Shown here: piece by piece, positions 1 through 64,000 of the stretch | Layout: every line of letters starts with the position of its first letter | Numbering within the stretch: position 1 is the first letter of the stretch | Source: Xestospongia bergquistia | Taxonomy: Eukaryota; Porifera; Demospongiae; Haplosclerida; Petrosiidae | NCBI GenBank assembly: GCA_963965975.1 | Contig: OZ014412.1 | Span: 2,668,501-2,732,500, forward strand | Length of the DNA stretch: 64,000 bases | Direction of reading: 5' to 3' | The notes under the pieces: model-generated | Databases searched by the model: none | What the model saw: only the letters and a program-made list of their open reading frames with translations | Told to the model about the DNA's origin: nothing | Program-made: the position numbers and the translations under genes

Positions 1-1
1 G

Positions 2-1990
2 GTCTACAATCTAATGAAAAAAGTATCAGGACATCAACAGATAACCTGTGATAACTGTACTACAACTAATGCCACAGGTTACTGTAAAGAATGTACCAAG
101 TTTCTCTGTCAAGAATGTATTGACATTCATAAGAGTTGGGCTCCAATTTCTGATCATAAGATAACAAGTCTTGATGAGGTAGCAACCTCTGCATCTAAAT
201 TGCTTCCAGAGATGCAGGAGGTAAGATGTTCCACTCATAATAAACCTTTGGAAATATTTTGTGTAACATGTGAAGAGCTCATTTGTCAAGATTGTACTGT
301 ACGTATTCATAGAGATCATGATTATGACTTAGTCTCTGACTACTATCCCAAACATTGTCAAAAATTGGAAACAAGTCTTAAGTATGTTAAAGACAAGGTT
401 GATGCTGTTAATGATGTCCTAACTGTTCTCACAAACAGAGAGAATGAGATCAGAGAGCAAGGAGAAGTTGTCAAAGAGGAGATACATGTCATGGTGGAAG
501 AAATGATTGATATCCTTCGTCAATCAGAGATACAGCTGACTAGAGAGGTGGACATAGTCACTGATAGCAAACTACACTTGCTATTAGAGCAGAAGAAATC
601 AGCTGAAAGAAGATTGAGTCAATTGAAGGATTGCCAGAAATTTGTGGAACAGAGTCTAGAGATAGGCAGTCCCCAAGAAGTGGTAACATCTACAAAACAA
701 ATGATGGAGCATATGAGTCATGTGACTGAACAGGTTAACATTGAAGAGTTTAATCCTAGAGAGAAAGCTAATCTCTTCTTTAAGAAAGACAGCAACATTG
801 TTGATACAGTACATCACATTGGAGATATTGTATGCCTCTCACCTACTGTTTTACAACGGTGTCAAGTCAAGAAAATTGATCATCAACAAATCAATATGAA
901 TAATAAAACAGTTTCATTCCCATTATCTGTCCAATTTTGTGATTCCAGTCTTCTTACTGTTCCTCTATCATCACTCAGTTGTAGTGTAGTACCAGTTGAT
1001 ACAGCTACACCCATCATAGCTACAGTCACTACCAGCACTCATCCTGGAGTGTATAAAATATATTGTAGTCCTGTAACTAATGGTCATCATCAAGTTAATG
1101 TCCAAGTTAATGATGTGCAAGTTAATAGTACCTCACTAGTGGTCCCTTTTAATCCTTACCTTGATAACATCACTCCAGTACGTACTATACCTGAACTTAA
1201 CAGACCCTGGGGAGTTGCTGTGACTAATGATGGACATATTATAGTAAGTGAATGTAGTGGTCACTGTGTTACAGTACTGGATAAAGATGGAAAGAAAGTG
1301 AAGTCTTTTGGTCTGAAGAGTGGAAGAAGTGAAAATGTCAAGTTCTCTCGTCCTCGTGGTGTAGTCATAACTTCAGACGACTTTATTCTTGTTACTGATA
1401 ATCATAAGATCCAGAAGATATCTATGGTTGGAAAATGTATTAAATCAGTTGGTAAACAAGGTATTGGACCACTAGAATTTCATAACCCTTGTGGTATAAC
1501 CATTTCCCCTATAACTGGACATATTTATATAGCAGAATATGATAACCATCGTATACAAGTTTTAAATCCTGATCTGACTTTCTCCCGCACATTTGGTAAC
1601 AAAGGACCAGAGAAGGGACAGTTTAATAATCCAGTAAATATTGCTATTGACAGACAAGGATTAGTGTATGTGACTGATCAATGCAATCATCGTATCCAGA
1701 TGTTTACTCCTGAAGGACAATATTTATCTCAGTTTGGTACCAAAGGATCTGGTGCTGGACAATTTAATTATCCATTTTGGATTATAATAGATGATAAAAA
1801 CCTAATGTACATTACAGAGCATGATAATCATCGTATCTCTATCTTCACTACTGATGGTCTCTTTGTACGTTCCTTTGAAGGACAAGGTAGCAGTGTGGGT
1901 CAGTTTAATATTCCATATGGATTAACATTTGACAGAGAAGGATATTTGTATATTTGTGATTTACACAATAACAGACTAGTAGTGTATTGA
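2..1990 (+). CDS. TRIM-NHL protein, copy 1 (5' end cut by window edge)
   Basis: The reading frame is open from base 2 (V-Y-N-L-M...), so the ATG at 14 is internal and the RING lies upstream of the window; 662 residues remain. Visible in order are B-box 1 (starting CDNCTTTNATGYCKEC), B-box 2 (CSTHNKPLEIFCVTCEELIC), a Glu/Lys/Gln-rich coiled coil, a filamin-type Ig repeat (SIQF-like core, ending near PFNPYLDN), and six NHL blades with repeated 'NHRIQ' and 'FG.KG' elements to the terminal NRLVVY. TRIM-NHL proteins are typically RING E3 ligases whose propeller binds RNA or protein. There is no intron and no internal stop. The frame matches the full-length paralogs downstream, so the missing part is probably about 90 residues. 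Confidence 0.93.
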   Translation, partial: VYNLMKKVSGHQQITCDNCTTTNATGYCKECTKFLCQECIDIHKSWAPISDHKITSLDEVATSASKLLPEMQEVRCSTHNKPLEIFCVTCEELICQDCTVRIHRDHDYDLVSDYYPKHCQKLETSLKYVKDKVDAVNDVLTVLTNRENEIREQGEVVKEEIHVMVEEMIDILRQSEIQLTREVDIVTDSKLHLLLEQKKSAERRLSQLKDCQKFVEQSLEIGSPQEVVTSTKQMMEHMSHVTEQVNIEEFNPREKANLFFKKDSNIVDTVHHIGDIVCLSPTVLQRCQVKKIDHQQINMNNKTVSFPLSVQFCDSSLLTVPLSSLSCSVVPVDTATPIIATVTTSTHPGVYKIYCSPVTNGHHQVNVQVNDVQVNSTSLVVPFNPYLDNITPVRTIPELNRPWGVAVTNDGHIIVSECSGHCVTVLDKDGKKVKSFGLKSGRSENVKFSRPRGVVITSDDFILVTDNHKIQKISMVGKCIKSVGKQGIGPLEFHNPCGITISPITGHIYIAEYDNHRIQVLNPDLTFSRTFGNKGPEKGQFNNPVNIAIDRQGLVYVTDQCNHRIQMFTPEGQYLSQFGTKGSGAGQFNYPFWIIIDDKNLMYITEHDNHRISIFTTDGLFVRSFEGQGSSVGQFNIPYGLTFDREGYLYICDLHNNRLVVY

Positions 1991-2275
1991 GATAATAATA
2001 CAGTGTGATAATTTGTATGTACTTTTGTGAAAATATATATTATTTTTGTTGATATTAAGATATTTAACTCACCACTTCTTCCATAATGGGAACATTTGTA
2101 AAATTGTTCTTCAACAAGTGAACAAAGTTTAATCACATAATCACACAATGTACATATGATGACACTGTAACACTGTCTTAGTATTTTATAAGATAGAGGA
2201 TATCCTTTAATTAACTCATAGAGATGAAATGTTCTACTATATTATATTATAACTTGTTTGTTCTCTAGAGATGTA

Positions 2276-2342
2276 ATGGTTGTCATCTCCTTGAGCTAAT
2301 ATTGGTTGTTGTCACAGCATCTGTTCCTCTAACTTCCATTAC
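2276..2342 (+). pseudogene. Relic of a hydrophobic leader exon, 3' of TRIM copy 1
   Basis: An ATG followed by GTTGTCATCTCC is shared with better copies at 5637, 8051, 11916 and 16150, where it encodes MVVISLELLLVVVT. Here one base is missing after the Leu codon, so the frame meets TAA at once. It sits about 290 bp after the TRIM stop, behind a pyrimidine-rich 'ttctctag' that resembles a 3' splice site. The rest of 1991-2440 is AT-rich 3' flank shared with other copies, with nothing else recognised. Confidence 0.5.
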
Positions 2343-2532
2343 ATGTGTGCTCATTGTAAGAACTGTTCTTTCTCAATAACAAGGAGGGCTTTTTTTCAAC
2401 AAGTGAACAAAGTGTAATCACATAATCACAGCAATCACACAAAAAGGGGTGCTATTTTTTTAGTTTCATTTCAGGGCTATTGTCTTCTTTGTGCTTGATT
2501 CTTTTAAATTTTGAGTCTCCTTGTATTTTCTT

Positions 2533-2641
2533 ATGGCAGAGAAAGCGGTACCTAGTACATCCTCCTCTACTGCTCTCAAGAAACTAGAGAAATAGCTCAC
2601 TTGTGCTATATGTCTTGACGTTTATACTAAAGCCTTACCAT
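2533..2641 (+). pseudogene. Truncated RING-leader relic of TRIM-NHL
   Basis: The ATG and next 20 codons match the TRIM start (MAEKAVPSTSSSTALKKLEK), then codon 21, Gln in functional copies, is TAG at 2593-2595. Similarity continues through a damaged CAICLD..Y segment to about 2641 and then ends. The upstream 80 bp match the 5' flank of the functional copies at 3095 and 9368, so this is a duplicated 5' end and not a retrocopy. At best it would make a 20-residue peptide. Confidence 0.7.
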
Positions 2642-2756
2642 ATATCTATACCACCCCTAAGACCTAAACTCGGCATATGAATATATTTAACTACCCTATA
2701 TGATTACAAAAAGAAGTGCTATTCTTTAGTCTTATCTTAAGTCTATTGTCTTCTTT

Positions 2757-2969
2757 ATGCTTGCTGGTTGTAGTAGTATTGATGATATTACTAGTTGTAG
2801 TAGTATCAATGGCATTACTGGTTGTAACTGCATTACTACTTATAGTGATACTAATGGTATTACTGGTTTAGTCTTATTACTAGTTGTGGTATTAATGAAA
2901 TTACTGGTTATACATAAATACCACTATAACCAACAATATATTATCAATGCTGCTATTCATTCCTGCTAG
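2757..2969 (+). repeat. Low-complexity GTA/ATT-rich imperfect repeat
   Basis: A run of diverged units built on 'ttgtagtagtatcaatgg' and 'attactggt' words. It is open by chance for 70 codons (Ser/Gly/Ile/Thr-rich) but resembles no protein family and has no counterpart beside the other TRIM copies. I read it as a simple-sequence expansion between the RING relic and copy 2. Confidence 0.5.
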
Positions 2970-3094
2970 GTGATATCATTACTTGTAGATGATGTAATGC
3001 AACAGTCAACAGTTACACGCATAAGAAACCTTGAACATTCAAATGTTGTCACTATCATGATTCTTTTAAATTTTGAGTCTCCTTATATTTTCTT

Positions 3095-5353
3095 ATGGCA
3101 GAGAAACCAGTACCTAGTACATCCTCCTCTACAGTTCTCAAGAAACTAGAGGAACAGCTCACCTGTGCTATATGTCTTGACCTCTATACTAACCCTAAGA
3201 CTTTACCATGTCTCCATTCTTTCTGCCAACAATGTGTGGAGGGTCTACCACTAGATCCTCAAGGAGATAACTACTTCATCTCTTGTCCCACTTGTCGTCA
3301 TTGTACCCTCTTACCTCAACCAACAAGATTAAGTGACTTTCCTGCAGCTTTCCATATTAACAACCTCAAGGAGGTCTACAATCTGATGATAAAAGTGTCA
3401 GGACATCAACAGATAACCTGTGATAACTGTACTACAACTAATGCCACGAGTTACTGTAAAGATTGTACCAAGTTTCTTTGTCAAGAATGTATTGATGTTC
3501 ATAAGAAGTGGGCTCCCATTTCTGATCATAAGATAACAAGTTTTGATGAGGTAGCAACCTCTGCATCTAAATTGTTCCCCGAGAAGCAGTGTTCCACTCA
3601 TAACGAACCTTTGAAAATATTTTGTGGAACGTGTGAAGAGCTCATTTGTCATGACTGTACCATACGTATTCATAGAGATCATGAATATGACTTAGTCTCT
3701 GACTGCTATCTCAAACATTGTCAAAAATTAGAAGCAAGTATAAAGTTAGTTAGTAACAAGGTCACTGCTGTTACTGATGTCATAACAGCTCTTAAAGACA
3801 GAGAGAATGAGATCAGAGAGCAAGATGAAGTTGTCAAAGAGGAGATACATGTTTTAGTAGAAGAAATGATTGATATCCTTCGTCAATCTGAGAGACATCT
3901 TTCTAGAGAAGTGGACACAGTCACTGGGAGTAAACTACAGGTGTTATCAGAACAGAAAAAATCAGCTGAAACAAGATTGAGTCAACTTAAGGATTGTCAA
4001 AAATTGTTGGAACAGAGACTTGAGATAGGCAGTCTTCAAAAAGTCGTGACAAATACAAGACAAATGATGGATCATACGAGTTATGTAACTCAACAGGTTA
4101 ACATTGAAGAGTATAATCCTAGAGAAAAAGCTAATCTCTACTTTAAGAAAGACAGCAACATTGTTGATACACTACATCATATTGGAGCTATTATATGCCT
4201 ATCACCTTCTGTTCTACAACAGTGTAAAGTCAACAAGATTGATTGTCAGCATGTTACCACAAACAATAAGACAGTTTCATTCCCACTGTCTATCCAATTT
4301 TGTGATTCCAGTCTTCTTACTGTTCCTCTATCATCACTCAGTTGTAGTGTAGTACCAGTTGGTACAGCTACACCCGTCACAGCTACAGTCACTACAACCA
4401 CCCATCCTGGAGTGTATACAATACATTGTAGTCCTGTAACTCATGGTCATCATCAAGTTAATATCCAAATTAATAATATCCAAGTTAATAGTACCTCAGT
4501 AGTGATCCCTTTTAATCCTTACCTTGATAACATCACTCCAGTACATACTATATCTGAACTTTATAGACCCTGGGGAGTAGCTGTGACTAATGATGGACAT
4601 ATTATAGTAAGCGAGAATGGTAATAACTGTGTCACAGTACTAGATAGAGATGGAAAGAAAGTGAAGTCATTTGGTCAGAAGAGTAGAGGAAGAAAAAATG
4701 TCAAGTTCACTTATCCTCGTGATGTGGCCATTTCTCCAGGCAACTTTATTCTTGTTACTGATGATCATAAGATCCAGAAGATATCTATGGATGAGAAATG
4801 TATTAAATCAGTTGGTAAACTAGGTAGTGGGCCACTGGAATTTAATCACCCTTATGGTATCGCCATTTCTCCTATAACTGGACAAATTTATATTGCAGAT
4901 TGTGATAACCATCGCATACAAGTCTTAAATCCTGATTTAACATTCTCCCACACATTTGGTACCAAAGGATCAGCCAAGGGACAGTTTAATAATCCAGGAA
5001 ACATTGCTATTGACACACGAGGGTTAGTCTATGTCACTGATACAGAAAATTATTGTATCCAGACATTCACTTCTGAAGGACAGTTTATATCTCAGTTTGG
5101 TACCAAAGGATGTGGTCCTGGACAACTTATATTTCCATCAGGGATTGTAATAGATGATAATGATCTAATATACATTACAGAGTGGGGTAATGATCGTATC
5201 TCTATCTTCACTACTGATGGTCAGTTTGTACGTTCTTTTGGAAAACAAGGTAGCAGTGTGGATCAGTTTAATGTTCCATGTGGACTAACATTTGACAGAG
5301 AAGGATATTTGTATGTTTGTGATCATTGTAATAACAGACTAGTAGTATATTGA
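3095..5353 (+). CDS. TRIM-NHL protein, copy 2, full length
   Basis: 752 residues in one exon, beginning MAEKPVPSTSSS. The C3HC4 RING ligands are C24, C27, C39, H41, C44, C47, C64 and C67. B-box 1 starts at C109-D-N-C112 and B-box 2 at C166-S-T-H; a few residues present in paralogs just before B-box 2 are deleted. The coiled coil spans roughly 205-330, the filamin repeat about 395-475, and six NHL blades about 485-752. All zinc ligands are present, so an active RING E3 is plausible. The start is chosen because MAEK/MAVP/MAVK is conserved across copies and follows the shared 'ttttctt' leader. The last two blades (DTENYCIQTF, EWGNDRIS) are nearly identical to copies at 9368 and 13587, suggesting gene conversion. 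Confidence 0.95.
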   Translation: MAEKPVPSTSSSTVLKKLEEQLTCAICLDLYTNPKTLPCLHSFCQQCVEGLPLDPQGDNYFISCPTCRHCTLLPQPTRLSDFPAAFHINNLKEVYNLMIKVSGHQQITCDNCTTTNATSYCKDCTKFLCQECIDVHKKWAPISDHKITSFDEVATSASKLFPEKQCSTHNEPLKIFCGTCEELICHDCTIRIHRDHEYDLVSDCYLKHCQKLEASIKLVSNKVTAVTDVITALKDRENEIREQDEVVKEEIHVLVEEMIDILRQSERHLSREVDTVTGSKLQVLSEQKKSAETRLSQLKDCQKLLEQRLEIGSLQKVVTNTRQMMDHTSYVTQQVNIEEYNPREKANLYFKKDSNIVDTLHHIGAIICLSPSVLQQCKVNKIDCQHVTTNNKTVSFPLSIQFCDSSLLTVPLSSLSCSVVPVGTATPVTATVTTTTHPGVYTIHCSPVTHGHHQVNIQINNIQVNSTSVVIPFNPYLDNITPVHTISELYRPWGVAVTNDGHIIVSENGNNCVTVLDRDGKKVKSFGQKSRGRKNVKFTYPRDVAISPGNFILVTDDHKIQKISMDEKCIKSVGKLGSGPLEFNHPYGIAISPITGQIYIADCDNHRIQVLNPDLTFSHTFGTKGSAKGQFNNPGNIAIDTRGLVYVTDTENYCIQTFTSEGQFISQFGTKGCGPGQLIFPSGIVIDDNDLIYITEWGNDRISIFTTDGQFVRSFGKQGSSVDQFNVPCGLTFDREGYLYVCDHCNNRLVVY

Positions 5354-5636
5354 GATAATAATAGAGTGTGATAGTTTGTATACACTTTTATGAAAATATA
5401 TATTATTTTGTTGATGTTAAGACATTTAATTCATGTATATAAAATTGCTCTACAACAAGTGAACAAAGTTTGATCACATAATCACACAATGTACATATGA
5501 TGACACTGTAACACTCTCTTAATATTAAATAACCTTATAAGAGAGAGGATGTCCTTTAATTAATTTAATAAATTTGTACTCATTTCCACATAGAAATGCT
5601 ATATATTATAACTTGTTTGTTCGTTCTAGAGATGTG

Positions 5637-5784
5637 ATGGTTGTCATCTCCTTGGAGCTACTGTTGGTTGTTGTCACAGCAGCTGTTCCTCTAACTCTAG
5701 TATCTATTACATCCACAAAAAATGCAGTTCATTCCTGTCTAATCAATGAGAGCACTAGCAATTGTGATCTACATCTCTCAAAAT
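5637..5784 (+). other. Signal-peptide-like exon, conserved 3' of TRIM copy 2
   Basis: ATG opens MVVISLELLLVVVTAAVPLT, with a hydrophobic core and Ala/Pro after it like a secretory signal. Reading continues about 49 codons with several Cys and ends at a good donor, AAAAT|GTAAGTG. It is preceded by 'ttcgttctag', which resembles a 3' splice site. It is the same exon as at 8051, 11916 and 16150, so it is a first or second exon of an unknown secreted or membrane gene that travels with the TRIM unit. No downstream exon was recognised, so it may be a remnant. Confidence 0.45.
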
Positions 5785-5865
5785 GTAAGTGTCAATTAAT
5801 GACCATCATATTTTGCCATATGATAGCAACACGAGAAACAACTATCTAAGTCACATCACAAGTTA

Positions 5866-6020
5866 GTAACAGTGTAAAGTCAAGAAGATTGATCATCAGC
5901 ACATTACAGTAAATAACAAATTCCCACTATCTATCCAATTTTGTCATTCCAGTCTTCTTACTGTTCCTCTATCATCACTCAGTTATAGTGTAGTACCAGT
6001 TGGTACAGCTACACCCATCA
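5866..6020 (+). pseudogene. TRIM filamin-repeat relic
   Basis: The stretch translates in pieces as the filamin-domain start (VKSRRLIIS..TVNN, SIQFCHSSLLTVPLSSLS) and ends abruptly after 'acacccatc'. A deletion removes the TVSF codons. It directly abuts the zinc-finger-like ORF that follows; the same junction exists at 12390, so the chimera arose before this pair duplicated. Confidence 0.65.
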
Positions 6021-6521
6021 ATAGCTACAAGTACAAAAGGTAAAATTGGGACAACTAAGAGACTAGTGATCACCTACACAGACCACTGTGATTGTAGAAA
6101 GATATACCAAAGCAGAAATGACCTTTTCAAACATGAGAAAGCTCTTCATTATGAAAATTCAGGAATTCTCCATTGTCAGGGGCCTAACTGTCGTTTTACA
6201 GGCCAGAGACTGATACAACTATGTGAACATTTAACCAGTGTACACAGAATAGAAATAAAATTGAAAACAATGATATTTGCAAGCCCAAACATGGCACTCC
6301 CACTTCTGTTACAGAGATTGTCATTTATATTAACACTCAACTCAGAAAATGTGGCAAAGAGATACAGAATGGTTCTAATAAATACAGAATTCTATACAAA
6401 TCACAATGATAATATGAATTCTAGTCCAACACCAGCACAAGAAGCTTCACCTCCAACCACACCCTTTCGTAAATCACAAGTCACTTCTAAGTCTTTATAC
6501 AGTGATAACAAGACAAGTTAA
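6021..6521 (+). pseudogene. C2H2 zinc-finger-like fragment fused to TRIM relics
   Basis: The open frame encodes two finger-like units: CDCRKIYQSRNDLFKHEKALH, in which the first Cys spacing is only one residue, and CQGPNCRFTGQRLIQLCEH, a proper C-x4-C-x12-H-x4-H. A Ser/Thr/Pro-rich tail (PTPAQEASPPTTPF) follows. No ATG precedes the fingers and the frame runs in from the TRIM relic, so it is unlikely to be a gene as it stands. A second copy at 12390-12909 carries stops inside the finger region. The source family was not identified; a transposon or zinc-finger gene exon is possible. Confidence 0.5.
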
Positions 6522-6522
6522 C

Positions 6523-7762
6523 AGGTTAAAATTAAAAAGTTCATTCCTAGAGAGAAGGCTAATATCTACTTCAAGAAAGACAGCAACATTGTTGATACAC
6601 TATATCATATTGGAGATATTTTATGCCTCTCACCTACTGTTCTACAACAATAAAAATCAAGAAAATTGATCATCAGCACAACACCATGAACAATAAAACA
6701 GTTTCATTCCCATTATCCATCCAATTTTGTGATTCCAGTCTTCTTACTTTTCCTCTATCATCACTCAGTTGTAGTGTAGTACCAGTTGGTACAACTACAC
6801 CCATCACAGCTACAGTCACTACCACCACCCATTCTGGTGTGTATACAATACATTGTAGTCCTATAACTCGTGGTAATCATCAAGTTAATGTCCAAGTTAA
6901 TGACGTCCAAGTTGATGGTACCTCAGTAGTGATCCCTTTTAATCCTTACCTTGATAACATCACTCAAGTATGTACTATACCTAAACTTAAAAGACCCTGT
7001 AGAGTTGCTGTGACTGATGATGGACATGTTATAGTAAGTGAGAATGTTGGTCACTGTGTCACAATACTGGATAGAGTTGGAAAGAAAATAAAGTCATTTA
7101 GTCAGAAGAGTGGAGGAAGTGGAAATGTCAAGTTCTTTCGTCCTCATGGTGTAGCCATTACTCCAGACAACTTTATTCTTGTTGCTGATAATCATAAGAT
7201 TCAGAAGATCTCTATGGATGGGAAATCCATTAAATCAATTGGTAAACAAGGTAGTGGACCATTAGAATTTAGACTACCTGATAGTATCACCATTTCTCCT
7301 ATAACTGGACATATTTATATTGCAGATTATGATAACCATCGTATAGAAGTCTTAAATCCTGATCTAGTTTTCTCCCACATATTTGGTACCAAAGGATCGG
7401 CCGAAAGACACTTTTATAATCCAGTAGATATTGCTATTAATAGACGAGGGCTAGTCTATGTCAGTGATACTAACAATCATCGTATCCAGATATTCACTTC
7501 TGAGGGACTGTTTTTATCTCAGTTTGGCAACAAAGGAAGTTATCCATTAGGGATTGTAATAGATGATAACAATCTAATGTACATTCCAGAGCGAGATAAT
7601 CATTGTATTTCTATCTTCACTACTGACGGTCAGTTTGTACGTTCTTTTGGAAGACAAGGTAGCAGTGTGGGTCAGTTTAAAAATACAATTGGAATAACAT
7701 TTGACAAAGAAGGATATTTGCATGTTTGTGATTTTGATAATAACAGACTAGTAGTGTATTGA
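6523..7762 (+). pseudogene. TRIM-NHL copy 3, 5'-truncated
   Basis: Similarity starts inside the coiled-coil tail at 'aacaggttaaaatt' and runs to the terminal NRLVVY and TGA. RING, B-boxes and most of the coiled coil are absent. A rearranged Cys codon (caatgtaaaatc in the 13587 copy, caataaaaatc here) creates an in-frame TAA near 6650. Downstream, the filamin repeat and six blades stay open for 370 codons, with a short deletion in blade 5 (FGNKGSYPLGIV). It is closest to the copy at 13587 in the filamin region. It could yield only a filamin-NHL fragment if an internal ATG were used. Confidence 0.8.
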
Positions 7763-8050
7763 GATAATAATACAGTGTGATAGTTTGTACTGTGTACTTT
7801 ATGAAAAAAAAATTTTTTTGATATTAAGATATTTAACTCACCTACTTCTTTCATAATGGGAACATTTCTATAATTGTTGATCACTTAATCCCACAATGTA
7901 CATATGATGACACTGTAACACTGTCTTAGTAAATAACCTTATGAGAGAGAGGGTGTCCTTTAGTTAATTTAATAAATTTGTACACATTAACTCTTAGAGA
8001 TGAGATGTTCTACTATATATTATAACTTGTTTGTTCTCTCTAGACATTTG

Positions 8051-8171
8051 ATGGTTGTCATCTCCTTGGAGCTACTGTTGGTTGTTGTCACAGCAGTTGT
8101 TCCTCTAACTTCCATTACATGTGAGCTGTCCTCAATCTTTCTGGATCAGCAAGAAGTGAAATGTGTAGTGG
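8051..8171 (+). other. Signal-peptide-like exon with clear splice donor, 3' of TRIM copy 3
   Basis: ATG begins MVVISLELLLVVVTAVVPLT, then SITCELSSIFLDQQEVKCVVG ends at a consensus donor (GTG-G|GTAAGTTT). This is the best-preserved member of the leader family found after most TRIM copies. The hydrophobic 15-residue core and following Pro/Thr/Cys fit a secretory signal. No second exon is recognised in 8172-8750, an AT-rich stretch with an internal duplicated 'attattacaggagatagaa' word, so whether a gene follows is open. Confidence 0.5.
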
Positions 8172-8755
8172 GTAAGTTTGAGTTGTGTCCTTTTTATTTA
8201 GAGTACTCTAATTAATGTCTTATAGAGTGAGATCTGATTGTGATATGTTCAGTTTGCTCATGTCTAAATGAAGGCCCCTCCCATCTCCAGTAGATGTAGG
8301 AGCTTTAGATATGGCCATTATACAAGCTGAATGTCAGGGTACTAAGGGTAGGTGGAGGAACAAGTAATGAAGATATTACAACTAATAAATTATTATTAAA
8401 GTTATTATTAATTTTATTACAGGAGATAGAAAAGTTGGTCTTCTGATATTAACAAGATCCTTTTAATAAATATAAGATTAGTCTGATATCATTAATGATA
8501 AAGACACATTAACAAGTTAGATCTAATAAACAAGATATAATTACTGATAATAATTTAAATATTAGTTATTATTACAGGAGATAGAAGACTTTACTAAAAA
8601 ATTCTATTACTCTAAAAGAATTGTAGTTCACTGTAAAATGACCATTACATGACACACCCACTTATTTCTCAATTTATAGGTTAATACTATATCATGATGA
8701 TTGTAATCTATCATGTGACACTAATAAAAGGAGTAACATCTTATATAGTACCAAG

Positions 8756-8917
8756 ATGACAACAAATGAGGAGAAGGTGGAATCTGTAGATCAAAGACTC
8801 TCATCCTTGTGTACTCTTTGCGATAAAAGAAGACCAACTACCAACTGTAAGAAGTACATCATCCTCTACAGCTTTCAAGAAACTAGAAGAATAGTAAACC
8901 TGTGCTGTATATTTTGA
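8756..8917 (+). other. Short ORF of unknown nature running into a RING relic
   Basis: 53 codons from ATG at 8756 to TGA at 8915. The first half reads MTTNEEKVESVDQRLSSLCT, then CDKRRPTTNC, with four Cys in a C-x2-C-x8-C-like spacing. The second half is the TRIM leader relic read in a different frame. A TATATAG lies only about 15 bases before the ATG, too close for a normal promoter. I do not recognise the family and think chance or a chimeric exon is likely. Confidence 0.2.
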
Positions 8918-9403
8918 CATTTATTCCAAACCTAAAGCCTTACCAGATATATCTATACCACCCCTAAGACCTAAACTTGCATATGAATATATTTAATTAC
9001 CTATATGATTACAAAAAGGGGTGCTATTTCTTTAGTTTCATTTCAGGTCTATTGTCTTCTTTGTGCTTGATTCTTTTAAATTTTTAGTCTTCTTATATTT
9101 TCTTATGGCAGAGAAAGCAGTACCTAGTGCATCCTCCTCTACAGCTTTCAAGAAACTAGAAGAATAGTAAACCTGTGCTGTATATTTTGACATTTATACT
9201 AAACCTAAAGCCTTACCAATACCACCCCTAAGACCTAAACTTGCATATGAATATATTTAATTACCTATATGATTACAAAAAGGGGTGCTATTTCTTTAGT
9301 TCATTTCAGGTCTATTGTCTTCTTTGTGCTTGATTCTTTTAAATTTTTAGTCTTCTTACATTTTCTTATGGCAGAGAAAGCAGTACCTAGTGCATCCTCC
9401 TCT
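8868..9403 (+). repeat. Tandem duplication of TRIM promoter plus RING leader
   Basis: Two head-to-tail units, 8868-9140 (273 bp) and 9141-9403 (263 bp), each running from the leader codons through a damaged RING start, a spacer ('acccctaagacctaaac') and the 5' flank ('ggggtgctatttctttag') to the next ATG. The functional gene start at 9368 lies in the second unit's tail. Each unit holds a leader relic with the same TAG at codon 21. Confidence 0.75.
9105..9190 (+). pseudogene. Truncated RING-leader relic of TRIM-NHL
   Basis: ATG plus 19 codons (MAEKAVPSASSSTAFKKLEE), then TAG at 9165-9167 where functional copies have Gln. The CAICLD segment beyond is damaged. An equivalent relic without its ATG lies at 8853-8946. 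It is 263 bp upstream of, and nearly identical in its flank to, the real start at 9368. Confidence 0.7.
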
Positions 9404-11635
9404 ACAGCTATCAAGAAACTAGAGGAACAGCTCACCTGTGCTATATGTCTTGACCTCTATACCAACCCTAAGACCTTACCATGTCTCCATTCTTTCTGTC
9501 AACAATGTCTGGAGGGTCTACCACTGAATCCTCAAGGAGATAACTACTTCATCTCTTGTCCCAATTGTCGTCATCATACCCAGTTACCTCAACCAACAGG
9601 AGCAGCTGACTTTCCCGCAGCTTTTCATATTAACAACCTCAAAGAAGTCTACAATCTAATGACAAAAATGTCAGGACATCAACAGGTAACCTGTGATAAC
9701 TGTACTACAACTAATGCTACAGGTTACTGTAAAGAATGTGCCAAGTTTCTCTGTCCAAAATGTATTGATGTTCACAAGAATTGGGCTCCCATTGGTGATC
9801 ATAAGATAACTAGTCTTGATGAGGTAGCAACCTCTGCTTCTCAATTGCTTCCCATGAAGCAGGAGATAAAGTGTTCCACTCATAATGAACCTTTGAAAAT
9901 ATTTTGTGGAACATGTGAAGAGCTCATTTGTCATGACTGCACTGTACGTGTTCATAGAGATCATGATTATGACTTAGTCTCTGACTGCTATCCCAAATAT
10001 TATCAAAAATTAGAATCATGTATAAAGTCAGTTAGTGACAAGGTTGGTGCTGTTAATGATGTCCTAAAAGCTCTCACAGACAGGGAGAATGAGATAAGAG
10101 ACCAAGGAGAATTTGTCAAAGAGGAAATACATGTTATGGTAAAAGAAATGATTGATATCCTTCATCAAAGTGAGAGACAGCTGATTAGTGAGGTGGATAC
10201 CGTCACTGGTAGTAAACTACAGGTGTTATCAGAACGAAAAAAATCAGCTGAAAGAAGGTTAAGTCAACTTAAGGATTGTCAAAAATTTGTGGAACAGAGA
10301 CTAGAGATAGAAAGTCCTCAAAAAGTCGTGACAAATACAAAACAAATGATGGAACATATGAGTCATGTGACTCAACAGGTTAAGATTGAAGATCTTAATC
10401 CTAAAGAGAAAGCTGATATTCACTTTAAGAAAGACAGCAACATTGTTGATACACTAAGTCATATTGGAGATATTATATGCCTATCATCTTCTGTTCTACA
10501 ACAGTGTATAATCAAGAAGATTGATTGTCATGACATCATCACAAACAATAAAACAGTTTCATTCCCACTATCTATCCAATTTTGTGATTCCAGTCTTCTT
10601 ACTGTTCCTCTATCATCACTCAGTTGTAATGTAACACCAGTTGATACAGATACACCCATCACAGCTACAGTCACTGCCACCACCCATCCTGGAGTGTATA
10701 CAATACATTGTAGTCCTGTAACTCGTGGTCATCATCAAGTTAATGTCCAAGTTAACGATGCTCAAGTTAATAGTACCTCACTAGTGGTCCCTTTCAATCC
10801 TTACTTTGATAACATCACTCCAGTACGTACTACACCTGAACTTTATAGACCCTGGGGAGTAGCTGTGACTGTTGATGGACATATTATAGTAAGTGAGAGT
10901 GGTAATAACTGTGTCACAGTACTAGATAAAGATGGAAAAAAGGTGAAGTCATTTGGTCAGAAGAATAGAGGAAGTAGAAATGTTAAGTTCACTTCTCCTC
11001 ATGGTGTAGCTATTACTCCAGACAACTTTATTCTTGTTACTGATGATCATAAGATCCATAAGATATCTATGGATGGGAAAAGCGTTAAATCAATCGGTAA
11101 ACAAGGTAGTGGACCTCTGGAATTTAATCACCCTTATGGTGTCACCATTTCTCCTATAACTGGACGTATTTATATTGCAGATAGTGATAACCATCGCATA
11201 CAAGTCTTAAATCCTGATCTAACTTTCTCCCACACATTTGGTACCAAAGGATTAGCTGAGGGACAGTTTTATAATCCAGTAGACATTGCTATTGATAGAC
11301 AAGGGTTAGTTTATGTGACTGATACTGAAAATTATTGTATCCAGACATTCACTTCTGAAGGACAGTTTATATCTCAGTTTGGTATCAAAGGATCTGGTCC
11401 TGGACAACTTATATTTCCATCCGGGATTGTAATAGATGATAACAATCTAATGTACATTACAGAGTGGGGTAATGATCGTATCTCTATCTTCACTACTGAT
11501 GGTCAGTTTGTACGTTCTTTTGGAAAAAAAGGTAGTAGTGTGGGTCAGTTTAATGTTCCATGTGGAATAACATTTGACAGAGAAGGATATTTGTATGTTT
11601 GTGATCATTGTAATAACAGACTAATAGTGTATTGA
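9368..11635 (+). CDS. TRIM-NHL protein, copy 4, full length
   Basis: 755 residues in a single exon, beginning MAEKAVPSASSSTAIKKLEE. The frame is open 33 codons further upstream (to 9269), but that extension is the duplicated non-coding flank, so the conserved MAEK start is preferred. The RING is intact (CAIC, CLHSFCQQC, CPNC), as are both B-boxes, coiled coil, filamin repeat and six NHL blades. The last third is almost the same as in copies 2 and 5. Blade 1 carries ESGNNCVTVLDKDGKK and blade 4 DTENYCIQTF, positions that differ in other copies and may define ligand choice. Confidence 0.95.
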   Translation: MAEKAVPSASSSTAIKKLEEQLTCAICLDLYTNPKTLPCLHSFCQQCLEGLPLNPQGDNYFISCPNCRHHTQLPQPTGAADFPAAFHINNLKEVYNLMTKMSGHQQVTCDNCTTTNATGYCKECAKFLCPKCIDVHKNWAPIGDHKITSLDEVATSASQLLPMKQEIKCSTHNEPLKIFCGTCEELICHDCTVRVHRDHDYDLVSDCYPKYYQKLESCIKSVSDKVGAVNDVLKALTDRENEIRDQGEFVKEEIHVMVKEMIDILHQSERQLISEVDTVTGSKLQVLSERKKSAERRLSQLKDCQKFVEQRLEIESPQKVVTNTKQMMEHMSHVTQQVKIEDLNPKEKADIHFKKDSNIVDTLSHIGDIICLSSSVLQQCIIKKIDCHDIITNNKTVSFPLSIQFCDSSLLTVPLSSLSCNVTPVDTDTPITATVTATTHPGVYTIHCSPVTRGHHQVNVQVNDAQVNSTSLVVPFNPYFDNITPVRTTPELYRPWGVAVTVDGHIIVSESGNNCVTVLDKDGKKVKSFGQKNRGSRNVKFTSPHGVAITPDNFILVTDDHKIHKISMDGKSVKSIGKQGSGPLEFNHPYGVTISPITGRIYIADSDNHRIQVLNPDLTFSHTFGTKGLAEGQFYNPVDIAIDRQGLVYVTDTENYCIQTFTSEGQFISQFGIKGSGPGQLIFPSGIVIDDNNLMYITEWGNDRISIFTTDGQFVRSFGKKGSSVGQFNVPCGITFDREGYLYVCDHCNNRLIVY

Positions 11636-11915
11636 GATAATAATACAGTGTGATAATTTGTATACACTTTTATGAAAATAAATATTATTTGTTCATGTTA
11701 AAAATTTAATTCACGTATATAAAATTGCTCCTCAACAAATGAACAAAGTTTGATCACATAATAACACAATGTACACATGATGACACTGTAACACTCTCTT
11801 AATATTAAATAACCTTATAAGAGAGAGGGTGTCCTTTAATTAATTTAATAAATTTGTACACATTTCCACAAGAAATGCTATATATTATAACCTGTTTGTT
11901 TGTTCTAGAGATGTG

Positions 11916-12058
11916 ATGGTTGTCATCTCCTTGGAGCTACTGTTGGTTGTTGTCACAGCAGCTGTTCCTCTAACTCTAGGATCTATTACATCCACAAAAA
12001 TGCAGTTCTTTCCTGTCAATGAGAGCACTAGCCATTTGAGATCTACATCTCTCAAAAT
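11916..12058 (+). pseudogene. Signal-peptide-like exon relic, 3' of TRIM copy 4
   Basis: A close copy of the exon at 5637-5784, with the same MVVISLELLLVVVTAAVPLT start and same terminal donor (CAAAAT|GTAAGTG). Small deletions near 12020 ('gtcaatgagagc' against 'gtctaatcaatgagagc') change the frame before the donor. It is followed by the same TRIM filamin and zinc-finger fragments as after copy 2, so the two intergenic blocks are duplicates. Confidence 0.5.
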
Positions 12059-12133
12059 GTAAGTGTCAATTAATGACCATCATAGTTTGCCATATGATAG
12101 CAACATGAGAAACAACTATCTAAGTCACATCAC

Positions 12134-12253
12134 AAGTTGGTAACAATGTAAAGTCAAGAAGATTGATCATCATAAGTTGGTAACAGCGTAAAGTCAAGAA
12201 GGTTGATCATCATAAGTTGGTAACAGTGTAAAGTCAAGAAGATTGATCATCAA
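12134..12253 (+). repeat. Three tandem 40-bp copies of a TRIM filamin fragment
   Basis: The unit 'aagttggtaacagtgtaaag...' starts at 12134, 12174 and 12214. The equivalent place after copy 2 (near 5860) has it once. It encodes the degenerate start of the filamin repeat, so it is a local slippage or unequal-exchange product inside a relic. Confidence 0.8.
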
Positions 12254-12909
12254 CACATTACAGTAAATAACAAAAAGTTTCATTCCCACTATCTATCCAA
12301 TTTTGTCATTCCAGTCTTCTTACTGTTCCTCTATCATCACTCAGTTGTAGTGTAGTACCAGTCGGTACAGCTACACCCATCAACAGCTACAAGTACAAAA
12401 GGTAAAATTAGGACAACTAAGAGACTAGTAATCACCTACACAGATCACTACCAATCCTGTGATTGTAGAAAGATATAATAAAGCAGAAATAACCTTTTCA
12501 AACATAAGAAAGCTGTTCATTATAAAAATTCAGGAATTCTCTATTGTCATGGCCCTAACTGTCATTTTACAAGGCAGAGACTGATACAACTATGTGAACA
12601 TCTAACTAGTGTACACAGGATAGAGATGAAATTGAAAACAATGATATTTGCAAGTCTAATGATAACAAACATGACACACCCACTCTGTTACAGAGTTTGT
12701 CATTTATATTAACACTCAACTCAGAAAATGTGGCAAATAGATACAGACTGGTTCTAATAAACAGAGAATTCTATACAAATCACAACAAGAATATGAATTC
12801 TTCTAGTCCACAAGAAGCTTCACCTCCAACCACACCCTTCTGTAAATCAGAAGTCACTTTTAAGTTTTTATACAGTGATAACAAGACAAGCTATTATCAC
12901 TCAATGTAA
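12254..12909 (+). pseudogene. TRIM filamin relic plus decayed C2H2-like fragment (second copy)
   Basis: Same order as 5866-6521: a filamin fragment to 'acacccatc', then the finger-like segment. Here a TAA follows CDCRKI and further changes break the finger region. The tail (AQEASPPTTPF-like, then SDNKTSYYHSM and TAA at 12907) is longer than in the first copy. In that copy the sequence switches to TRIM coiled coil right after 'acaagacaag', which marks the original breakpoint. Confidence 0.6.
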
Positions 12910-13069
12910 GTTAACTTCTACTGTAGTTAGGATATTCACCATGCAACAGTAACATAAGATGGACATATATACTGATAGACACACACACGCACATAACAAG
13001 TTGTTCAAAGCAATCTTTGGATTTCTAGCATGCAAAGGAAGGTATCCTGTAATTGTTTTGGAAGATACT

Positions 13070-15990
13070 GGTCTTGCCTAGTAAAACATTGAGCTATGAA
13101 GATTAGGCAGCAGTGTTTGTGGAGTGACTGTAGAAATAAATGTTTGAAGATAGACAAGTAAACTAGCAAGAAGCTTTGAGCTTTAATGAATAATCAGTCA
13201 CACTCTTTTTTGTAGGACTCACAGTTAAATTTAATGAAATAAACTTGTTACCATATTTTGTATGTGATTTATTTGAATTTATTGTTTTCAACACAACAAC
13301 CAACAATGTCATTAAATAAATGATGTCCTTACTTTATTAGATTCACTTATAAAACAAAATTAAAATGTAGTACACATGAACTGCTAATATACTGTACAAC
13401 TAATGAATTTTATTTTTTCTACCCACAATTCTAAAAGACTAACAAATGGAAATTTATATAAATAGATATAAAATAACACAATTGTTTTTACAACTATCGT
13501 AAGATCTCATGATCCAAAATTCTGACCCATTTCAAGTTATCAGAAATGCTTGTACTAGTATATATACACAGTTAGTCTCTCCTGTTATGGCAGTACCTAG
13601 TACATCCTCTACAGCTATCAGGAAACTACAAGAGCAGCTCACCTGTGCTATATGTCTTGACCTCTATACTAACCCTAAGACCTTACCTTGTCTCCATTCT
13701 TTCTGTCAACAATGTCTAGAGGGTCTACCACTGGATTCTGAAGGAGATACTTACTTCATCTCTTGTCCCACTTGTCGCCATCATATCCAGTTTCTTAAAC
13801 CAACAGGAACAGCTGACTTTCCTGCAGCTTTCCAAATTAACAACCTCAAGGAGGTCTATAATCTAATGACAAAAGTGTCAGGAGATCAACAGGTAGCTTG
13901 TGATAACTGTACTACAACTAATGCTAAAGGTTACTGTAAAGAATGTGCCAAGTTTCTCTGTCAAGAATGTATTGATGTTCATAGGAAGTGGGCTCCCATT
14001 GCTGATCACATAATAAAACGTTTTGAAGAGGTAGGAACCTCTGCATCTAAAATACTTCCCAAGAAGGAGAGAAACTGTTCCACTCATAATGAACCTTTCA
14101 AAATATTTTGTAGAACATGTGAAAAGCTCATTTGTCACGACTGTACTGTACGTATTCATAGAGATCATGATTATGACTTAATCTCTGACTGCTATCTCCA
14201 ACGTTGTCAAAAATTAGAAACATGTCTGAAGTCAGTTAGTGACAAGGTCACTGCTGTCACTGATGTCCTACTTGCTCTCACAGACAGGGAGAATGAGATC
14301 AGAGAGCAAGGAGAAGTTATCAAAGAGGAGATACATATTATGGTGGAAGAAATGATTGATACCCTTTGTCAGTCTGAGGGACAGATGACTAGAGAGGTGG
14401 ACACAATCACTGGTAGTAAACTACAGATATTATCAGAGCAGAAGAAATCAGCTGAAATGAGAATGAGTCAATTGAAGGATTGCCAAGAATTTGTTGAACA
14501 GAGTTTAGAGATAGGCAGTCCTCAAGAAGTAATAACATCTACAAAACAAATGATGGAGCATATGAGTCATGTGACTCAACAGGTTAACATTGAAAAGTTC
14601 ATTCCTAGAGAGAAGGCTAATATCTACTTCAAGAAAGACAGCAACATTCTTGATACACTATATCATATTGGAGATATTTTATGCCTCTCACCTACTGTTC
14701 TACAACAATGTAAAATCAAGAAAATTGATCATCAGCACAACACCATGAACAATGAAACAGTTTCATTCCCATTATCCATCCAATTTTGTGATTCCAGTCT
14801 TCTTACTGTTCCTCTATCATCACTCAGTTGTAGTGTAGTACCAGTTGATACAACTACACCCATCACAGCTACAGTCACTACCACCACCCATTCTGGTGTG
14901 TATACAATACATTGTAGTCCTATAACTCGTGGTCATCATCAAGTTAATGTCCAAGCTAATGATGTCCAAGTTGATGGTACCTTAGTAGTGATCCCTTTTA
15001 ATCCTTACCTTGATAAGATCACTCCAGTACGTACTATATCTGAACTTAACAAACCCTGGGAAGTTGCTGTGACTGATGATGGACATATTATAGTAAGTGA
15101 GAATGATGGTCACTGTGTCACAGTACTAGATAGAGATGGAAAGAAAGTGAAGTCTTTTGGTCAGAAAAGTGGAGGAAAAGGAAATGCCAAGTTCTCTTCT
15201 CCTCATGGTGTAGCTATTACTCGAGACAACTTTATTCTTGTTGCTGATAGTCACAAGATCCAGAAGATATCTATGGATGGGAAAAGCATTAAATCAGTTG
15301 GTAAACAAGGTAGTGGATCACTGGAATTTAATTCCCCTTATGGTGTCACCATTTCTCCTATAACTGGACATATTTATATTGCAGATTGTAATAACCATCG
15401 CATACAAGTCTTAAATCCTGATCTAACTTTCTCCCACACATTTGGTACCAAAGGATCAGCCGAGGGACAGTTTAATAATCCAGGAAACATTGCTATTGAC
15501 ACACGAGGGTTAGTCTATGTCACTGATACAGAAAATTATTGTATCCAGACATTCACTTCTGAAGGACAGTTTTTATCTCAGTTTGGTACCAAAGGATGTG
15601 GTCCTGGACAACTTATATTTCCATCAGGGATTGTAATAAATGATGATTTAATTTACATTACAGAGTGGGGTAATGATCGTATCTCTATCTTCACTACTGA
15701 TGGTCAATTTGTACGTTCTTTTGGAGGTCGTGGTAGTAGTGTGGGTCAGTTTAATGTTCCATGCGGACTAACATTTGACAGAGAAGGATATTTGTATGTT
15801 TGTGATCATTGTAATAACAGACTAGTAGTATATTGAGATAATAATACAGTGTGATAAGTTTGTATGTACTTTTAAGAAAATATATATATATTTTTTTGAT
15901 GTTCAGACATTTAACTCATTTACTTCTTTCATAATGGGAACGTTAGTACAATTTCTTTTCAACAAGTAAACAAAGTTTGATCACATAATC
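13070..15990 (+). repeat. Left arm of an inverted duplication (right arm about 45400-48195)
   Basis: The 5' flank from 'atactggtcttgcctagtaa' through the gene start (including 'catgatccaaaattctgacc') recurs as reverse complement at 47660-48195, and the TRIM genes in the arms match. Copy 5 and the copy at 45397 therefore descend from one unit that was duplicated in inverted orientation. Boundaries are judged by eye. Confidence 0.65.
13587..15836 (+). CDS. TRIM-NHL protein, copy 5, full length
   Basis: 749 residues from the ATG at 13587 (MAVPSTSSTAIRKLQEQLTC). The frame is open 26 codons upstream to 13509, but the paralog start supports 13587. This copy lacks two residues of the usual leader. 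RING, B-box 1 (CDNCTTTNAKGYCKEC), B-box 2 (CSTHNEPFKIFCRTC), coiled coil, filamin repeat and six blades are all intact. The coiled coil and filamin repeat closely match the truncated copy 3, while the last two blades match copies 2 and 4, a mosaic pattern. One residue is missing in blade 5 (VINDDLIYITEWG). Confidence 0.95.
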   Translation: MAVPSTSSTAIRKLQEQLTCAICLDLYTNPKTLPCLHSFCQQCLEGLPLDSEGDTYFISCPTCRHHIQFLKPTGTADFPAAFQINNLKEVYNLMTKVSGDQQVACDNCTTTNAKGYCKECAKFLCQECIDVHRKWAPIADHIIKRFEEVGTSASKILPKKERNCSTHNEPFKIFCRTCEKLICHDCTVRIHRDHDYDLISDCYLQRCQKLETCLKSVSDKVTAVTDVLLALTDRENEIREQGEVIKEEIHIMVEEMIDTLCQSEGQMTREVDTITGSKLQILSEQKKSAEMRMSQLKDCQEFVEQSLEIGSPQEVITSTKQMMEHMSHVTQQVNIEKFIPREKANIYFKKDSNILDTLYHIGDILCLSPTVLQQCKIKKIDHQHNTMNNETVSFPLSIQFCDSSLLTVPLSSLSCSVVPVDTTTPITATVTTTTHSGVYTIHCSPITRGHHQVNVQANDVQVDGTLVVIPFNPYLDKITPVRTISELNKPWEVAVTDDGHIIVSENDGHCVTVLDRDGKKVKSFGQKSGGKGNAKFSSPHGVAITRDNFILVADSHKIQKISMDGKSIKSVGKQGSGSLEFNSPYGVTISPITGHIYIADCNNHRIQVLNPDLTFSHTFGTKGSAEGQFNNPGNIAIDTRGLVYVTDTENYCIQTFTSEGQFLSQFGTKGCGPGQLIFPSGIVINDDLIYITEWGNDRISIFTTDGQFVRSFGGRGSSVGQFNVPCGLTFDREGYLYVCDHCNNRLVVY

Positions 15991-16149
15991 ACACAATGTA
16001 CATATGATGACACTGTAACACTGTCTTAAAATTAAATACCTTATAAGAGAGAGGGTATCCTTTAATTAACTTAATAAACTTCAACCATTAACTCATAGAA
16101 ATGAGATGTTCTACTATATATTATAACTTGGTTGTTCTCTAGAGATGTG

Positions 16150-16281
16150 ATGGTTGTCATCTCCTTGGAGCTACTGTTGTTTGTCGACACAGCAGCTGTT
16201 CCTCTTACTTGTGTGGTTGTCGCAAGAACTGTATCTTTCTCAATAACAAAGAGGTTTACTGTCACCAACATTCCTCACTGA
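16150..16281 (+). other. Signal-peptide-like ORF, 3' of TRIM copy 5
   Basis: MVVISLELLLFVDTAAVPLT followed by CVVVARTVSFSITKRFTV and a stop at 16279, 43 residues in all. It belongs to the leader family downstream of the TRIM genes, but the segment after Pro-Leu-Thr differs from 5637 and 8051 and matches 2276 instead, so two 3' versions of the block exist. The Asp in the hydrophobic core weakens it as a signal peptide. 16282-16740 holds nothing I recognise. Confidence 0.4.
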
Positions 16282-16751
16282 CACATGAGAAGGAGAGAGT
16301 GAAGGAGAAGGTGATGTGTGTAGATCAATGTGTTCTCATACACACTGACCACAAGAGACCAGGAAGGAAAATACTTAAAGTGTATCTCCTGATACTTTCA
16401 GAATTAAAATAGGTATGTATGTTGGTAGATGAGTGATGGATGGATCTTATGATCTTGCCTATCATAAAATTAACTAAGACTTGAGGTTGACCTTGTGAAT
16501 CCTTGAAAATATCCTAAAGATCTTGCAAGATCCTAATAAGATTTTTTTACCAGGATTTAACAATTATAGATGTCTACAATTAAAGATGTAAAACAATATA
16601 CTTTAGTAATTTGTAGTTATTTAACCTCATATACCTCTATAGAAAGAACAGTTTCCTTCAGATCCTATGTCGTACAATTTTACAGTACAAGTTATCTAAT
16701 TAAGTGATCACACAAGTCACACATTACAAGCACAGAATGCTCTTCCTGTAG

Positions 16752-17530
16752 CAATGTGTTATCGTACATGTCAGCATACATATCATGACAATGTAGGTGT
16801 GTTTGTATCACATATCCATGATCTAGGATTATACTGTCTACAAGAGATAGAGGCTGGTGATATGGTCATAGAATATGCCATTACTGTTATAAGATTTATG
16901 TTAACTAACTATCTCAAGAAATATTATCACTGTAAAAATTAAATGGTTGATTTAACTAATGCATGATTATAGAGGTTACATATATAAACATAATACTATT
17001 ATGATTACTAATGTATTATTAAATTGATATTTATGTAGCTACATAAGCAGTAGTACATTATAAATGAAAACACTATTATGCTTACTTTTTCAACAAAAAT
17101 AAAATTGGAACCTGTATAACCAAATATGGTTAAATCAACTAATAATGGTATATGAGAGTAAAGGAATTGGATGTTATATATTTAGAATTGACAGTGATAA
17201 GGTCGTTGATGCTACAATGTCTGGTAATATAATAAGGTTTATTAACCATTCATGTGAAGTGGATGTGGTTTGTATCATGTGACATTGGTTGCTATGGTTA
17301 TCATCCTTTTGTTTTACCTTGTAGCCTAATTGTTATGTTGTTGCTGTTGATGGTCAGAAGAAAATGATATTTACTTTAAGAAGGTAAGGATGATCTCTCT
17401 CTCTCTCATTCACATGACTCTCTTATACAATAGGATTGTCCTAGGGGAGGAGCTACATATCATTATAAATTTCCTATTGAAGATACCTTGTAACTGTGGT
17501 TCAACGAGATTCATATATGCTCGTATGTAG
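16752..17530 (+). pseudogene. KMT2/trithorax-type SET and post-SET domain relic
   Basis: After a splice-acceptor-like 'cttcctgtag', the frame reads VGVFVSHIHDLGLYCLQEIE then AGDMVIEYAITVIRFMLTN, the start of an MLL/trithorax SET domain. A MITE interrupts it at KYY. It resumes at 17153 with [20 protein letters not shown] and RFINHSCE. An intron-like gap (17257-17324) precedes PNCYVVAVDGQKKMIFTLRR, and another ends at 'acaatag' near 17433. Frameshifted pieces of GEEL, TYHYKFPIED and LPCNCGSTR then end at TAG. The AdoMet-binding and catalytic motifs ([16 protein letters not shown]) can still be recognised, but the insertion, frameshifts and loss of post-SET Cys exclude function. Introns are retained, so it came by DNA duplication and not by retrotransposition. 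Confidence 0.85.
16927..17150. mobile_element. 224-bp MITE inserted in the SET relic, TA target duplication
   Basis: The left end reads TCACTGTAAAAATTAAATGG; inner inverted repeats are TGGTTGATTTAAC and GGTTAAATCAACTA. It is flanked by TA at 16925-16926 and 17151-17152. Removing it rejoins the SET frame exactly as K-Y-Y-E-S-K-G-I-G. It belongs to the same family as 44019-44264. TA duplication and CACTGT ends suggest a Tc1/mariner-type non-autonomous element. Confidence 0.8.
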
Positions 17531-17898
17531 CTATATCACTGCTACTTGACATGCATAACGAATATAAAACGTCTTAGAAAACAATTCATTTATTTATTGT
17601 TGTGTTTGATAGTGATATTAGATTATAAAAGAACATCTCTAAACAATAGTATGTTGTAGTCTAAAGTGACTAATTAAAAGTTACTTTCAATTATTTTAAA
17701 CAGTCATATATCAATGTACTATATCCAATATATTGATATGTTGGATAGTGTGTGTTTATAGTAAAATATTATACTATAGTAACTAAATATGTAGTAATTT
17801 ATTTATTTAACCTTAGGTGTTAGTATTATTACTTCTTGAAATACAATAATACTTTGTACTATAAATATATTTGATATATAACAGTTGTTTTTATATAT

Positions 17899-17941
17899 GA
17901 GATCACATGATCTGACTCATCTTAACATATCAGGACTGTTT
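17899..17941 (+). promoter_or_regulatory. Shared upstream module before a TRIM leader relic
   Basis: GATCACATGATCTGACTCAT followed by ATATCAGGACTGTTT, 30-70 bp before the ATG at 17970. The same pair of blocks occurs before 18577, 18690, 25171, 28979 and 41038. It contains an E-box of M-box type (TCACATGA). A TATATATGA lies just upstream. Function is inferred from position and conservation only. Confidence 0.4.
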
Positions 17942-17969
17942 ATACAAATGCACAGTTTGCCCTTGTATT

Positions 17970-18062
17970 ATGACAGAGAAAGCAGTACCTAGTAAGACCT
18001 CCTCTACAGCTCTCAAGAAACTAGAGGAACAGCTCATTTGTGCTATATGTCTTGACTTCTAG
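17970..18062 (+). pseudogene. Truncated RING-leader relic of TRIM-NHL (intact 30-residue frame)
   Basis: MTEKAVPSKTSSTALKKLEE then QLICAICLDF and TAG. The first RING Cys pair is present and the match to TRIM ends at the stop. Unlike the other leader relics, codon 21 is still Gln. It has its own upstream module. 18063-18420 is AT-rich without a recognised gene. Confidence 0.65.
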
Positions 18063-18443
18063 TAAAAGTAAAAGATGGTCTGTTTTTCTATTTAAAAGAT
18101 CATCACCACATCCAATACATACTATAACCATATTTTGAATTTTTCACTCTCAACACATGCTCATGTATAAGTATGCTCTACCCACATCTGCATTCTTGCT
18201 GTACAAGTCCCATATACACTTGTTCCCAGGCCCTTCCTCTCTTAGCTAAGGGTTAGTAATGTCAGACTATTATAAGATCATAAAATGTGTCATATATACC
18301 AGTATATAGTTATATCACTGCTACTTGACATATGTAACAGATAGAAAATGTCTTAGAAAACACTTCATTGATTTATTCCTATATATGCAATAGTACCTTC
18401 TACTATAATTATATTTAATATGTAACAGCTGTTTTTATATATA

Positions 18444-18545
18444 AGATCACATGATTTGACTCATCTCAAGATATCAGGGCTATTTATTTTATTTATTTAT
18501 TTTACAAATAGCCCTGATATCCCAAGATATCAGGGCTATTTGTAC
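18444..18545 (+). promoter_or_regulatory. Duplicated upstream module forming a long hairpin
   Basis: 'agatcacatgatttgactca' then 'gatatcagggctattt', followed after an ATTT-rich stretch by the inverted copy 'aaatagccctgatatc' and a third direct copy at 18525-18540. The inverted pair gives a 16-bp perfect stem. The module leads into the leader fragment at 18577. Confidence 0.5.
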
Positions 18546-18576
18546 AAGTATACATACACAATTTGTCTCTCCTGTT

Positions 18577-18630
18577 ATGGCAGTACCTAGTAGCTCCTCC
18601 TCTAATACTCAATTGTTCCTCTTGGTCTGA
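18577..18630 (+). pseudogene. Minimal TRIM leader relic
   Basis: ATG followed by MAVPSSSSSN-like codons similar to the copy-5 start, diverging after codon 10 and stopping at TGA 18628-18630. The flank 'gtctctcctgtt' is the copy-5 5' flank. Seventeen codons, no RING. Confidence 0.45.
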
Positions 18631-18663
18631 CTCGTCTCAAGATATCAGGGCTGTTTGTGCAGG
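18623..18663 (+). promoter_or_regulatory. Shared upstream module of TRIM copy 6
   Basis: 'tctgactcgtctcaagatat' plus 'cagggctgttt', 27-67 bp before the ATG at 18690. This is the third in a row of such modules between 17.9 and 18.7 kb; the TCACATGA half is not kept here. Confidence 0.4.
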
Positions 18664-18689
18664 TGCACAGTTGCTCTCTATATCATATT

Positions 18690-20957
18690 ATGGCAGAGGA
18701 AACAATACGTAGTATCTCCTCCTCTGCGGCTATCAAGAAACTAAAGAAACAGCTCACCTGTGCTATATGTCTTGACCTCTATACCAACCCTAAGACCTTA
18801 CCATGTCTCCATTCATTCTGCCAACAATGTCTGGAGGGTCTACCACTGGATCCTCAAGGAGATAACTACTTCATCTCTTGTCCTACTTGTTGTCATCGTA
18901 CCCAGTTACCTCAACCAACAGGAGCAGCTGACTTTCCTGCAGCTTTCCACATTGACAACCTCAAGGAGGTCTACAATCTAATGACAAAAGTATCAGGATA
19001 TCAACAGGTAACTTGTGATAACTGTACTACAACTAATGCCACAGGTTACTGTAAAGAATGTACCAAGTTTCTCTGTCCAAAATGTATTGATGTTCATAAA
19101 CAATCTGTTTCTACTGATGATCATAAGATAACATATCTTGATGAGGTAGTAACCTCTCCATCTAAATCGGTTCCCGAGAAGCAGGAGATACAATGTTCTA
19201 CTCATAACAAGCCTTCAGAAATCGTTTGTCTAACATGTGAAGAGCTCATTTGTCATGACTGTACTGTACGTATTCATAGAGATCATGATTATGACTTAGT
19301 CTCTGATTGTTATCCCAAACATTGTCAAAAATTGGAAACAAGTCTGAAGTCAGTTAGTGACAAGGTCACTGCTGTTACTGATGTCCTAACTGCTCTCACA
19401 GACAGAGAGAATGAGATCAGAGAGCAAAGAGAAGTTGTCAAAGAGGAGATACATTTCATAGTAGAAGAAATGATAGATATCCTTCGTCAGTCTGAGAGAC
19501 AGCTGACTAGTGAGGTGGAGACAGTCACTGGTAGTAAACTACAGGTGTTGTCAGAGCAGAAGAAATCAGCTGAAGAAGGATTGAGTCAATTGAAGGATTG
19601 CCAAGAATTTGTGGAACAGAGACTAGGGATAGGCAGTCCCCAAGAAGTGGTGACATCTACAAAACAAATGATGGAGCGTATGAGTTATGTGACTCAAAAG
19701 GTTAATATTGAACAGTTAAATCCTAGAGAGAAAGCTGATGTTTACTTTAAGAAAGACAGCAATATTGTTGATATACTACATCATATTGGAGATATTGTGT
19801 TCTTCTCACCTACTGTTCTAGAACAGTGTAAAGTCAAGACGATTGATTGTAAACATATTACAACTTTTATGAACACAGTATCAATTCCACTATCTATCCA
19901 ATTTTGTGATTCTAGTCTTCTTACTGTTCCTCTATCATCACTCAGTTGTAATGTAGTACCAGTTGGTATTGATATGCCCATCACAGCTACAGTCACTACC
20001 ACCACCCATCCTGGAGTGTATACAATACATTGTAGCCCTGTAACTCGTGGTCATACCCAAGTTAATGTCAGAGTTAATGATGTCCAAGTTGATAGTACGT
20101 CACTAGTGATCCCTTTTAATCCTTACCTTGATAACCTCACTCCAATATGTACTATAGCAGAGCTTTACAAACCTTGGGGAGTTGCTGTGACTGATGATGG
20201 ATATATTATTGTAAGCGAGACTGATGATCACTGTGTCACAATACTAGATATAAATGGTTTGATAATCCAGAAGTTGTTTGGTCAGAAGAGTGGAGGAAGT
20301 GAAAATACCAAGATATATTATCCTCGTGGTGTAGCTATTACTCAGGACAACTTTATTCTTGTTGCTTGTAATCACAAGATTCTGAAGATATCTATGGATG
20401 GAAAATATACTAAATCAGTTGGTAAAAGAGGTAGTGGACCACTGGAATTTCATCACCCTTGTGGTATCACCATTTCTCCTATAACTGGACATATTTATAT
20501 TGCAGATTGTGCTAACTATCGTATACAAGTCTTAAATCCTGATCTAACTTTATCTCATACATTTGGCACTAAAGGATCAAGCAAGGGGCAGTTTATTAAT
20601 CCAGAAGTCATTGCTATTGATAGACAAGGGTTAGTATATGTGACCGATTACAATAATCATCGTATCCAGATATTCACTTCTGAAGGACAGTTTTTATCTC
20701 AATTTGGTACCAAAGGACCTGGTCCTGGACAACTTAATCGACCATTTGGGATTGTAATAGATAACAATCTAATGTACATTACAGAGCGAGATAATAATCG
20801 TATCTCTATCTTCACTACTGATGGTCAGTTTGTGCGTTCTTTTGGAGGACAAGATGGCTGTGTGGGTCAGTTTAATTCTCCATTTGGAATAACATTGGAC
20901 AGAGGAGGATATCTGTATGTTTGTGACTTTGGTAATGACAGACTAGTAGTGTATTGA
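18690..20957 (+). CDS. TRIM-NHL protein, copy 6, full length
   Basis: 755 residues from the ATG at 18690 (MAEETIRSISSSAAIKKLKK); an in-frame ATG 11 codons upstream is less likely because it lies in the promoter module. The RING is intact (CAIC, CLHSFCQQC, CPTC). B-box 2 reads CSTHNKPSEIVCLTCEELIC. The coiled coil, filamin repeat and six NHL blades follow. Blade 1 ends with an unusual expansion (DINGLIIQKLFGQKSGG where others have DRDGKKVKSFGQKSGG). The last blades (NHRIQIF, ERDNNRIS, FGNDRLVVY) differ from copies 2, 4 and 5, so this copy has not shared the 3' conversion tract. Confidence 0.95.
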   Translation: MAEETIRSISSSAAIKKLKKQLTCAICLDLYTNPKTLPCLHSFCQQCLEGLPLDPQGDNYFISCPTCCHRTQLPQPTGAADFPAAFHIDNLKEVYNLMTKVSGYQQVTCDNCTTTNATGYCKECTKFLCPKCIDVHKQSVSTDDHKITYLDEVVTSPSKSVPEKQEIQCSTHNKPSEIVCLTCEELICHDCTVRIHRDHDYDLVSDCYPKHCQKLETSLKSVSDKVTAVTDVLTALTDRENEIREQREVVKEEIHFIVEEMIDILRQSERQLTSEVETVTGSKLQVLSEQKKSAEEGLSQLKDCQEFVEQRLGIGSPQEVVTSTKQMMERMSYVTQKVNIEQLNPREKADVYFKKDSNIVDILHHIGDIVFFSPTVLEQCKVKTIDCKHITTFMNTVSIPLSIQFCDSSLLTVPLSSLSCNVVPVGIDMPITATVTTTTHPGVYTIHCSPVTRGHTQVNVRVNDVQVDSTSLVIPFNPYLDNLTPICTIAELYKPWGVAVTDDGYIIVSETDDHCVTILDINGLIIQKLFGQKSGGSENTKIYYPRGVAITQDNFILVACNHKILKISMDGKYTKSVGKRGSGPLEFHHPCGITISPITGHIYIADCANYRIQVLNPDLTLSHTFGTKGSSKGQFINPEVIAIDRQGLVYVTDYNNHRIQIFTSEGQFLSQFGTKGPGPGQLNRPFGIVIDNNLMYITERDNNRISIFTTDGQFVRSFGGQDGCVGQFNSPFGITLDRGGYLYVCDFGNDRLVVY

Positions 20958-21296
20958 GATAAAAAATATGTACATTTTTGTTGATATTAAGAGATTTAAC
21001 TTGCCTACTTTTCTTTCATAATTAGAACACTATAACATTGCTCTTCAACAAGTGAACAAAGTTTGATCACATAATAACACAATGTACATATGATGACACT
21101 GTAACACTGTCTTAGTATTAAATAACCTTATAAGAGAGAGGGTGTCCTTTAAATAACTTAATAAATTTATACTCATTAGCTCATACAATATAGATAGTTA
21201 TAACTTTGGGAATTTTTGTAGATCTATTTGTAATTGGATAAAGTTTGAAAGTGTCCAGTTTTCTAGCATAGATAGAAGACAGATAGATTGATTGAT

Positions 21297-21326
21297 GAAT
21301 GGATGATGGATGGATGGATGGATAGT
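21297..21326. repeat. GGAT microsatellite
   Basis: About six units of 'ggat'/'gatg'. The copy in the duplicated block at 32692-32745 is longer, about eight units with an interruption, so length differs between duplicates. Confidence 0.8.
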
Positions 21327-21424
21327 TTAAGAGAGAGAGACGAAGCAATTGTCTTCCCTTACATTTTTGTCATACATAGGAAAATGTTTAGTGAAGTACT
21401 TAAGGACAATATAGACTATTACTA

Positions 21425-21767
21425 TTGACAGATGAGGGTTACAATATGTGAGTGATTACAATAATCATCATATCCAGGTATTCACTTCTGAGGGACAGTT
21501 TTTATTTCAGTTTTGTAGTAAAGGATCTGGTCCTGGAAAACTTACTCATCCATTTGGGATTGTAGTAGATGATAACAATTTAATGTACATTACAGAGTGG
21601 AGTAATAATCATATTTCTATCTTCACTACTGATGGTCAGTTTGTACCATCTTTTGGAGGACAAGGTAGTAGTGTGGGTCAGTTTAATGAACCACATGGAA
21701 TAACATTTGACAGAAAAAGATATTTGTATGTTTGTGATTTAGTAATAACAGGCTAGTAGTGTATTGA
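21425..21767 (+). pseudogene. Detached TRIM NHL-tail relic (last two to three blades)
   Basis: Reads from DRGLQYVSDYNNHHIQVF through EWSNNHISIF to near the end, where one T is missing in 'gatttagtaataacagg', throwing NRLVVY out of frame. Upstream domains are absent. The duplicate at 32848 is broken at a different place, so both decayed independently. The AT-rich flank 21768-22644 carries a stop-containing leader relic at 22076 and nothing else. Confidence 0.8.
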
Positions 21768-22644
21768 GATAATAATACAGTGTGATAGTTATATGTACTT
21801 TAAGAATATTTATATTATATACATTAATTTTTTTGATGCTAAGACATTTAACTCATATACTTTCATGATGGGAACATTTGTAGAATTGCTCTTCAAAGGT
21901 AAAAAGTTGGATCACATAATCACACAATGTACATGTGATTACACTGTAACACTCTCTTAATAATTAAATAACCTTATAAGAGAGAGGATGTCCTTAACTT
22001 AATAAATCTGCACCATTAACTAATAGAGATGAGACGTTCTACTATATATTATAACTTGTTCTCTCTAGAGATGTGATGGTTGTTATATCCTTAGAGCTAC
22101 TGTTGGTTGATGAGACAAGGAATTACTTAAAATAGGTATGTATTTTGGTGGATGAGTGATGGATAGATGGATCTTATATTTTTACTGTGATGAAAGAAGT
22201 GTTTTTACTAAGACAATAGTAAGAGTCCATGTATTAATATTCAAAGACTTTTCTCTCTTTTCCCAGTGATCTATAGAGAACTTTCTTAGTTAATACTATG
22301 CTGATGATAATCACAACATCTAGAAAATATCAATTAATTGGAGATACTGCACTTTAAATTTCTTTCCATACCTTTTCTTGTCTTAATATTTAATGAAAGT
22401 TTTTCTCAATGTAAGAGCTACTCTGGAAAACAATATTTATTATAATAGAGCTGCTAATCATCTGGAACTTAATTCTTCAGCTTCTAACATTAATTTACTT
22501 TCTCTGATGATGCTTTCTTATTTTAGTAACATTGTTCATGTTGTATTAATATTGTACTATACTAGTTAATTCTTTGTTCGATTAATTTGTTTTGAAAATT
22601 AAAATGCTACCTAAAAAATAACAAAATTGGGTCCATTCCTAATC

Positions 22645-24689
22645 CTAGTAATTGTTAGTACAATTGATATCCCAATGATAAGTCCAAACAGGACCACAAG
22701 TACGTATATCATTTGGATTATTAGGATTAAATCTGATCCACATAAGTTTTTTGGCATGGACTTGAAGAGCTTCCATCATTTCAACAGCTTCCATTAACAA
22801 TTTTTGAGGATTACAATCAAGTGTTTCACATGAGAAAGTTTCCTGAAGTTTGCGAAGGAAACCACGATATAGGTGATGAAAAGCTTTTGCTGCATGTAAA
22901 CAATTGGAATTAGGGTAAATCAATGGGTCAGGATTCTCCCTCATTGGCCAGACACCCTGAGGGTCAAAGAGAATGGGATCTCCTGCGTATTTATATTGTG
23001 AATCATTAATTTTAACTAACTTATGTTGACATACTATTTCTTCAAAGCGAAAAAAGTGAGCATAATCGCCATCAAGACTTGAAGTAGGAAGAAGCTTGAA
23101 TCCTTCTCCCTGGATTATGATTTGTGAAATTGATTCGTTAGCCTTTTGAACACTGTCAACTTTTATTAGTTCCATGTCTTTTTCTTTCCAAGGCCATGTG
23201 ACTTGTTTGAACATTGTAGATGAATTAATTATATCATGATGTGTCCTGTACAACAAATCAAGACACTGGATTATTTCTTCATAAAACTCGCCAATAGTAT
23301 TATTGTGAAAATATTTCTTATCTCCTTCCCTTTCCCAAGTTGGTACTTCAATCCCCATAAATACATTATAAACATGCTCTAGTGAAAGTTTTTTAAGATC
23401 TATCTGAAGATTAGGTAACACTCCTCCTGGAAGGCCATGAGCAGGATACCTAGGAACAAAATCAGGACTGTCTATAACTGGTGTCTCACCCATTGAAATT
23501 AACAGATTAGCTGCTTGTGCCATGTGCATCATTTCTTGCACGACGACATGTCTAATATTGTGATATATTTCAACATTGCAACCATCTACAATGGAATACA
23601 TCGCAGTCAAGTAAAGTGGTATAGTGTAGAATTCTAATTGTACAGCCTGTTGTAGTTGCTTTTTCAATTTGTCAACTGAGCAAAACTTTTTCGTCTTCAT
23701 CTTTAAAAAGCCATGCAAAGGTCGAGAGTGATCTTTATCTATATCTGCAATGCTGTCATTAAATATATCACTAAAGTAGGAATTGGTATTTTTTGGGTCA
23801 TCATGAAGACTTATCTCTTTTAACTGACATCGTGGAGGAACAAAAAACTTAAAGGACTTGCTCATACCTTTAGTAATGGATGGATGTTGGCATATTTGAT
23901 CCATAGGCTTTCCTGACTGAGTGTAAGATGTATTATTATACTTAGGATCTTTCAACCAGTTAAGAATCATCTTCTGTTTACTTGGAGAGAGATCTCGTGT
24001 AGCTGGCATGTAATTAGGATGTTCAAAATCAAGCTGCATGGAGTGATTGATTAACTTGATATTCCAAGGTTGAATGACATCAGTGTAGTTACTGAGATCA
24101 ATGATGGACTTCATGACAGGTGCTATATGATTATAGTGAGTGAAAATGACTCCTACATGATCAACCCAAGTATATGGAGAAGTATAGTTTATAGTAGAAT
24201 AAGCTTTTATGGTAATTTGTGAAACTTTCAACGGATTACAATCACTTTCCGATTCATTTAAGATGCAGTAATTAAAGTGGTAAACTTGACCATCAATAGG
24301 TAGGGTGTACTTTGAAGGAAAAGGTGGACATGGAGTTTTTGTATACTTACGAGGGTAAGGAATGGCTTGGGTAACTGAGAAAAGAAAAGTAACTTGTCCT
24401 TTTGGATCAGTTGTCTTGGTGTTTTGATGAGAACAGACACCACCTATTGGAAGAGTAGTGCTATAATTAGCCTGTTTTATTTTTATAGTGACATTCTGAG
24501 CTGAAGCACCATAATGTGTTACATAAAGAGATTGTGATGATGTGTTCCCCTTGTATTCAAATTGATCAACATAGTAATTTACAGGACGTATAAAATATTC
24601 TCTCTCTTTTAGAACTATGATACCACTCTCAGTTTTTATAGATGGAAGGTTTCCACACAATGGTCTGTTTTGATTGCCTTGGACTTTCT
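22645..24689 (-). pseudogene. VioB-like ferritin-domain protein, 5'-truncated second copy
   Basis: The minus-strand frame is open for about 671 codons and is nearly identical to residues about 400-1070 of the complete gene at 34018-38814. It includes QLEFYTIPLYL and the EMMHMAQ helix of the ferritin-like domain. Homology stops at 24689, before the N-terminal PRIHF region; the next bases upstream are a TAG in frame and then antisense TRIM sequence. No ATG exists at the head of the homology, and no signal peptide is joined in frame. The reading frame is otherwise undamaged, implying a recent duplication. An acceptor-like 'cacactgtag' at the junction leaves a small chance of splicing to an unknown exon. 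Confidence 0.8.
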
Positions 24690-24705
24690 ACAGTGTGGGT
24701 ATATA

Positions 24706-24790
24706 TATAATGAAACTGTTTTATTATTTACTGTGATGTGCTGATGATCGATCTTTACTTTATACTGTTGTAGAACATTATATTGATCTA
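24706..24790 (-). pseudogene. TRIM filamin-repeat fragment joined to the truncated VioB-like copy
   Basis: Antisense reading gives NVLQQYKVKIDHQHITVNNK then TVSL, the start of the TRIM filamin repeat, in a frame that does not match the VioB frame. It marks the duplication breakpoint at 24690. A 69-codon ORF from 24845 starts with a hydrophobic MPKTTLMLLLIISNVIS and includes this fragment; I do not think it is a real gene. Confidence 0.65.
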
Positions 24791-25077
24791 GAGGACTAAT
24801 AACATTACTAATTATTAATAATAACATTAATGTAGTTTTTGGCATAGTATTTCAACAATAACTAGGGTACTTATAAACTTATAATTACATCTATTAAATG
24901 ATTTCCAGTATTTGATATTATGAACTCTTAATAAAGAAACTAATAATTGATACGATACAAATGTATGTGTAAAATAATTTAAATCCTAATCCTATATTAC
25001 TTATCAACTTACTCTATCTCAAGACATCAATATTCAAATTCCACAGCTGTTTATATAGTAGTAGTCAAAACCACCAA

Positions 25078-25128
25078 AGATCACAAGATCTGACTCATCA
25101 CTTCATGTTCACGATATCAGGGCTGTTT
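25078..25128 (+). promoter_or_regulatory. Shared upstream module of TRIM copy 7
   Basis: 'gatcacaagatctgactcat' plus 'gatatcagggctgttttt', 43-93 bp before the ATG at 25171. The E-box is degenerate here (CACAAG). A second shared block, 'cttagaatttccttttctcc', lies between the module and the ATG in all three acidic-insert copies. Confidence 0.4.
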
Positions 25129-25170
25129 TTGGAACTGTTTTCTTAGAATTTCCTTTTCTCCTATCAGGTT

Positions 25171-27591
25171 ATGGCTGTGAAATCAGAACACAGCAGTTCT
25201 TCCTCAGCTCTTAAAAAACTAGATGAACTAGCCAAGCAGCTCACCTGTGGTATATGTCATGACCTCTATACCAACCCTAAGACATTACCATGTCTCCATT
25301 CTTTCTGTCAACGATGTCTGAAGGGTCTACCACTTGATCCTCAAGGAGATAACTACTTCATCTCTTGTCCCACTTGTCATCATCATACCCAGTTACCTCA
25401 ACCAACAGGAGCAGCTGACTTTCCTACAGCTTTTCAAGTTAACAACCTCAAAGAGATATACAATCTAATGTCAAAAGTGTCAGGACATCAACAGGTAACC
25501 TGTGATAACTGCGCTACAATTAGAGCTAATGCCACAGGTTACTGTAAAGAATGTACTAAGTTTGTCTGTCAAGAATGTATTGACGTTCACAAACGATTTG
25601 TTTCTGCTGCTGATCATAACATAATAAGTCTTGATAAAGTAGCCACCTCTGGTTTTCAATTGCTCTCCCAGAAGGAGGAGATGAAATGTTCCGGCCATAA
25701 TAAGCCTTTGGAGATCTTTTGTAGAACATGTAAAGAACTCATTTGTTATAACTGTACTGTGCGTGATCATAGAGGTCATGATTATGACTTAGTCTCTGTC
25801 TGCTATCCAAAACATTATCAAACATTGGAAACAAGTCTGAAGTCAGTTAATGACAAAGTCACTGCTGTTACTGATGCCTTAACAGCTCTCACAGGCAGAG
25901 AGAGTGAAATTAGAGAGCAAGGGAAAGTTGCCAAAGACGAGATACATGTCTTGGTGGAAGAAATGATTTATGTCCTTCGTCAATCTGAGAGACAGCTGAC
26001 TAGAGAGGTGGACACAGTCACTGATAGCAAACTAGAAGTCTTACTAGAAAAGAAGAAATTAGCTGAAACAAGATTGAGTCAATTAAAGGATTGCCAGAAT
26101 TATGTGGAACAGAGTCTTGAGATAGACAGTCCTCAAGAAGTAGTGACATCTACAAAACAAATGATGGAACGTATGAATTATGTGGCTCAACAGGTTAAGA
26201 TTGAAGAGTTTAATTTCGAAGAGAAAGCTAATCTTCACTTTAAGAAAAACAGCAACATTGTTGATACACTACATCATATTGGAGATATTGTGTTCTTCTC
26301 ATCTGATGCTCTACAACAGTCTAAAGTCAAGATTGATCATCATCACATTACAACTATAGAGAAGACAGTTTCGTTTCCACTGTCTATTCAATTTTGTGAT
26401 TCCAGTCTTCTTACTGTTCCTCTATCATCACTCAGTTGTAGTGTAGTAAAGACAGAAAAGATGAAGAAGAAAAAAGAGAAGGAAGAGGAAGAAGAAGAGG
26501 AAGAAGAAGAGGAAGAGGAAGAAGAAGAGGAAGAAGAAAAGAGAGAGGAAGAGGAAACCGAAGTAGATGAAGAGGTGGAAACAGAAGATGAATGCGATAT
26601 GGATACACCCATCACAGCTACAGTCACTACTACCACTCATCCTGGAGTGTATACAATACATTGTAGTCCTATAACTCGTGCCTGCTATGAAGTTAATGTC
26701 CAAGTCAATGATGTCCTAGTTGATGTTACCTCACTAACAATTCCTTTTAATCCTTACCTTGATAACATTACTCCAGTACATATAATATATGAATTTGTTG
26801 AACCCTTCGGTGTCGCTGTGACTGATGATGGACATGTTGTGTTAAGTGAATGGAATGGTAATTGTGTCACAGTACTGGATAGAGATGGAAAGAGACTAAA
26901 GACGTTTGGTCAGACGAGTGAAGAAAGCAGAAATATCAAGTTCTCCTATCCTCGTGGTGTAGCCATTACTCCAGACAACCTCATTCTCATTGTTGATGAT
27001 CACAAGATCCAGAAAATATCTATGGATGGGAAATGTCTTGCATTGATTGGTAGACAAGGTAGTGGCCAGTTGGAATTTTCTTCTCCTTCTGGTATTACCA
27101 TTTCTCCAGTAACTGGAAAAATTTATATTGCAGATGAAATTAACCATCGTATACAAGTTTTAAATCCTGATCTAACTTTCTCCCATATGTTTGGTACCAA
27201 AGGATCAGATGAGGGAAAATTTGTTCATCCAATAGACATTGCTATTGATAAACGAGGGTTAGTGTATGTGGCTGACACTTACAATCATCGTATCCAGATA
27301 TTCACTCCTGAGGGACAGTTTTTGTCTCAGTTTGGTACCAAGGGGCCTGGTCCAGGACAACTTAGTCAACCATCGGGGATTGTAATAGATGATAATAATC
27401 TAATATATGTTGCAGAAGTTGGTGATAATAATCGTATCTCTATCTTCACTAGCGATGGTCGGTTCGTACGTTCTTTTGGAGGATTTGGTAACCACAACAA
27501 TCAGTTTAATTGTCCATGTGGACTAACAATTGATAAAGAAGGATATTTATATGTTTGTGATGGTTTAAATAATAGACTAGTAGTGTATTGA
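25171..27591 (+). CDS. TRIM-NHL protein, copy 7, with long poly-Glu insert
   Basis: 806 residues, start MAVKSEHSSSSSALKKLDEL. The RING is present (CGIC, CLHSFCQRC, CPTC), as are B-box 1 with a three-residue insertion (CDNCATIRANATGYCKEC), B-box 2, and the coiled coil. In the filamin repeat, after SLSCSVV, about 50 residues of Lys/Glu with an uninterrupted Glu run near 20 replace the usual P-V-D/G-T-A loop, then TPITATVTTTTHPGVYTIHC resumes. Six NHL blades follow (EWNGNCVTVL, DEINHRIQVL, AEVGDNNRIS). It is the longest member and first of the three-copy acidic subfamily. All ligands are intact, so it is probably functional. Confidence 0.94.
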   Translation: MAVKSEHSSSSSALKKLDELAKQLTCGICHDLYTNPKTLPCLHSFCQRCLKGLPLDPQGDNYFISCPTCHHHTQLPQPTGAADFPTAFQVNNLKEIYNLMSKVSGHQQVTCDNCATIRANATGYCKECTKFVCQECIDVHKRFVSAADHNIISLDKVATSGFQLLSQKEEMKCSGHNKPLEIFCRTCKELICYNCTVRDHRGHDYDLVSVCYPKHYQTLETSLKSVNDKVTAVTDALTALTGRESEIREQGKVAKDEIHVLVEEMIYVLRQSERQLTREVDTVTDSKLEVLLEKKKLAETRLSQLKDCQNYVEQSLEIDSPQEVVTSTKQMMERMNYVAQQVKIEEFNFEEKANLHFKKNSNIVDTLHHIGDIVFFSSDALQQSKVKIDHHHITTIEKTVSFPLSIQFCDSSLLTVPLSSLSCSVVKTEKMKKKKEKEEEEEEEEEEEEEEEEEEEKREEEETEVDEEVETEDECDMDTPITATVTTTTHPGVYTIHCSPITRACYEVNVQVNDVLVDVTSLTIPFNPYLDNITPVHIIYEFVEPFGVAVTDDGHVVLSEWNGNCVTVLDRDGKRLKTFGQTSEESRNIKFSYPRGVAITPDNLILIVDDHKIQKISMDGKCLALIGRQGSGQLEFSSPSGITISPVTGKIYIADEINHRIQVLNPDLTFSHMFGTKGSDEGKFVHPIDIAIDKRGLVYVADTYNHRIQIFTPEGQFLSQFGTKGPGPGQLSQPSGIVIDDNNLIYVAEVGDNNRISIFTSDGRFVRSFGGFGNHNNQFNCPCGLTIDKEGYLYVCDGLNNRLVVY
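26456..26600. repeat. Purine-only GAA/GAG repeat inside TRIM copy 7
   Basis: A nearly pure purine strand of gaa/gag codons; the tract is shorter at 30250-30378 and shorter still at 42311-42430. Length variation among paralogs indicates triplet slippage that is tolerated because it stays in frame. Such homopurine mirror tracts can form triplex DNA (known in general, not shown here). Confidence 0.85.
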
Positions 27592-28499
27592 GGAAAAAAA
27601 CTTAGAAGACACATGATAATTAATTTGTGAGAAATTTTTTGTATTTTGTTGTAGTCTTATTATTCATTTATAAGATTTTGTCATAGTTTTTATCTCTTTG
27701 GAGCAATAGCTACTAGACTTTTTAAACTGATCTAATGTACAGAGTTGAATTACCAAAGGCAGTTTGAAAACAACGCTAATTCATTATCTTATATTAGTAG
27801 CCTTATAGTTACTAACTAATCAATTAATAATATTGTGGGTGGTGCTATTCTTGCTATCTTGTAGTGATGATTGCTACATTTTACTATAAAATTAATACAA
27901 TTAATATTTGTAGCTTACATAGATGGATTACTATGGAATATAGAATTCTTGTGAATTGCTAACTACATTATTTGTTGGGATGTTGTACTTTTATATACTA
28001 ACAAATAATACAATGAGTAATTCACATGAATTTTACATTCCATGGTAATGTACCAATGTAAAGTACAAACTAATAATATTGTTAAAATAACGTTAATTTA
28101 TACAGTGTATGTTAGCTAGAGTGATTCATGTATTAGATTATGCCATAGTTGTCATCCTCTTGAAGCTACTATGCACTATTAGATATTGTTACAACAGCTT
28201 CTCTTACTTTGAACATTTGCTATATATAATGTGTCAGATCCTTCAAACTGATCACACTTATAAGTTATCATGTATGTATATAAATGTAATTAAACAAAAC
28301 ACAATTATTATCATATACATATCAATGTACATATGATGACTATAACAACTCACCAACTAGTAATGTTGATGTGATCTTGTGTATTTTGCTGTCATTGCTA
28401 TCTTCTTTCTGTATCTTTTAAATAAATTTTTACAGGCATTTGTCATTCTATTATAGTCCATTGAACTATCATAAAACATTATAACTTGGAACTATGCCA
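27592..28499. repeat. 3' flank block of acidic TRIM copies (repeated at 31367-32280, in part at 43409-45130)
   Basis: No gene. The block begins 'aaaaaacttagaagacacat', contains a 231-bp MITE and a weak leader relic ('atagttgtcatcctcttgaa' near 28147), and is about 99% identical by eye to 31367-32280. It defines the duplication unit together with the TRIM gene. Confidence 0.8.
27877..28107. mobile_element. 231-bp MITE, family with CACTGTAAAAATTAATA-type ends
   Basis: Flanked by TA at both sides. The inner inverted arms are 'gatggattactatggaatat' and its counterpart 'attccatggtaatgtaccaa'. The left terminus is degenerate; the right end reads AATTTATACAGTG. Same family as 31652-31882, 37666-38426, 44630-44759 and 56090-56304. 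Confidence 0.7.
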
Positions 28500-28523
28500 A
28501 TTCAATTTAACTTCACATTATAG

Positions 28524-28747
28524 GTCCATCTGGGATTGTAATAGATGATAACAATCTAATATATGTTGCAGAAGTTGGTGATAATAATCGTATTTCTGTC
28601 TTCACTACTGATGGTCGGTTCGTACGTTCTTTTGGAGGATTTGGTAGAGGCAACGATCGGTTTAATTGTCCATGTGGACTAGCAATTGATCAAAAAGGAC
28701 ATTTATATGTTTGTGATGGTTTAAATAATAGGCTAGTAGTGTATTGA
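28524..28747 (+). pseudogene. Detached TRIM NHL-tail relic
   Basis: Starts at 'ggtccatctgggattgtaat' and reads the last two blades (GIVIDDNNLIYVAEVGDNN, then FGRGNDRFNCPCGLAI) to the stop. The RGND motif matches the copy at 41038 and not copies 7 and 8 (NHNN), so it derives from a copy-9-like gene. Nothing 5' of blade 5 is left. Confidence 0.8.
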
Positions 28748-28898
28748 GAAAAAAAACTTAGAAAATAGATGATAATTAATTTGTGAGCAATTTTTTTACA
28801 TTTTTACATTTTTTAAATTACTGACCAAGTTAATCAACGTCAAGTTATGGATATTCAAATTCTACAGCTGTTTAGACAGTAGAAGCCACAACTACCCA

Positions 28899-28948
28899 AG
28901 ATCACATGATCTGACACATACTTTATGATTATGATATCGGGACTGTTT
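28899..28948 (+). promoter_or_regulatory. Shared upstream module of TRIM copy 8
   Basis: 'agatcacatgatctgacaca' with a full TCACATGA E-box, then 'gatatcgggactgtttt', 31-80 bp before the ATG. Nearly identical to 40958-41007. Confidence 0.4.
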
Positions 28949-28978
28949 TCTTAGAATTTCCTTTTTCTCCATCAAGTT

Positions 28979-31366
28979 ATGGCAGTGAAATCAGAACACA
29001 GCAGTTCTTCCTCAGCTCTTAAGAAACTAGATGAGGTGGCCAAGCAGCTCACATGTACTAAATGTCTTGACCTCTATACCAACCCTAAGACCTTACCATG
29101 TCTCCATTCTTTCTGTCAACAATGTCTGGAGGGTCTACCACTGGATCACCAAGGAGATAACTGCTTTATTTCTTGTCCCACTTGTCATCATTATATACAG
29201 TTACCTCAATCCACAGGAGCAGCTGACTTTCCAACAGCTTTCCAAATCAACCATCTCAAAGAGATATACAATCTAATGACAAAAGTGTCAGGACATCAAC
29301 AGGTAACCTGTAATAACTGTACTAAAACTAATGCTGCAGGTTACTGTAAAGAATGTACTAAGTTTGTCTGTCAAGAATGTATCGATGTTCACAAACGATT
29401 TGTTCCTATTGCTGATCATAAGATAACAAGTCTTGACGAGGTAGCAACCTGTGCTATTCAATTACTCATCAACAAGCAAGACATAAAATGTTGCACTCAT
29501 AACGAGCCTTTAAAAATATTTTGTGGAACATGTGAAGAACTTATTTGTCACGACTGTACTTTACGTATTCATAGAGGCCATGATTGTGACTCAGTCACTG
29601 ACTGCTATCCTAAGAATTGCCGAATCTTAGAAACGAGTCTAAAGACAGTTAATGACAAGGTTACTGCTGTTACTGATGCCTTAACTGCTCTCACTGACAG
29701 AGAAAGTGAAATCAGAGAGCAAGGAAAAGTTGTCAAAGATGAGATACATGTCATGGTAGAAGAAATGATTTATGTCCTTCGTCAATCCGAGAGACAGCTA
29801 ACTAAAGAGGTGGACACAGTCACTGAAAGCAAACTAGAAGTCTTGCTAGAAAAGAAGAAATTGGCTGGAACAAGATTAAGTCAATTAAAGGATTGCCAGA
29901 ATTATGTGGAACAAAGTCTTGAGACAGGCAGTTCTCAAGAAGTAGTGACATCTACAAAACGAATGATGGAACATATGAATTATTTGACTCAACAGGTTAT
30001 GATTGAAGAGTTTAATTCTGAAGAGAAAGCTAATCTCCACTTTAAGAAAGACAGCAACATTGTTGATACACTACATCATATTGGAGATATTGTGTTCTTC
30101 TCATCTGATGTTCTACAACAGTCTAAAGTCAAGATTGATCGTCATCACATTACAACTATAGAGAAAACAGTTTCATTTCCACTGTCTATTCAATTTTGTG
30201 ATTCCAGTCTTCTGACTGTTCCTCTATCATCACTCAGTTGTAGTGTAGTAAAGAAGGAAAAGATGAAGGAGAAAGAAGAGAAAGAAGAGGAAGAAGAAAA
30301 AAAGAACGAGGACGAGGAAGAAGAGAAGGAAAAGGAAGAGGAAACTGAAGTGGATAAAGAGGAAGAAACAGAAGATGATACACCCATAACAGCTACAGTC
30401 ACTACTACCACCCATCCTGGAGTGTATACAATACATTGTAGTCCTGTAATTTGTGCCTGCTATGAAGTTAATGTCCAAGTTAATGATGTCCAAGTTGATG
30501 TGACCTCACTAACAATTCCTTTTAATCCTTACCTTGATAACATCTCTCCTGTACATATAATATACGAACTTGTTGAACCTTGGGGTGTTGCTGTGACTGA
30601 TGATGGACATATTGTGTTAAGTGAATGGAATGGTAACTGTATCACAGTACTGGATAGAGATGGAAAGAGACTGAAATCGTTTGGTCAAATGAGTGAAGAA
30701 AGCAGAAATATCAAGTTCTCTTATCCTCGTGGTGTAACCATTACCCCAGACAACTTCATTCTCGTTGCTGATGATCACAAGATCCAGAAGATATCTATGG
30801 ATGGGACATGTATTGCATTGATTGGTAGACAAGGTAGTGGCCAGTTGGAATTTTCTTCTCCTTCCAGTATTACAATTTCTCCAATAACTGGAAAACTTTA
30901 TATTGCAGATGAAAATAACCATCGTATACAAGTCTTAAATCCTGATCTAACTTTCTCCCGTATGTTTGGTACCAAAGGATCAGGTGAGGGAAAATTTGTT
31001 CGTCCAGTGGACATTGCTATTGATAGACGAGGATTAGTGTATGTGGCTGATACTTACAATCATCGTATCCAGATATTCACTCCTGAGGGACAGTTTTTGT
31101 CTCAGTTTGGTACCAAGGGGTCTGGTCTAGGACAACTTAGTCAACCATCTGGGATTGTAATAGATGATAACAATCTAATATATGTTGCAGAAGTTGGTGA
31201 TAATAATCGTATCTCTATCTTCACTAGCGATGGTCGGTTCGTACGTTCTTTTGGAGGATTTGGTAACCACAACAATCAGTTTAATTGTCCATGTGGACTA
31301 GCAATTGATCAAAAAGGACATTTATATGTTTGTGATGGTTTAAATAATAGACTAGTAGTGTATTGA
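28979..31366 (+). CDS. TRIM-NHL protein, copy 8, with Glu/Lys insert
   Basis: 795 residues, start MAVKSEHSSSSSALKKLDEV. The RING reads CTKCLDLY..CLHSFCQQC..CPTC, with all eight ligands and a CTKC knuckle in place of CAIC. B-box 1 is CNNCTKTNAAGYCKEC and B-box 2 is CCTHNEPLKIFCGTC. The filamin repeat carries an acidic insert (KKEKMKEKEEKEEEEEKKNE..., about 44 residues) at the same site as copy 7. Six blades end in DGLNNRLVVY. It is followed by a 3' block almost identical to that of copy 7 and preceded by a 5' block almost identical to that of copy 9. Confidence 0.95.
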   Translation: MAVKSEHSSSSSALKKLDEVAKQLTCTKCLDLYTNPKTLPCLHSFCQQCLEGLPLDHQGDNCFISCPTCHHYIQLPQSTGAADFPTAFQINHLKEIYNLMTKVSGHQQVTCNNCTKTNAAGYCKECTKFVCQECIDVHKRFVPIADHKITSLDEVATCAIQLLINKQDIKCCTHNEPLKIFCGTCEELICHDCTLRIHRGHDCDSVTDCYPKNCRILETSLKTVNDKVTAVTDALTALTDRESEIREQGKVVKDEIHVMVEEMIYVLRQSERQLTKEVDTVTESKLEVLLEKKKLAGTRLSQLKDCQNYVEQSLETGSSQEVVTSTKRMMEHMNYLTQQVMIEEFNSEEKANLHFKKDSNIVDTLHHIGDIVFFSSDVLQQSKVKIDRHHITTIEKTVSFPLSIQFCDSSLLTVPLSSLSCSVVKKEKMKEKEEKEEEEEKKNEDEEEEKEKEEETEVDKEEETEDDTPITATVTTTTHPGVYTIHCSPVICACYEVNVQVNDVQVDVTSLTIPFNPYLDNISPVHIIYELVEPWGVAVTDDGHIVLSEWNGNCITVLDRDGKRLKSFGQMSEESRNIKFSYPRGVTITPDNFILVADDHKIQKISMDGTCIALIGRQGSGQLEFSSPSSITISPITGKLYIADENNHRIQVLNPDLTFSRMFGTKGSGEGKFVRPVDIAIDRRGLVYVADTYNHRIQIFTPEGQFLSQFGTKGSGLGQLSQPSGIVIDDNNLIYVAEVGDNNRISIFTSDGRFVRSFGGFGNHNNQFNCPCGLAIDQKGHLYVCDGLNNRLVVY

Positions 31367-31651
31367 GAAAAAAAACTTAGAAAATACATGATAATTAATT
31401 TGTGAGAAATTTTTTGTATTTTGTTGTAGTCTTATTATTCATTTATTAGATTTTGTCATAGTTTTTATCTTTTTGGAGCAATAGCTACTAGACCTTTTAA
31501 ACTGATCTAATGTACAGAGTTGAATTACCAAAGGCAGTTTGAAAACAACGCTAATTCATTATCTTATATTAGTAGCCTTATAGTTACTAACTAATCAATT
31601 AATAATATTGTGGGTGGTGCTATTCCTGCTATCTTGTAGTGATGATTGCTA

Positions 31652-31882
31652 CATTTTACTATAAAATTAATACAATTAATATTTGTAGCTTACATAGATG
31701 GATTACTATGGAATATAGAATTCTTGTGAATTGCTAACTACATTATTTGTTGGGATGTTGTACTTTTATATACTAACAAATAATACAATGAGTAATTCAC
31801 ATGAATTTTACATTCCATGGTAATGTACCAATGTAAAGTACAAACTAATAATATTGTTAAAATAACGTTAATTTATACAGTG
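31652..31882. mobile_element. 231-bp MITE, duplicate of the one at 27877
   Basis: Same length, same TA flanks and near-identical sequence as 27877-28107, so it was carried along in the segmental duplication and was not inserted independently. Confidence 0.7.
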
Positions 31883-32280
31883 TATGTTAGCTAGAGTGAT
31901 TCATGTATTAGATTATGCCATAGTTGTCATCCTCTTGAAGCTACTATGCACTATTAGATATTGTTACAACAGCTTCTCTTACTTTGAACATTTGCTATAT
32001 ATAATGTGTCAGATCCTTCAAATTGATCACACTTATAAGTTATCATGTATGTATATAAATATAATTAAACAAAACACAATTATTATCATATACATATCAA
32101 TGTGCATATGATGACTATAACAACTCACCAACTAATAATGTTGATGTGATCTTGTGTATTTTGCTGTCATTGCTATCTTCTTTCTGTATCTTTTAAATAA
32201 TTTTTTACAGGCATTTGTCATTCTATTATAGTCCATTGAACTATCATAAAACATTATAACTTGGAACTATGCCAATTCAA

Positions 32281-32600
32281 TCAACACCCTGTTTTAAAAT
32301 ACATATAACATAGCTGAGGATTTGTTGTTGATGTTGTTATTGTTGATGAGTTTGGTAGCACGGAGGGGAGAACAGCAAGATATATTCAAAATCTAATGGA
32401 ATGTCTTGATTTAACTTGAGGAAAAGATTTACTACCGCCTGAAAGAAACTGGAATGTGATAGAGGACAACATCTGCCAGCTGGTCTAGATTGAAGAGTAG
32501 TATTATCAACAAACATTGTAGTATGAGGAAATCCCAACAACATTTAGGCCCACCTACATATGAAATTACCAATCAAGAGTTTTTAATCAAAAAATATAGA
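32281..32600. other. Unrecognised segment between duplication blocks
   Basis: About 300 bp with more GC than its surroundings and no TRIM similarity. The minus strand is open 68 codons at 32543-32337 (starting MLLGFPHTTMFVDNTTLQSR), without a recognised domain or splice signals. It lies exactly between the 3' block of copy 8 and the GGAT/NHL-relic duplicate, so it may be a remnant of whatever sequence the blocks were joined through. Confidence 0.3.
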
Positions 32601-32691
32601 TAGTTAATAGGAATTTTTTTAGATCTTGTAATTGGATAAAGTTTGAAAGTTTCCAGTTTTCTAGCATAGACAGAAGACAGATAGATTGATT

Positions 32692-32745
32692 GATGAATGG
32701 ATGATAGATGGATGGATGGATGGATGGATAAATGGATGGATAGAT
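32692..32745. repeat. GGAT microsatellite (longer duplicate)
   Basis: About eight 'ggat' units interrupted once by 'aaat'. It is the counterpart of 21297-21326. Confidence 0.8.
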
Positions 32746-32847
32746 TGAGAGATAGAGATGAAGCAATTGTCTTCCCTCACATTTTGTCATACATAGGAGA
32801 AATGTTTAGTGGGTACTTAAGGACAACTATTGACTATTATTATTGAC

Positions 32848-33186
32848 AGACGAGGGTTAGTGTAATGACTGATTACAATAATCATCATATCCAGATATTC
32901 ACTTCTGAGGGACAGTTTTTATTTCAGTTTTGTAGTAAAGGATCTGGTCCTGGAAAACTTACTCATCCATTTGGTATTGTAGTAGATGATAACAATTTAA
33001 TGTACATTACAGAGTGGAGTAATAATCATATTTCTATCTTCACTACTGATGGTCAGTTTTTACAATCTTTTGGAGGACAAGGTAGTAGTGTGGGTCAGTT
33101 TTAATGAGCCACATGGAATAACATTTGACAGAGAAGGATATTTGTATGTTTGTGATTTTAGTAATAACAGGCTAATAGTGTATTGA
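32848..33186 (+). pseudogene. Detached TRIM NHL-tail relic, duplicate
   Basis: Same segment as 21425-21767. Here the frame breaks by an extra T ('gtcagttttaatgagcc') near 33099 and by a deletion at the 5' edge ('ttagtgtaatgactg'), while NRLIVY at the end is in frame after the shift. 33187-34017 is an AT-rich flank matching 21768-22644, with a leader relic at 33453 that carries an early TAA. Confidence 0.8.
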
Positions 33187-34017
33187 GATAATAATACAGT
33201 GCGATAGTTTATATGTACTTTAAGAATATATATATTATATACATTAATTTTTTTGATGTTAAGACATTTAACTCATCATATACTTTCATGATGGGAACGT
33301 TTGTAGAATTGTCCTTCAAGAGGTAAAAAGTTGGATCACATAATCACACACGATTAAAGAGAGGATGTCCTTAACTTAATAAATCTGCACCCATTAACTA
33401 ATAGAGATGAGACGTTCTACTATATATTATAACTCGTTTCTCTAGAGATGTGATGGTTGTTATATCCTAAGAGCTACTGTTGGTTGATGAGACAAGGAAG
33501 ATAAATACTTAAAATAGGTATGTGTGTTGGATGGATAAATGGATCTTATGTTTTTACTGTGATGAAAGAAATGTTTTCACCAAGACAATAGTAAGAGTCC
33601 ATGTATTAATATTCAAAAACTTTTCTCTCTTTTCCCAGTGATCTATAGAGAACTTTCTTAGTTAATACTATGCTGATGATAATCACAACATCTAGAAAAT
33701 ATCAATTAATTGGAGATACTGCACTTTAAATTTCTTTCCATACCTTTTCTTTGTCTTAATATTTAATGAAAGTTTTTCTCAATGTAAGAGCTACTCTGGA
33801 AAACAATATTTATTATAATAGAGCTGCTAATCATCTGGAACTTAATTCTTCAGCTTCTAACATTAATTTACTTTGTCTGATGATACTTTCTTATTTTAGT
33901 AACATCGTTCATGTTGTATTAATATTGTACTATACTAGTTAATTCTTTGTTCGATTAATTTGTTTTGAAAATTAAAATGCTACCTAAAAAATAACAAAAT
34001 TGGGTCCATTCCTAATC

Positions 34018-37000
34018 CTAGTAATTGTTAGTACAATTGATATCCCAATGATAAGTCCAAACAGGACCACAAGTACGTATATCATTTGGATTATTAGGAT
34101 TAAATTTGATCCACATAAGTTTTTTGGCATGGACTTGAAGAGCTTCCATCATTTCAATAGCTTCCATTAACAATTTTTGAGGATTACAATCAAGTGTTTC
34201 ACACGAGAAAGTTTCCTGAAGTTTGCGAAGGAAACCACGATATTGGTGATGAAAAGCTTTTGCTGCATGTAAACAGTTGGAATTAGGGTAAATCAATGGG
34301 TCAGGATTCTCCCTCATTGGCCAGACACCCCGAGGGTCAAAGAGAATGGGATCTCCTACGTATTTATATTGTGAATCATTAATTTTAACTAACTTATGTT
34401 GACATACTATTTCTTCAAAGCGAAAAAAGTGAGCATAATCGCCATCAAGACTTGAAGTAGGAAGAAGCTTGAATCCTTCTCCCTGGATTATGATTTGTGA
34501 AATTGATTCGTTAGCCTTTTGAACACTGTCAACTTTTATTAGTTCCATGTCTTTTTCTTTCCAAGGCCATGTGACTTGTTTGAACATTGTAGATGAATTA
34601 ATTATATCATGATGTGTCCTGTACAACAAATCAAGACACTGGATTATTTCTTCATAAAACTCGCCAATAGTATTATTGTGAAAATATTTCTTATCTCCTT
34701 CCCTTTCCCAAGTTGGTACTTCAATCCCCATAAATACATTATAAACATGCTCTAGTGAAAGTTTTTTAAGATCTATCTGAAGATTAGGTAACACTCCTCC
34801 TGGAAGACCATGAGCAGGATACCTAGGAACAAAGTCAGGACTGTCTATAACTGGTGTCTCACCCATTGAAATTAACAGATTAGCTGCTTGTGCCATGTGC
34901 ATCATTTCTTGCATGACAACATGTCTAATAATGTGATATATTTCAACATTGCAACCATCTACAATGGAATACATCGCAGTCAAGTAAAGTGGTATAGTGT
35001 AGAATTCTAATTGTACAGCCTGTTGTAGTTGCTTTTTCAATTTGTCAACTGAACAAAACTCTTCACTCTTCATTGTCAAAAAGCTATGCAAAGGTCGAGA
35101 GTGACCTTTATCTATATCTGCAATGCTGTCATTAAGTATATCACTAAAGTAGGAATCAGTATTTTTTAGTTCATCATAAAGGTTTAGCACTTCTAACTCA
35201 CATCGTGGGGGAACAAAAAACTTAGAGGACTTGCTCATACCTTTAGTAATGGACGGATGTTGGCATACTTGATCCTTAGGCTTTCCTGGCTGAGTGTCAG
35301 ATTTATGACTATACTTAGGATCTTCCAACCATTCAAGAATCATCTTTTGTTTACTTGGAGAGAGATCTCGTGTAGCTGGCATGTAATTAGGATGTTCAAA
35401 ATCAAGCTGCATGGAGTGATTGATTAACTTGATATTCCAAGGTTGAGTGACATCAGTATAGTTACTGAGGTTAACGATGGACTTCATGACAGGTGCTATA
35501 TGATTATAGTGAGTGAAAATGACTCCTACATGATCAACCCAAGTATATGGAGAAGTATAGTTTACAGTAGAATAAGCTTTTATGGTAATTTGTGAAACTT
35601 TCATCAACGGATTACAATCACTTTCCGATTCATTTAAGATGCAGTAATTAAATTTGTAAACTTGTCCATCAATAGGTAGGGTGTACTTTGAAGGAAAAGG
35701 TGGACATGGAGCTTTTGTATACTTACGAGGGTAAGGAATGGCTTGGGTAACTGAGAAAAGAAAAGTAACTTGTCCTTTTGCATCAGTTGTCTTGGTATTT
35801 TGATAGGGAGCCACACCACCTATTGGATGAGTGGTCTTATGTTTAGCCTGTTTTATTTTTATTTTGACATTCTGAGCTGGAGCACCATAATGTGTTACAT
35901 AAAGAGTTTGTGATGATGTGTTCCCCTTGTATTCAAGTCGATCAACATAGTAATTTAGAGGACGTATAAAATACTCTCTCTCTTTTAGAACTACGATACC
36001 ACTCTCAGTTTTTATAGATGGAAGGTTTCCACACAATGGTCTGTTTTGATTGCCTTGGACTTTCTGAATTACCATAAGTGAATTGGATAGTAGATATTGA
36101 TATTGATTATTTGTTAATGAATATACTGCTAGAGCTCCAGACTCTAACCAATTGTTTGCCATATAAGGAATAGGAGTATTAGGCTCAATTAGTTGGAGAC
36201 AACTCCCACTAGTATCATTATAGCCCAGGTAGAGCTCTCCAATGTCCCGTTGAGTACCATCTGTCATTATGGGAAGAGCATTGCTCAAATCTACCACAAC
36301 TTCTTTATTGCCAGTATCTCTTATTTTAAAAGGAGCATTTGAGGTCCATGGAGCTTGTTCTGAGATATTCAAGCCATAGCAACTATCACTTTGATTAAAG
36401 GTGAGTTGAGGGGGATCATGATCAAGTCCTTCGGAGATCATTAGCCGATCTCCTCCAAAATTGAGTGTTTCTCCATCATTATATACTCCAATAGTTCCCA
36501 CAATATTTCCAAGGGTAAATCGATATGGTACAAGAGGCTCATAGTTACGTGTATAGTAATAGTATGACACACGAATTGATAATTTATTTGATCCACTTTC
36601 ACATTTATCTTTTAGTTGTTGAAGTGATGGAGAATTGTGGAGATCTCCCCATTCTATGTCTGTTAAAATTGTAGTACCCTGCGAGCCAAAAGGAAAACTG
36701 TCTTGATCCCCTTTATAGCACTTCATTCTTTTCCATACATCTTGAGCAATGACTGATGGTGTCCATTTCCCCATGAATGCTACCTGACGCTTTCCTTGGT
36801 CATTATATCCAAAGCTTATCCCAAAGTTCATTCCATAAATGGTAGACTTGACTTGTGCATCTGTATCAAGATCAGTAATTTTAGCAAATGGACGTTCCAG
36901 ATTGGTAACTATGAATGCTGAAAGAATTGGATCATTTTCTTCTGTAATAGTTGTCACAGGACTGTCATAATTGACTTCTGAAACTTTAGTGTTGATGAAT

Positions 37001-38814
37001 TCAAATTCATTTGTTCCATTTGAATTCCAGTCCCTATTGAGATCAGGAGTTACATAATCTGGTATGTAGTTGCATCTATCGTTGTTGCGAGTGTCCACAT
37101 CTGCACGGAAATTCCCAATGAAGTGGATTCGAGGTGTATCAAGATATGATGCAACACTAACACTTGACTGCATCCTGTATGTGTGTAAGAGAAAGAAGAT
37201 AAAACAATATATATATATGGATGTGGTATAAGGTGATTTGCCTTGTGAAGGAGCTGCCTGCATGTGTCTAATTTAAAATCACAATAATAGGAGTGGCTCA
37301 CCACATAGCATGCTCAAGGTTTAGGGTTAAGTTCTGGGGTGGGTCTAGTAACAATATCTAAGTATGGTATGATACTGACACCCATATACATCGGAACATT
37401 TTGACACAAACAGCTAGCACACCATGCATGGCCTTACATCTATTTGGGAGTGAAGTCTTCCAAGATAAGGCAGCTGTTAAATTGCAGTGTTTATGTAAAC
37501 TGCCACTTTTTATTTATTTGTATTTTACTTATTAAGTCTCACTTTCTAATTTACAATAATTAGATGCTAAAGAAAGGAAAAAATGAAAATGTTAGAAGAA
37601 CTCCAGAAGATAAAAAGCAAGGAAAATAAACTATAGAGCACTAGTTATATTGCCGATATGGGTCTCACTGTAAAAAATAATATGTCATTTTAACAATTAC
37701 CGTATAGCGGTTTTTTTTCGAGGGGTAAAATTTTCGTGGTTGAGAAACAAACCACGAAAGCTAATTAGGTCTAATGTGCCACGCCCATTAATGCGTACAT
37801 GTGGTTGCACGCACGTTATCACGTTGTTGATCAGCGAGTCTTAGATTCAGTATGGCCTTATTTCGATACTTCAAGAGGGAAAAGAGCAACCTACCCGATC
37901 CTCATGGCCCTTTAGCACAATCAGTACCATCAACTTCGATTGCAGCTGCCAAGTAGGAAGTTTCAGGACTGCAACTGCAAAAACATCATGAGGGTTGCCA
38001 GTTTCTCTCTGGCACTGAAGTTATTCCCCAAATTTAGCATCCCAGATCCCTTTGTACTGGTGGTAGCCTCGTATCATGGCTTGAATTTCGAAGTACGCCA
38101 TTTGTACACCATGTTATAGGGGGTGTGGTTTAGACTAGATCGCTCGACCAAGAAATTTTTACCACGAACCAACATAATTTTTGACTTCCACGAAAATTTT
38201 GCCCCCGAAAAAAAGCCGCTATACGGTAGTTTGTAATTTACATAGGTAGACTACTATGGAATGTAGAATTTACATAAATTACTCATTGTATACTTTGTTG
38301 GTTTTTAAAGGAACAGTATGCCAACAAGTACGTAGTGAGCAATACACAAGAATTCAACATTCCATAGTAATTAATCCATTTTAGCTACAAATTAGGTGTT
38401 AAATTGACATATTAATTTTTACAGTGAGCTCGTAAAACTTTTTGGCAGCCCTGCAAGGAGAGATACATCCAAGCTAAGGAACATGATTTCCTTATACCGT
38501 ATTATAATACGCGAACATAACACTGCAGTTGCAAAAATTGAAGTACGGTGTGCATTTTCTAAACACTTCGCACTAAGCAACATCTACTAAGAAAGCTGAA
38601 GTTTCACAAACTTCCATTAATTACACCGCATTTATACCTAAATGCTGCATAATTTATAAATATACATGTCAATAGGGGCTTTGACATAAGGTATTTTGTA
38701 TAACTACACGAGTACTATTTATAGTAATTCAATCATAACGATATTTGTGCAAACTTACGCAAAGGAGAAGAAGATGAAACCTATCAGAATAGTCACTTTC
38801 AGTGAAGTAGTCAT
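34018..38814 (-). CDS. Secreted VioB-like ferritin-domain protein, two exons
   Basis: Two exons: 38814-38759 and 37174-34018, joined by a GT-AG intron (donor GC|GTAAGT; acceptor after a pyrimidine tract, ACACATACAG). The splice keeps frame and gives 1,070 residues. Exon 1 encodes MTTSLKVTILIGFIFFSFA, a clear signal peptide. Residues about 30-41 are LDTPRIHFIGNF, the hallmark N-terminus of VioB/RebD/StaD-type proteins, which in bacteria dimerise imino-indolepyruvate in violacein and indolocarbazole synthesis. A ferritin-like domain lies about 730-960, with QLEFYTIPLYL (Glu ligand), QEMMHMAQ (E-x2-H) and GEFYEEI. Many N-x-S/T sites fit secretion. The substrate is unknown: no tryptophan oxidase (VioA) partner is visible here. 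Bacterial ancestry is inferred; the splicing, TATA box and TRIM neighbours make contamination unlikely. Confidence 0.85.
37666..38426. mobile_element. MITE of the CACTGTAAAAA family, interrupted by a second element
   Basis: The left part, 37666-37699 (CACTGTAAAAAATAATATGT...AACAATTA), and the right part, 38227-38426 (ending TTAATTTTTACAGTG), together make one element of the family seen at 56090. It lies inside the intron of the VioB-like gene. Outer flanks are TCT and AGC, so the TA duplication is not evident here. Confidence 0.7.
37700..38226. mobile_element. 527-bp nested MITE with CCGTATAGCGG terminal repeats
   Basis: The left end is CCGTATAGCGGTTTTTTTTC and the right end is its inverse (GAAAAAAAGCCGCTATACGG), with a second inverted stretch ('aaaattttcgtgg' and 'ccacgaaaatttt'). 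TA flanks both ends (37698-37699 and 38227-38228), and removal restores the host MITE. The interior is GC-richer than the region and includes a 34-codon ORF at 37852-37956 (MALFRYFKREKSNLPDPHGP...) that may be captured sequence. No transposase. Confidence 0.85.
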
Positions 38815-38856
38815 TATGGATCGTTCTTCACAGGGTTTCAAATCAGCTTGCGACTG

Positions 38857-38864
38857 CTTATATA
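38857..38864 (-). promoter_or_regulatory. TATA box of the VioB-like gene
   Basis: The minus strand reads CCCTATATAAGCAG, with the TATATAAG about 43 bases before the ATG at 38814. This fits a transcription start some 10-20 bases upstream of the ATG. The surrounding 38780-38910 stretch is richer in GC than the flanks. Confidence 0.6.
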
Positions 38865-38914
38865 GGGAGCTAGTAAGGCAAGCGCAGGGCGGCTCGAAAT
38901 CATGAAGGTGTGGT

Positions 38915-40180
38915 CAACTGTTATTACCTTTTTTATAATAATTATTGTGCATTTTGTTTGCGTAACATATATTGCATGACGAAATGTTTGAGGGGAAGGG
39001 AACATCTAGGTAAGCTGCTGTACTATACTTGGAATGCTTTCAGTGTGTAATATGATTTGCAGATAACACAAGATTTAACAACAGAAAACATCAGTGTAGT
39101 AATACAATGAATTATATGCCACCTATACAATATATTATTGTGAGCTAACTTCAGCAGGGTAATGCATTCTACAGAAAACGCAGTTAATTGAGGATATTTC
39201 ATGAACAGTTCAACCACTGGTACCAGCTAGTCAATAATGAATTTTTGTGTAATTTCTTTTCTTCAAAGCAATAAATTACGAAGAAATTTCACAACAGTTA
39301 AATCTATATTAAATTTGCTTAAGCATAAATAAAAAGCACCTTACATTGTCCAAATGTTAATTGACATTAGTAAAATATATAACCACTATTCCTTACCAAT
39401 ATTATCAGATCTAAGATGAGTTATGCTATGACAACTGATCATGAGTTATCAACTTGTTAATATCAGTGTGGTTTGTGAATATCAATGGATTGTGAATATA
39501 TTGGTAAGTACTACACTGTATGAGATACAAAATATGTATGAGAACTAACATCAAAACAGATGATGTTGTAATTGATATCTATGATAATACTATTGTATGT
39601 ACTTTAAACATATTCATTACTATATACTATGCGTTGTAATGATTTCCTTGTATCAGTTACACGTATATTGTTACTGCAATTTCCTTATTACACTGAAATA
39701 CAATTAGTGCGCTACCTACACAACTAACATTACTTTGTGATTTTAAGTTAATAGACCACACATCACTGAGAAAACTTTATGCTTATAATTTAATAGACTA
39801 AACACCACAAAGAATACTTTGTGGTTATAAGTTAATGACTACACACCACAATAATGTATCTAGTTAAATGGGTACATTTCTTGGTGTCGTGTAACAAATG
39901 CAATATCTAACTAGCAAACAACAAGCAGTCATCATATAGTAACATTTGCCTCAGTAATAATAATAATAATAATATTGTGGATTAGTTTGAAATGCTATTA
40001 TATTCTAATAAATCAAGGAATTATTAACTTTTATTAAAATATCTAGAAGACCAGTCTTACTCTATCAGGTATAGGTGGTCACCACTGCTTATGTATAGGA
40101 AAGGCACAATATTCTTTCTTTATTATAGACCATAGTAACTCCAAAAATTAGAAGGCTGATTTCAAGGATCTTATGCGTCA
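38915..40180. other. AT-rich intergenic stretch, no gene seen
   Basis: No coding similarity on either strand. It contains a three-fold imperfect tandem at about 39730-39850 and a short TAA run near 39957-39974. Confidence 0.6.
39730..39850. repeat. Three imperfect tandem units of about 45 bp
   Basis: Each unit has the form 'tactttgtggttataagtta' then 'atgactacacaccac'; the first two are more diverged. No function assigned. Confidence 0.55.
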
Positions 40181-40189
40181 AGACATAAT

Positions 40190-40495
40190 GCAACAGAATA
40201 ATTGTGCTGCACCTATAACACCACAGGTTATTGTAAATGAAGTCCCAATTCTCTATTGAGAATGGAATGTATTGATGTTAACAAAAGAGTGCTTATTAAT
40301 ATTACTGATCACATGATATGTCTTGATAAGATAATGGTCGTCAGCTTTTCATGGAGGAGGAAGCTCGCTAGACAATTGGAGGATGTGATAGCACTAATAT
40401 GGGCCATTTTAATGGACCACATGAAATAACAATTGACAAAGAAGGTTTTTTTTTATTTCAATTTTGACGATAGTAGATTAGACTAGTAGTATATT
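40190..40495 (+). pseudogene. Heavily decayed TRIM-NHL relic (B-box piece plus NHL tail)
   Basis: 40195-40345 keeps the B-box 1 order (C..C, TGYCK, ECIDV, DHMI.LDKI) with several frameshifts and a stop. After a deletion of nearly the whole gene, 40415-40495 keeps the last blade and the 'gactagtagtatattga' end. It is the most degraded copy in the window and lies just 5' of copy 9. Confidence 0.6.
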
Positions 40496-40957
40496 GACAG
40501 TGTCATAGTTTGTATGTACTTATCAAATTAAATGTTAATATTAATTATTATTATATCATCTCAAATGTTTCTCACTAGCTAGCCAGATAATTTCAACATG
40601 TTCTTCTTTCTCTGTTGCAAGTGGACTGTTTATTTTGCAGGAAAAATAACAATTTAAATTTATCACTCAAGTGTAATTTCAAAATCTATTAGATATGTTT
40701 TTACAATTATACATATTTATACCTTTACAATTTATATAAAAAATCTCTAAAGTTATAAGTACATCTAGTGAAAGCTATTTCTAGTATTTGACATTATGAA
40801 CTCTTAATAATTAAGAAATGAATAATTGATGCAATACAAAGTATGCATAAAATAATTTAAATCCTAATCCTGTATATTACTGACCAAGTTAATCAACGTC
40901 AAGTTATGGATATTCAAATTCTACAGCTGTTTAGACAGTAGAAGCCACAACTATCCA

Positions 40958-41007
40958 AGATCACATGATCTGACACATACTTCATGATCGTGATATCAGG
41001 ACTGTTT
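40958..41007 (+). promoter_or_regulatory. Shared upstream module of TRIM copy 9
   Basis: 'agatcacatgatctgacaca' and 'gatatcaggactgtttt', 31-80 bp before the ATG at 41038. It is preceded by 'tattcaaattctacagctgt', also shared with copies 7 and 8. Confidence 0.4.
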
Positions 41008-41037
41008 TCTTAGAATTTCCTTTTTCTCCATCAAGTT

Positions 41038-43408
41038 ATGGCAGTGAAATCAGAACACAGCAGTTCTTCCTCAGCTCTTAAGAAACTAGATGAGGTGGCC
41101 AAGCAGCTCACATGTACTAAATGTCTTGACCTCTATACCAACCCTAAGACCTTACCATGTCTCCATTCTTTCTGTCAACAATGTCTGGAGGGTCTACCAC
41201 TGGATCACCAAGGAGATAACTGCTTTATTTCTTGTCCCACTTGTCATCATTGTATACAGTTACTTCAACCCACAGGAGCAGCTGACTTTCCAACAGCTTT
41301 CCAAATCAACCATCTCAAAGAGATATACAATCTAATGACAAAATTGTCAGGACATCAACAGGTAACCTGTGATAACTGTACTACAACTAATGCTGCAGGT
41401 TACTGTAAAGAATGTACTAAGTTTGTCTGTCAAGAATGTATCGATGTTCACAAACGATTTGTTCCTATTGCTGATCATAAGATAACAAGTCTTGACGAGG
41501 TAGCAACCTGTGCTATTCAATTACTCATCAACAAGCAAGACATAAAATGTTGCACTCATAACGAACCTTTAAAAATATTTTGTGGAACATGTGAAGAACT
41601 CATTTGTCACGACTGTACTTTATGTATTCATAGAGGCCATGATTGTGACTCAGTCACTGACTGCTATCCTAACAATTGCCAAATCTTAGAAACGAGTCTA
41701 AAGACAGTTAATGACAAGGTTACTGCTGTTACTGATGCCTTAACTGCTCTCACTGACAGAGAAAGTGAAATCAGAGAGCAAGGAAAAGTTGTCAAAGATG
41801 AGATACATGTCATGGTAGAAGAAATGATTTATGTCCTTCGTCAATCCGAGAGACAGCTAACTAGAGAGGTGGACACAGTCACTGATAGCAAACTAGAAAT
41901 CTTGCTAGAAAAGAAGAAATTGGCTGAAACAAGATTAAGTCAATTAAAGGATTGCCAGAATTATGTGGAACAAAGTCTTGAGACAGGCAGTCCTCAAGAA
42001 GTAGTGACATCTACAAAAAGAATGATGGAACATATGAATTATTTGACTCAACAGGTTATAATTGAAGAGTTTAATTCTGAAGAGAAAGCTAATCTCCACT
42101 TTAAGAAAGACAGCAACATTGTTGATACACTACATCATATTGGAGATATTGTGTTCTTCCCATCCAATGTTCTACAACAGTCTAAAGTCAAGATTGATCA
42201 TCATCACATTACAACTATAGAGAAAACAGTTTCATTTCCACTGTCTATTCAATTTTGTGATTCCAGTCTTCTGACTGTTCCTCTATCATCACTCAGTTGT
42301 AGTGTAATAAAGAAGGAAAAGATGAAGGAGAAAGAAGAGGAAGAAGAAAAAAAGAACGAGGACGAGGAAGAAGAGAAGGAAAAGGAAGAGGAAACTGAAG
42401 TGGATAAAGAGGAAGAAACAGAAGATGATACACCCATAACAGCTACAGTCACTACTACCACCCATCCTGGAGTGTATACAATACATTGTAGTCCTGTAAT
42501 TTGTGCCTGCTATGAAGTTAATGTCCAAGTTAATGATGTCCAAGTTGATATGACCTCACTAACAATTCCTTTTAATCCTTACCTTGATAACATCTCTCCA
42601 GTACATATAATATATGAACTTGTTGAACCTTGGGGTGTTGCTGTGACTGATGATGGACATATTGTGTTAAGTGAATGGAATGGTAACTGTATCACAGTAC
42701 TGGATAGAGAGACTGAAATCGTTTGGTCAAATGAGTGAAGAAAGCAGAAATATCAAGTTCTCTTATCCTCGTGGTGTAACCATTACCCCAGACAACTTCA
42801 TTCTCGTTGCTGATGATCACAAGATCCAGAAGATATCTATGGATGGGACATGTATTGCATTGATTGGTAGACAAGGTAGTGGCCAGTTGGAATTTTCTTC
42901 TCCTTCCAGTATTACGATTTCTCCAATAACTGGAAAACTTTATATTGCAGATGAAAATAACCATCGTATACTAGTCTTAAATCCTGATCTAACTTTCTCC
43001 CATATGTTTGGTACCAAAGGATCAGGTGAGGGAAAATTTGTTCGTCCAGTGGACATTGCTATTGATAGACGAGGATTAGTGTATGTGGCTGATACTTACA
43101 ATCATCGTATCCAGATATTCACTCCTGAGGGACAGTTTTTGTCTCAGTTTGGTACCAAGGGGTCTGGTCTAGGACAACTTAGTCAACCATCTGGGATTGT
43201 AATAGATGATAACAATCTAATGTATCTTGCAGAAGTTGGTGATAATAATCGTATTTCTGTCTTCACTACTGATGGTCGGTTCGTACGTTCTTTTGGAGGA
43301 TTTGGTAGAGGCAACGATTGGTTTAATTGTCCATGTGGACTAGCAATTGATCAAAAAGGACATTTATATGTTTGTGATGGTTTAAATAATAGGCTAGTAG
43401 TGTATTGA
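41038..43408 (+). pseudogene. TRIM-NHL copy 9, frameshifted by an 8-bp deletion
   Basis: The first 566 codons read as an intact RING, B-box, coiled-coil and filamin protein of the acidic subfamily (shorter Glu/Lys insert) up to blade 1. There 'gatagagatggaaagagact' of copy 8 is shortened to 'gatagagagact', losing 8 bp between two AGAG words. The frame then ends at TGA 42736-42738. Blades 2-6 stay open in the other frame to 43408 (starting RLKSFGQMSEESRN). The rest is about 98% identical to copy 8 by eye, so the break is young. The truncated product would keep RING and filamin but lose the propeller; it could act without a recognition domain, or simply be dead. Confidence 0.85.
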
Positions 43409-44018
43409 AAAAAAACTTAGAAAATACGTGATAATTAATTTGTGAGCAATTTTTTTACATTTTGTCGTAGCATTGTTATTCATTTATTAGATTTTGTCAT
43501 AATTTTCATCTCTTGGAGCTATAGTTACTAGACCTTTTAAACTGATCTAATGTACAGAGTTGAATTACCAAAGGCAGCTTAAACATAACACTAATTCTCA
43601 TTATCTTGTGTTAGTAGCCTCACAGTTACTAACTAATCAATTATTAGTGATGTTGTGGGCGTTGCTATTCCTGCTCAAAAATCGCTTTAACTCATACAAT
43701 GAAAAGTTTGAAAATATGACAATAGCACTGGATCCATTGCAGTTATGTAGTAGTCAAAATGTGAAAGAAGTGAAAATAGAATCACTGACAAAGTAACAAT
43801 AATATATAGTAATTATAACTTAACTATTAGTTGTTTTATGAACATTACAAACTGTGCAGTCTTTCTAACAGTTGTATGTTAAGATAATTGACAAGATCTT
43901 CTGAAAGATACTCCAGAGATAATGTTCAGTGAATTAGTCTATTACAGATAAAGACATAAGACAGCGCAAAAACACCAGCACATGTACATCTGTGACATGT
44001 GAAGACAAGTACATTATA

Positions 44019-44264
44019 TACTGTAAAAATTGATTGGTTGACTTAACAATTATTTGGTTATGTAGGTTGCAATTACAATCTTATTTTTGTTGAAAAAGTA
44101 ATCATGATACTGTTTTAATTACTAATGTACTACTGATTATATAGCTATATACACATTAATTTCATAATACTTTAAGTAATCAAAATAGTGTTATTATTAC
44201 TTTATGTATATACAACTTATATAACCATGTATTAGTTAAATCAACCAATCAGTATTTACAGTGA
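44019..44264. mobile_element. 246-bp MITE, TGATTGGTTGA terminal-repeat family
   Basis: The left end is TACTGTAAAAATTGATTGGT and the right end is its inverse (ACCAATCAGTATTTACAGTGA), with TA on both sides. Same family as the element in the SET relic (16927). The centre contains no ORF. Confidence 0.75.
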
Positions 44265-44629
44265 TACAATAGTGTTATTTCCTGTATCATTATTTCTAAC
44301 ATATGATATAAATATATGTGTGTGTGTGTATAACCTCTTTAAATGTACATTTAAAGAGGTAATATACTGTTATAAGGAAGGCATCTCTATTATGAGACAT
44401 CTCTTCCTACTACTCCGTTACCAAGTTTTCTTTAAATTTTAATTCTCTCTTGATTTATATATATATCCATTTATAGCAGAGAAAGCAATACCCAGTACTT
44501 CCTAATCTACATTCCTAATCTACATCTGACTGTCTATTTGAAATGGCATTGGACAAAGAATACCATTCATTATAGTAATGTAAAACAATTTTTAAGAAAC
44601 AGCATGATAACTTATTACTATATAATTTG

Positions 44630-44759
44630 TTGGTATGTTGTACTGTTATATACTAACATATTATACAATGAGTAATTCAAATAAATTCTACATTCCATAG
44701 TAATCTACCAATGTAAAGTACAAACTAATTGTTAAAATAACATATTAATTTTTACAGTG
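44630..44759. mobile_element. Partial MITE, CACTGTAAAAATTAATA family
   Basis: The right half is intact (ATTAATTTTTACAGTG followed by TA), while the left end is lost in diverged sequence. It occupies the same relative place, 5' of a hydrophobic-leader relic, as the MITEs after copies 7 and 8, so it predates the duplications. Confidence 0.6.
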
Positions 44760-45396
44760 TATGTCAGATGGTTTAATTCATCTATTAGATATGCTATAGT
44801 TGTCATCTTCTTGGAGCTACTATGTACTATTAGTTGTTGTCATAGCAGTTTCTCTAACTTGAACATTTGCTATATATAAAATGCGCTTCAAACTGATCAC
44901 ACTTATAAGTTATCATGTATGTATATATATGTAATTAAACAAAACACAATTATTATCATACATATACATATCAATGTACATATGATGACTATAACAACTT
45001 ACCAACTAGTATTATTGATGTGATCCTGTGTATATTGCTGTCATTGCTATCTTCTTTCTTTATCTTTTTAATATTTTTTCACAGGCATTTTTCATTCTAC
45101 TATAGTCCATTGAATTGTCATAAAACCTTATAACTTTGAACCATGTATATTTAATTTAGCTCCACATTATAGTATCTATTATACTGCCTTTATTGATATC
45201 TACATTGATTTAAAAATTTTAAAGACCATTCTTGAATAATTAAATTAGAAGTATATAATAACAGTTTGCATTTCACTGATAACAAATTTTTATTAATCAA
45301 TAATGTATTAATAAAAGTACATAGTACAAACTATCACACTGTATTATTATCTCTAATAAAAGTACACAGTAAAAACTATCATACTGTATTATTATC

Positions 45397-47655
45397 TCAA
45401 TATACTACTAATCTGTTATTACAATGATCACAAACATACAAATATCCTTCTCTGTCAAATGTTATTCCATATGGAGAATTAAACTGATCCACACTGCTAC
45501 CTTGTTCTCCAAAAGATCGTACAAACTTACCATCAGTAGTGAAGATAGAGATACGATGATTACCACACTCTGTAATGTATATTAGATTGTTATCATCATC
45601 AATTACAATCCCTGATGGACACATAAGTTGTCCAGGACCAGATCCTTTAGTACCAAACTGAGATAAAAACTGTCCATTGGGAGTTAACTTCTGAATACGA
45701 TGATTATAAGTATCGGTCACATATACTAATCCTCGGCTGTCAATAGCAACATTAACTGGACAATTAAATTGACCCTCAGCTGATCCTTTGGTACCAAAAT
45801 TATGGGAAAATGTTAGATCAGGATTTAAGACTTGTATACGATGGTTATAATAATCTGCAATATAAATATGTCCAGTTATAGGAGAAATGGTGATACAACA
45901 AGGACCATTAAATTCTAATCCACTACCTTGTTTACCAACTGAAGTAATATATTTCCCACCCATTGATATCTTCTGGATCTCGTGATGATCACCAACAAGA
46001 ATAAAGTTGTCTGGAATAATGGCTACACCGCGCGGATAAGATAATTTGATATTTTCACCTCCCTCATTCTTTTGACCTAAAGACTTCACTTTTTTTCCAT
46101 CTCCATCCAGTACTGTGATACAGTGCTCCCACAACTCACTTACTATAATATGTCCATCATCAGTTACAGCAACTCCCCAAGGTCTATTAAGATCAGCTAT
46201 AGTATATACTGGAGTGATGTTATCAAGATGGAGGTTTATAGGGATCACAACTTCGGTACTAGTAACTTCTATATCATTAACTTGGACATTAATTTGATAA
46301 TGACCACGAATTGCAGGACTACAATGTATTGTATACACTCCAGGATGGGTGGTGGTAGTGACTGTAGCTGTGACGGATGTAGCTTTACTAACTGGTACTA
46401 CACTACAACTGAGTGATGATAGAGGAACAGTAAGAAGACTGGAATCACAAAATTGGATTGATAGTGGGAATGAAACTGATTCATTATTTACTGTGATGTG
46501 TTGATGATCAATTTTCTTGACTTTACACTGTTGTAGAAGATTAGTTGAGAGGTATAAAATATCTCCAATATGATGTAGTGTGTCAACAATGTTGCTGTCC
46601 TTCTTAAAGTGGAGATTAGCTTTCTCTCTAGGATTAAACTCTTCAATCTTAACCTGTTGAGTCACATGACTCATATGCTCTATCATTTGTTTTGTAGATG
46701 TGATTACTTCTTGAGGACTGCCTGTCTGAAGACTCTGTTTCACAAATTCTTGGCAATCCTTCAATTGACTCAATCTTCTTTCAACTGATTTTTTCTGCTC
46801 AAATAACACCTGAAGTTTGTTACCAGTGACTGTGTCCACATCTCTAGTCAGCTGTTTCTCAGACTGATGAAGGACATTAATCATTGCTTCCACCATAAGA
46901 TGTATCTCCTCCTTGATGACTTCTCCTTGCTCTCTGATCTCATTCTCTCTGTCTGTGAGAGCAGTTAGGACATCAGTAACAGCAGTGACCTTGTCACTAA
47001 CTGACTTTAGACTTGTTTCTAATGTTTGACATTGTTTGGGATAGCAGTCAGAAACTAAGTCATATTCATGATCTCTATGAATGCGTACAGTACAGTAGTG
47101 ACAAATGAGCTCATCGCATGTTCCACAAAATATTTTCAAAGGTTCATTATGAGTGGAACACTTTATTTCCTCTTTCTTGGGAAGTATTCTTGATGCAGAA
47201 GTTGCTACCTCATCAAGACTTTTTATTATGTGATTAGCAATGGGAGCCCACTTCTTATGAACATCAATACATTCTTGACAGAGAAACTTGGTACATTCTT
47301 TACAGTAACCTGTGGCATTAGTTGTAGTACAGTTATAACAGGTTACCTGTTGATGTCCTGACACTTTTGTCATTAAACTGTAGACCTCTTTGAGGTTGTT
47401 AATATGGAAAGCTGCAGGAAAGTCAGCTGCTCCTGTTGGTTTAAGAAACTGGGTATGATGACGACAAGTGGGACAAGAGATGAAGTAAGTATCTCCTTCA
47501 GAATCCAGTGGTAGACCCTCCACACATTGTTGACAAAAAGAATGGAGACATGGTAAGGTCTTAGGGTTAGTATAGAGACCAAGACATATAGCACAGGTGA
47601 GCTGTTCCTCTAGTTTCTTGATAGCTGTAGAGGAGGATGTACTAGATACTGCCAT
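45397..47655 (-). CDS. TRIM-NHL protein, copy 10, full length
   Basis: 752 residues from the ATG at 47655 (MAVSSTSSSTAIKKLEEQLT); an upstream in-frame ATG at 47739 is shared with copy 5 but lies in the conserved flank. The RING is intact (CAICLGLY, CLHSFCQQC, CPTC), with B-box 1 CYNCTTTNATGYCKEC, B-box 2 with CDELICHYC, a coiled coil, a filamin repeat with a PVSKATSVTATV loop, and six blades (ELWEHCITVL, DYYNHRIQVL, ECGNHRIS). Blade 2 loses one residue (GSGLEFNGP). The upstream flank is the inverse of that of copy 5, whereas the blades are closer to copy 11. Confidence 0.95.
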   Translation of the reverse strand: MAVSSTSSSTAIKKLEEQLTCAICLGLYTNPKTLPCLHSFCQQCVEGLPLDSEGDTYFISCPTCRHHTQFLKPTGAADFPAAFHINNLKEVYSLMTKVSGHQQVTCYNCTTTNATGYCKECTKFLCQECIDVHKKWAPIANHIIKSLDEVATSASRILPKKEEIKCSTHNEPLKIFCGTCDELICHYCTVRIHRDHEYDLVSDCYPKQCQTLETSLKSVSDKVTAVTDVLTALTDRENEIREQGEVIKEEIHLMVEAMINVLHQSEKQLTRDVDTVTGNKLQVLFEQKKSVERRLSQLKDCQEFVKQSLQTGSPQEVITSTKQMIEHMSHVTQQVKIEEFNPREKANLHFKKDSNIVDTLHHIGDILYLSTNLLQQCKVKKIDHQHITVNNESVSFPLSIQFCDSSLLTVPLSSLSCSVVPVSKATSVTATVTTTTHPGVYTIHCSPAIRGHYQINVQVNDIEVTSTEVVIPINLHLDNITPVYTIADLNRPWGVAVTDDGHIIVSELWEHCITVLDGDGKKVKSLGQKNEGGENIKLSYPRGVAIIPDNFILVGDHHEIQKISMGGKYITSVGKQGSGLEFNGPCCITISPITGHIYIADYYNHRIQVLNPDLTFSHNFGTKGSAEGQFNCPVNVAIDSRGLVYVTDTYNHRIQKLTPNGQFLSQFGTKGSGPGQLMCPSGIVIDDDNNLIYITECGNHRISIFTTDGKFVRSFGEQGSSVDQFNSPYGITFDREGYLYVCDHCNNRLVVY

Positions 47656-48169
47656 AACAGGAGAGACAAACTGTGTATATATACATGTACTAGTACAAGC
47701 AGTTCTGATAACTTGAAATGGGTCAGAATTTTGGATCATGCGATCTTACGATAGTTGTAAAAACAATTGTGTTATTTTATATCTATTTATATAAATTTTC
47801 ATTTGTTAGTCTTTTAGAAGTGTGGGTAGAAAAAATAAAATCCATTAGTTGTACAGTATATTAGCAGTTCATGTGTACTACGTTTTTAATTTTGTTTTAT
47901 AAGTGAATCTAATAAAGTAAGGACATTATTTATTTAATGACATTGTTGGTTATTGTGTTGAAAAAACAAATTATAATAAATCACATATTTTAATCACTTT
48001 GGTAACGAATGTATTTCATTGAATTTAACTGTGAGTGCTTCAAAAAAGGGTGTGTCTGATTATTTATTAGAGGTCAAAGCTTCTTGCTAGTTTACCAGTA
48101 TACCTTGAAACATTTATTTCTACAGTCACTCCACAAACACTGCTGCCTAATCTTCATAGCTACAGTGTT

Positions 48170-49790
48170 TTACTAGGCAAGATCAGTATCTTTAACTCGA
48201 CTTTCATGAGCACCATTACCACTAACAGGTCTGACTTCACTATTAGTACAATTGGTGTGCTCAACAGATAGTATAATGCAAGACAATTAAAAATTACATC
48301 CATCACAATATCTTGATAAACAATTCCTGCATCATCATGAACTTGACAAGTGTGTAAAAACTGCTTGACTATGTGAACAATTAACAAGATGGTTCTCAGA
48401 CCCATTACATCTAATGTCTGTAATTCCAAATGAAAGTTGTCCTTCAGTATAACAGTTATAAGTAGGTACAGCAGCTATAATTATAGGTAAGTAATGTGTG
48501 AATATGACATGTTGCAATACCATAAGGAGAATATCCTAGTTCTCTAGAGAGAAGAGATCCCAAAGTTCATCATGAACAATAGTCCATTTTAGGCCTAAAC
48601 AAATTTCTACACAATCAGTAAACTTTGAAGAAGAACCACTTTCTGTAACAGTGCCTTCACTACAAAAGTCTGTATTGTGTAGAATGATTTGAAATTATAA
48701 TAATACAATATTTATCTATTTAGTATACTTATACATAAAGCACCAGCTACTTCATTATCTCCACAAAAGAATACAGCATCTTGCTTATTGTGAGCAAATT
48801 GTAGGAAATTTGTCTCACTACCAGAACAAGACAAAGTATTAATGATGTGTGCGCCTGATCCATGACCAAAATAACTGTTAAGATATACTTTAGATCCTTT
48901 AAGAGAAGAACAATAAGTTTATTCTAATGGCACTCTATAGCAATATTATTCTTAGAGTGATGTCCAAGTTGTTTGCAAACAATATGAACATCATTATTTT
49001 GCCAGGAATTATGACATACTGGTCCCCTTATCTTGTTATAACATATCTTCACTCTACCTTCAAGGTCATTAGCACCACCGACCAAACGTATATCTCCATC
49101 ATTACAAGATATGTCAACAGTATAGTTTGTATCTGTTAAAATCATATGGTGATTATTTGTCACTTGTTAACTAACTCTTACTAACATTGGAATATCACTG
49201 ATGCACCGTTATTTGAATATATCTTGTGACTACATGATTGAGTAGTTTGATTATAGAGGCATTCCCAAATACTGTCTTCTGTTCCAGTGCAGTTGAGGTC
49301 AAATATATAAAAAAGATACCTCTAACTATTGGAGTAGCTATCAGCAGGAAGTGGAATAGCTCCTTTAATAAGTATATATAAAACTAATGAAAAGACTACT
49401 AATGATATAAATTTTACTGTAGCAAAAGTATCCTGATATGTACAGACCACACCAGCATCATTATTGTCCCACTTGTCACCACAGACAGTACCCCAGGTAC
49501 TATTAACACAAAGAATTACAATACCTATTGTACTGTATCTAGAACCATATAAACGTACATCTCCATCTTCATATTTAGCTATATAATAGTACAATAATTA
49601 CTAATATGAATAATAATAACATACATTAGTACCTACAATCACATAATAATGTCACCTGTTATGAGATAAGTAGCCTAATGCTTTACAAATGACCTTTTGA
49701 TTTGTAGTGCTATGATACGAGTGACACACTGCAAACCAAACATTATTATAACATATTTCTAGTCTTCCATCTAATGTCAGCTGGTTTGAT
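48170..49790 (-). pseudogene. Degenerate multi-exon SRCR-domain gene
   Basis: The minus strand shows successive SRCR pieces. 49785-49658 has LDGRLEICYNNVWFAVCH and ICKALGYLSHNR, ending at a GT donor. Near 49590-49440 lies YEDGDVRLYGSRYSTIGIVI with WGTVCGDKWDNNDAGVVC. Near 49280-49190, NCTGTEDSIWECLYNQ. Near 49140-48950, CNDGDIRLVGGANDLEGRVK with VCKQLGHHSKNN. Near 48900-48720, KVYLNSYFGHGSGAHIINTL. Near 48430-48330, DIRCNGSENHLVNCSH, then CQVHDDAGIVYQ in a shifted frame. SRCR modules are extracellular ligand-binding domains of scavenger-type receptors. Frameshifts within modules and no joinable full frame argue for a pseudogene, although some exons may still be usable. Confidence 0.7.
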
Positions 49791-49941
49791 TCATCTATTA
49801 GATTATGCCATAGTTGTCATCTTCTTGGAGCTACTATGTACTATTAGTTGTAGTTATAGCAGCTTCTCTTACTTTGAACATTTGTTATATATATAATCCA
49901 TCAGATCCTTCAAACTGATCACACTTATAAGTTATCATGTA

Positions 49942-50349
49942 CACTGAAAAAAGCATTTTATCATTTTAACTGAGGTCTTTGTTACTACAGTTTCATCGAT
50001 ATGATGTAAGCCCAAATATAAGAAGCCAACTAGTTGCATCTACAACCACATTTCTTTTACACCCAGTTAGCAATTGAGTCATGGTTTGAATTGAAGCTAT
50101 AAGCAGATGCTAAACTAACCCAGTTAGTTAGGTTGAAATAGTATCTATCCCTCACTCATTGTTTCAATTATTGGACATAAACTACAAAGAGTACTTTTTG
50201 GCTTCTATTTGACTTTATACATTCTGAGTTAGATCAGTTGAGTTAGATCAGTTTAGCTTTGTGGGTAACTCAATATTGGGCTTACATCATATTAATGAGA
50301 CTCTGGTAACAAAGGCTACGGTCAAAATGACAAAATGCTATTTTAAATG
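49942..50349. mobile_element. 408-bp element with long imperfect terminal inverted repeats
   Basis: The left arm includes 'gcattttatcattttaactg' and 'tgatgtaagccca'; the right arm carries the inverse ('tgggcttacatcat' and 'ccgtcaaaatgacaaaatgc'-like). It splits the block 'gttatcatgta|tgtatataaa' seen intact at 28266 and 32044, with TA on both sides. No transposase; possibly a MITE of a different family from those with CACTGTAAAAA ends. Confidence 0.7.
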
Positions 50350-50763
50350 TATGAATATAAATATAATTAAACAAAACAAAATTATTATTGTACACATATA
50401 TATGTCAATGTACATATCATAGCTATAACAACTTACCAACTAGTATTATTGATGTGATGTTCTGGATATTGCTGTCATTGCTGTCATTGCTATCTTGCTT
50501 CTTTGTCTTTTTAATAATTTTTTCACAAACATTTATCATTTTACTATAGTCCATTGAACTGTCATAAAACCTTATAACTTTGAACTATGCATATTTAATT
50601 TAACTCCACATTATAGTGTCTATTATACTGCCTTTATTGATAGAGTATCCACATTGATTTTATAATAACAGTTTGCATTCCATCTCTTCACTGATAAATT
50701 CTTGTCAATCAATGATGTATTAATAAAAGTACACAGTACAAACTATCACACTGTATTATTATC

Positions 50764-53028
50764 TCAATATACTACTAGTCTGTTATTACAATGATCACAA
50801 ACATACAAATATCCTTCTCTGTCAAATGTTATTCCATATGGAGAATTAAACTGACCCACACTGCTACCTCGTTCTCCAAATGATCGTACAAACTGACCAT
50901 CAGTAGTGAAGATAGAGATACGATGATTACCCCACTCTGTAATGTACATCAGATCGTCATCATCAATTACAATCCCTGATGGACATATAAGTTGTCCAGG
51001 ACCAGATCCTTTAGTACCAAACTGAGATAAAAACTGTCCATTGGGAGTTAACTTCTGAATACGATGATTATAAGTATCGGTCACATATACTAATCCTCGT
51101 CTGTCAATAGCAACATCTACTGGACAATTAAATTGACCCTCAGCTGATCCTTTGGCACCAAAAGTGTGGGAAAATGTTAGATCAGGATTTAAGACTTGTA
51201 TACGATGGTTATAATAATCTGCAATATAAATATGTCCAGTTATAGGAGAAATGGTGATACAACAAGGACCATTAAATTCTAATCCACTACCTTGTTTACC
51301 AACTGATGTAATATATTTCCCATCCATTGATATCTTCTTGACATTGTGATGATCACCAACAAGAATATAGTTGTCTGGAATAATGGCTACACCACGCGGA
51401 TAAAAGAATTTGATATTTCCACCTCCCTCACTCTTCTGACCTAAAGACTTCACTTTCTTTCCTTCCCTATCCAGTATTGTGATACAGTGCTCCCACAACT
51501 CACTAACTATAATATGTCCATCATTAGCTACAGCAACTCCCCAAGGTCTATTAAGATCAGGTATAGTACATACTGGAGTGATGTTATCAAGATGAAGGTT
51601 TATAGGAATCACAACTTTGGTACTAGCAACTTCTACATCATTAACTTGGACATTAACTTGATAATGACCACGAATTGCAGGACTACATTGTATTGTATAC
51701 ACTCCAGGATGGGTGGTGGTAGTGACTGTAGCTGTGACAGATGTAGCTTTACTAACTTGTACCACACTACAACTGAGTGATGATAGAGGAACAGTAAGAA
51801 GACTGGAATCACAGAATTGGATAGATAGTGGGAATGAAAATGTTTCGTTATTTACTGTGATGTGCTGATGATCAATTTTCTTGACTTTACACTGTTGTAA
51901 AACATTAGTTGAGAGGCATATAATATCTCCAATATGACATAGTGTGTCAACAATGTTGCTGTCTTTCTTAAAGTGGAGATTAGCTTTCTCTTTAGGGTTG
52001 AACTCTTCAATATTAATCTGTTGAGTCACATGACTCATACGCTCCATCATTTGTTTTGTAGATGTCACTACTTCTTGTGGACTGCCTATCTCAAGACTCT
52101 GTTCTACAAATTCTTGGCAATCCTTCAGTTCATTTAATCTTCTTTCAGCTGGTTTCTTCTGCTCTGATAACACCTGTAGTTTGCTACCAGTGACTGTGTC
52201 TACCTCTCTAGTCAGCTGTCTCTCAGATTGACGAAGAATGGCAATCATTTCTTCCACCATAACATGTATCTCTTCTTTGACAATTTCTCCTTGCTCTCTG
52301 ATCTCATTCTCTCTATCTGTGAGAGCAGACAGGAGATCAGTAACAGCAGTGACCTTGTCACTAACTGACTTCAGGCTTGTTTCCAATTTTTGACAAAGTT
52401 TGGGATAGCAGTCAGAGACTAAATCATAATCATGATCTCTATGAATACGTACAGTACAGTCGTGACAAATGAGCTCTTCACACGTTCCACAAAAGATCTC
52501 CAAAGGCTTATTATGAGTGGAACACTTTATCTCCTGTTTCGTAGGAACTAGCTTAGTTGCAAAAGTTACTACTTCATCAATACCTGTTATCTTATGATCA
52601 CTGAAGGGAGCCCACTTCTTATGAACATCAATACATTCTTGACAGAGAAACTTGGCACATTCTTTACAGTAACCTGTGGCATTAGTTGTAGTACAGTTAT
52701 CACAAGTTACCTGTTGATGTCCTGACACTTTTATCATTAAATTGTAGACTTCTTTGAGGTTGTTAATTTGGAAAGCTACAGGAAAACCAACTGCTTCGGT
52801 TTGTTGAGGTAACTGGGTACAATGACGACAAGTAGGACAAGAGATGAAGTAGTTATCTCCTTTAACATCCAGTGGTAGACCCTCTAGACATTGTTGACAG
52901 AAAGAATGGAGACATGGTAAGGTCTTAGGGTTAGTATAGATGTCAAGACATATAGCACAAGTGAGCTGTTCCTCTAGTTTCTTGATAGCTGCAGAGGAGG
53001 ATGTCCTAGGTACTGCTTTCTCTGCCAT
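50764..53028 (-). CDS. TRIM-NHL protein, copy 11, full length
   Basis: 754 residues from the ATG at 53028 (MAEKAVPRTSSSAAIKKLEE). The in-frame ATG at 53055 would add MYKYFTSCE and is less likely. The RING is complete (CAICLDIY, CLHSFCQQC, CPTC). Both B-boxes, the coiled coil, the filamin repeat (QVSKATSVTATV) and six NHL blades are present. From blade 1 onward it is almost the same as copy 10 (ELWEHCITILDREGKKVKSL), while the N-terminal third differs more, again a mosaic. Its 3' flank shares an AT-rich block (50380-50760) with that of copy 10 at 44990-45390. It is the last TRIM gene in the window. Confidence 0.95.
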   Translation of the reverse strand: MAEKAVPRTSSSAAIKKLEEQLTCAICLDIYTNPKTLPCLHSFCQQCLEGLPLDVKGDNYFISCPTCRHCTQLPQQTEAVGFPVAFQINNLKEVYNLMIKVSGHQQVTCDNCTTTNATGYCKECAKFLCQECIDVHKKWAPFSDHKITGIDEVVTFATKLVPTKQEIKCSTHNKPLEIFCGTCEELICHDCTVRIHRDHDYDLVSDCYPKLCQKLETSLKSVSDKVTAVTDLLSALTDRENEIREQGEIVKEEIHVMVEEMIAILRQSERQLTREVDTVTGSKLQVLSEQKKPAERRLNELKDCQEFVEQSLEIGSPQEVVTSTKQMMERMSHVTQQINIEEFNPKEKANLHFKKDSNIVDTLCHIGDIICLSTNVLQQCKVKKIDHQHITVNNETFSFPLSIQFCDSSLLTVPLSSLSCSVVQVSKATSVTATVTTTTHPGVYTIQCSPAIRGHYQVNVQVNDVEVASTKVVIPINLHLDNITPVCTIPDLNRPWGVAVANDGHIIVSELWEHCITILDREGKKVKSLGQKSEGGGNIKFFYPRGVAIIPDNYILVGDHHNVKKISMDGKYITSVGKQGSGLEFNGPCCITISPITGHIYIADYYNHRIQVLNPDLTFSHTFGAKGSAEGQFNCPVDVAIDRRGLVYVTDTYNHRIQKLTPNGQFLSQFGTKGSGPGQLICPSGIVIDDDDLMYITEWGNHRISIFTTDGQFVRSFGERGSSVGQFNSPYGITFDREGYLYVCDHCNNRLVVY

Positions 53029-53537
53029 TTCACAGGATGTAAAATACTTGTACAAACAGCCTAGGTATAAAACAGTTGTGGAATTTGTAGTATCTGCAAT
53101 GTAGTACTATTAATTAGTCTCGAGAGGGAGGGGCTGGCTACGCGAGACTAACTCTACCTTGCTCTACTGAGGACAGTGAGAACATACTCAGACATTGTTT
53201 TTTTATAAGGTCATAAATACTAAATTGAAAAAATGTTCTGGATGACAAGAAATCAACATGACCACATTCCAACACTGTGGAGTGACAGAGACCAAAGAGG
53301 GAGAGGTTGGAGTAACTAAATAGTTCTGTTGTGTGGCTGCTACTATCAACTCTTTCAACTCTTAAGCAGAAAAAAAAACATCAATAGCATGTAAAACAAT
53401 GAACACAAACATATCACAGTAAATAATAAAACAGCATGTCTAATAATGATTAACATTATATTCACAACAAAATAGCACTAAATGAAAACATACACAATTA
53501 CAGAGACTATTCATCAAGTATTGTGAGGAGAATAACA
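53029..53537. other. Boundary between TRIM array and single-copy genes
   Basis: AT-rich, with 'ctcgagagggaggggctggc' near 53120 being locally GC-rich. No coding similarity on either strand. TRIM-associated flanking repeats stop here. Confidence 0.5.
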
Positions 53538-55706
53538 TTAAAAGACGTATATTTGTTCAAAACTTAACGACTTCCCTGTATAAGTCACAGGATAATTGTA
53601 AATCAGTGCAGATGCTTCTTCATCTACACTGTCAAAATGATGTTCACTTTTCCGTGTCTCGTTAACAAAGAAATTAGCGACAGTTTGTGCTATCACAACA
53701 GCATGATAAGAATGGTTGATACCCTCTTTGGTTGTCCACTCAAATATGTTCTTCTCTGGATGCCATTGAGTACCATAGAAAGGGTACTTGATAGCTAGAG
53801 AGAAGAGAGAGAAGATTAGTGTGTTTTAATAAGTTAGTAGTTTAGTCTTACCTTCCATAGATGAGACAAATTGTTTGCCTTCACGATCAACATTAGTAGA
53901 CAATACATCATAGAACTGATATAAGTTACTAGATTGGAATGTCTGGTAAAGGAATATGATCAATTATCAATTATGGCCTGAAGGATGTATTGATACATAA
54001 TACTAAGGTATAATCCTTATGTCTCCCTACACACATAGCAGAACTGAAAGGGATCACACAAGTATTAGGTATTAAAGAAGGTCTATAATAGAGCTGTGTT
54101 GGAGTAAAAGACTTTTATGCTTATTATTTATAGAATTAGTTTCTAATACATTTTACATATTATAATAATACAATTAATATACAACATATATTGAGTGCAG
54201 ATTTAAATAGTTAACAATTTACCTGAGGTGTGACACCAAATTGATGATTGTTCATTGTCAATGGCTCTGTTGCTAACCACCTCATTGAGTCTAGTGTATA
54301 ACTGGAGTACAGACGACTTTGGAGAGCAGCTGGATTAATTTAAATAAAAACAAGTACATATAGTATATCTCATATTATCTTACCATTAGTAAAGTTTAGT
54401 GGTATACTATAGTTCTCTGAGTCAAATCCACCATCTAGTATCTTATCAGTACCAGCCTGTAAAACACATAACAGCTGGAACCCAAGACAAGTACCCCACA
54501 ATGGAAAGTAATCACCTTTATCATTAGCCTATAATAATATGATATTACACATGTACATGTACTTATAATGGAAAGTGACTACTACATCATATTAGCCCTA
54601 ACAGTTAAAATAGTATACAGGAAGGAACATGTATCCCATAATGGAAAATAATCACTTTATCATATTAGCCTATAATAATCAAGATATTACACATGGTTCA
54701 TTATGAGTACATGTACATGTGTAATGTCTTATCTGTATCATTATAGGTTAATGATAAAGGGATTACTTCCTGTTATAAGTACATCATGTAATCACTTTTA
54801 CCATATTAGTCCTAATAGATAAAGATTTATAATGCATTGAGTCTATCTGTTATAATATGTATGGTATCTATAATGCATTGAGTCTCTCTGTTATAACATG
54901 TATGGTATCTATAATGCATTGAGTCTCTCTGTTATAACATGTATGGTATCTATAGTACATTGGGTCTCTCTGTTATAATATGTATGGTATCTATAATGCA
55001 TTGAGTCTCTCTGTTATAACATGTATGGTATCTATAGTACATTGGGTCTCTCTGTTATAATATGTATGGTATCTATAATGCATTGGGTCTCTCTGTTATA
55101 ATATGTATGGTATCTATAATACATTGAGTCTATCTGTTATAACATGTATGGTATATAAGTACCTCCTTTGCTAGTTCAAATATTATTTTTCCTACATCGA
55201 AGTAATCAGAGTCATTTAATGACACGCCCCCTCCTGGAAACAGCACTCTAATAATGAACACATAAAAGAGAATAATGTAATCAGTATGACCACACCTACC
55301 CATTAATGGAGTTAAATAAATGGTGTAATTCATCTTGTGATGCGTTGTTACTTTGTGATAATTAAGGTAATTATAGTTGTGTGAAAAATTAATAATTGTA
55401 TGCCCATATCTCACATCACAACCTTTTGCATGGAGGGTTGGGCTATGTAAGACTCCACCCACATTACTTATTATAAGGGGGATACAAAATGGGTACAACT
55501 CGTCCTCCAGCAGACTCGATATATTTGACATAAGATGCTGCAATATAGGACTGACCTCCAGGTGCCTTCTCTGAGACTATACCTACAAGACAGATCACAT
55601 GATATTAGTGTAATAGTCACATGATCAAAGACTGACCTATAATTGGTCTCAGATTGAGAGAGTAAACCTCAACTAACAGAACAAAAAACAATAACACTTG
55701 TTTCAT
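53538..55706 (-). CDS. GGH: Gamma-glutamyl hydrolase, eight exons
   Basis: Exons (minus): 55706-55637, 55582-55486, 55350-55300, 55247-55163, 54528-54384, 54329-54223, 53942-53852, 53794-53538. All introns are GT-AG, most 52-57 bp, and phases agree throughout, giving 300 residues. The product is a secreted or lysosomal cysteine peptidase that trims gamma-glutamate tails from folate polyglutamates. Residues 1-16 ([16 protein letters not shown]) are a signal peptide. [28 protein letters not shown] and WGTCLGFQ follow, with the nucleophile Cys115. The catalytic His227 is in YGTQWHPEK, and the tail Y-T-G..F-E-Q-I-Y-V-F aligns with the family C-terminus. Length is close to vertebrate GGH. No defects seen. 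Confidence 0.93.
54828..55155. repeat. 41-bp minisatellite, eight units, in a GGH intron
   Basis: The anchor word 'gtct(a/c)tctgttata' recurs at 54841, 54882, 54923, 54964, 55005, 55046, 55087 and 55128, exactly 41 bp apart. Variants 'attgagtct' and 'attgggtct' alternate in higher-order fashion. The array ends 7 bp before the donor of exon 4, inside the only long intron of the gene. An older partial duplication of the exon-5 acceptor region ('taatggaaaataatcacttt') lies at 54637-54690. Confidence 0.92.
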
Positions 55707-56089
55707 GATAATTATTGTCTACTCAACATTTAATGAAGTGCTGACGCTGCAATTTGGACTGGGTTAAAAATTGACATACATAAATACATTACTATATTGC
55801 AGTATATGTGTTCATCTCTACTTCAGTAGTAGACAGTGTATTAGTGATCATATCAATATTCTCATATTGAGGTTGAGAGAGACAGAATATGTTAGTGGTT
55901 AACAGGAGATGTAAGTGACCCTCTTAATGACACAACACTTCTACTATTGATGTACTCAATTAAAATAATAACATATTTTATAATATGAAGCATTGTTACT
56001 TCATGATTACACAGGGCTAATATTCAAACATTTGTCAACAATTTAAACACAGCAAATGTGGACCATTGGTATACTGTTACACTGTAAAA

Positions 56090-56304
56090 ATTAATACGTC
56101 ATTTAAACAATTAGTTACATGGATGGATTACTATGGAATATAGAATTCTTGTGTATTATTCACTATATAATTTGTCAGAATGTTGTACTTTTACATACCA
56201 ACAAATTATACAGTGAGTAATTCACATAAATTTTAAATTCCATAGTAATCCACCCATGTAAAGCACAAACTAATTGTTAAAATAACATATTAATTTTTAC
56301 AGTG
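56090..56304. mobile_element. 215-bp MITE, best-preserved member of the CACTGTAAAAATTAATA family
   Basis: Left CACTGTAAAAATTAATACGT and right ACATATTAATTTTTACAGTG are inverse for more than 30 bp, and a second inverted pair is 'ggattactatggaat' and 'attccatagtaatcc'. TA lies at 56088-56089 and 56305-56306. It serves as the reference for the other copies. 55707-56089 holds no gene; a block near 55850-55975 recurs near 61030-61170. Confidence 0.85.
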
Positions 56305-56399
56305 TAGAAGTCAAATAATTCGTTTTGCCAACTTTTGTAACCCAAAATAATAACTACCAAATCACAGGGCTGAGCATACAGTGCCACACCCAAAACTGT

Positions 56400-56627
56400 T
56401 GTATTGGTAAGGACAGGTATGAGATTGACATCTTCCAGCAGATTCGATTTATTTGATACATGAAAAGCTCAAGTAAGTATTGACCTCTAGCTTTTTCTCT
56501 AAGATTGAGACCATATAGTAACTTTGTACAAGTCAAACATAATAGCACAAGATTGGCAAACAGACCTATAATTAATCTAAGGTTGCGTGTGCGTTAAAGA
56601 ACAATAACATCTGTTACATGTACATAT
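56400..56627 (-). pseudogene. Relic of GGH exons 1 and 2
   Basis: Minus-strand sequence near 56625-56560 resembles GGH exon 1 (leader codons, then 'ttagattaattataggtctg'), and 56520-56430 resembles exon 2 (a degraded SEKA.G.., then IESAG-like codons). Stops and indels are frequent. It lies just upstream of the functional gene in the same orientation, so a tandem duplicate has decayed. Confidence 0.65.
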
Positions 56628-56715
56628 GGCATCAAAAAATTAATAGCTACTCTGCAGTTTGTGACGTTGCCGAGTAATGAATATTCATATTGCAGTTGAT
56701 CGCAGATCGATTACG

Positions 56716-56724
56716 TATTTATAT
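56716..56724 (+). promoter_or_regulatory. TATA-like element of the EGF-containing gene
   Basis: 'tatttatat' followed by 'ccctttaccataac', about 46 bases before the ATG at 56770. Position fits a core promoter; no other support. Confidence 0.35.
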
Positions 56725-56769
56725 CCCTTTACCATAACTTTTGGCTAGGGATTGATTGCTATACATACA

Positions 56770-59663
56770 ATGGCAGTTATAGTGTTAGTTGGAAGCCTTT
56801 TTCTTGCAACATTTGGATTTGTTGCAGGTGTAGAGAATAAAACAGAAACTTATTCAGCTCAATCTGCTACTGATGGTATTACAGAGCTCACTGTCAAAGC
56901 TGAACTACCAGTAAGGATTATATTATTATATGCCATTACCATTGTTCATGTGTTAATAATTAATGGTAGCTTAAGCTAGTCACACATAGTTATTATTATA
57001 ACGTATAGAATAGAGCACTTTACAGTCAGATCACTGCTTTTCCTTTTAAAGGGAGAAATTCGATGGCATTCAGATAGTGGAGACTCAGTTCGTATTGTCG
57101 TTACAAAATATGCTGAATCTATTTCTGATATTGACAACATTATTATAGAGTTTCAACATACTCAGGAATCAGTTGTAGTAACAGCTAACACTCAACCATC
57201 TCCACCTAATGCTTCTGGAAGAAATACAGCTAACTTTCTGGTACTTTTCACAACAGTTTTGCTAACTGGAACAATACTTTTTGGAGGAAAATCTTCAAAC
57301 CTGTTTGTTGTCATAGTCACTTTGATCATTTTCCAGATGTGGTATGCTTTTGCTCAAGTTGACTCAACATTGTCTGTCAATATAGACATATATGTACCAA
57401 GGTAAGAGGTCTTTGGCAATAAAATATTACAAAAAAAGATGTAATATTAGTTATCAGAAGCTTATCATTTTGTTATTCACCTAATAAGATCTAGTCATAT
57501 AGCTCTAATAATAATATAATTAATTGCATTTTTTCAATAAACTCATTCGTGTATCCTATGCACAAGCTATGAATAAATGATACAGCTAATATTTTGGATG
57601 CCAATGTGAAGATATAATTAATAATAACTCTGGAACATTATGTATATATTCTGTCAATGTGTTACTGAAGATTAGTATTCATGTGCTTTCTGTAGGAACT
57701 TTTCATTTAAAAAGGTGTCACTAATTACTGTCAGAGGAAGTATTCAAGTTGACCACAAGTTGATAGATTTAAAAACACCACTTCAATGTTCTAGTGGCAG
57801 TATAAATATAGGTTTGTAAGCTACAACTTATGTCACACATGAATCCCTGCTAATACCTATAGAGTGTCCAAGTTGCTGTAGTGGTAATGGTAAATGTATC
57901 AATGGAGAATGTCAATGTGGTATAGGTTATCGTAATGGGACGAGTGATTGTGGTAAGTGATTAATTCTCTATTTTTCATATAGTATTCTAAGCATACAAT
58001 GCTCATTTATTAATGGTGGATGGTTAGGGTAATGCAAATTGTAAATTATTTAAAGAAATGAGAAAGTTTGCATAAGTCTATTATATGTTTGAATTAGTTT
58101 GGTATACCAATTATATTAGTGCATTGCTTGAGAAAAATTAAATCCATTGGTTTGTGGAATAAAGTCAGTACAATAAATTAATACTACATCAGCTCAAGTA
58201 GAAAGTATGCAATTTATATTATAAAAAGTGAAATTTTTCTTAATATACAACTCCTGTTTATTTACAGGTGAACAGACTGAAACCACACTTAACCTTTTTA
58301 CCAATCCTCTTGATCCAGTTATTATTGGTGCTAAAACACCTGATGGAGATAATATTTATATGATTGGGGAAAAAGATTCAAATGGCAACCCCACAAAAGT
58401 TCAAAGATTTGAAGTAGTGGATTTAGACGGGAACTCTACTTTTACTGAACTTGACGAAAATGGTACAATAACTTCAGCTGTACATTCAAGTGGCATGACA
58501 ATGAGATTTGAATGGGATTCCAACTACACCAGCGTACAGGTCACCCTTGTTTTGCCAGACTTATCTCAACAAATTACCATTAATATAGACCTCACTGATA
58601 ATACTACAAATGCTACCCTGGACTTAGAAGATGAACTATTCGACAAACGAAGCATTGATGACAATAAAATACCACAAAAAAAAAACAAAAATTGACTCAT
58701 ATAAATTATGCTGAGAAAGAAGTTAGATCAAAGAGAGACTCAACAAATTCTGCACGTGTTTCCATTAATGTCTTATCTTGTGGACAACCAGAACCAGATG
58801 CTATTGTCCAAGCAGATGCTTCATTTGATGATTCTACTACCAGATACACTGCAGTTGCATCTGATACTTCAGGTCTCTACTATATATATATTCCAACAGT
58901 AGTATCCTCAACAATTGGTGAAACTATAGGAGAAGTCTGCAGTGCTGTTGAAATGGTCTTAGATAAAGCCTGTAGCTGGTATGGTAAAGCTAAAAAGTAT
59001 ATAAAATATTTTACAAAACATAGTGTAGACAAACTTGTCTGTTATTATCTTGGTAATGGTATAAAACTTGCAATTCCCCAACTAAGATTGATACCTGTTT
59101 ACAAATTTTGCAAGGCTATCTTTAAAGGAGTCAACTATTACTGTGACAAAATCAATGCCCCAATTTTGTCTGGAGTAATAGATAAGAAAAAGAGCAAGTT
59201 GATCTGTGAACTTATCACTGATTACACTGATAATGCGATTGATTTCTTCAGAGATACTGATGTTAGTCTTACCCCATTTGCCATCTTTCCTGCTGGTCAC
59301 ACTGTTACTGGTTCCAGTAAGGTTCTTTCTTTACCACCTGGATCAAGTATTGTATCAACTACCTTTACAATTGATGATGATAGATCACTCCAGATTACAA
59401 GTTTGACAGTAGTTCCTGCTGATCCTGATCCAGGACAAAGTTATGTTGTTACTGTACAATACGAATGTTACACATCTTCAACAAGTGTTGTGATGTCAAT
59501 CGTGGGAACAGATGGGTATACAGACACAATTCACTGTTCTGGAGGACCAGCTTGTATCCTGAATGTTCCAGGTGCAGTAGCTCTTGTCCAAGACACAGTT
59601 ACTGTAAGAATCTCTGACTCTTCCAGTCCAACCATTACTCGTACAGCATTCATAGTATTTTGA
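56770..59663 (+). CDS. Secreted/membrane EGF-containing protein, last exon frame-split at A10
   Basis: Five exons by GT-AG and phase agreement: 56770-56910, 57052-57401, 57696-57811, 57863-57952, 58268-59663. A signal peptide (MAVIVLVGSLFLATFGFVAG) is followed by a beta-rich adhesin-like segment, two hydrophobic spans (FLVLFTTVLLTGTILFGG; LFVVIVTLIIFQMWYAFAQ), VDSTLSVNIDIYVPR, and an EGF-like module (CPSCCSGNGKCINGECQCG). Exon 5 stops at TGA 58693-58695 in the incoming frame (374 residues). A second frame, open from before that stop to 59663, continues the protein (697 residues) if one base is gained at A10 (58676-58685) or the ribosome slips -1 on A-AAA-AAC. A dibasic RSKR lies just after the switch. 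The C-terminal half has many Cys and resembles no family I know. Confidence 0.75.
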
Positions 59664-59933
59664 AATTTGAATGTCACTATGAGGCTGCAAAAGTAAAAAC
59701 AGAACTTTAACATTTGACTTTTTTATTATTAGCTGTAGAAAGTTGTTTCTTTTAGTAGATGTTTTCTGCTGATAAACTTTTAGCTTTGTTCTTTTGCTAC
59801 TAAAACAATAATTAACAATAGACTTGTTCTTAATATTTAATAATATGAAATATTAAACATTGTATTGTACTAGTACAGTAATTGGATATACATATGATAT
59901 ACCTACTGGTATATATAATATATATTTATATAA

Positions 59934-60539
59934 TACTACTTTAGTGGATTATGTTTACCATTTATATATGGTGGATGTTTTGGTAATGAGAATAACTTCT
60001 TTTCACAGTATCTCTGTGAACAACAATGTAGTGGTCAGTTATTACTACATGAGAGAAGATGTATCATTGATTTCTTTAAACAGATTGCTATCCAGTATAT
60101 AGTCATGAATCTTGTTCAATACACAGACAAGCAACTTGTTCAATGTATGTAAAGAGCATATTTATTATAATAGAAATGTTCCTTCCTTTTTATATAGTGC
60201 CTCCTCTTTACCTGGTAGTAATTCTAATTATCCAGGAGGTTGTATTATCTCTAACTGTTTAGCTTGTTATTATTCATATAACGATCTTCCTTCTCCTCGA
60301 TTACCTTCATCATGTCCTCAACAATGTAATATGACTAATGATGAAGTTGATGAGAATTGTATGACAAAATGGAGTCATTGTATATATAGAGCTCATTTGA
60401 TGATGTATCAATCAGTAAGTGATACATATTATAATAACTTTAATGTATTATATTATATAATTAACTACAGGTGTTATCTCATGAAAGAAATTATAGGACC
60501 TTTCGTTGTTGGGCTCATCAATGTCCTCGGTCTGAATGA
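59934..60539 (+). CDS. Kunitz-type inhibitor fragment plus Cys-rich C-terminal exons
   Basis: 59934-60152 reads YYFSGLCLPFIYGGCFGNEN then NFFSQYLCEQQCSG, the second half of a Kunitz/BPTI domain with its final four Cys; a TAA immediately upstream means the first half is missing or on another exon. Exon 60198-60414 (acceptor TTTATATAG, donor TCA|GTAAGT) encodes PGGCIISNCLACYYSYND and a Cys-rich stretch. It joins in frame to 60471-60539 (VLSHERNYRTFRCWAHQCPR, stop). I could not find a phase-compatible donor linking the Kunitz part to exon 60198, so the model is incomplete. Likely secreted; possibly a damaged duplicate of the gene at 61739. Confidence 0.5.
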
Positions 60540-61690
60540 ACTTATGTTAGTCCATGATTATAGTCATTGTTTTGTTTAGCAGTATTAGTAATGTTGTTAC
60601 TTAGTCAGTTATTGTTATTGTCTTTTCCTTTTTGATTTTTAATATCTATTCTAATTTTGATATTGAATAATGTTGACCAAATTTTTGTGATTGTTAAAAA
60701 ACAGTACTGTGCCTACAATATCAATATATGTACTAGTACATATTAGTATTAGAAATGACACACCCACTAGTCTACTTGGATGACTTTCTCGTACTGAGGT
60801 GTAATTTGATGGGGGATAATAGCTGTTAGTGGATTAACAGGAGATGGTACAATACATACAATGTAATAATATGTTATGCTCAAGTAAGATCATTACATCA
60901 CACACACACACACACACACTGTTATTGGTCAACATCATATAGCTCTTCTTATCCTACATATCATTATAAGTACTAGTACAGTACATACCAATATTAGAAT
61001 TGACACACCCACTAGACTACCTGTATGACATAAACAAATTGACAGTATTCTCATATTGAGGTATAACTTGATGAGGGACAGTGTTATTATGTTAATGCAT
61101 TAATAGGAGATCAAAGTGACCCATTTAATGTCACAACATCCCTACTATGTACTCATTTAAAATAATGGTAATAATGATAATATATACATATACACATATA
61201 GGGTATATGGTATGTAATAAAATTATTATTGGTGTAGTATATTTAATTAAGTAGTGAGTATTTTGTCTAACCAATAATAGAAGAGACTGGATTATGTTAC
61301 AGGCTACAAATTGTGGATAACAACTACACTATATTGTGGTTAACACTCCACAATAAGTGTTGTAGTAGATATTATAATTCATTACTGATATATAACAACT
61401 ACTCTACTATACAAGTACACAGCAAATATTAATATAATATAATTAAATTAATAAATAAAATATATAGCACACAAAATATTATGTCCACTTTTAATATAAT
61501 ATATCATAGGAATGACTGGGGGGCACAGTTGGTGAAGCAAAAGGTGTGTAATAATGGTAATTTTTGATAACGTTAGCTACATGGGGTGGTAGCTATAAAT
61601 ATTGGACATGGTCAGTGTAAAATGTTTTTGAACAACAATGTTATAAGTAACTTGATTATAAACGCAATGCAAGATACAGTTACACATTAC
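60540..61690. other. AT-rich intergenic stretch with dispersed repeats
   Basis: No gene seen. 'gacacacccactag' blocks at about 60757 and 61003 are each followed by 'taacaggagat'-type sequence, related to 55850-55975. A (CA)n microsatellite is at 60899-60920. Confidence 0.6.
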
Positions 61691-61738
61691 CAAAATAATT
61701 TCTTCTTCTGTAATTTACATGATGAAACTATTTGCTAG

Positions 61739-62243
61739 TGTGAATCATAGTTGTCCTAGGACATGTAGTAATCCTCACTTATATTGTATCAATGATAATC
61801 TACCAGGTTGTAGTTGTCCAAAAGGTCAAGTTATTGATGAAATAAATAATAGTTGTGTTCACCTTAGAGATTGTCCTAGTAAGAGAAGAGTACAGTACAT
61901 TATAGCATTTATTATTTATGTATTAGAACCTGATCCTTGTAAACTACCTCCTAAACAAGGACCATGTACTGGTAACATCAAACGATACTATTTTAATTCA
62001 ACTAGTGGATTATGTTTACCATTTATATAAGGTGGATGTTTTGGTAATGAGAATAACTTCTTTTCACAGTATCTCTGTGAACAACAATGTAGTGGTCAGT
62101 TAATATTATATGAAGGAAGATGTATTATTGATTTCTTTAATCAGATTGTTATCCAGTATGTAGTTATGAATTTTGTTCAATACATGGACACAGAATTGCT
62201 ATTTTGTATAATGTTACATAATAAGAACAAGACAATTAACTAA
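61739..62243 (+). pseudogene. TIL-Kunitz protease-inhibitor gene with one nonsense codon
   Basis: After the acceptor-like 'actatttgctag', the frame reads NHSCPRTCSNPHLYCINDN then PGCSCPKGQVIDEINNSCVH, a trypsin-inhibitor-like (TIL) domain. A 48-bp GT-AG intron (61879-61926) keeps phase. A Kunitz domain follows: PDPCKLPPKQGPCTG, RYYFNSTSGLCLPFI, then TAA at 62028-62030 where the paralog at 59934 has TAT (Tyr), then GGCFGNENNFFSQYLCEQQC in the same frame. Removing this one stop gives a complete Kunitz fold and a tail to 62243. The upstream signal-peptide exon was not found. It is either a young pseudogene or a polymorphic null. 62244-62430 is CA/TATA-rich simple sequence. Confidence 0.75.
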
Positions 62244-62430
62244 ACATTGCAAACATTGGACACACACACACACACATGTATGTATATATGTGTGTGTGTA
62301 TATATTATATGCAGTTACTATACTCACACACATCATAAACAAACTTATTATTTCAATCTAAACACAATTATTACAAAGTTAAGCAACAAAACTGAACTAT
62401 GTATCAATAGTCTAATATCATTTATGAGCA

Positions 62431-64000
62431 CTAGTCATCTAGAAAAAAGACAAAAAAAGGCTCTTCTTTTCCCAGAAACTTGAGAGTGTGAGAAGTACTA
62501 TTATTCCCAGCACAGCAACAAATGCAAACAATCAGTATAATACAGGCAATGATAGTGAAGAATGCAGCAAAACCAATTGATAATCCTATAGTAATATCTG
62601 CTCCATCAGAATTATCATCACCTTTTATTATGTAAGCAAAAAAGAAAATCATTTCATAATTGATCACATATTGTAAATATTCCAATCACCTGAATATTGA
62701 TTTGGGTTACAAGTAGAAAGTCTTGCATTTGGACCACTGGTACGAGCTAGAGAGAACTCTATGGATGAAAAAGTAAATTGATCTTTATGACCAATTACTT
62801 ACCACATTCCAAAGAGACATCCTTGCTATGATCACAGATTCACAATTATGATATTGAGATGATGGACACCTCTCACAAGAAGTAAGACATTTAGTTTATG
62901 AACTGGTACACAAAACATTGTACAACTATATAGGTTGAGAACTGGAGCCAGCACTGAAACAAGTAGACAGCTTTGGCCTTATATTATAATGTGATAATTG
63001 TTACAGATGATATATATATATATCATTCTTTTGGTTGTCCTAACCACTTATTCTTTATTATTACTATATCTAGGTCATGAGGGAAAACTATGATAACAAT
63101 GGCTATAACATTTGTACACTCCTTCATTGATGTAGTAGTATTTATGGTTTTATATAATTTATATATACACAATATATTATATGAATATATTTGATCCAAA
63201 TGTCATATCTATGAGGCAGTGTACAAATACTTAGTTGGGATAGTAGTTGTTATTATCAAAATGTTTTCTAATGAACAATAGTAAGTTATGATAGGCATTC
63301 TACTCAGAAAGTAATAATGGCGTAACAACTTACTAAAATTTTAATAGAAATATATGCAGAAGATTCTTTTAATTATTAAGTCATTATTAATAACATATAG
63401 AAAATGATAAAACATAACTTACTAAATTGAGCTATTATAATTATAATGAGAATAGTTTGAATAACCAAGCTGTCGATAGACAACATTAGCATCTGTTGCA
63501 TCAAAACTATCACCACACATTGTTCTCCATTGCCCATTACAATAGATCTCACACAACCTTGGTTGGAGTAGGTTCCATTAACAATACGAAGTTGTCCTGT
63601 AAAAGGATTCTATTCCAAATCTTCTTAGAATCTAAATATATAACACAATTTTAATATTAGAGTAATTAATAGAATAATATACTTACAACAAAAAACAATA
63701 ACATCTTTATGTTATTATTGCAATAAGTAGAATAACAAGACCTGTAACTACACTGCAAGAGAACCAAGTAGCTGCTAGATCTACAATCAACATCTTCTAA
63801 CAAAGTTGGAGCTGTGTCTGTTCCATAACTTTTGAATTATAAATGAAACATAATCAATGCAATGCAACACAGCCATAAATCTCACATTGATGTACTTCCA
63901 GCATAAGTGTAACTTGAGGCACCAGTAAAGGCTAGTTGATGATATATCACATCAGCTTCATAAGAACCAAAAGAACTATCATCAAAGATGTTACCCCAAG
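62431..64000 (-). pseudogene. SRCR-domain transmembrane receptor, partial and probably inactivated
   Basis: Minus-strand exons from the right edge: WGNIFDDSSFGSYEADVIYH (SRCR), then TLLEDVDCRSSSYLVLLQCS near 63830-63700. A second SRCR exon at 63600-63430 reads GQLRIVNGTYSNQG, then CEIYCNGQWRTMCGDSFDAT in a shifted frame. Its second half (62990-62815) has TAG at 62926-62928 where Trp is expected, TAA at 62896-62898, and a frameshift before CDHSKDVSLECG. A spacer exon follows (EFSLARTSGPNARL...), then the last exon, GDDNSDGADI with a transmembrane helix (TIGLSIGFAAFFTIIACIIL), a short CCC-rich cytoplasmic tail and a stop at 62431. The phase-1 joins of the last three exons are intact. Such receptors are scavenger-like. 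The lesions lie in one domain only, so a spliced product skipping it cannot be excluded. Confidence 0.7.

Follow-up and report, generated by a model that had tools for sequence, protein, structure and literature searches.

A family of spliced, predicted secreted ferritin-like proteins in the sponge Xestospongia bergquistia with homologs in uncharacterized bacterial gene pairs

Introduction

The dimerization chemistry of VioB, StaD and RebD is treated in passages of PMC10784701 and PMC10847564, and a passage of the latter describes the three enzymes as heme-containing. The ferritin-like family PF12902 also includes Caulobacter CC_0557 (PDB 3hl1), whose chain of 317 residues lacks the N-terminal part discussed below. 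In fungi, a ferritin-like (PF12902) gene adjoins lodA according to a passage of PMC4417212; the word "ferritin" is absent from the main text of PMC5133447. Within sponges, prokaryote-derived genes that possess introns and occur as clustered copies are described for Amphimedon queenslandica in a section of PMC4784904 (Conaco 2016). The terms "ferritin", "violacein" and "VioB" do not occur in the main text of that article, nor do "ferritin" and "violacein" in the body of a 2026 compendium of animal transfers. Among the literature matches listed, no description was recognized in animals of the unnamed family, comprising an N-terminal part and a ferritin-like part, that is analyzed here.

Results

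The window under study is a 64,000-nt stretch that corresponds to positions 2668501-2732500 of contig C2 in the 146 Mb genome of X. bergquistia, which is assembled in 21 contigs. Gene A resides on the minus strand of the window as an open reading frame of 1084 aa from stop to stop (34018..37272) with zero internal stops. The start codon is an ATG at 38814, the donor site is GTAAGT, and the acceptor is CATACAG/G with exon 2 commencing at 37174. The spliced coding sequence (38814..38759 joined to 37174..34018) is 3,213 nt in length and specifies 1,070 aa followed by a single terminal stop. The elements are as follows:

38857..38864, minus strand: putative TATA-like box TATATAAG, read from the sequence, located ~43 nt 5' of the ATG
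38759..38814, minus strand: exon 1 (56 nt), ATG and signal-peptide-like sequence, ending in phase 2; each of the four intact C9 copies has a counterpart
37175..38758, minus strand: intron of 1,584 nt; the four C9 copies have introns of 506-537 nt
37664..38428, no strand assigned: intronic repeat or repeats bearing terminal inverted repeats, with an inner element at 37690-38236
34018..37174, minus strand: exon 2, the remaining coding sequence and stop codon, read from the sequence

The initial annotation had proposed this reading frame, first exon, phase-2 intron, acceptor and total length, and its coordinates proved exact. The TATA box, ATG, signal peptide and donor that it placed upstream were likewise all located, with the signal peptide, a prediction based on the hydrophobicity and layout of exon 1, more properly termed signal-like. 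The dispersed repeat that lengthens the intron had gone unmentioned: 527 of its bases match the genome at 55 places, their own included.

PF12902 was matched seven times in the genome, by gene A, by a truncated duplicate (A') elsewhere in the window, and by four intact copies and one broken fragment on contig C9. Neither A' nor the C9 copies featured in the initial annotation.

22645..24687 of the window, minus strand: A', 5'-truncated duplicate with an open frame of 680 aa, without the N-terminal domain
C9 1060882-1064040, plus strand: B1, intact, intron of 537 nt
C9 1065672-1068824, plus strand: B2, intact, intron of 527 nt
C9 1069037-1072282, minus strand: C1, intact, intron of 506 nt
C9 1074236-1077475, minus strand: C2, intact, intron of 513 nt
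C9 near 1073090: broken PF12902 fragment

The A' and A sequences share 95.8% DNA identity over 2,724 nt and 92% protein identity from residue 368, and the intact C9 copies are open frames with 44-73% identity to A. Nei-Gojobori dN/dS ratios were 0.63 for B1-B2, 0.42 for C1-C2 and 0.68 for A-A', 0.45 for A-B1 and 0.36 for A-B2, and 0.19 for B1-C1 at a dS of 2.7, with A-C1 being saturated. That the intact copies have kept open frames fits a constraint of long standing that has loosened of late.

Every intact copy, five in all, carries a signal-like exon and a phase-2 intron of its own. A strict scan for such exons (ATG, hydrophobic 10-mer, phase-2 GTRAGT donor, no stop) across 211,002 bases of strand sequence returned 10 matches, six of which are at the five intact genes and four at two other places. 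All five intact paralogs possess an upstream match on the right strand, with two nested matches at gene C2, against a chance background of ~0.037 matches per 1,600 bases or 0.014 per 600 bases. Thus, the signal-like exons upstream of the five genes exceed chance expectation. Alignments revealed two differing sites between the first exons of B1 and B2, both synonymous, and four of five changed codons between those of C1 and C2 also were synonymous. In all intact copies the splice falls in frame a short distance before a conserved SYLD(T/V)PR(I/L)HF motif. In four bacterial pairs that were inspected, the homolog starts from the equivalent MSYL, so that exon 1 of the animal genes adds mainly the signal sequence.

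The ferritin-like domain claimed in the initial annotation was recovered by a PF12902 profile search with gene A (173.8 bits versus a cut-off of 22.3; E 6.4e-51), in which the match spans positions 1-220 of the 221 in the profile. The domain is the only Pfam family detected in gene A, and the ferritin-like helical fold was recovered. No Pfam or NCBIfam family scored above cut-off in the N-terminal part, and Foldseek returned no match to residues 1-398 at E 0.001. The regions, in exon-2 numbering, are:

36478..37137, minus strand: residues 13-232, N-terminal beta-barrel domain, weakly dirigent-like
35980..36360, minus strand: residues 272-398, beta-sandwich region, weakly FnIII-like
35569..35976, minus strand: residues 400-535, Ig/macroglobulin-like beta-sandwich, weak match
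34405..35028, minus strand: PF12902 ferritin-like domain with conserved candidate ligands

The weak fold match suggests that the N-terminal barrel may be of the dirigent/allene-oxide-cyclase type. Six candidate metal ligands (E723, E756, H759, E818, E899 and H915, the last two at the C-terminal end of the domain) are conserved in all five animal rows and in 31 of 31 bacterial rows. These conservation counts, and those for cysteine columns below, refer to the 31 bacterial rows of the reduced tree set, and the structure alignment comprised 88 rows besides the query with the C9 paralogs set aside.

The genes are embedded among animal-type neighbors: a TRIM-NHL array shares the window with gene A, and P450, CARD, BTB and Ras-family genes lie beside the C9 cluster. 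Third-position GC content of the animal copies (0.27-0.28) matches that of six neighboring TRIM genes (0.27-0.29), with which their codon usage correlates at 0.88-0.89 compared to -0.26 to 0.38 for four bacterial relatives. The view of a domesticated gene with eukaryotic structure was sustained by nuclear location, introns, one of which bears a repeat, host-like composition and codon usage, and duplicates situated between animal-type genes. Each animal protein contains 19-23 cysteines, whereas the bacterial rows average 5.5 (pair, n = 68) and 4.8 (fused, n = 17). Across the five animal copies 13 cysteines never vary; 12 of these were found in none of the 31 bacterial rows and the other in a single row. 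N-glycosylation-type sequons number 12.8 in the animal proteins versus 3.7 (pair) and 3.1 (fused) in the bacterial ones, with 8.8 expected from animal composition. Gains of cysteines and sequons are what selection would favor in a protein routed through the secretory pathway. The near absence of the invariant cysteines from aligned bacterial relatives fits with secretion, and the enzyme of the animal family is probably secreted. The export that had been predicted for the product agrees with the signal-like exon, gained cysteines and glycosylation sequons.

The description of the protein as VioB-like in the initial annotation stands at the level of the superfamily and fails at the level of VioB itself. 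Profile-profile comparison matched VioB with a probability of 99.86 and 20% identity over 786 columns, the domain order is the same, and the candidate ligands are common to both. However, the VioB equivalog model TIGR04492 (cut-off 1250) scored 12.5 bits with A, and 17.1 and 14.6 bits with two paralogs, and in a 38-row tree two VioB rows stood apart from all 36 others with support of 100, on branches of 2.53 and 2.53 changes per column from the remaining rows. The bacterial gene neighborhood also differs. True VioB and the unnamed family are both present in two of 11 bacterial genomes searched, and these two genomes supplied the VioB rows of the tree. Membership of VioB was rejected on score, tree and the genomes with both families, and assignment to VioB/RebD/StaD in the strict sense was not upheld, the sequences compared being those of VioB. 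By these comparisons, the animal protein is placed as a distant VioB relative at the superfamily level and not as VioB proper.

Closer relatives emerged in bacteria. Searches of plasmids with tblastn recovered eight records (87-91% query coverage, 27.7-29.8% identity), each with two adjacent genes annotated as "hypothetical protein" and "ferritin-like protein". A scan of genome contigs in prokaryotic collections covered 80 of 138 relatives, to which the locus counts in this and the following paragraph apply. Of 84 N-terminal genes, 64 are followed by a separate ferritin-like gene, 17 are fusions, and three have no such gene downstream. This unnamed family, exemplified by Azospirillum sp. B510, Gloeothece PCC 7822, Mycetohabitans and Aureibacter, is homologous to the animal protein over its full length, across both halves, with the same SYL..PR..F start and the same candidate metal ligands; it differs in that it has no signal exon, shows almost none of the 13 animal cysteines, and is arranged mostly as two genes.

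At least three genes of the ebo metabolite-export cluster were present in the fetched flank of 25 of 80 bacterial loci versus 0 of 20 controls, which carried no ebo gene at all. The latter were 17.7 kb stretches from ten of the same genomes in which open frames were read from stop to stop, compared with start to stop at the test loci, many of which terminate at contig ends. At least one ebo gene was detected at 27 loci and none, at E 1e-10, at the other 53. The nearest ebo gene in the 25 linked loci was at a median distance of 161 nt, and 19 of these loci have it on the same strand. At least two ebo genes accompanied five of the 17 fused loci; ten other neighbors of fused genes that were scanned proved to be mixed. 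LodA homologs occurred at five loci, tryptophan-halogenase-like flavoproteins at seven, and a family with a glyoxalase-like scanned member at 11. Of all relatives found, the nearest belong to an uncharacterized bacterial family, two-gene or fused, that often lies beside ebo clusters. In the animal genome, protein queries with EboA and EboE produced no match in searches run without a positive control, nor did LodA_N, a query which matched one of 14 control genomes.

The animal copies formed one clade with support of 100 in each tree. This clade grouped with all 17 fused rows (99) in a 90-row FastTree analysis, and in a 36-row tree the split of animal and fused rows was supported at 91/68 and that of fused rows alone at 87/89. 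When VioB was included, the order of animal, fused and pair rows was not settled. A tree of the N-terminal part united the fused rows without the animal (97/99), whereas a tree of the C-terminal part united the pair rows without the animal (95/97). Taken together, the trees put the branching of the animal lineage close to the split between fused and pair rows and single out no donor phylum. A clade of the animal with seven actinobacterial and Chloroflexi fused rows was absent from the best tree and was not rejected (AU p 0.146). The animal clade has a long branch, and none of the trees placed it within a bacterial phylum, with bacterial rows and this animal being the sequences sampled. The trees omit three N-terminal genes without a downstream partner, namely two at contig ends and one that has an upstream ferritin-like gene. 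In the 38- and 36-row sets, manual editing took out three pair rows, and filtering by identity retained 14 of 65.

Discussion

The reading that we favor, to which we assign an even chance, is that a bacterial gene was acquired by the animal lineage and now encodes a secreted, disulfide-rich ferritin-like oxidase, probably of the non-heme diiron type, that acts on a small metabolite. We infer that the gene entered an ancestor in the animal lineage with the N-terminal barrel and PF12902 protein already in one polypeptide, or joined later. Within the animal the gene would have acquired an exon for the signal peptide together with a phase-2 intron, its codon usage would have come to match that of the host, no fewer than 12 conserved cysteines would have been added, and duplication would have yielded five intact copies. 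The helical metal site may activate O2 or H2O2, and a small, perhaps amino-acid-derived, substrate would be oxidized as VioB, RebD and StaD act on indole-pyruvate imine, but with a different compound. The product may act outside the cell, most simply in defense or surface chemistry. The computations establish the gene structure, homology along the whole protein, conservation of the ligands, the size of the family and its adaptation to secretion; the transfer and its direction, the metal and cofactor, the substrate and the role are proposals. Counted against this explanation are the long animal branch, its differing position in the trees of the N- and C-terminal parts, the heme described for VioB, RebD and StaD, the high dN/dS between recent copies (0.42-0.68), the loci without ebo genes, the mixed neighbors of the fused genes, and the absence of matches to EboA, EboE and LodA in the animal genome.

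A more elaborate and rather doubtful version joins a dirigent-like barrel that steers coupling to a diiron oxidase: the ferritin-like site would oxidize an amino-acid-derived substrate and the barrel would direct its coupling or cyclization. The bacterial pair would then be the core enzyme of many ebo-exported, and LodA-linked, natural products, the animal, having furnished it with a signal peptide and disulfides, would run the chemistry outside its cells, and VioB would be a specialized branch. If the favored reading of an acquired, secreted oxidase is correct, the sponge encodes an exported relative of a bacterial natural-product oxidase, and the animal itself could be the source of some chemistry for which symbionts usually receive the credit. 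The comparison also brings to notice a widespread, uncharacterized bacterial enzyme pair, often beside the ebo export cluster, and bacteria that grow in culture, Azospirillum or Flavobacterium among them, would allow it to be tested.

Other readings alter what the protein does or where it does it. The ferritin-like fold and conserved ligands alone cannot separate an oxidase from a sink, and a secreted iron-binding or peroxide-removing protein with no part in small-molecule biosynthesis, such as an iron scavenger with antimicrobial effect, is conceivable though fairly improbable, as metabolite chemistry is suggested by the size and conservation of the N-terminal part and by the ebo and LodA neighborhoods of the bacterial relatives. 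A cytoplasmic enzyme, produced if transcription starts within the open reading frame or from an unspliced message beginning at the ATG at 37263, is quite unlikely. In the unspliced frame a hydrophobic stretch follows that in-frame ATG, and C1 and C2 carry another in-frame ATG after the acceptor; however, the unspliced stretch of gene A is a pyrimidine-rich intron end, the B1 and B2 frames have no ATG there, signal-like first exons with mostly synonymous change within pairs accompany all five copies, and cysteines and sequons have been gained. It is highly improbable that the protein is a true VioB/RebD/StaD-type enzyme with which the animal generates a bisindole by dimerizing indole-pyruvate imine: the shared order of N-terminal part and ferritin-like domain, the significant profile match and the common ligands are outweighed by scores far beneath the VioB cut-off, the great length of the VioB branches, and two bacterial genomes that carry both families as separate genes.

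The origin of the genes also admits different accounts. The family may be old in eukaryotes, or may have arrived via another eukaryote such as a fungus, and have been lost elsewhere, in which case there was no direct transfer from bacteria to animal. This account is somewhat unlikely, but no tree puts the animal clade inside a bacterial phylum, fungal PF12902 genes exist according to a passage of PMC4417212, and with sampling of bacteria and this animal nothing decisive stands against it. Bacterial contamination of the assembly, which the exclusively bacterial relatives found in the prokaryotic collections might be taken to indicate, has a negligible probability and was rejected: the contigs are 16.1 and 7.5 Mb with animal-type flanking genes, and the genes possess introns, a host repeat within one intron, and host codon usage. 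As described in the section of PMC4784904 on Amphimedon queenslandica, bacterial-type genes with canonical introns that occur in clusters are found here in a sponge genome.

Genomic surroundings of gene A

The intron of gene A, the minus-strand ferritin-like (PF12902) gene of the sponge, and the contig of the same animal genome that carries four intact paralogues (G000 C9) each harbor a further element:

window 37664-38428: repeat element bearing inverted repeats at its termini, within the gene A intron
G000 C9:1072954-1074050, plus strand: further copy of the ferritin-like half, in broken fragments (L009, L010), between the paralogues C1 and C2

A stretch of 527 bases of the intron repeat produced 55 matches that were spread over many contigs of the animal genome.

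Gene A is enclosed by a tandem array of TRIM-type genes on both strands (window 3077-53106), which are long, single-frame genes comprising RING, B-box and NHL repeats; the assignment was made by Pfam scan for two frames and by similarity for the remainder. Several TRIM-NHL frames (window 25147-27591, 28955-31366 and 41014-42738) possess an acidic, glutamate-rich insert of differing length that separates the NHL repeats from the B-box/coiled-coil part. A single TRIM-NHL copy occupies two overlapping frames of 574 and 245 amino acids (window 41014-43408), as if it were the product of a frameshift. Elsewhere in the window, one frame (61662-62030) combines a TIL domain with a partial Kunitz protease-inhibitor domain.

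Arrangement of the bacterial relatives

The pair of N-terminal and ferritin-like genes is present twice in tandem at four bacterial loci (L021, L035, L038 and L067). Second, divergent copies of the family also were located at L077:13204-16498, where the usual gene order is reversed and the ferritin-like gene comes first, ahead of the N-terminal one, and at L039:12497-14287. At a further bacterial locus, the fused N-terminal/ferritin-like gene adjoins a fusion (L071:3609-7046) of a LodA-type oxidase with a haem-oxygenase-like domain (PF14518).
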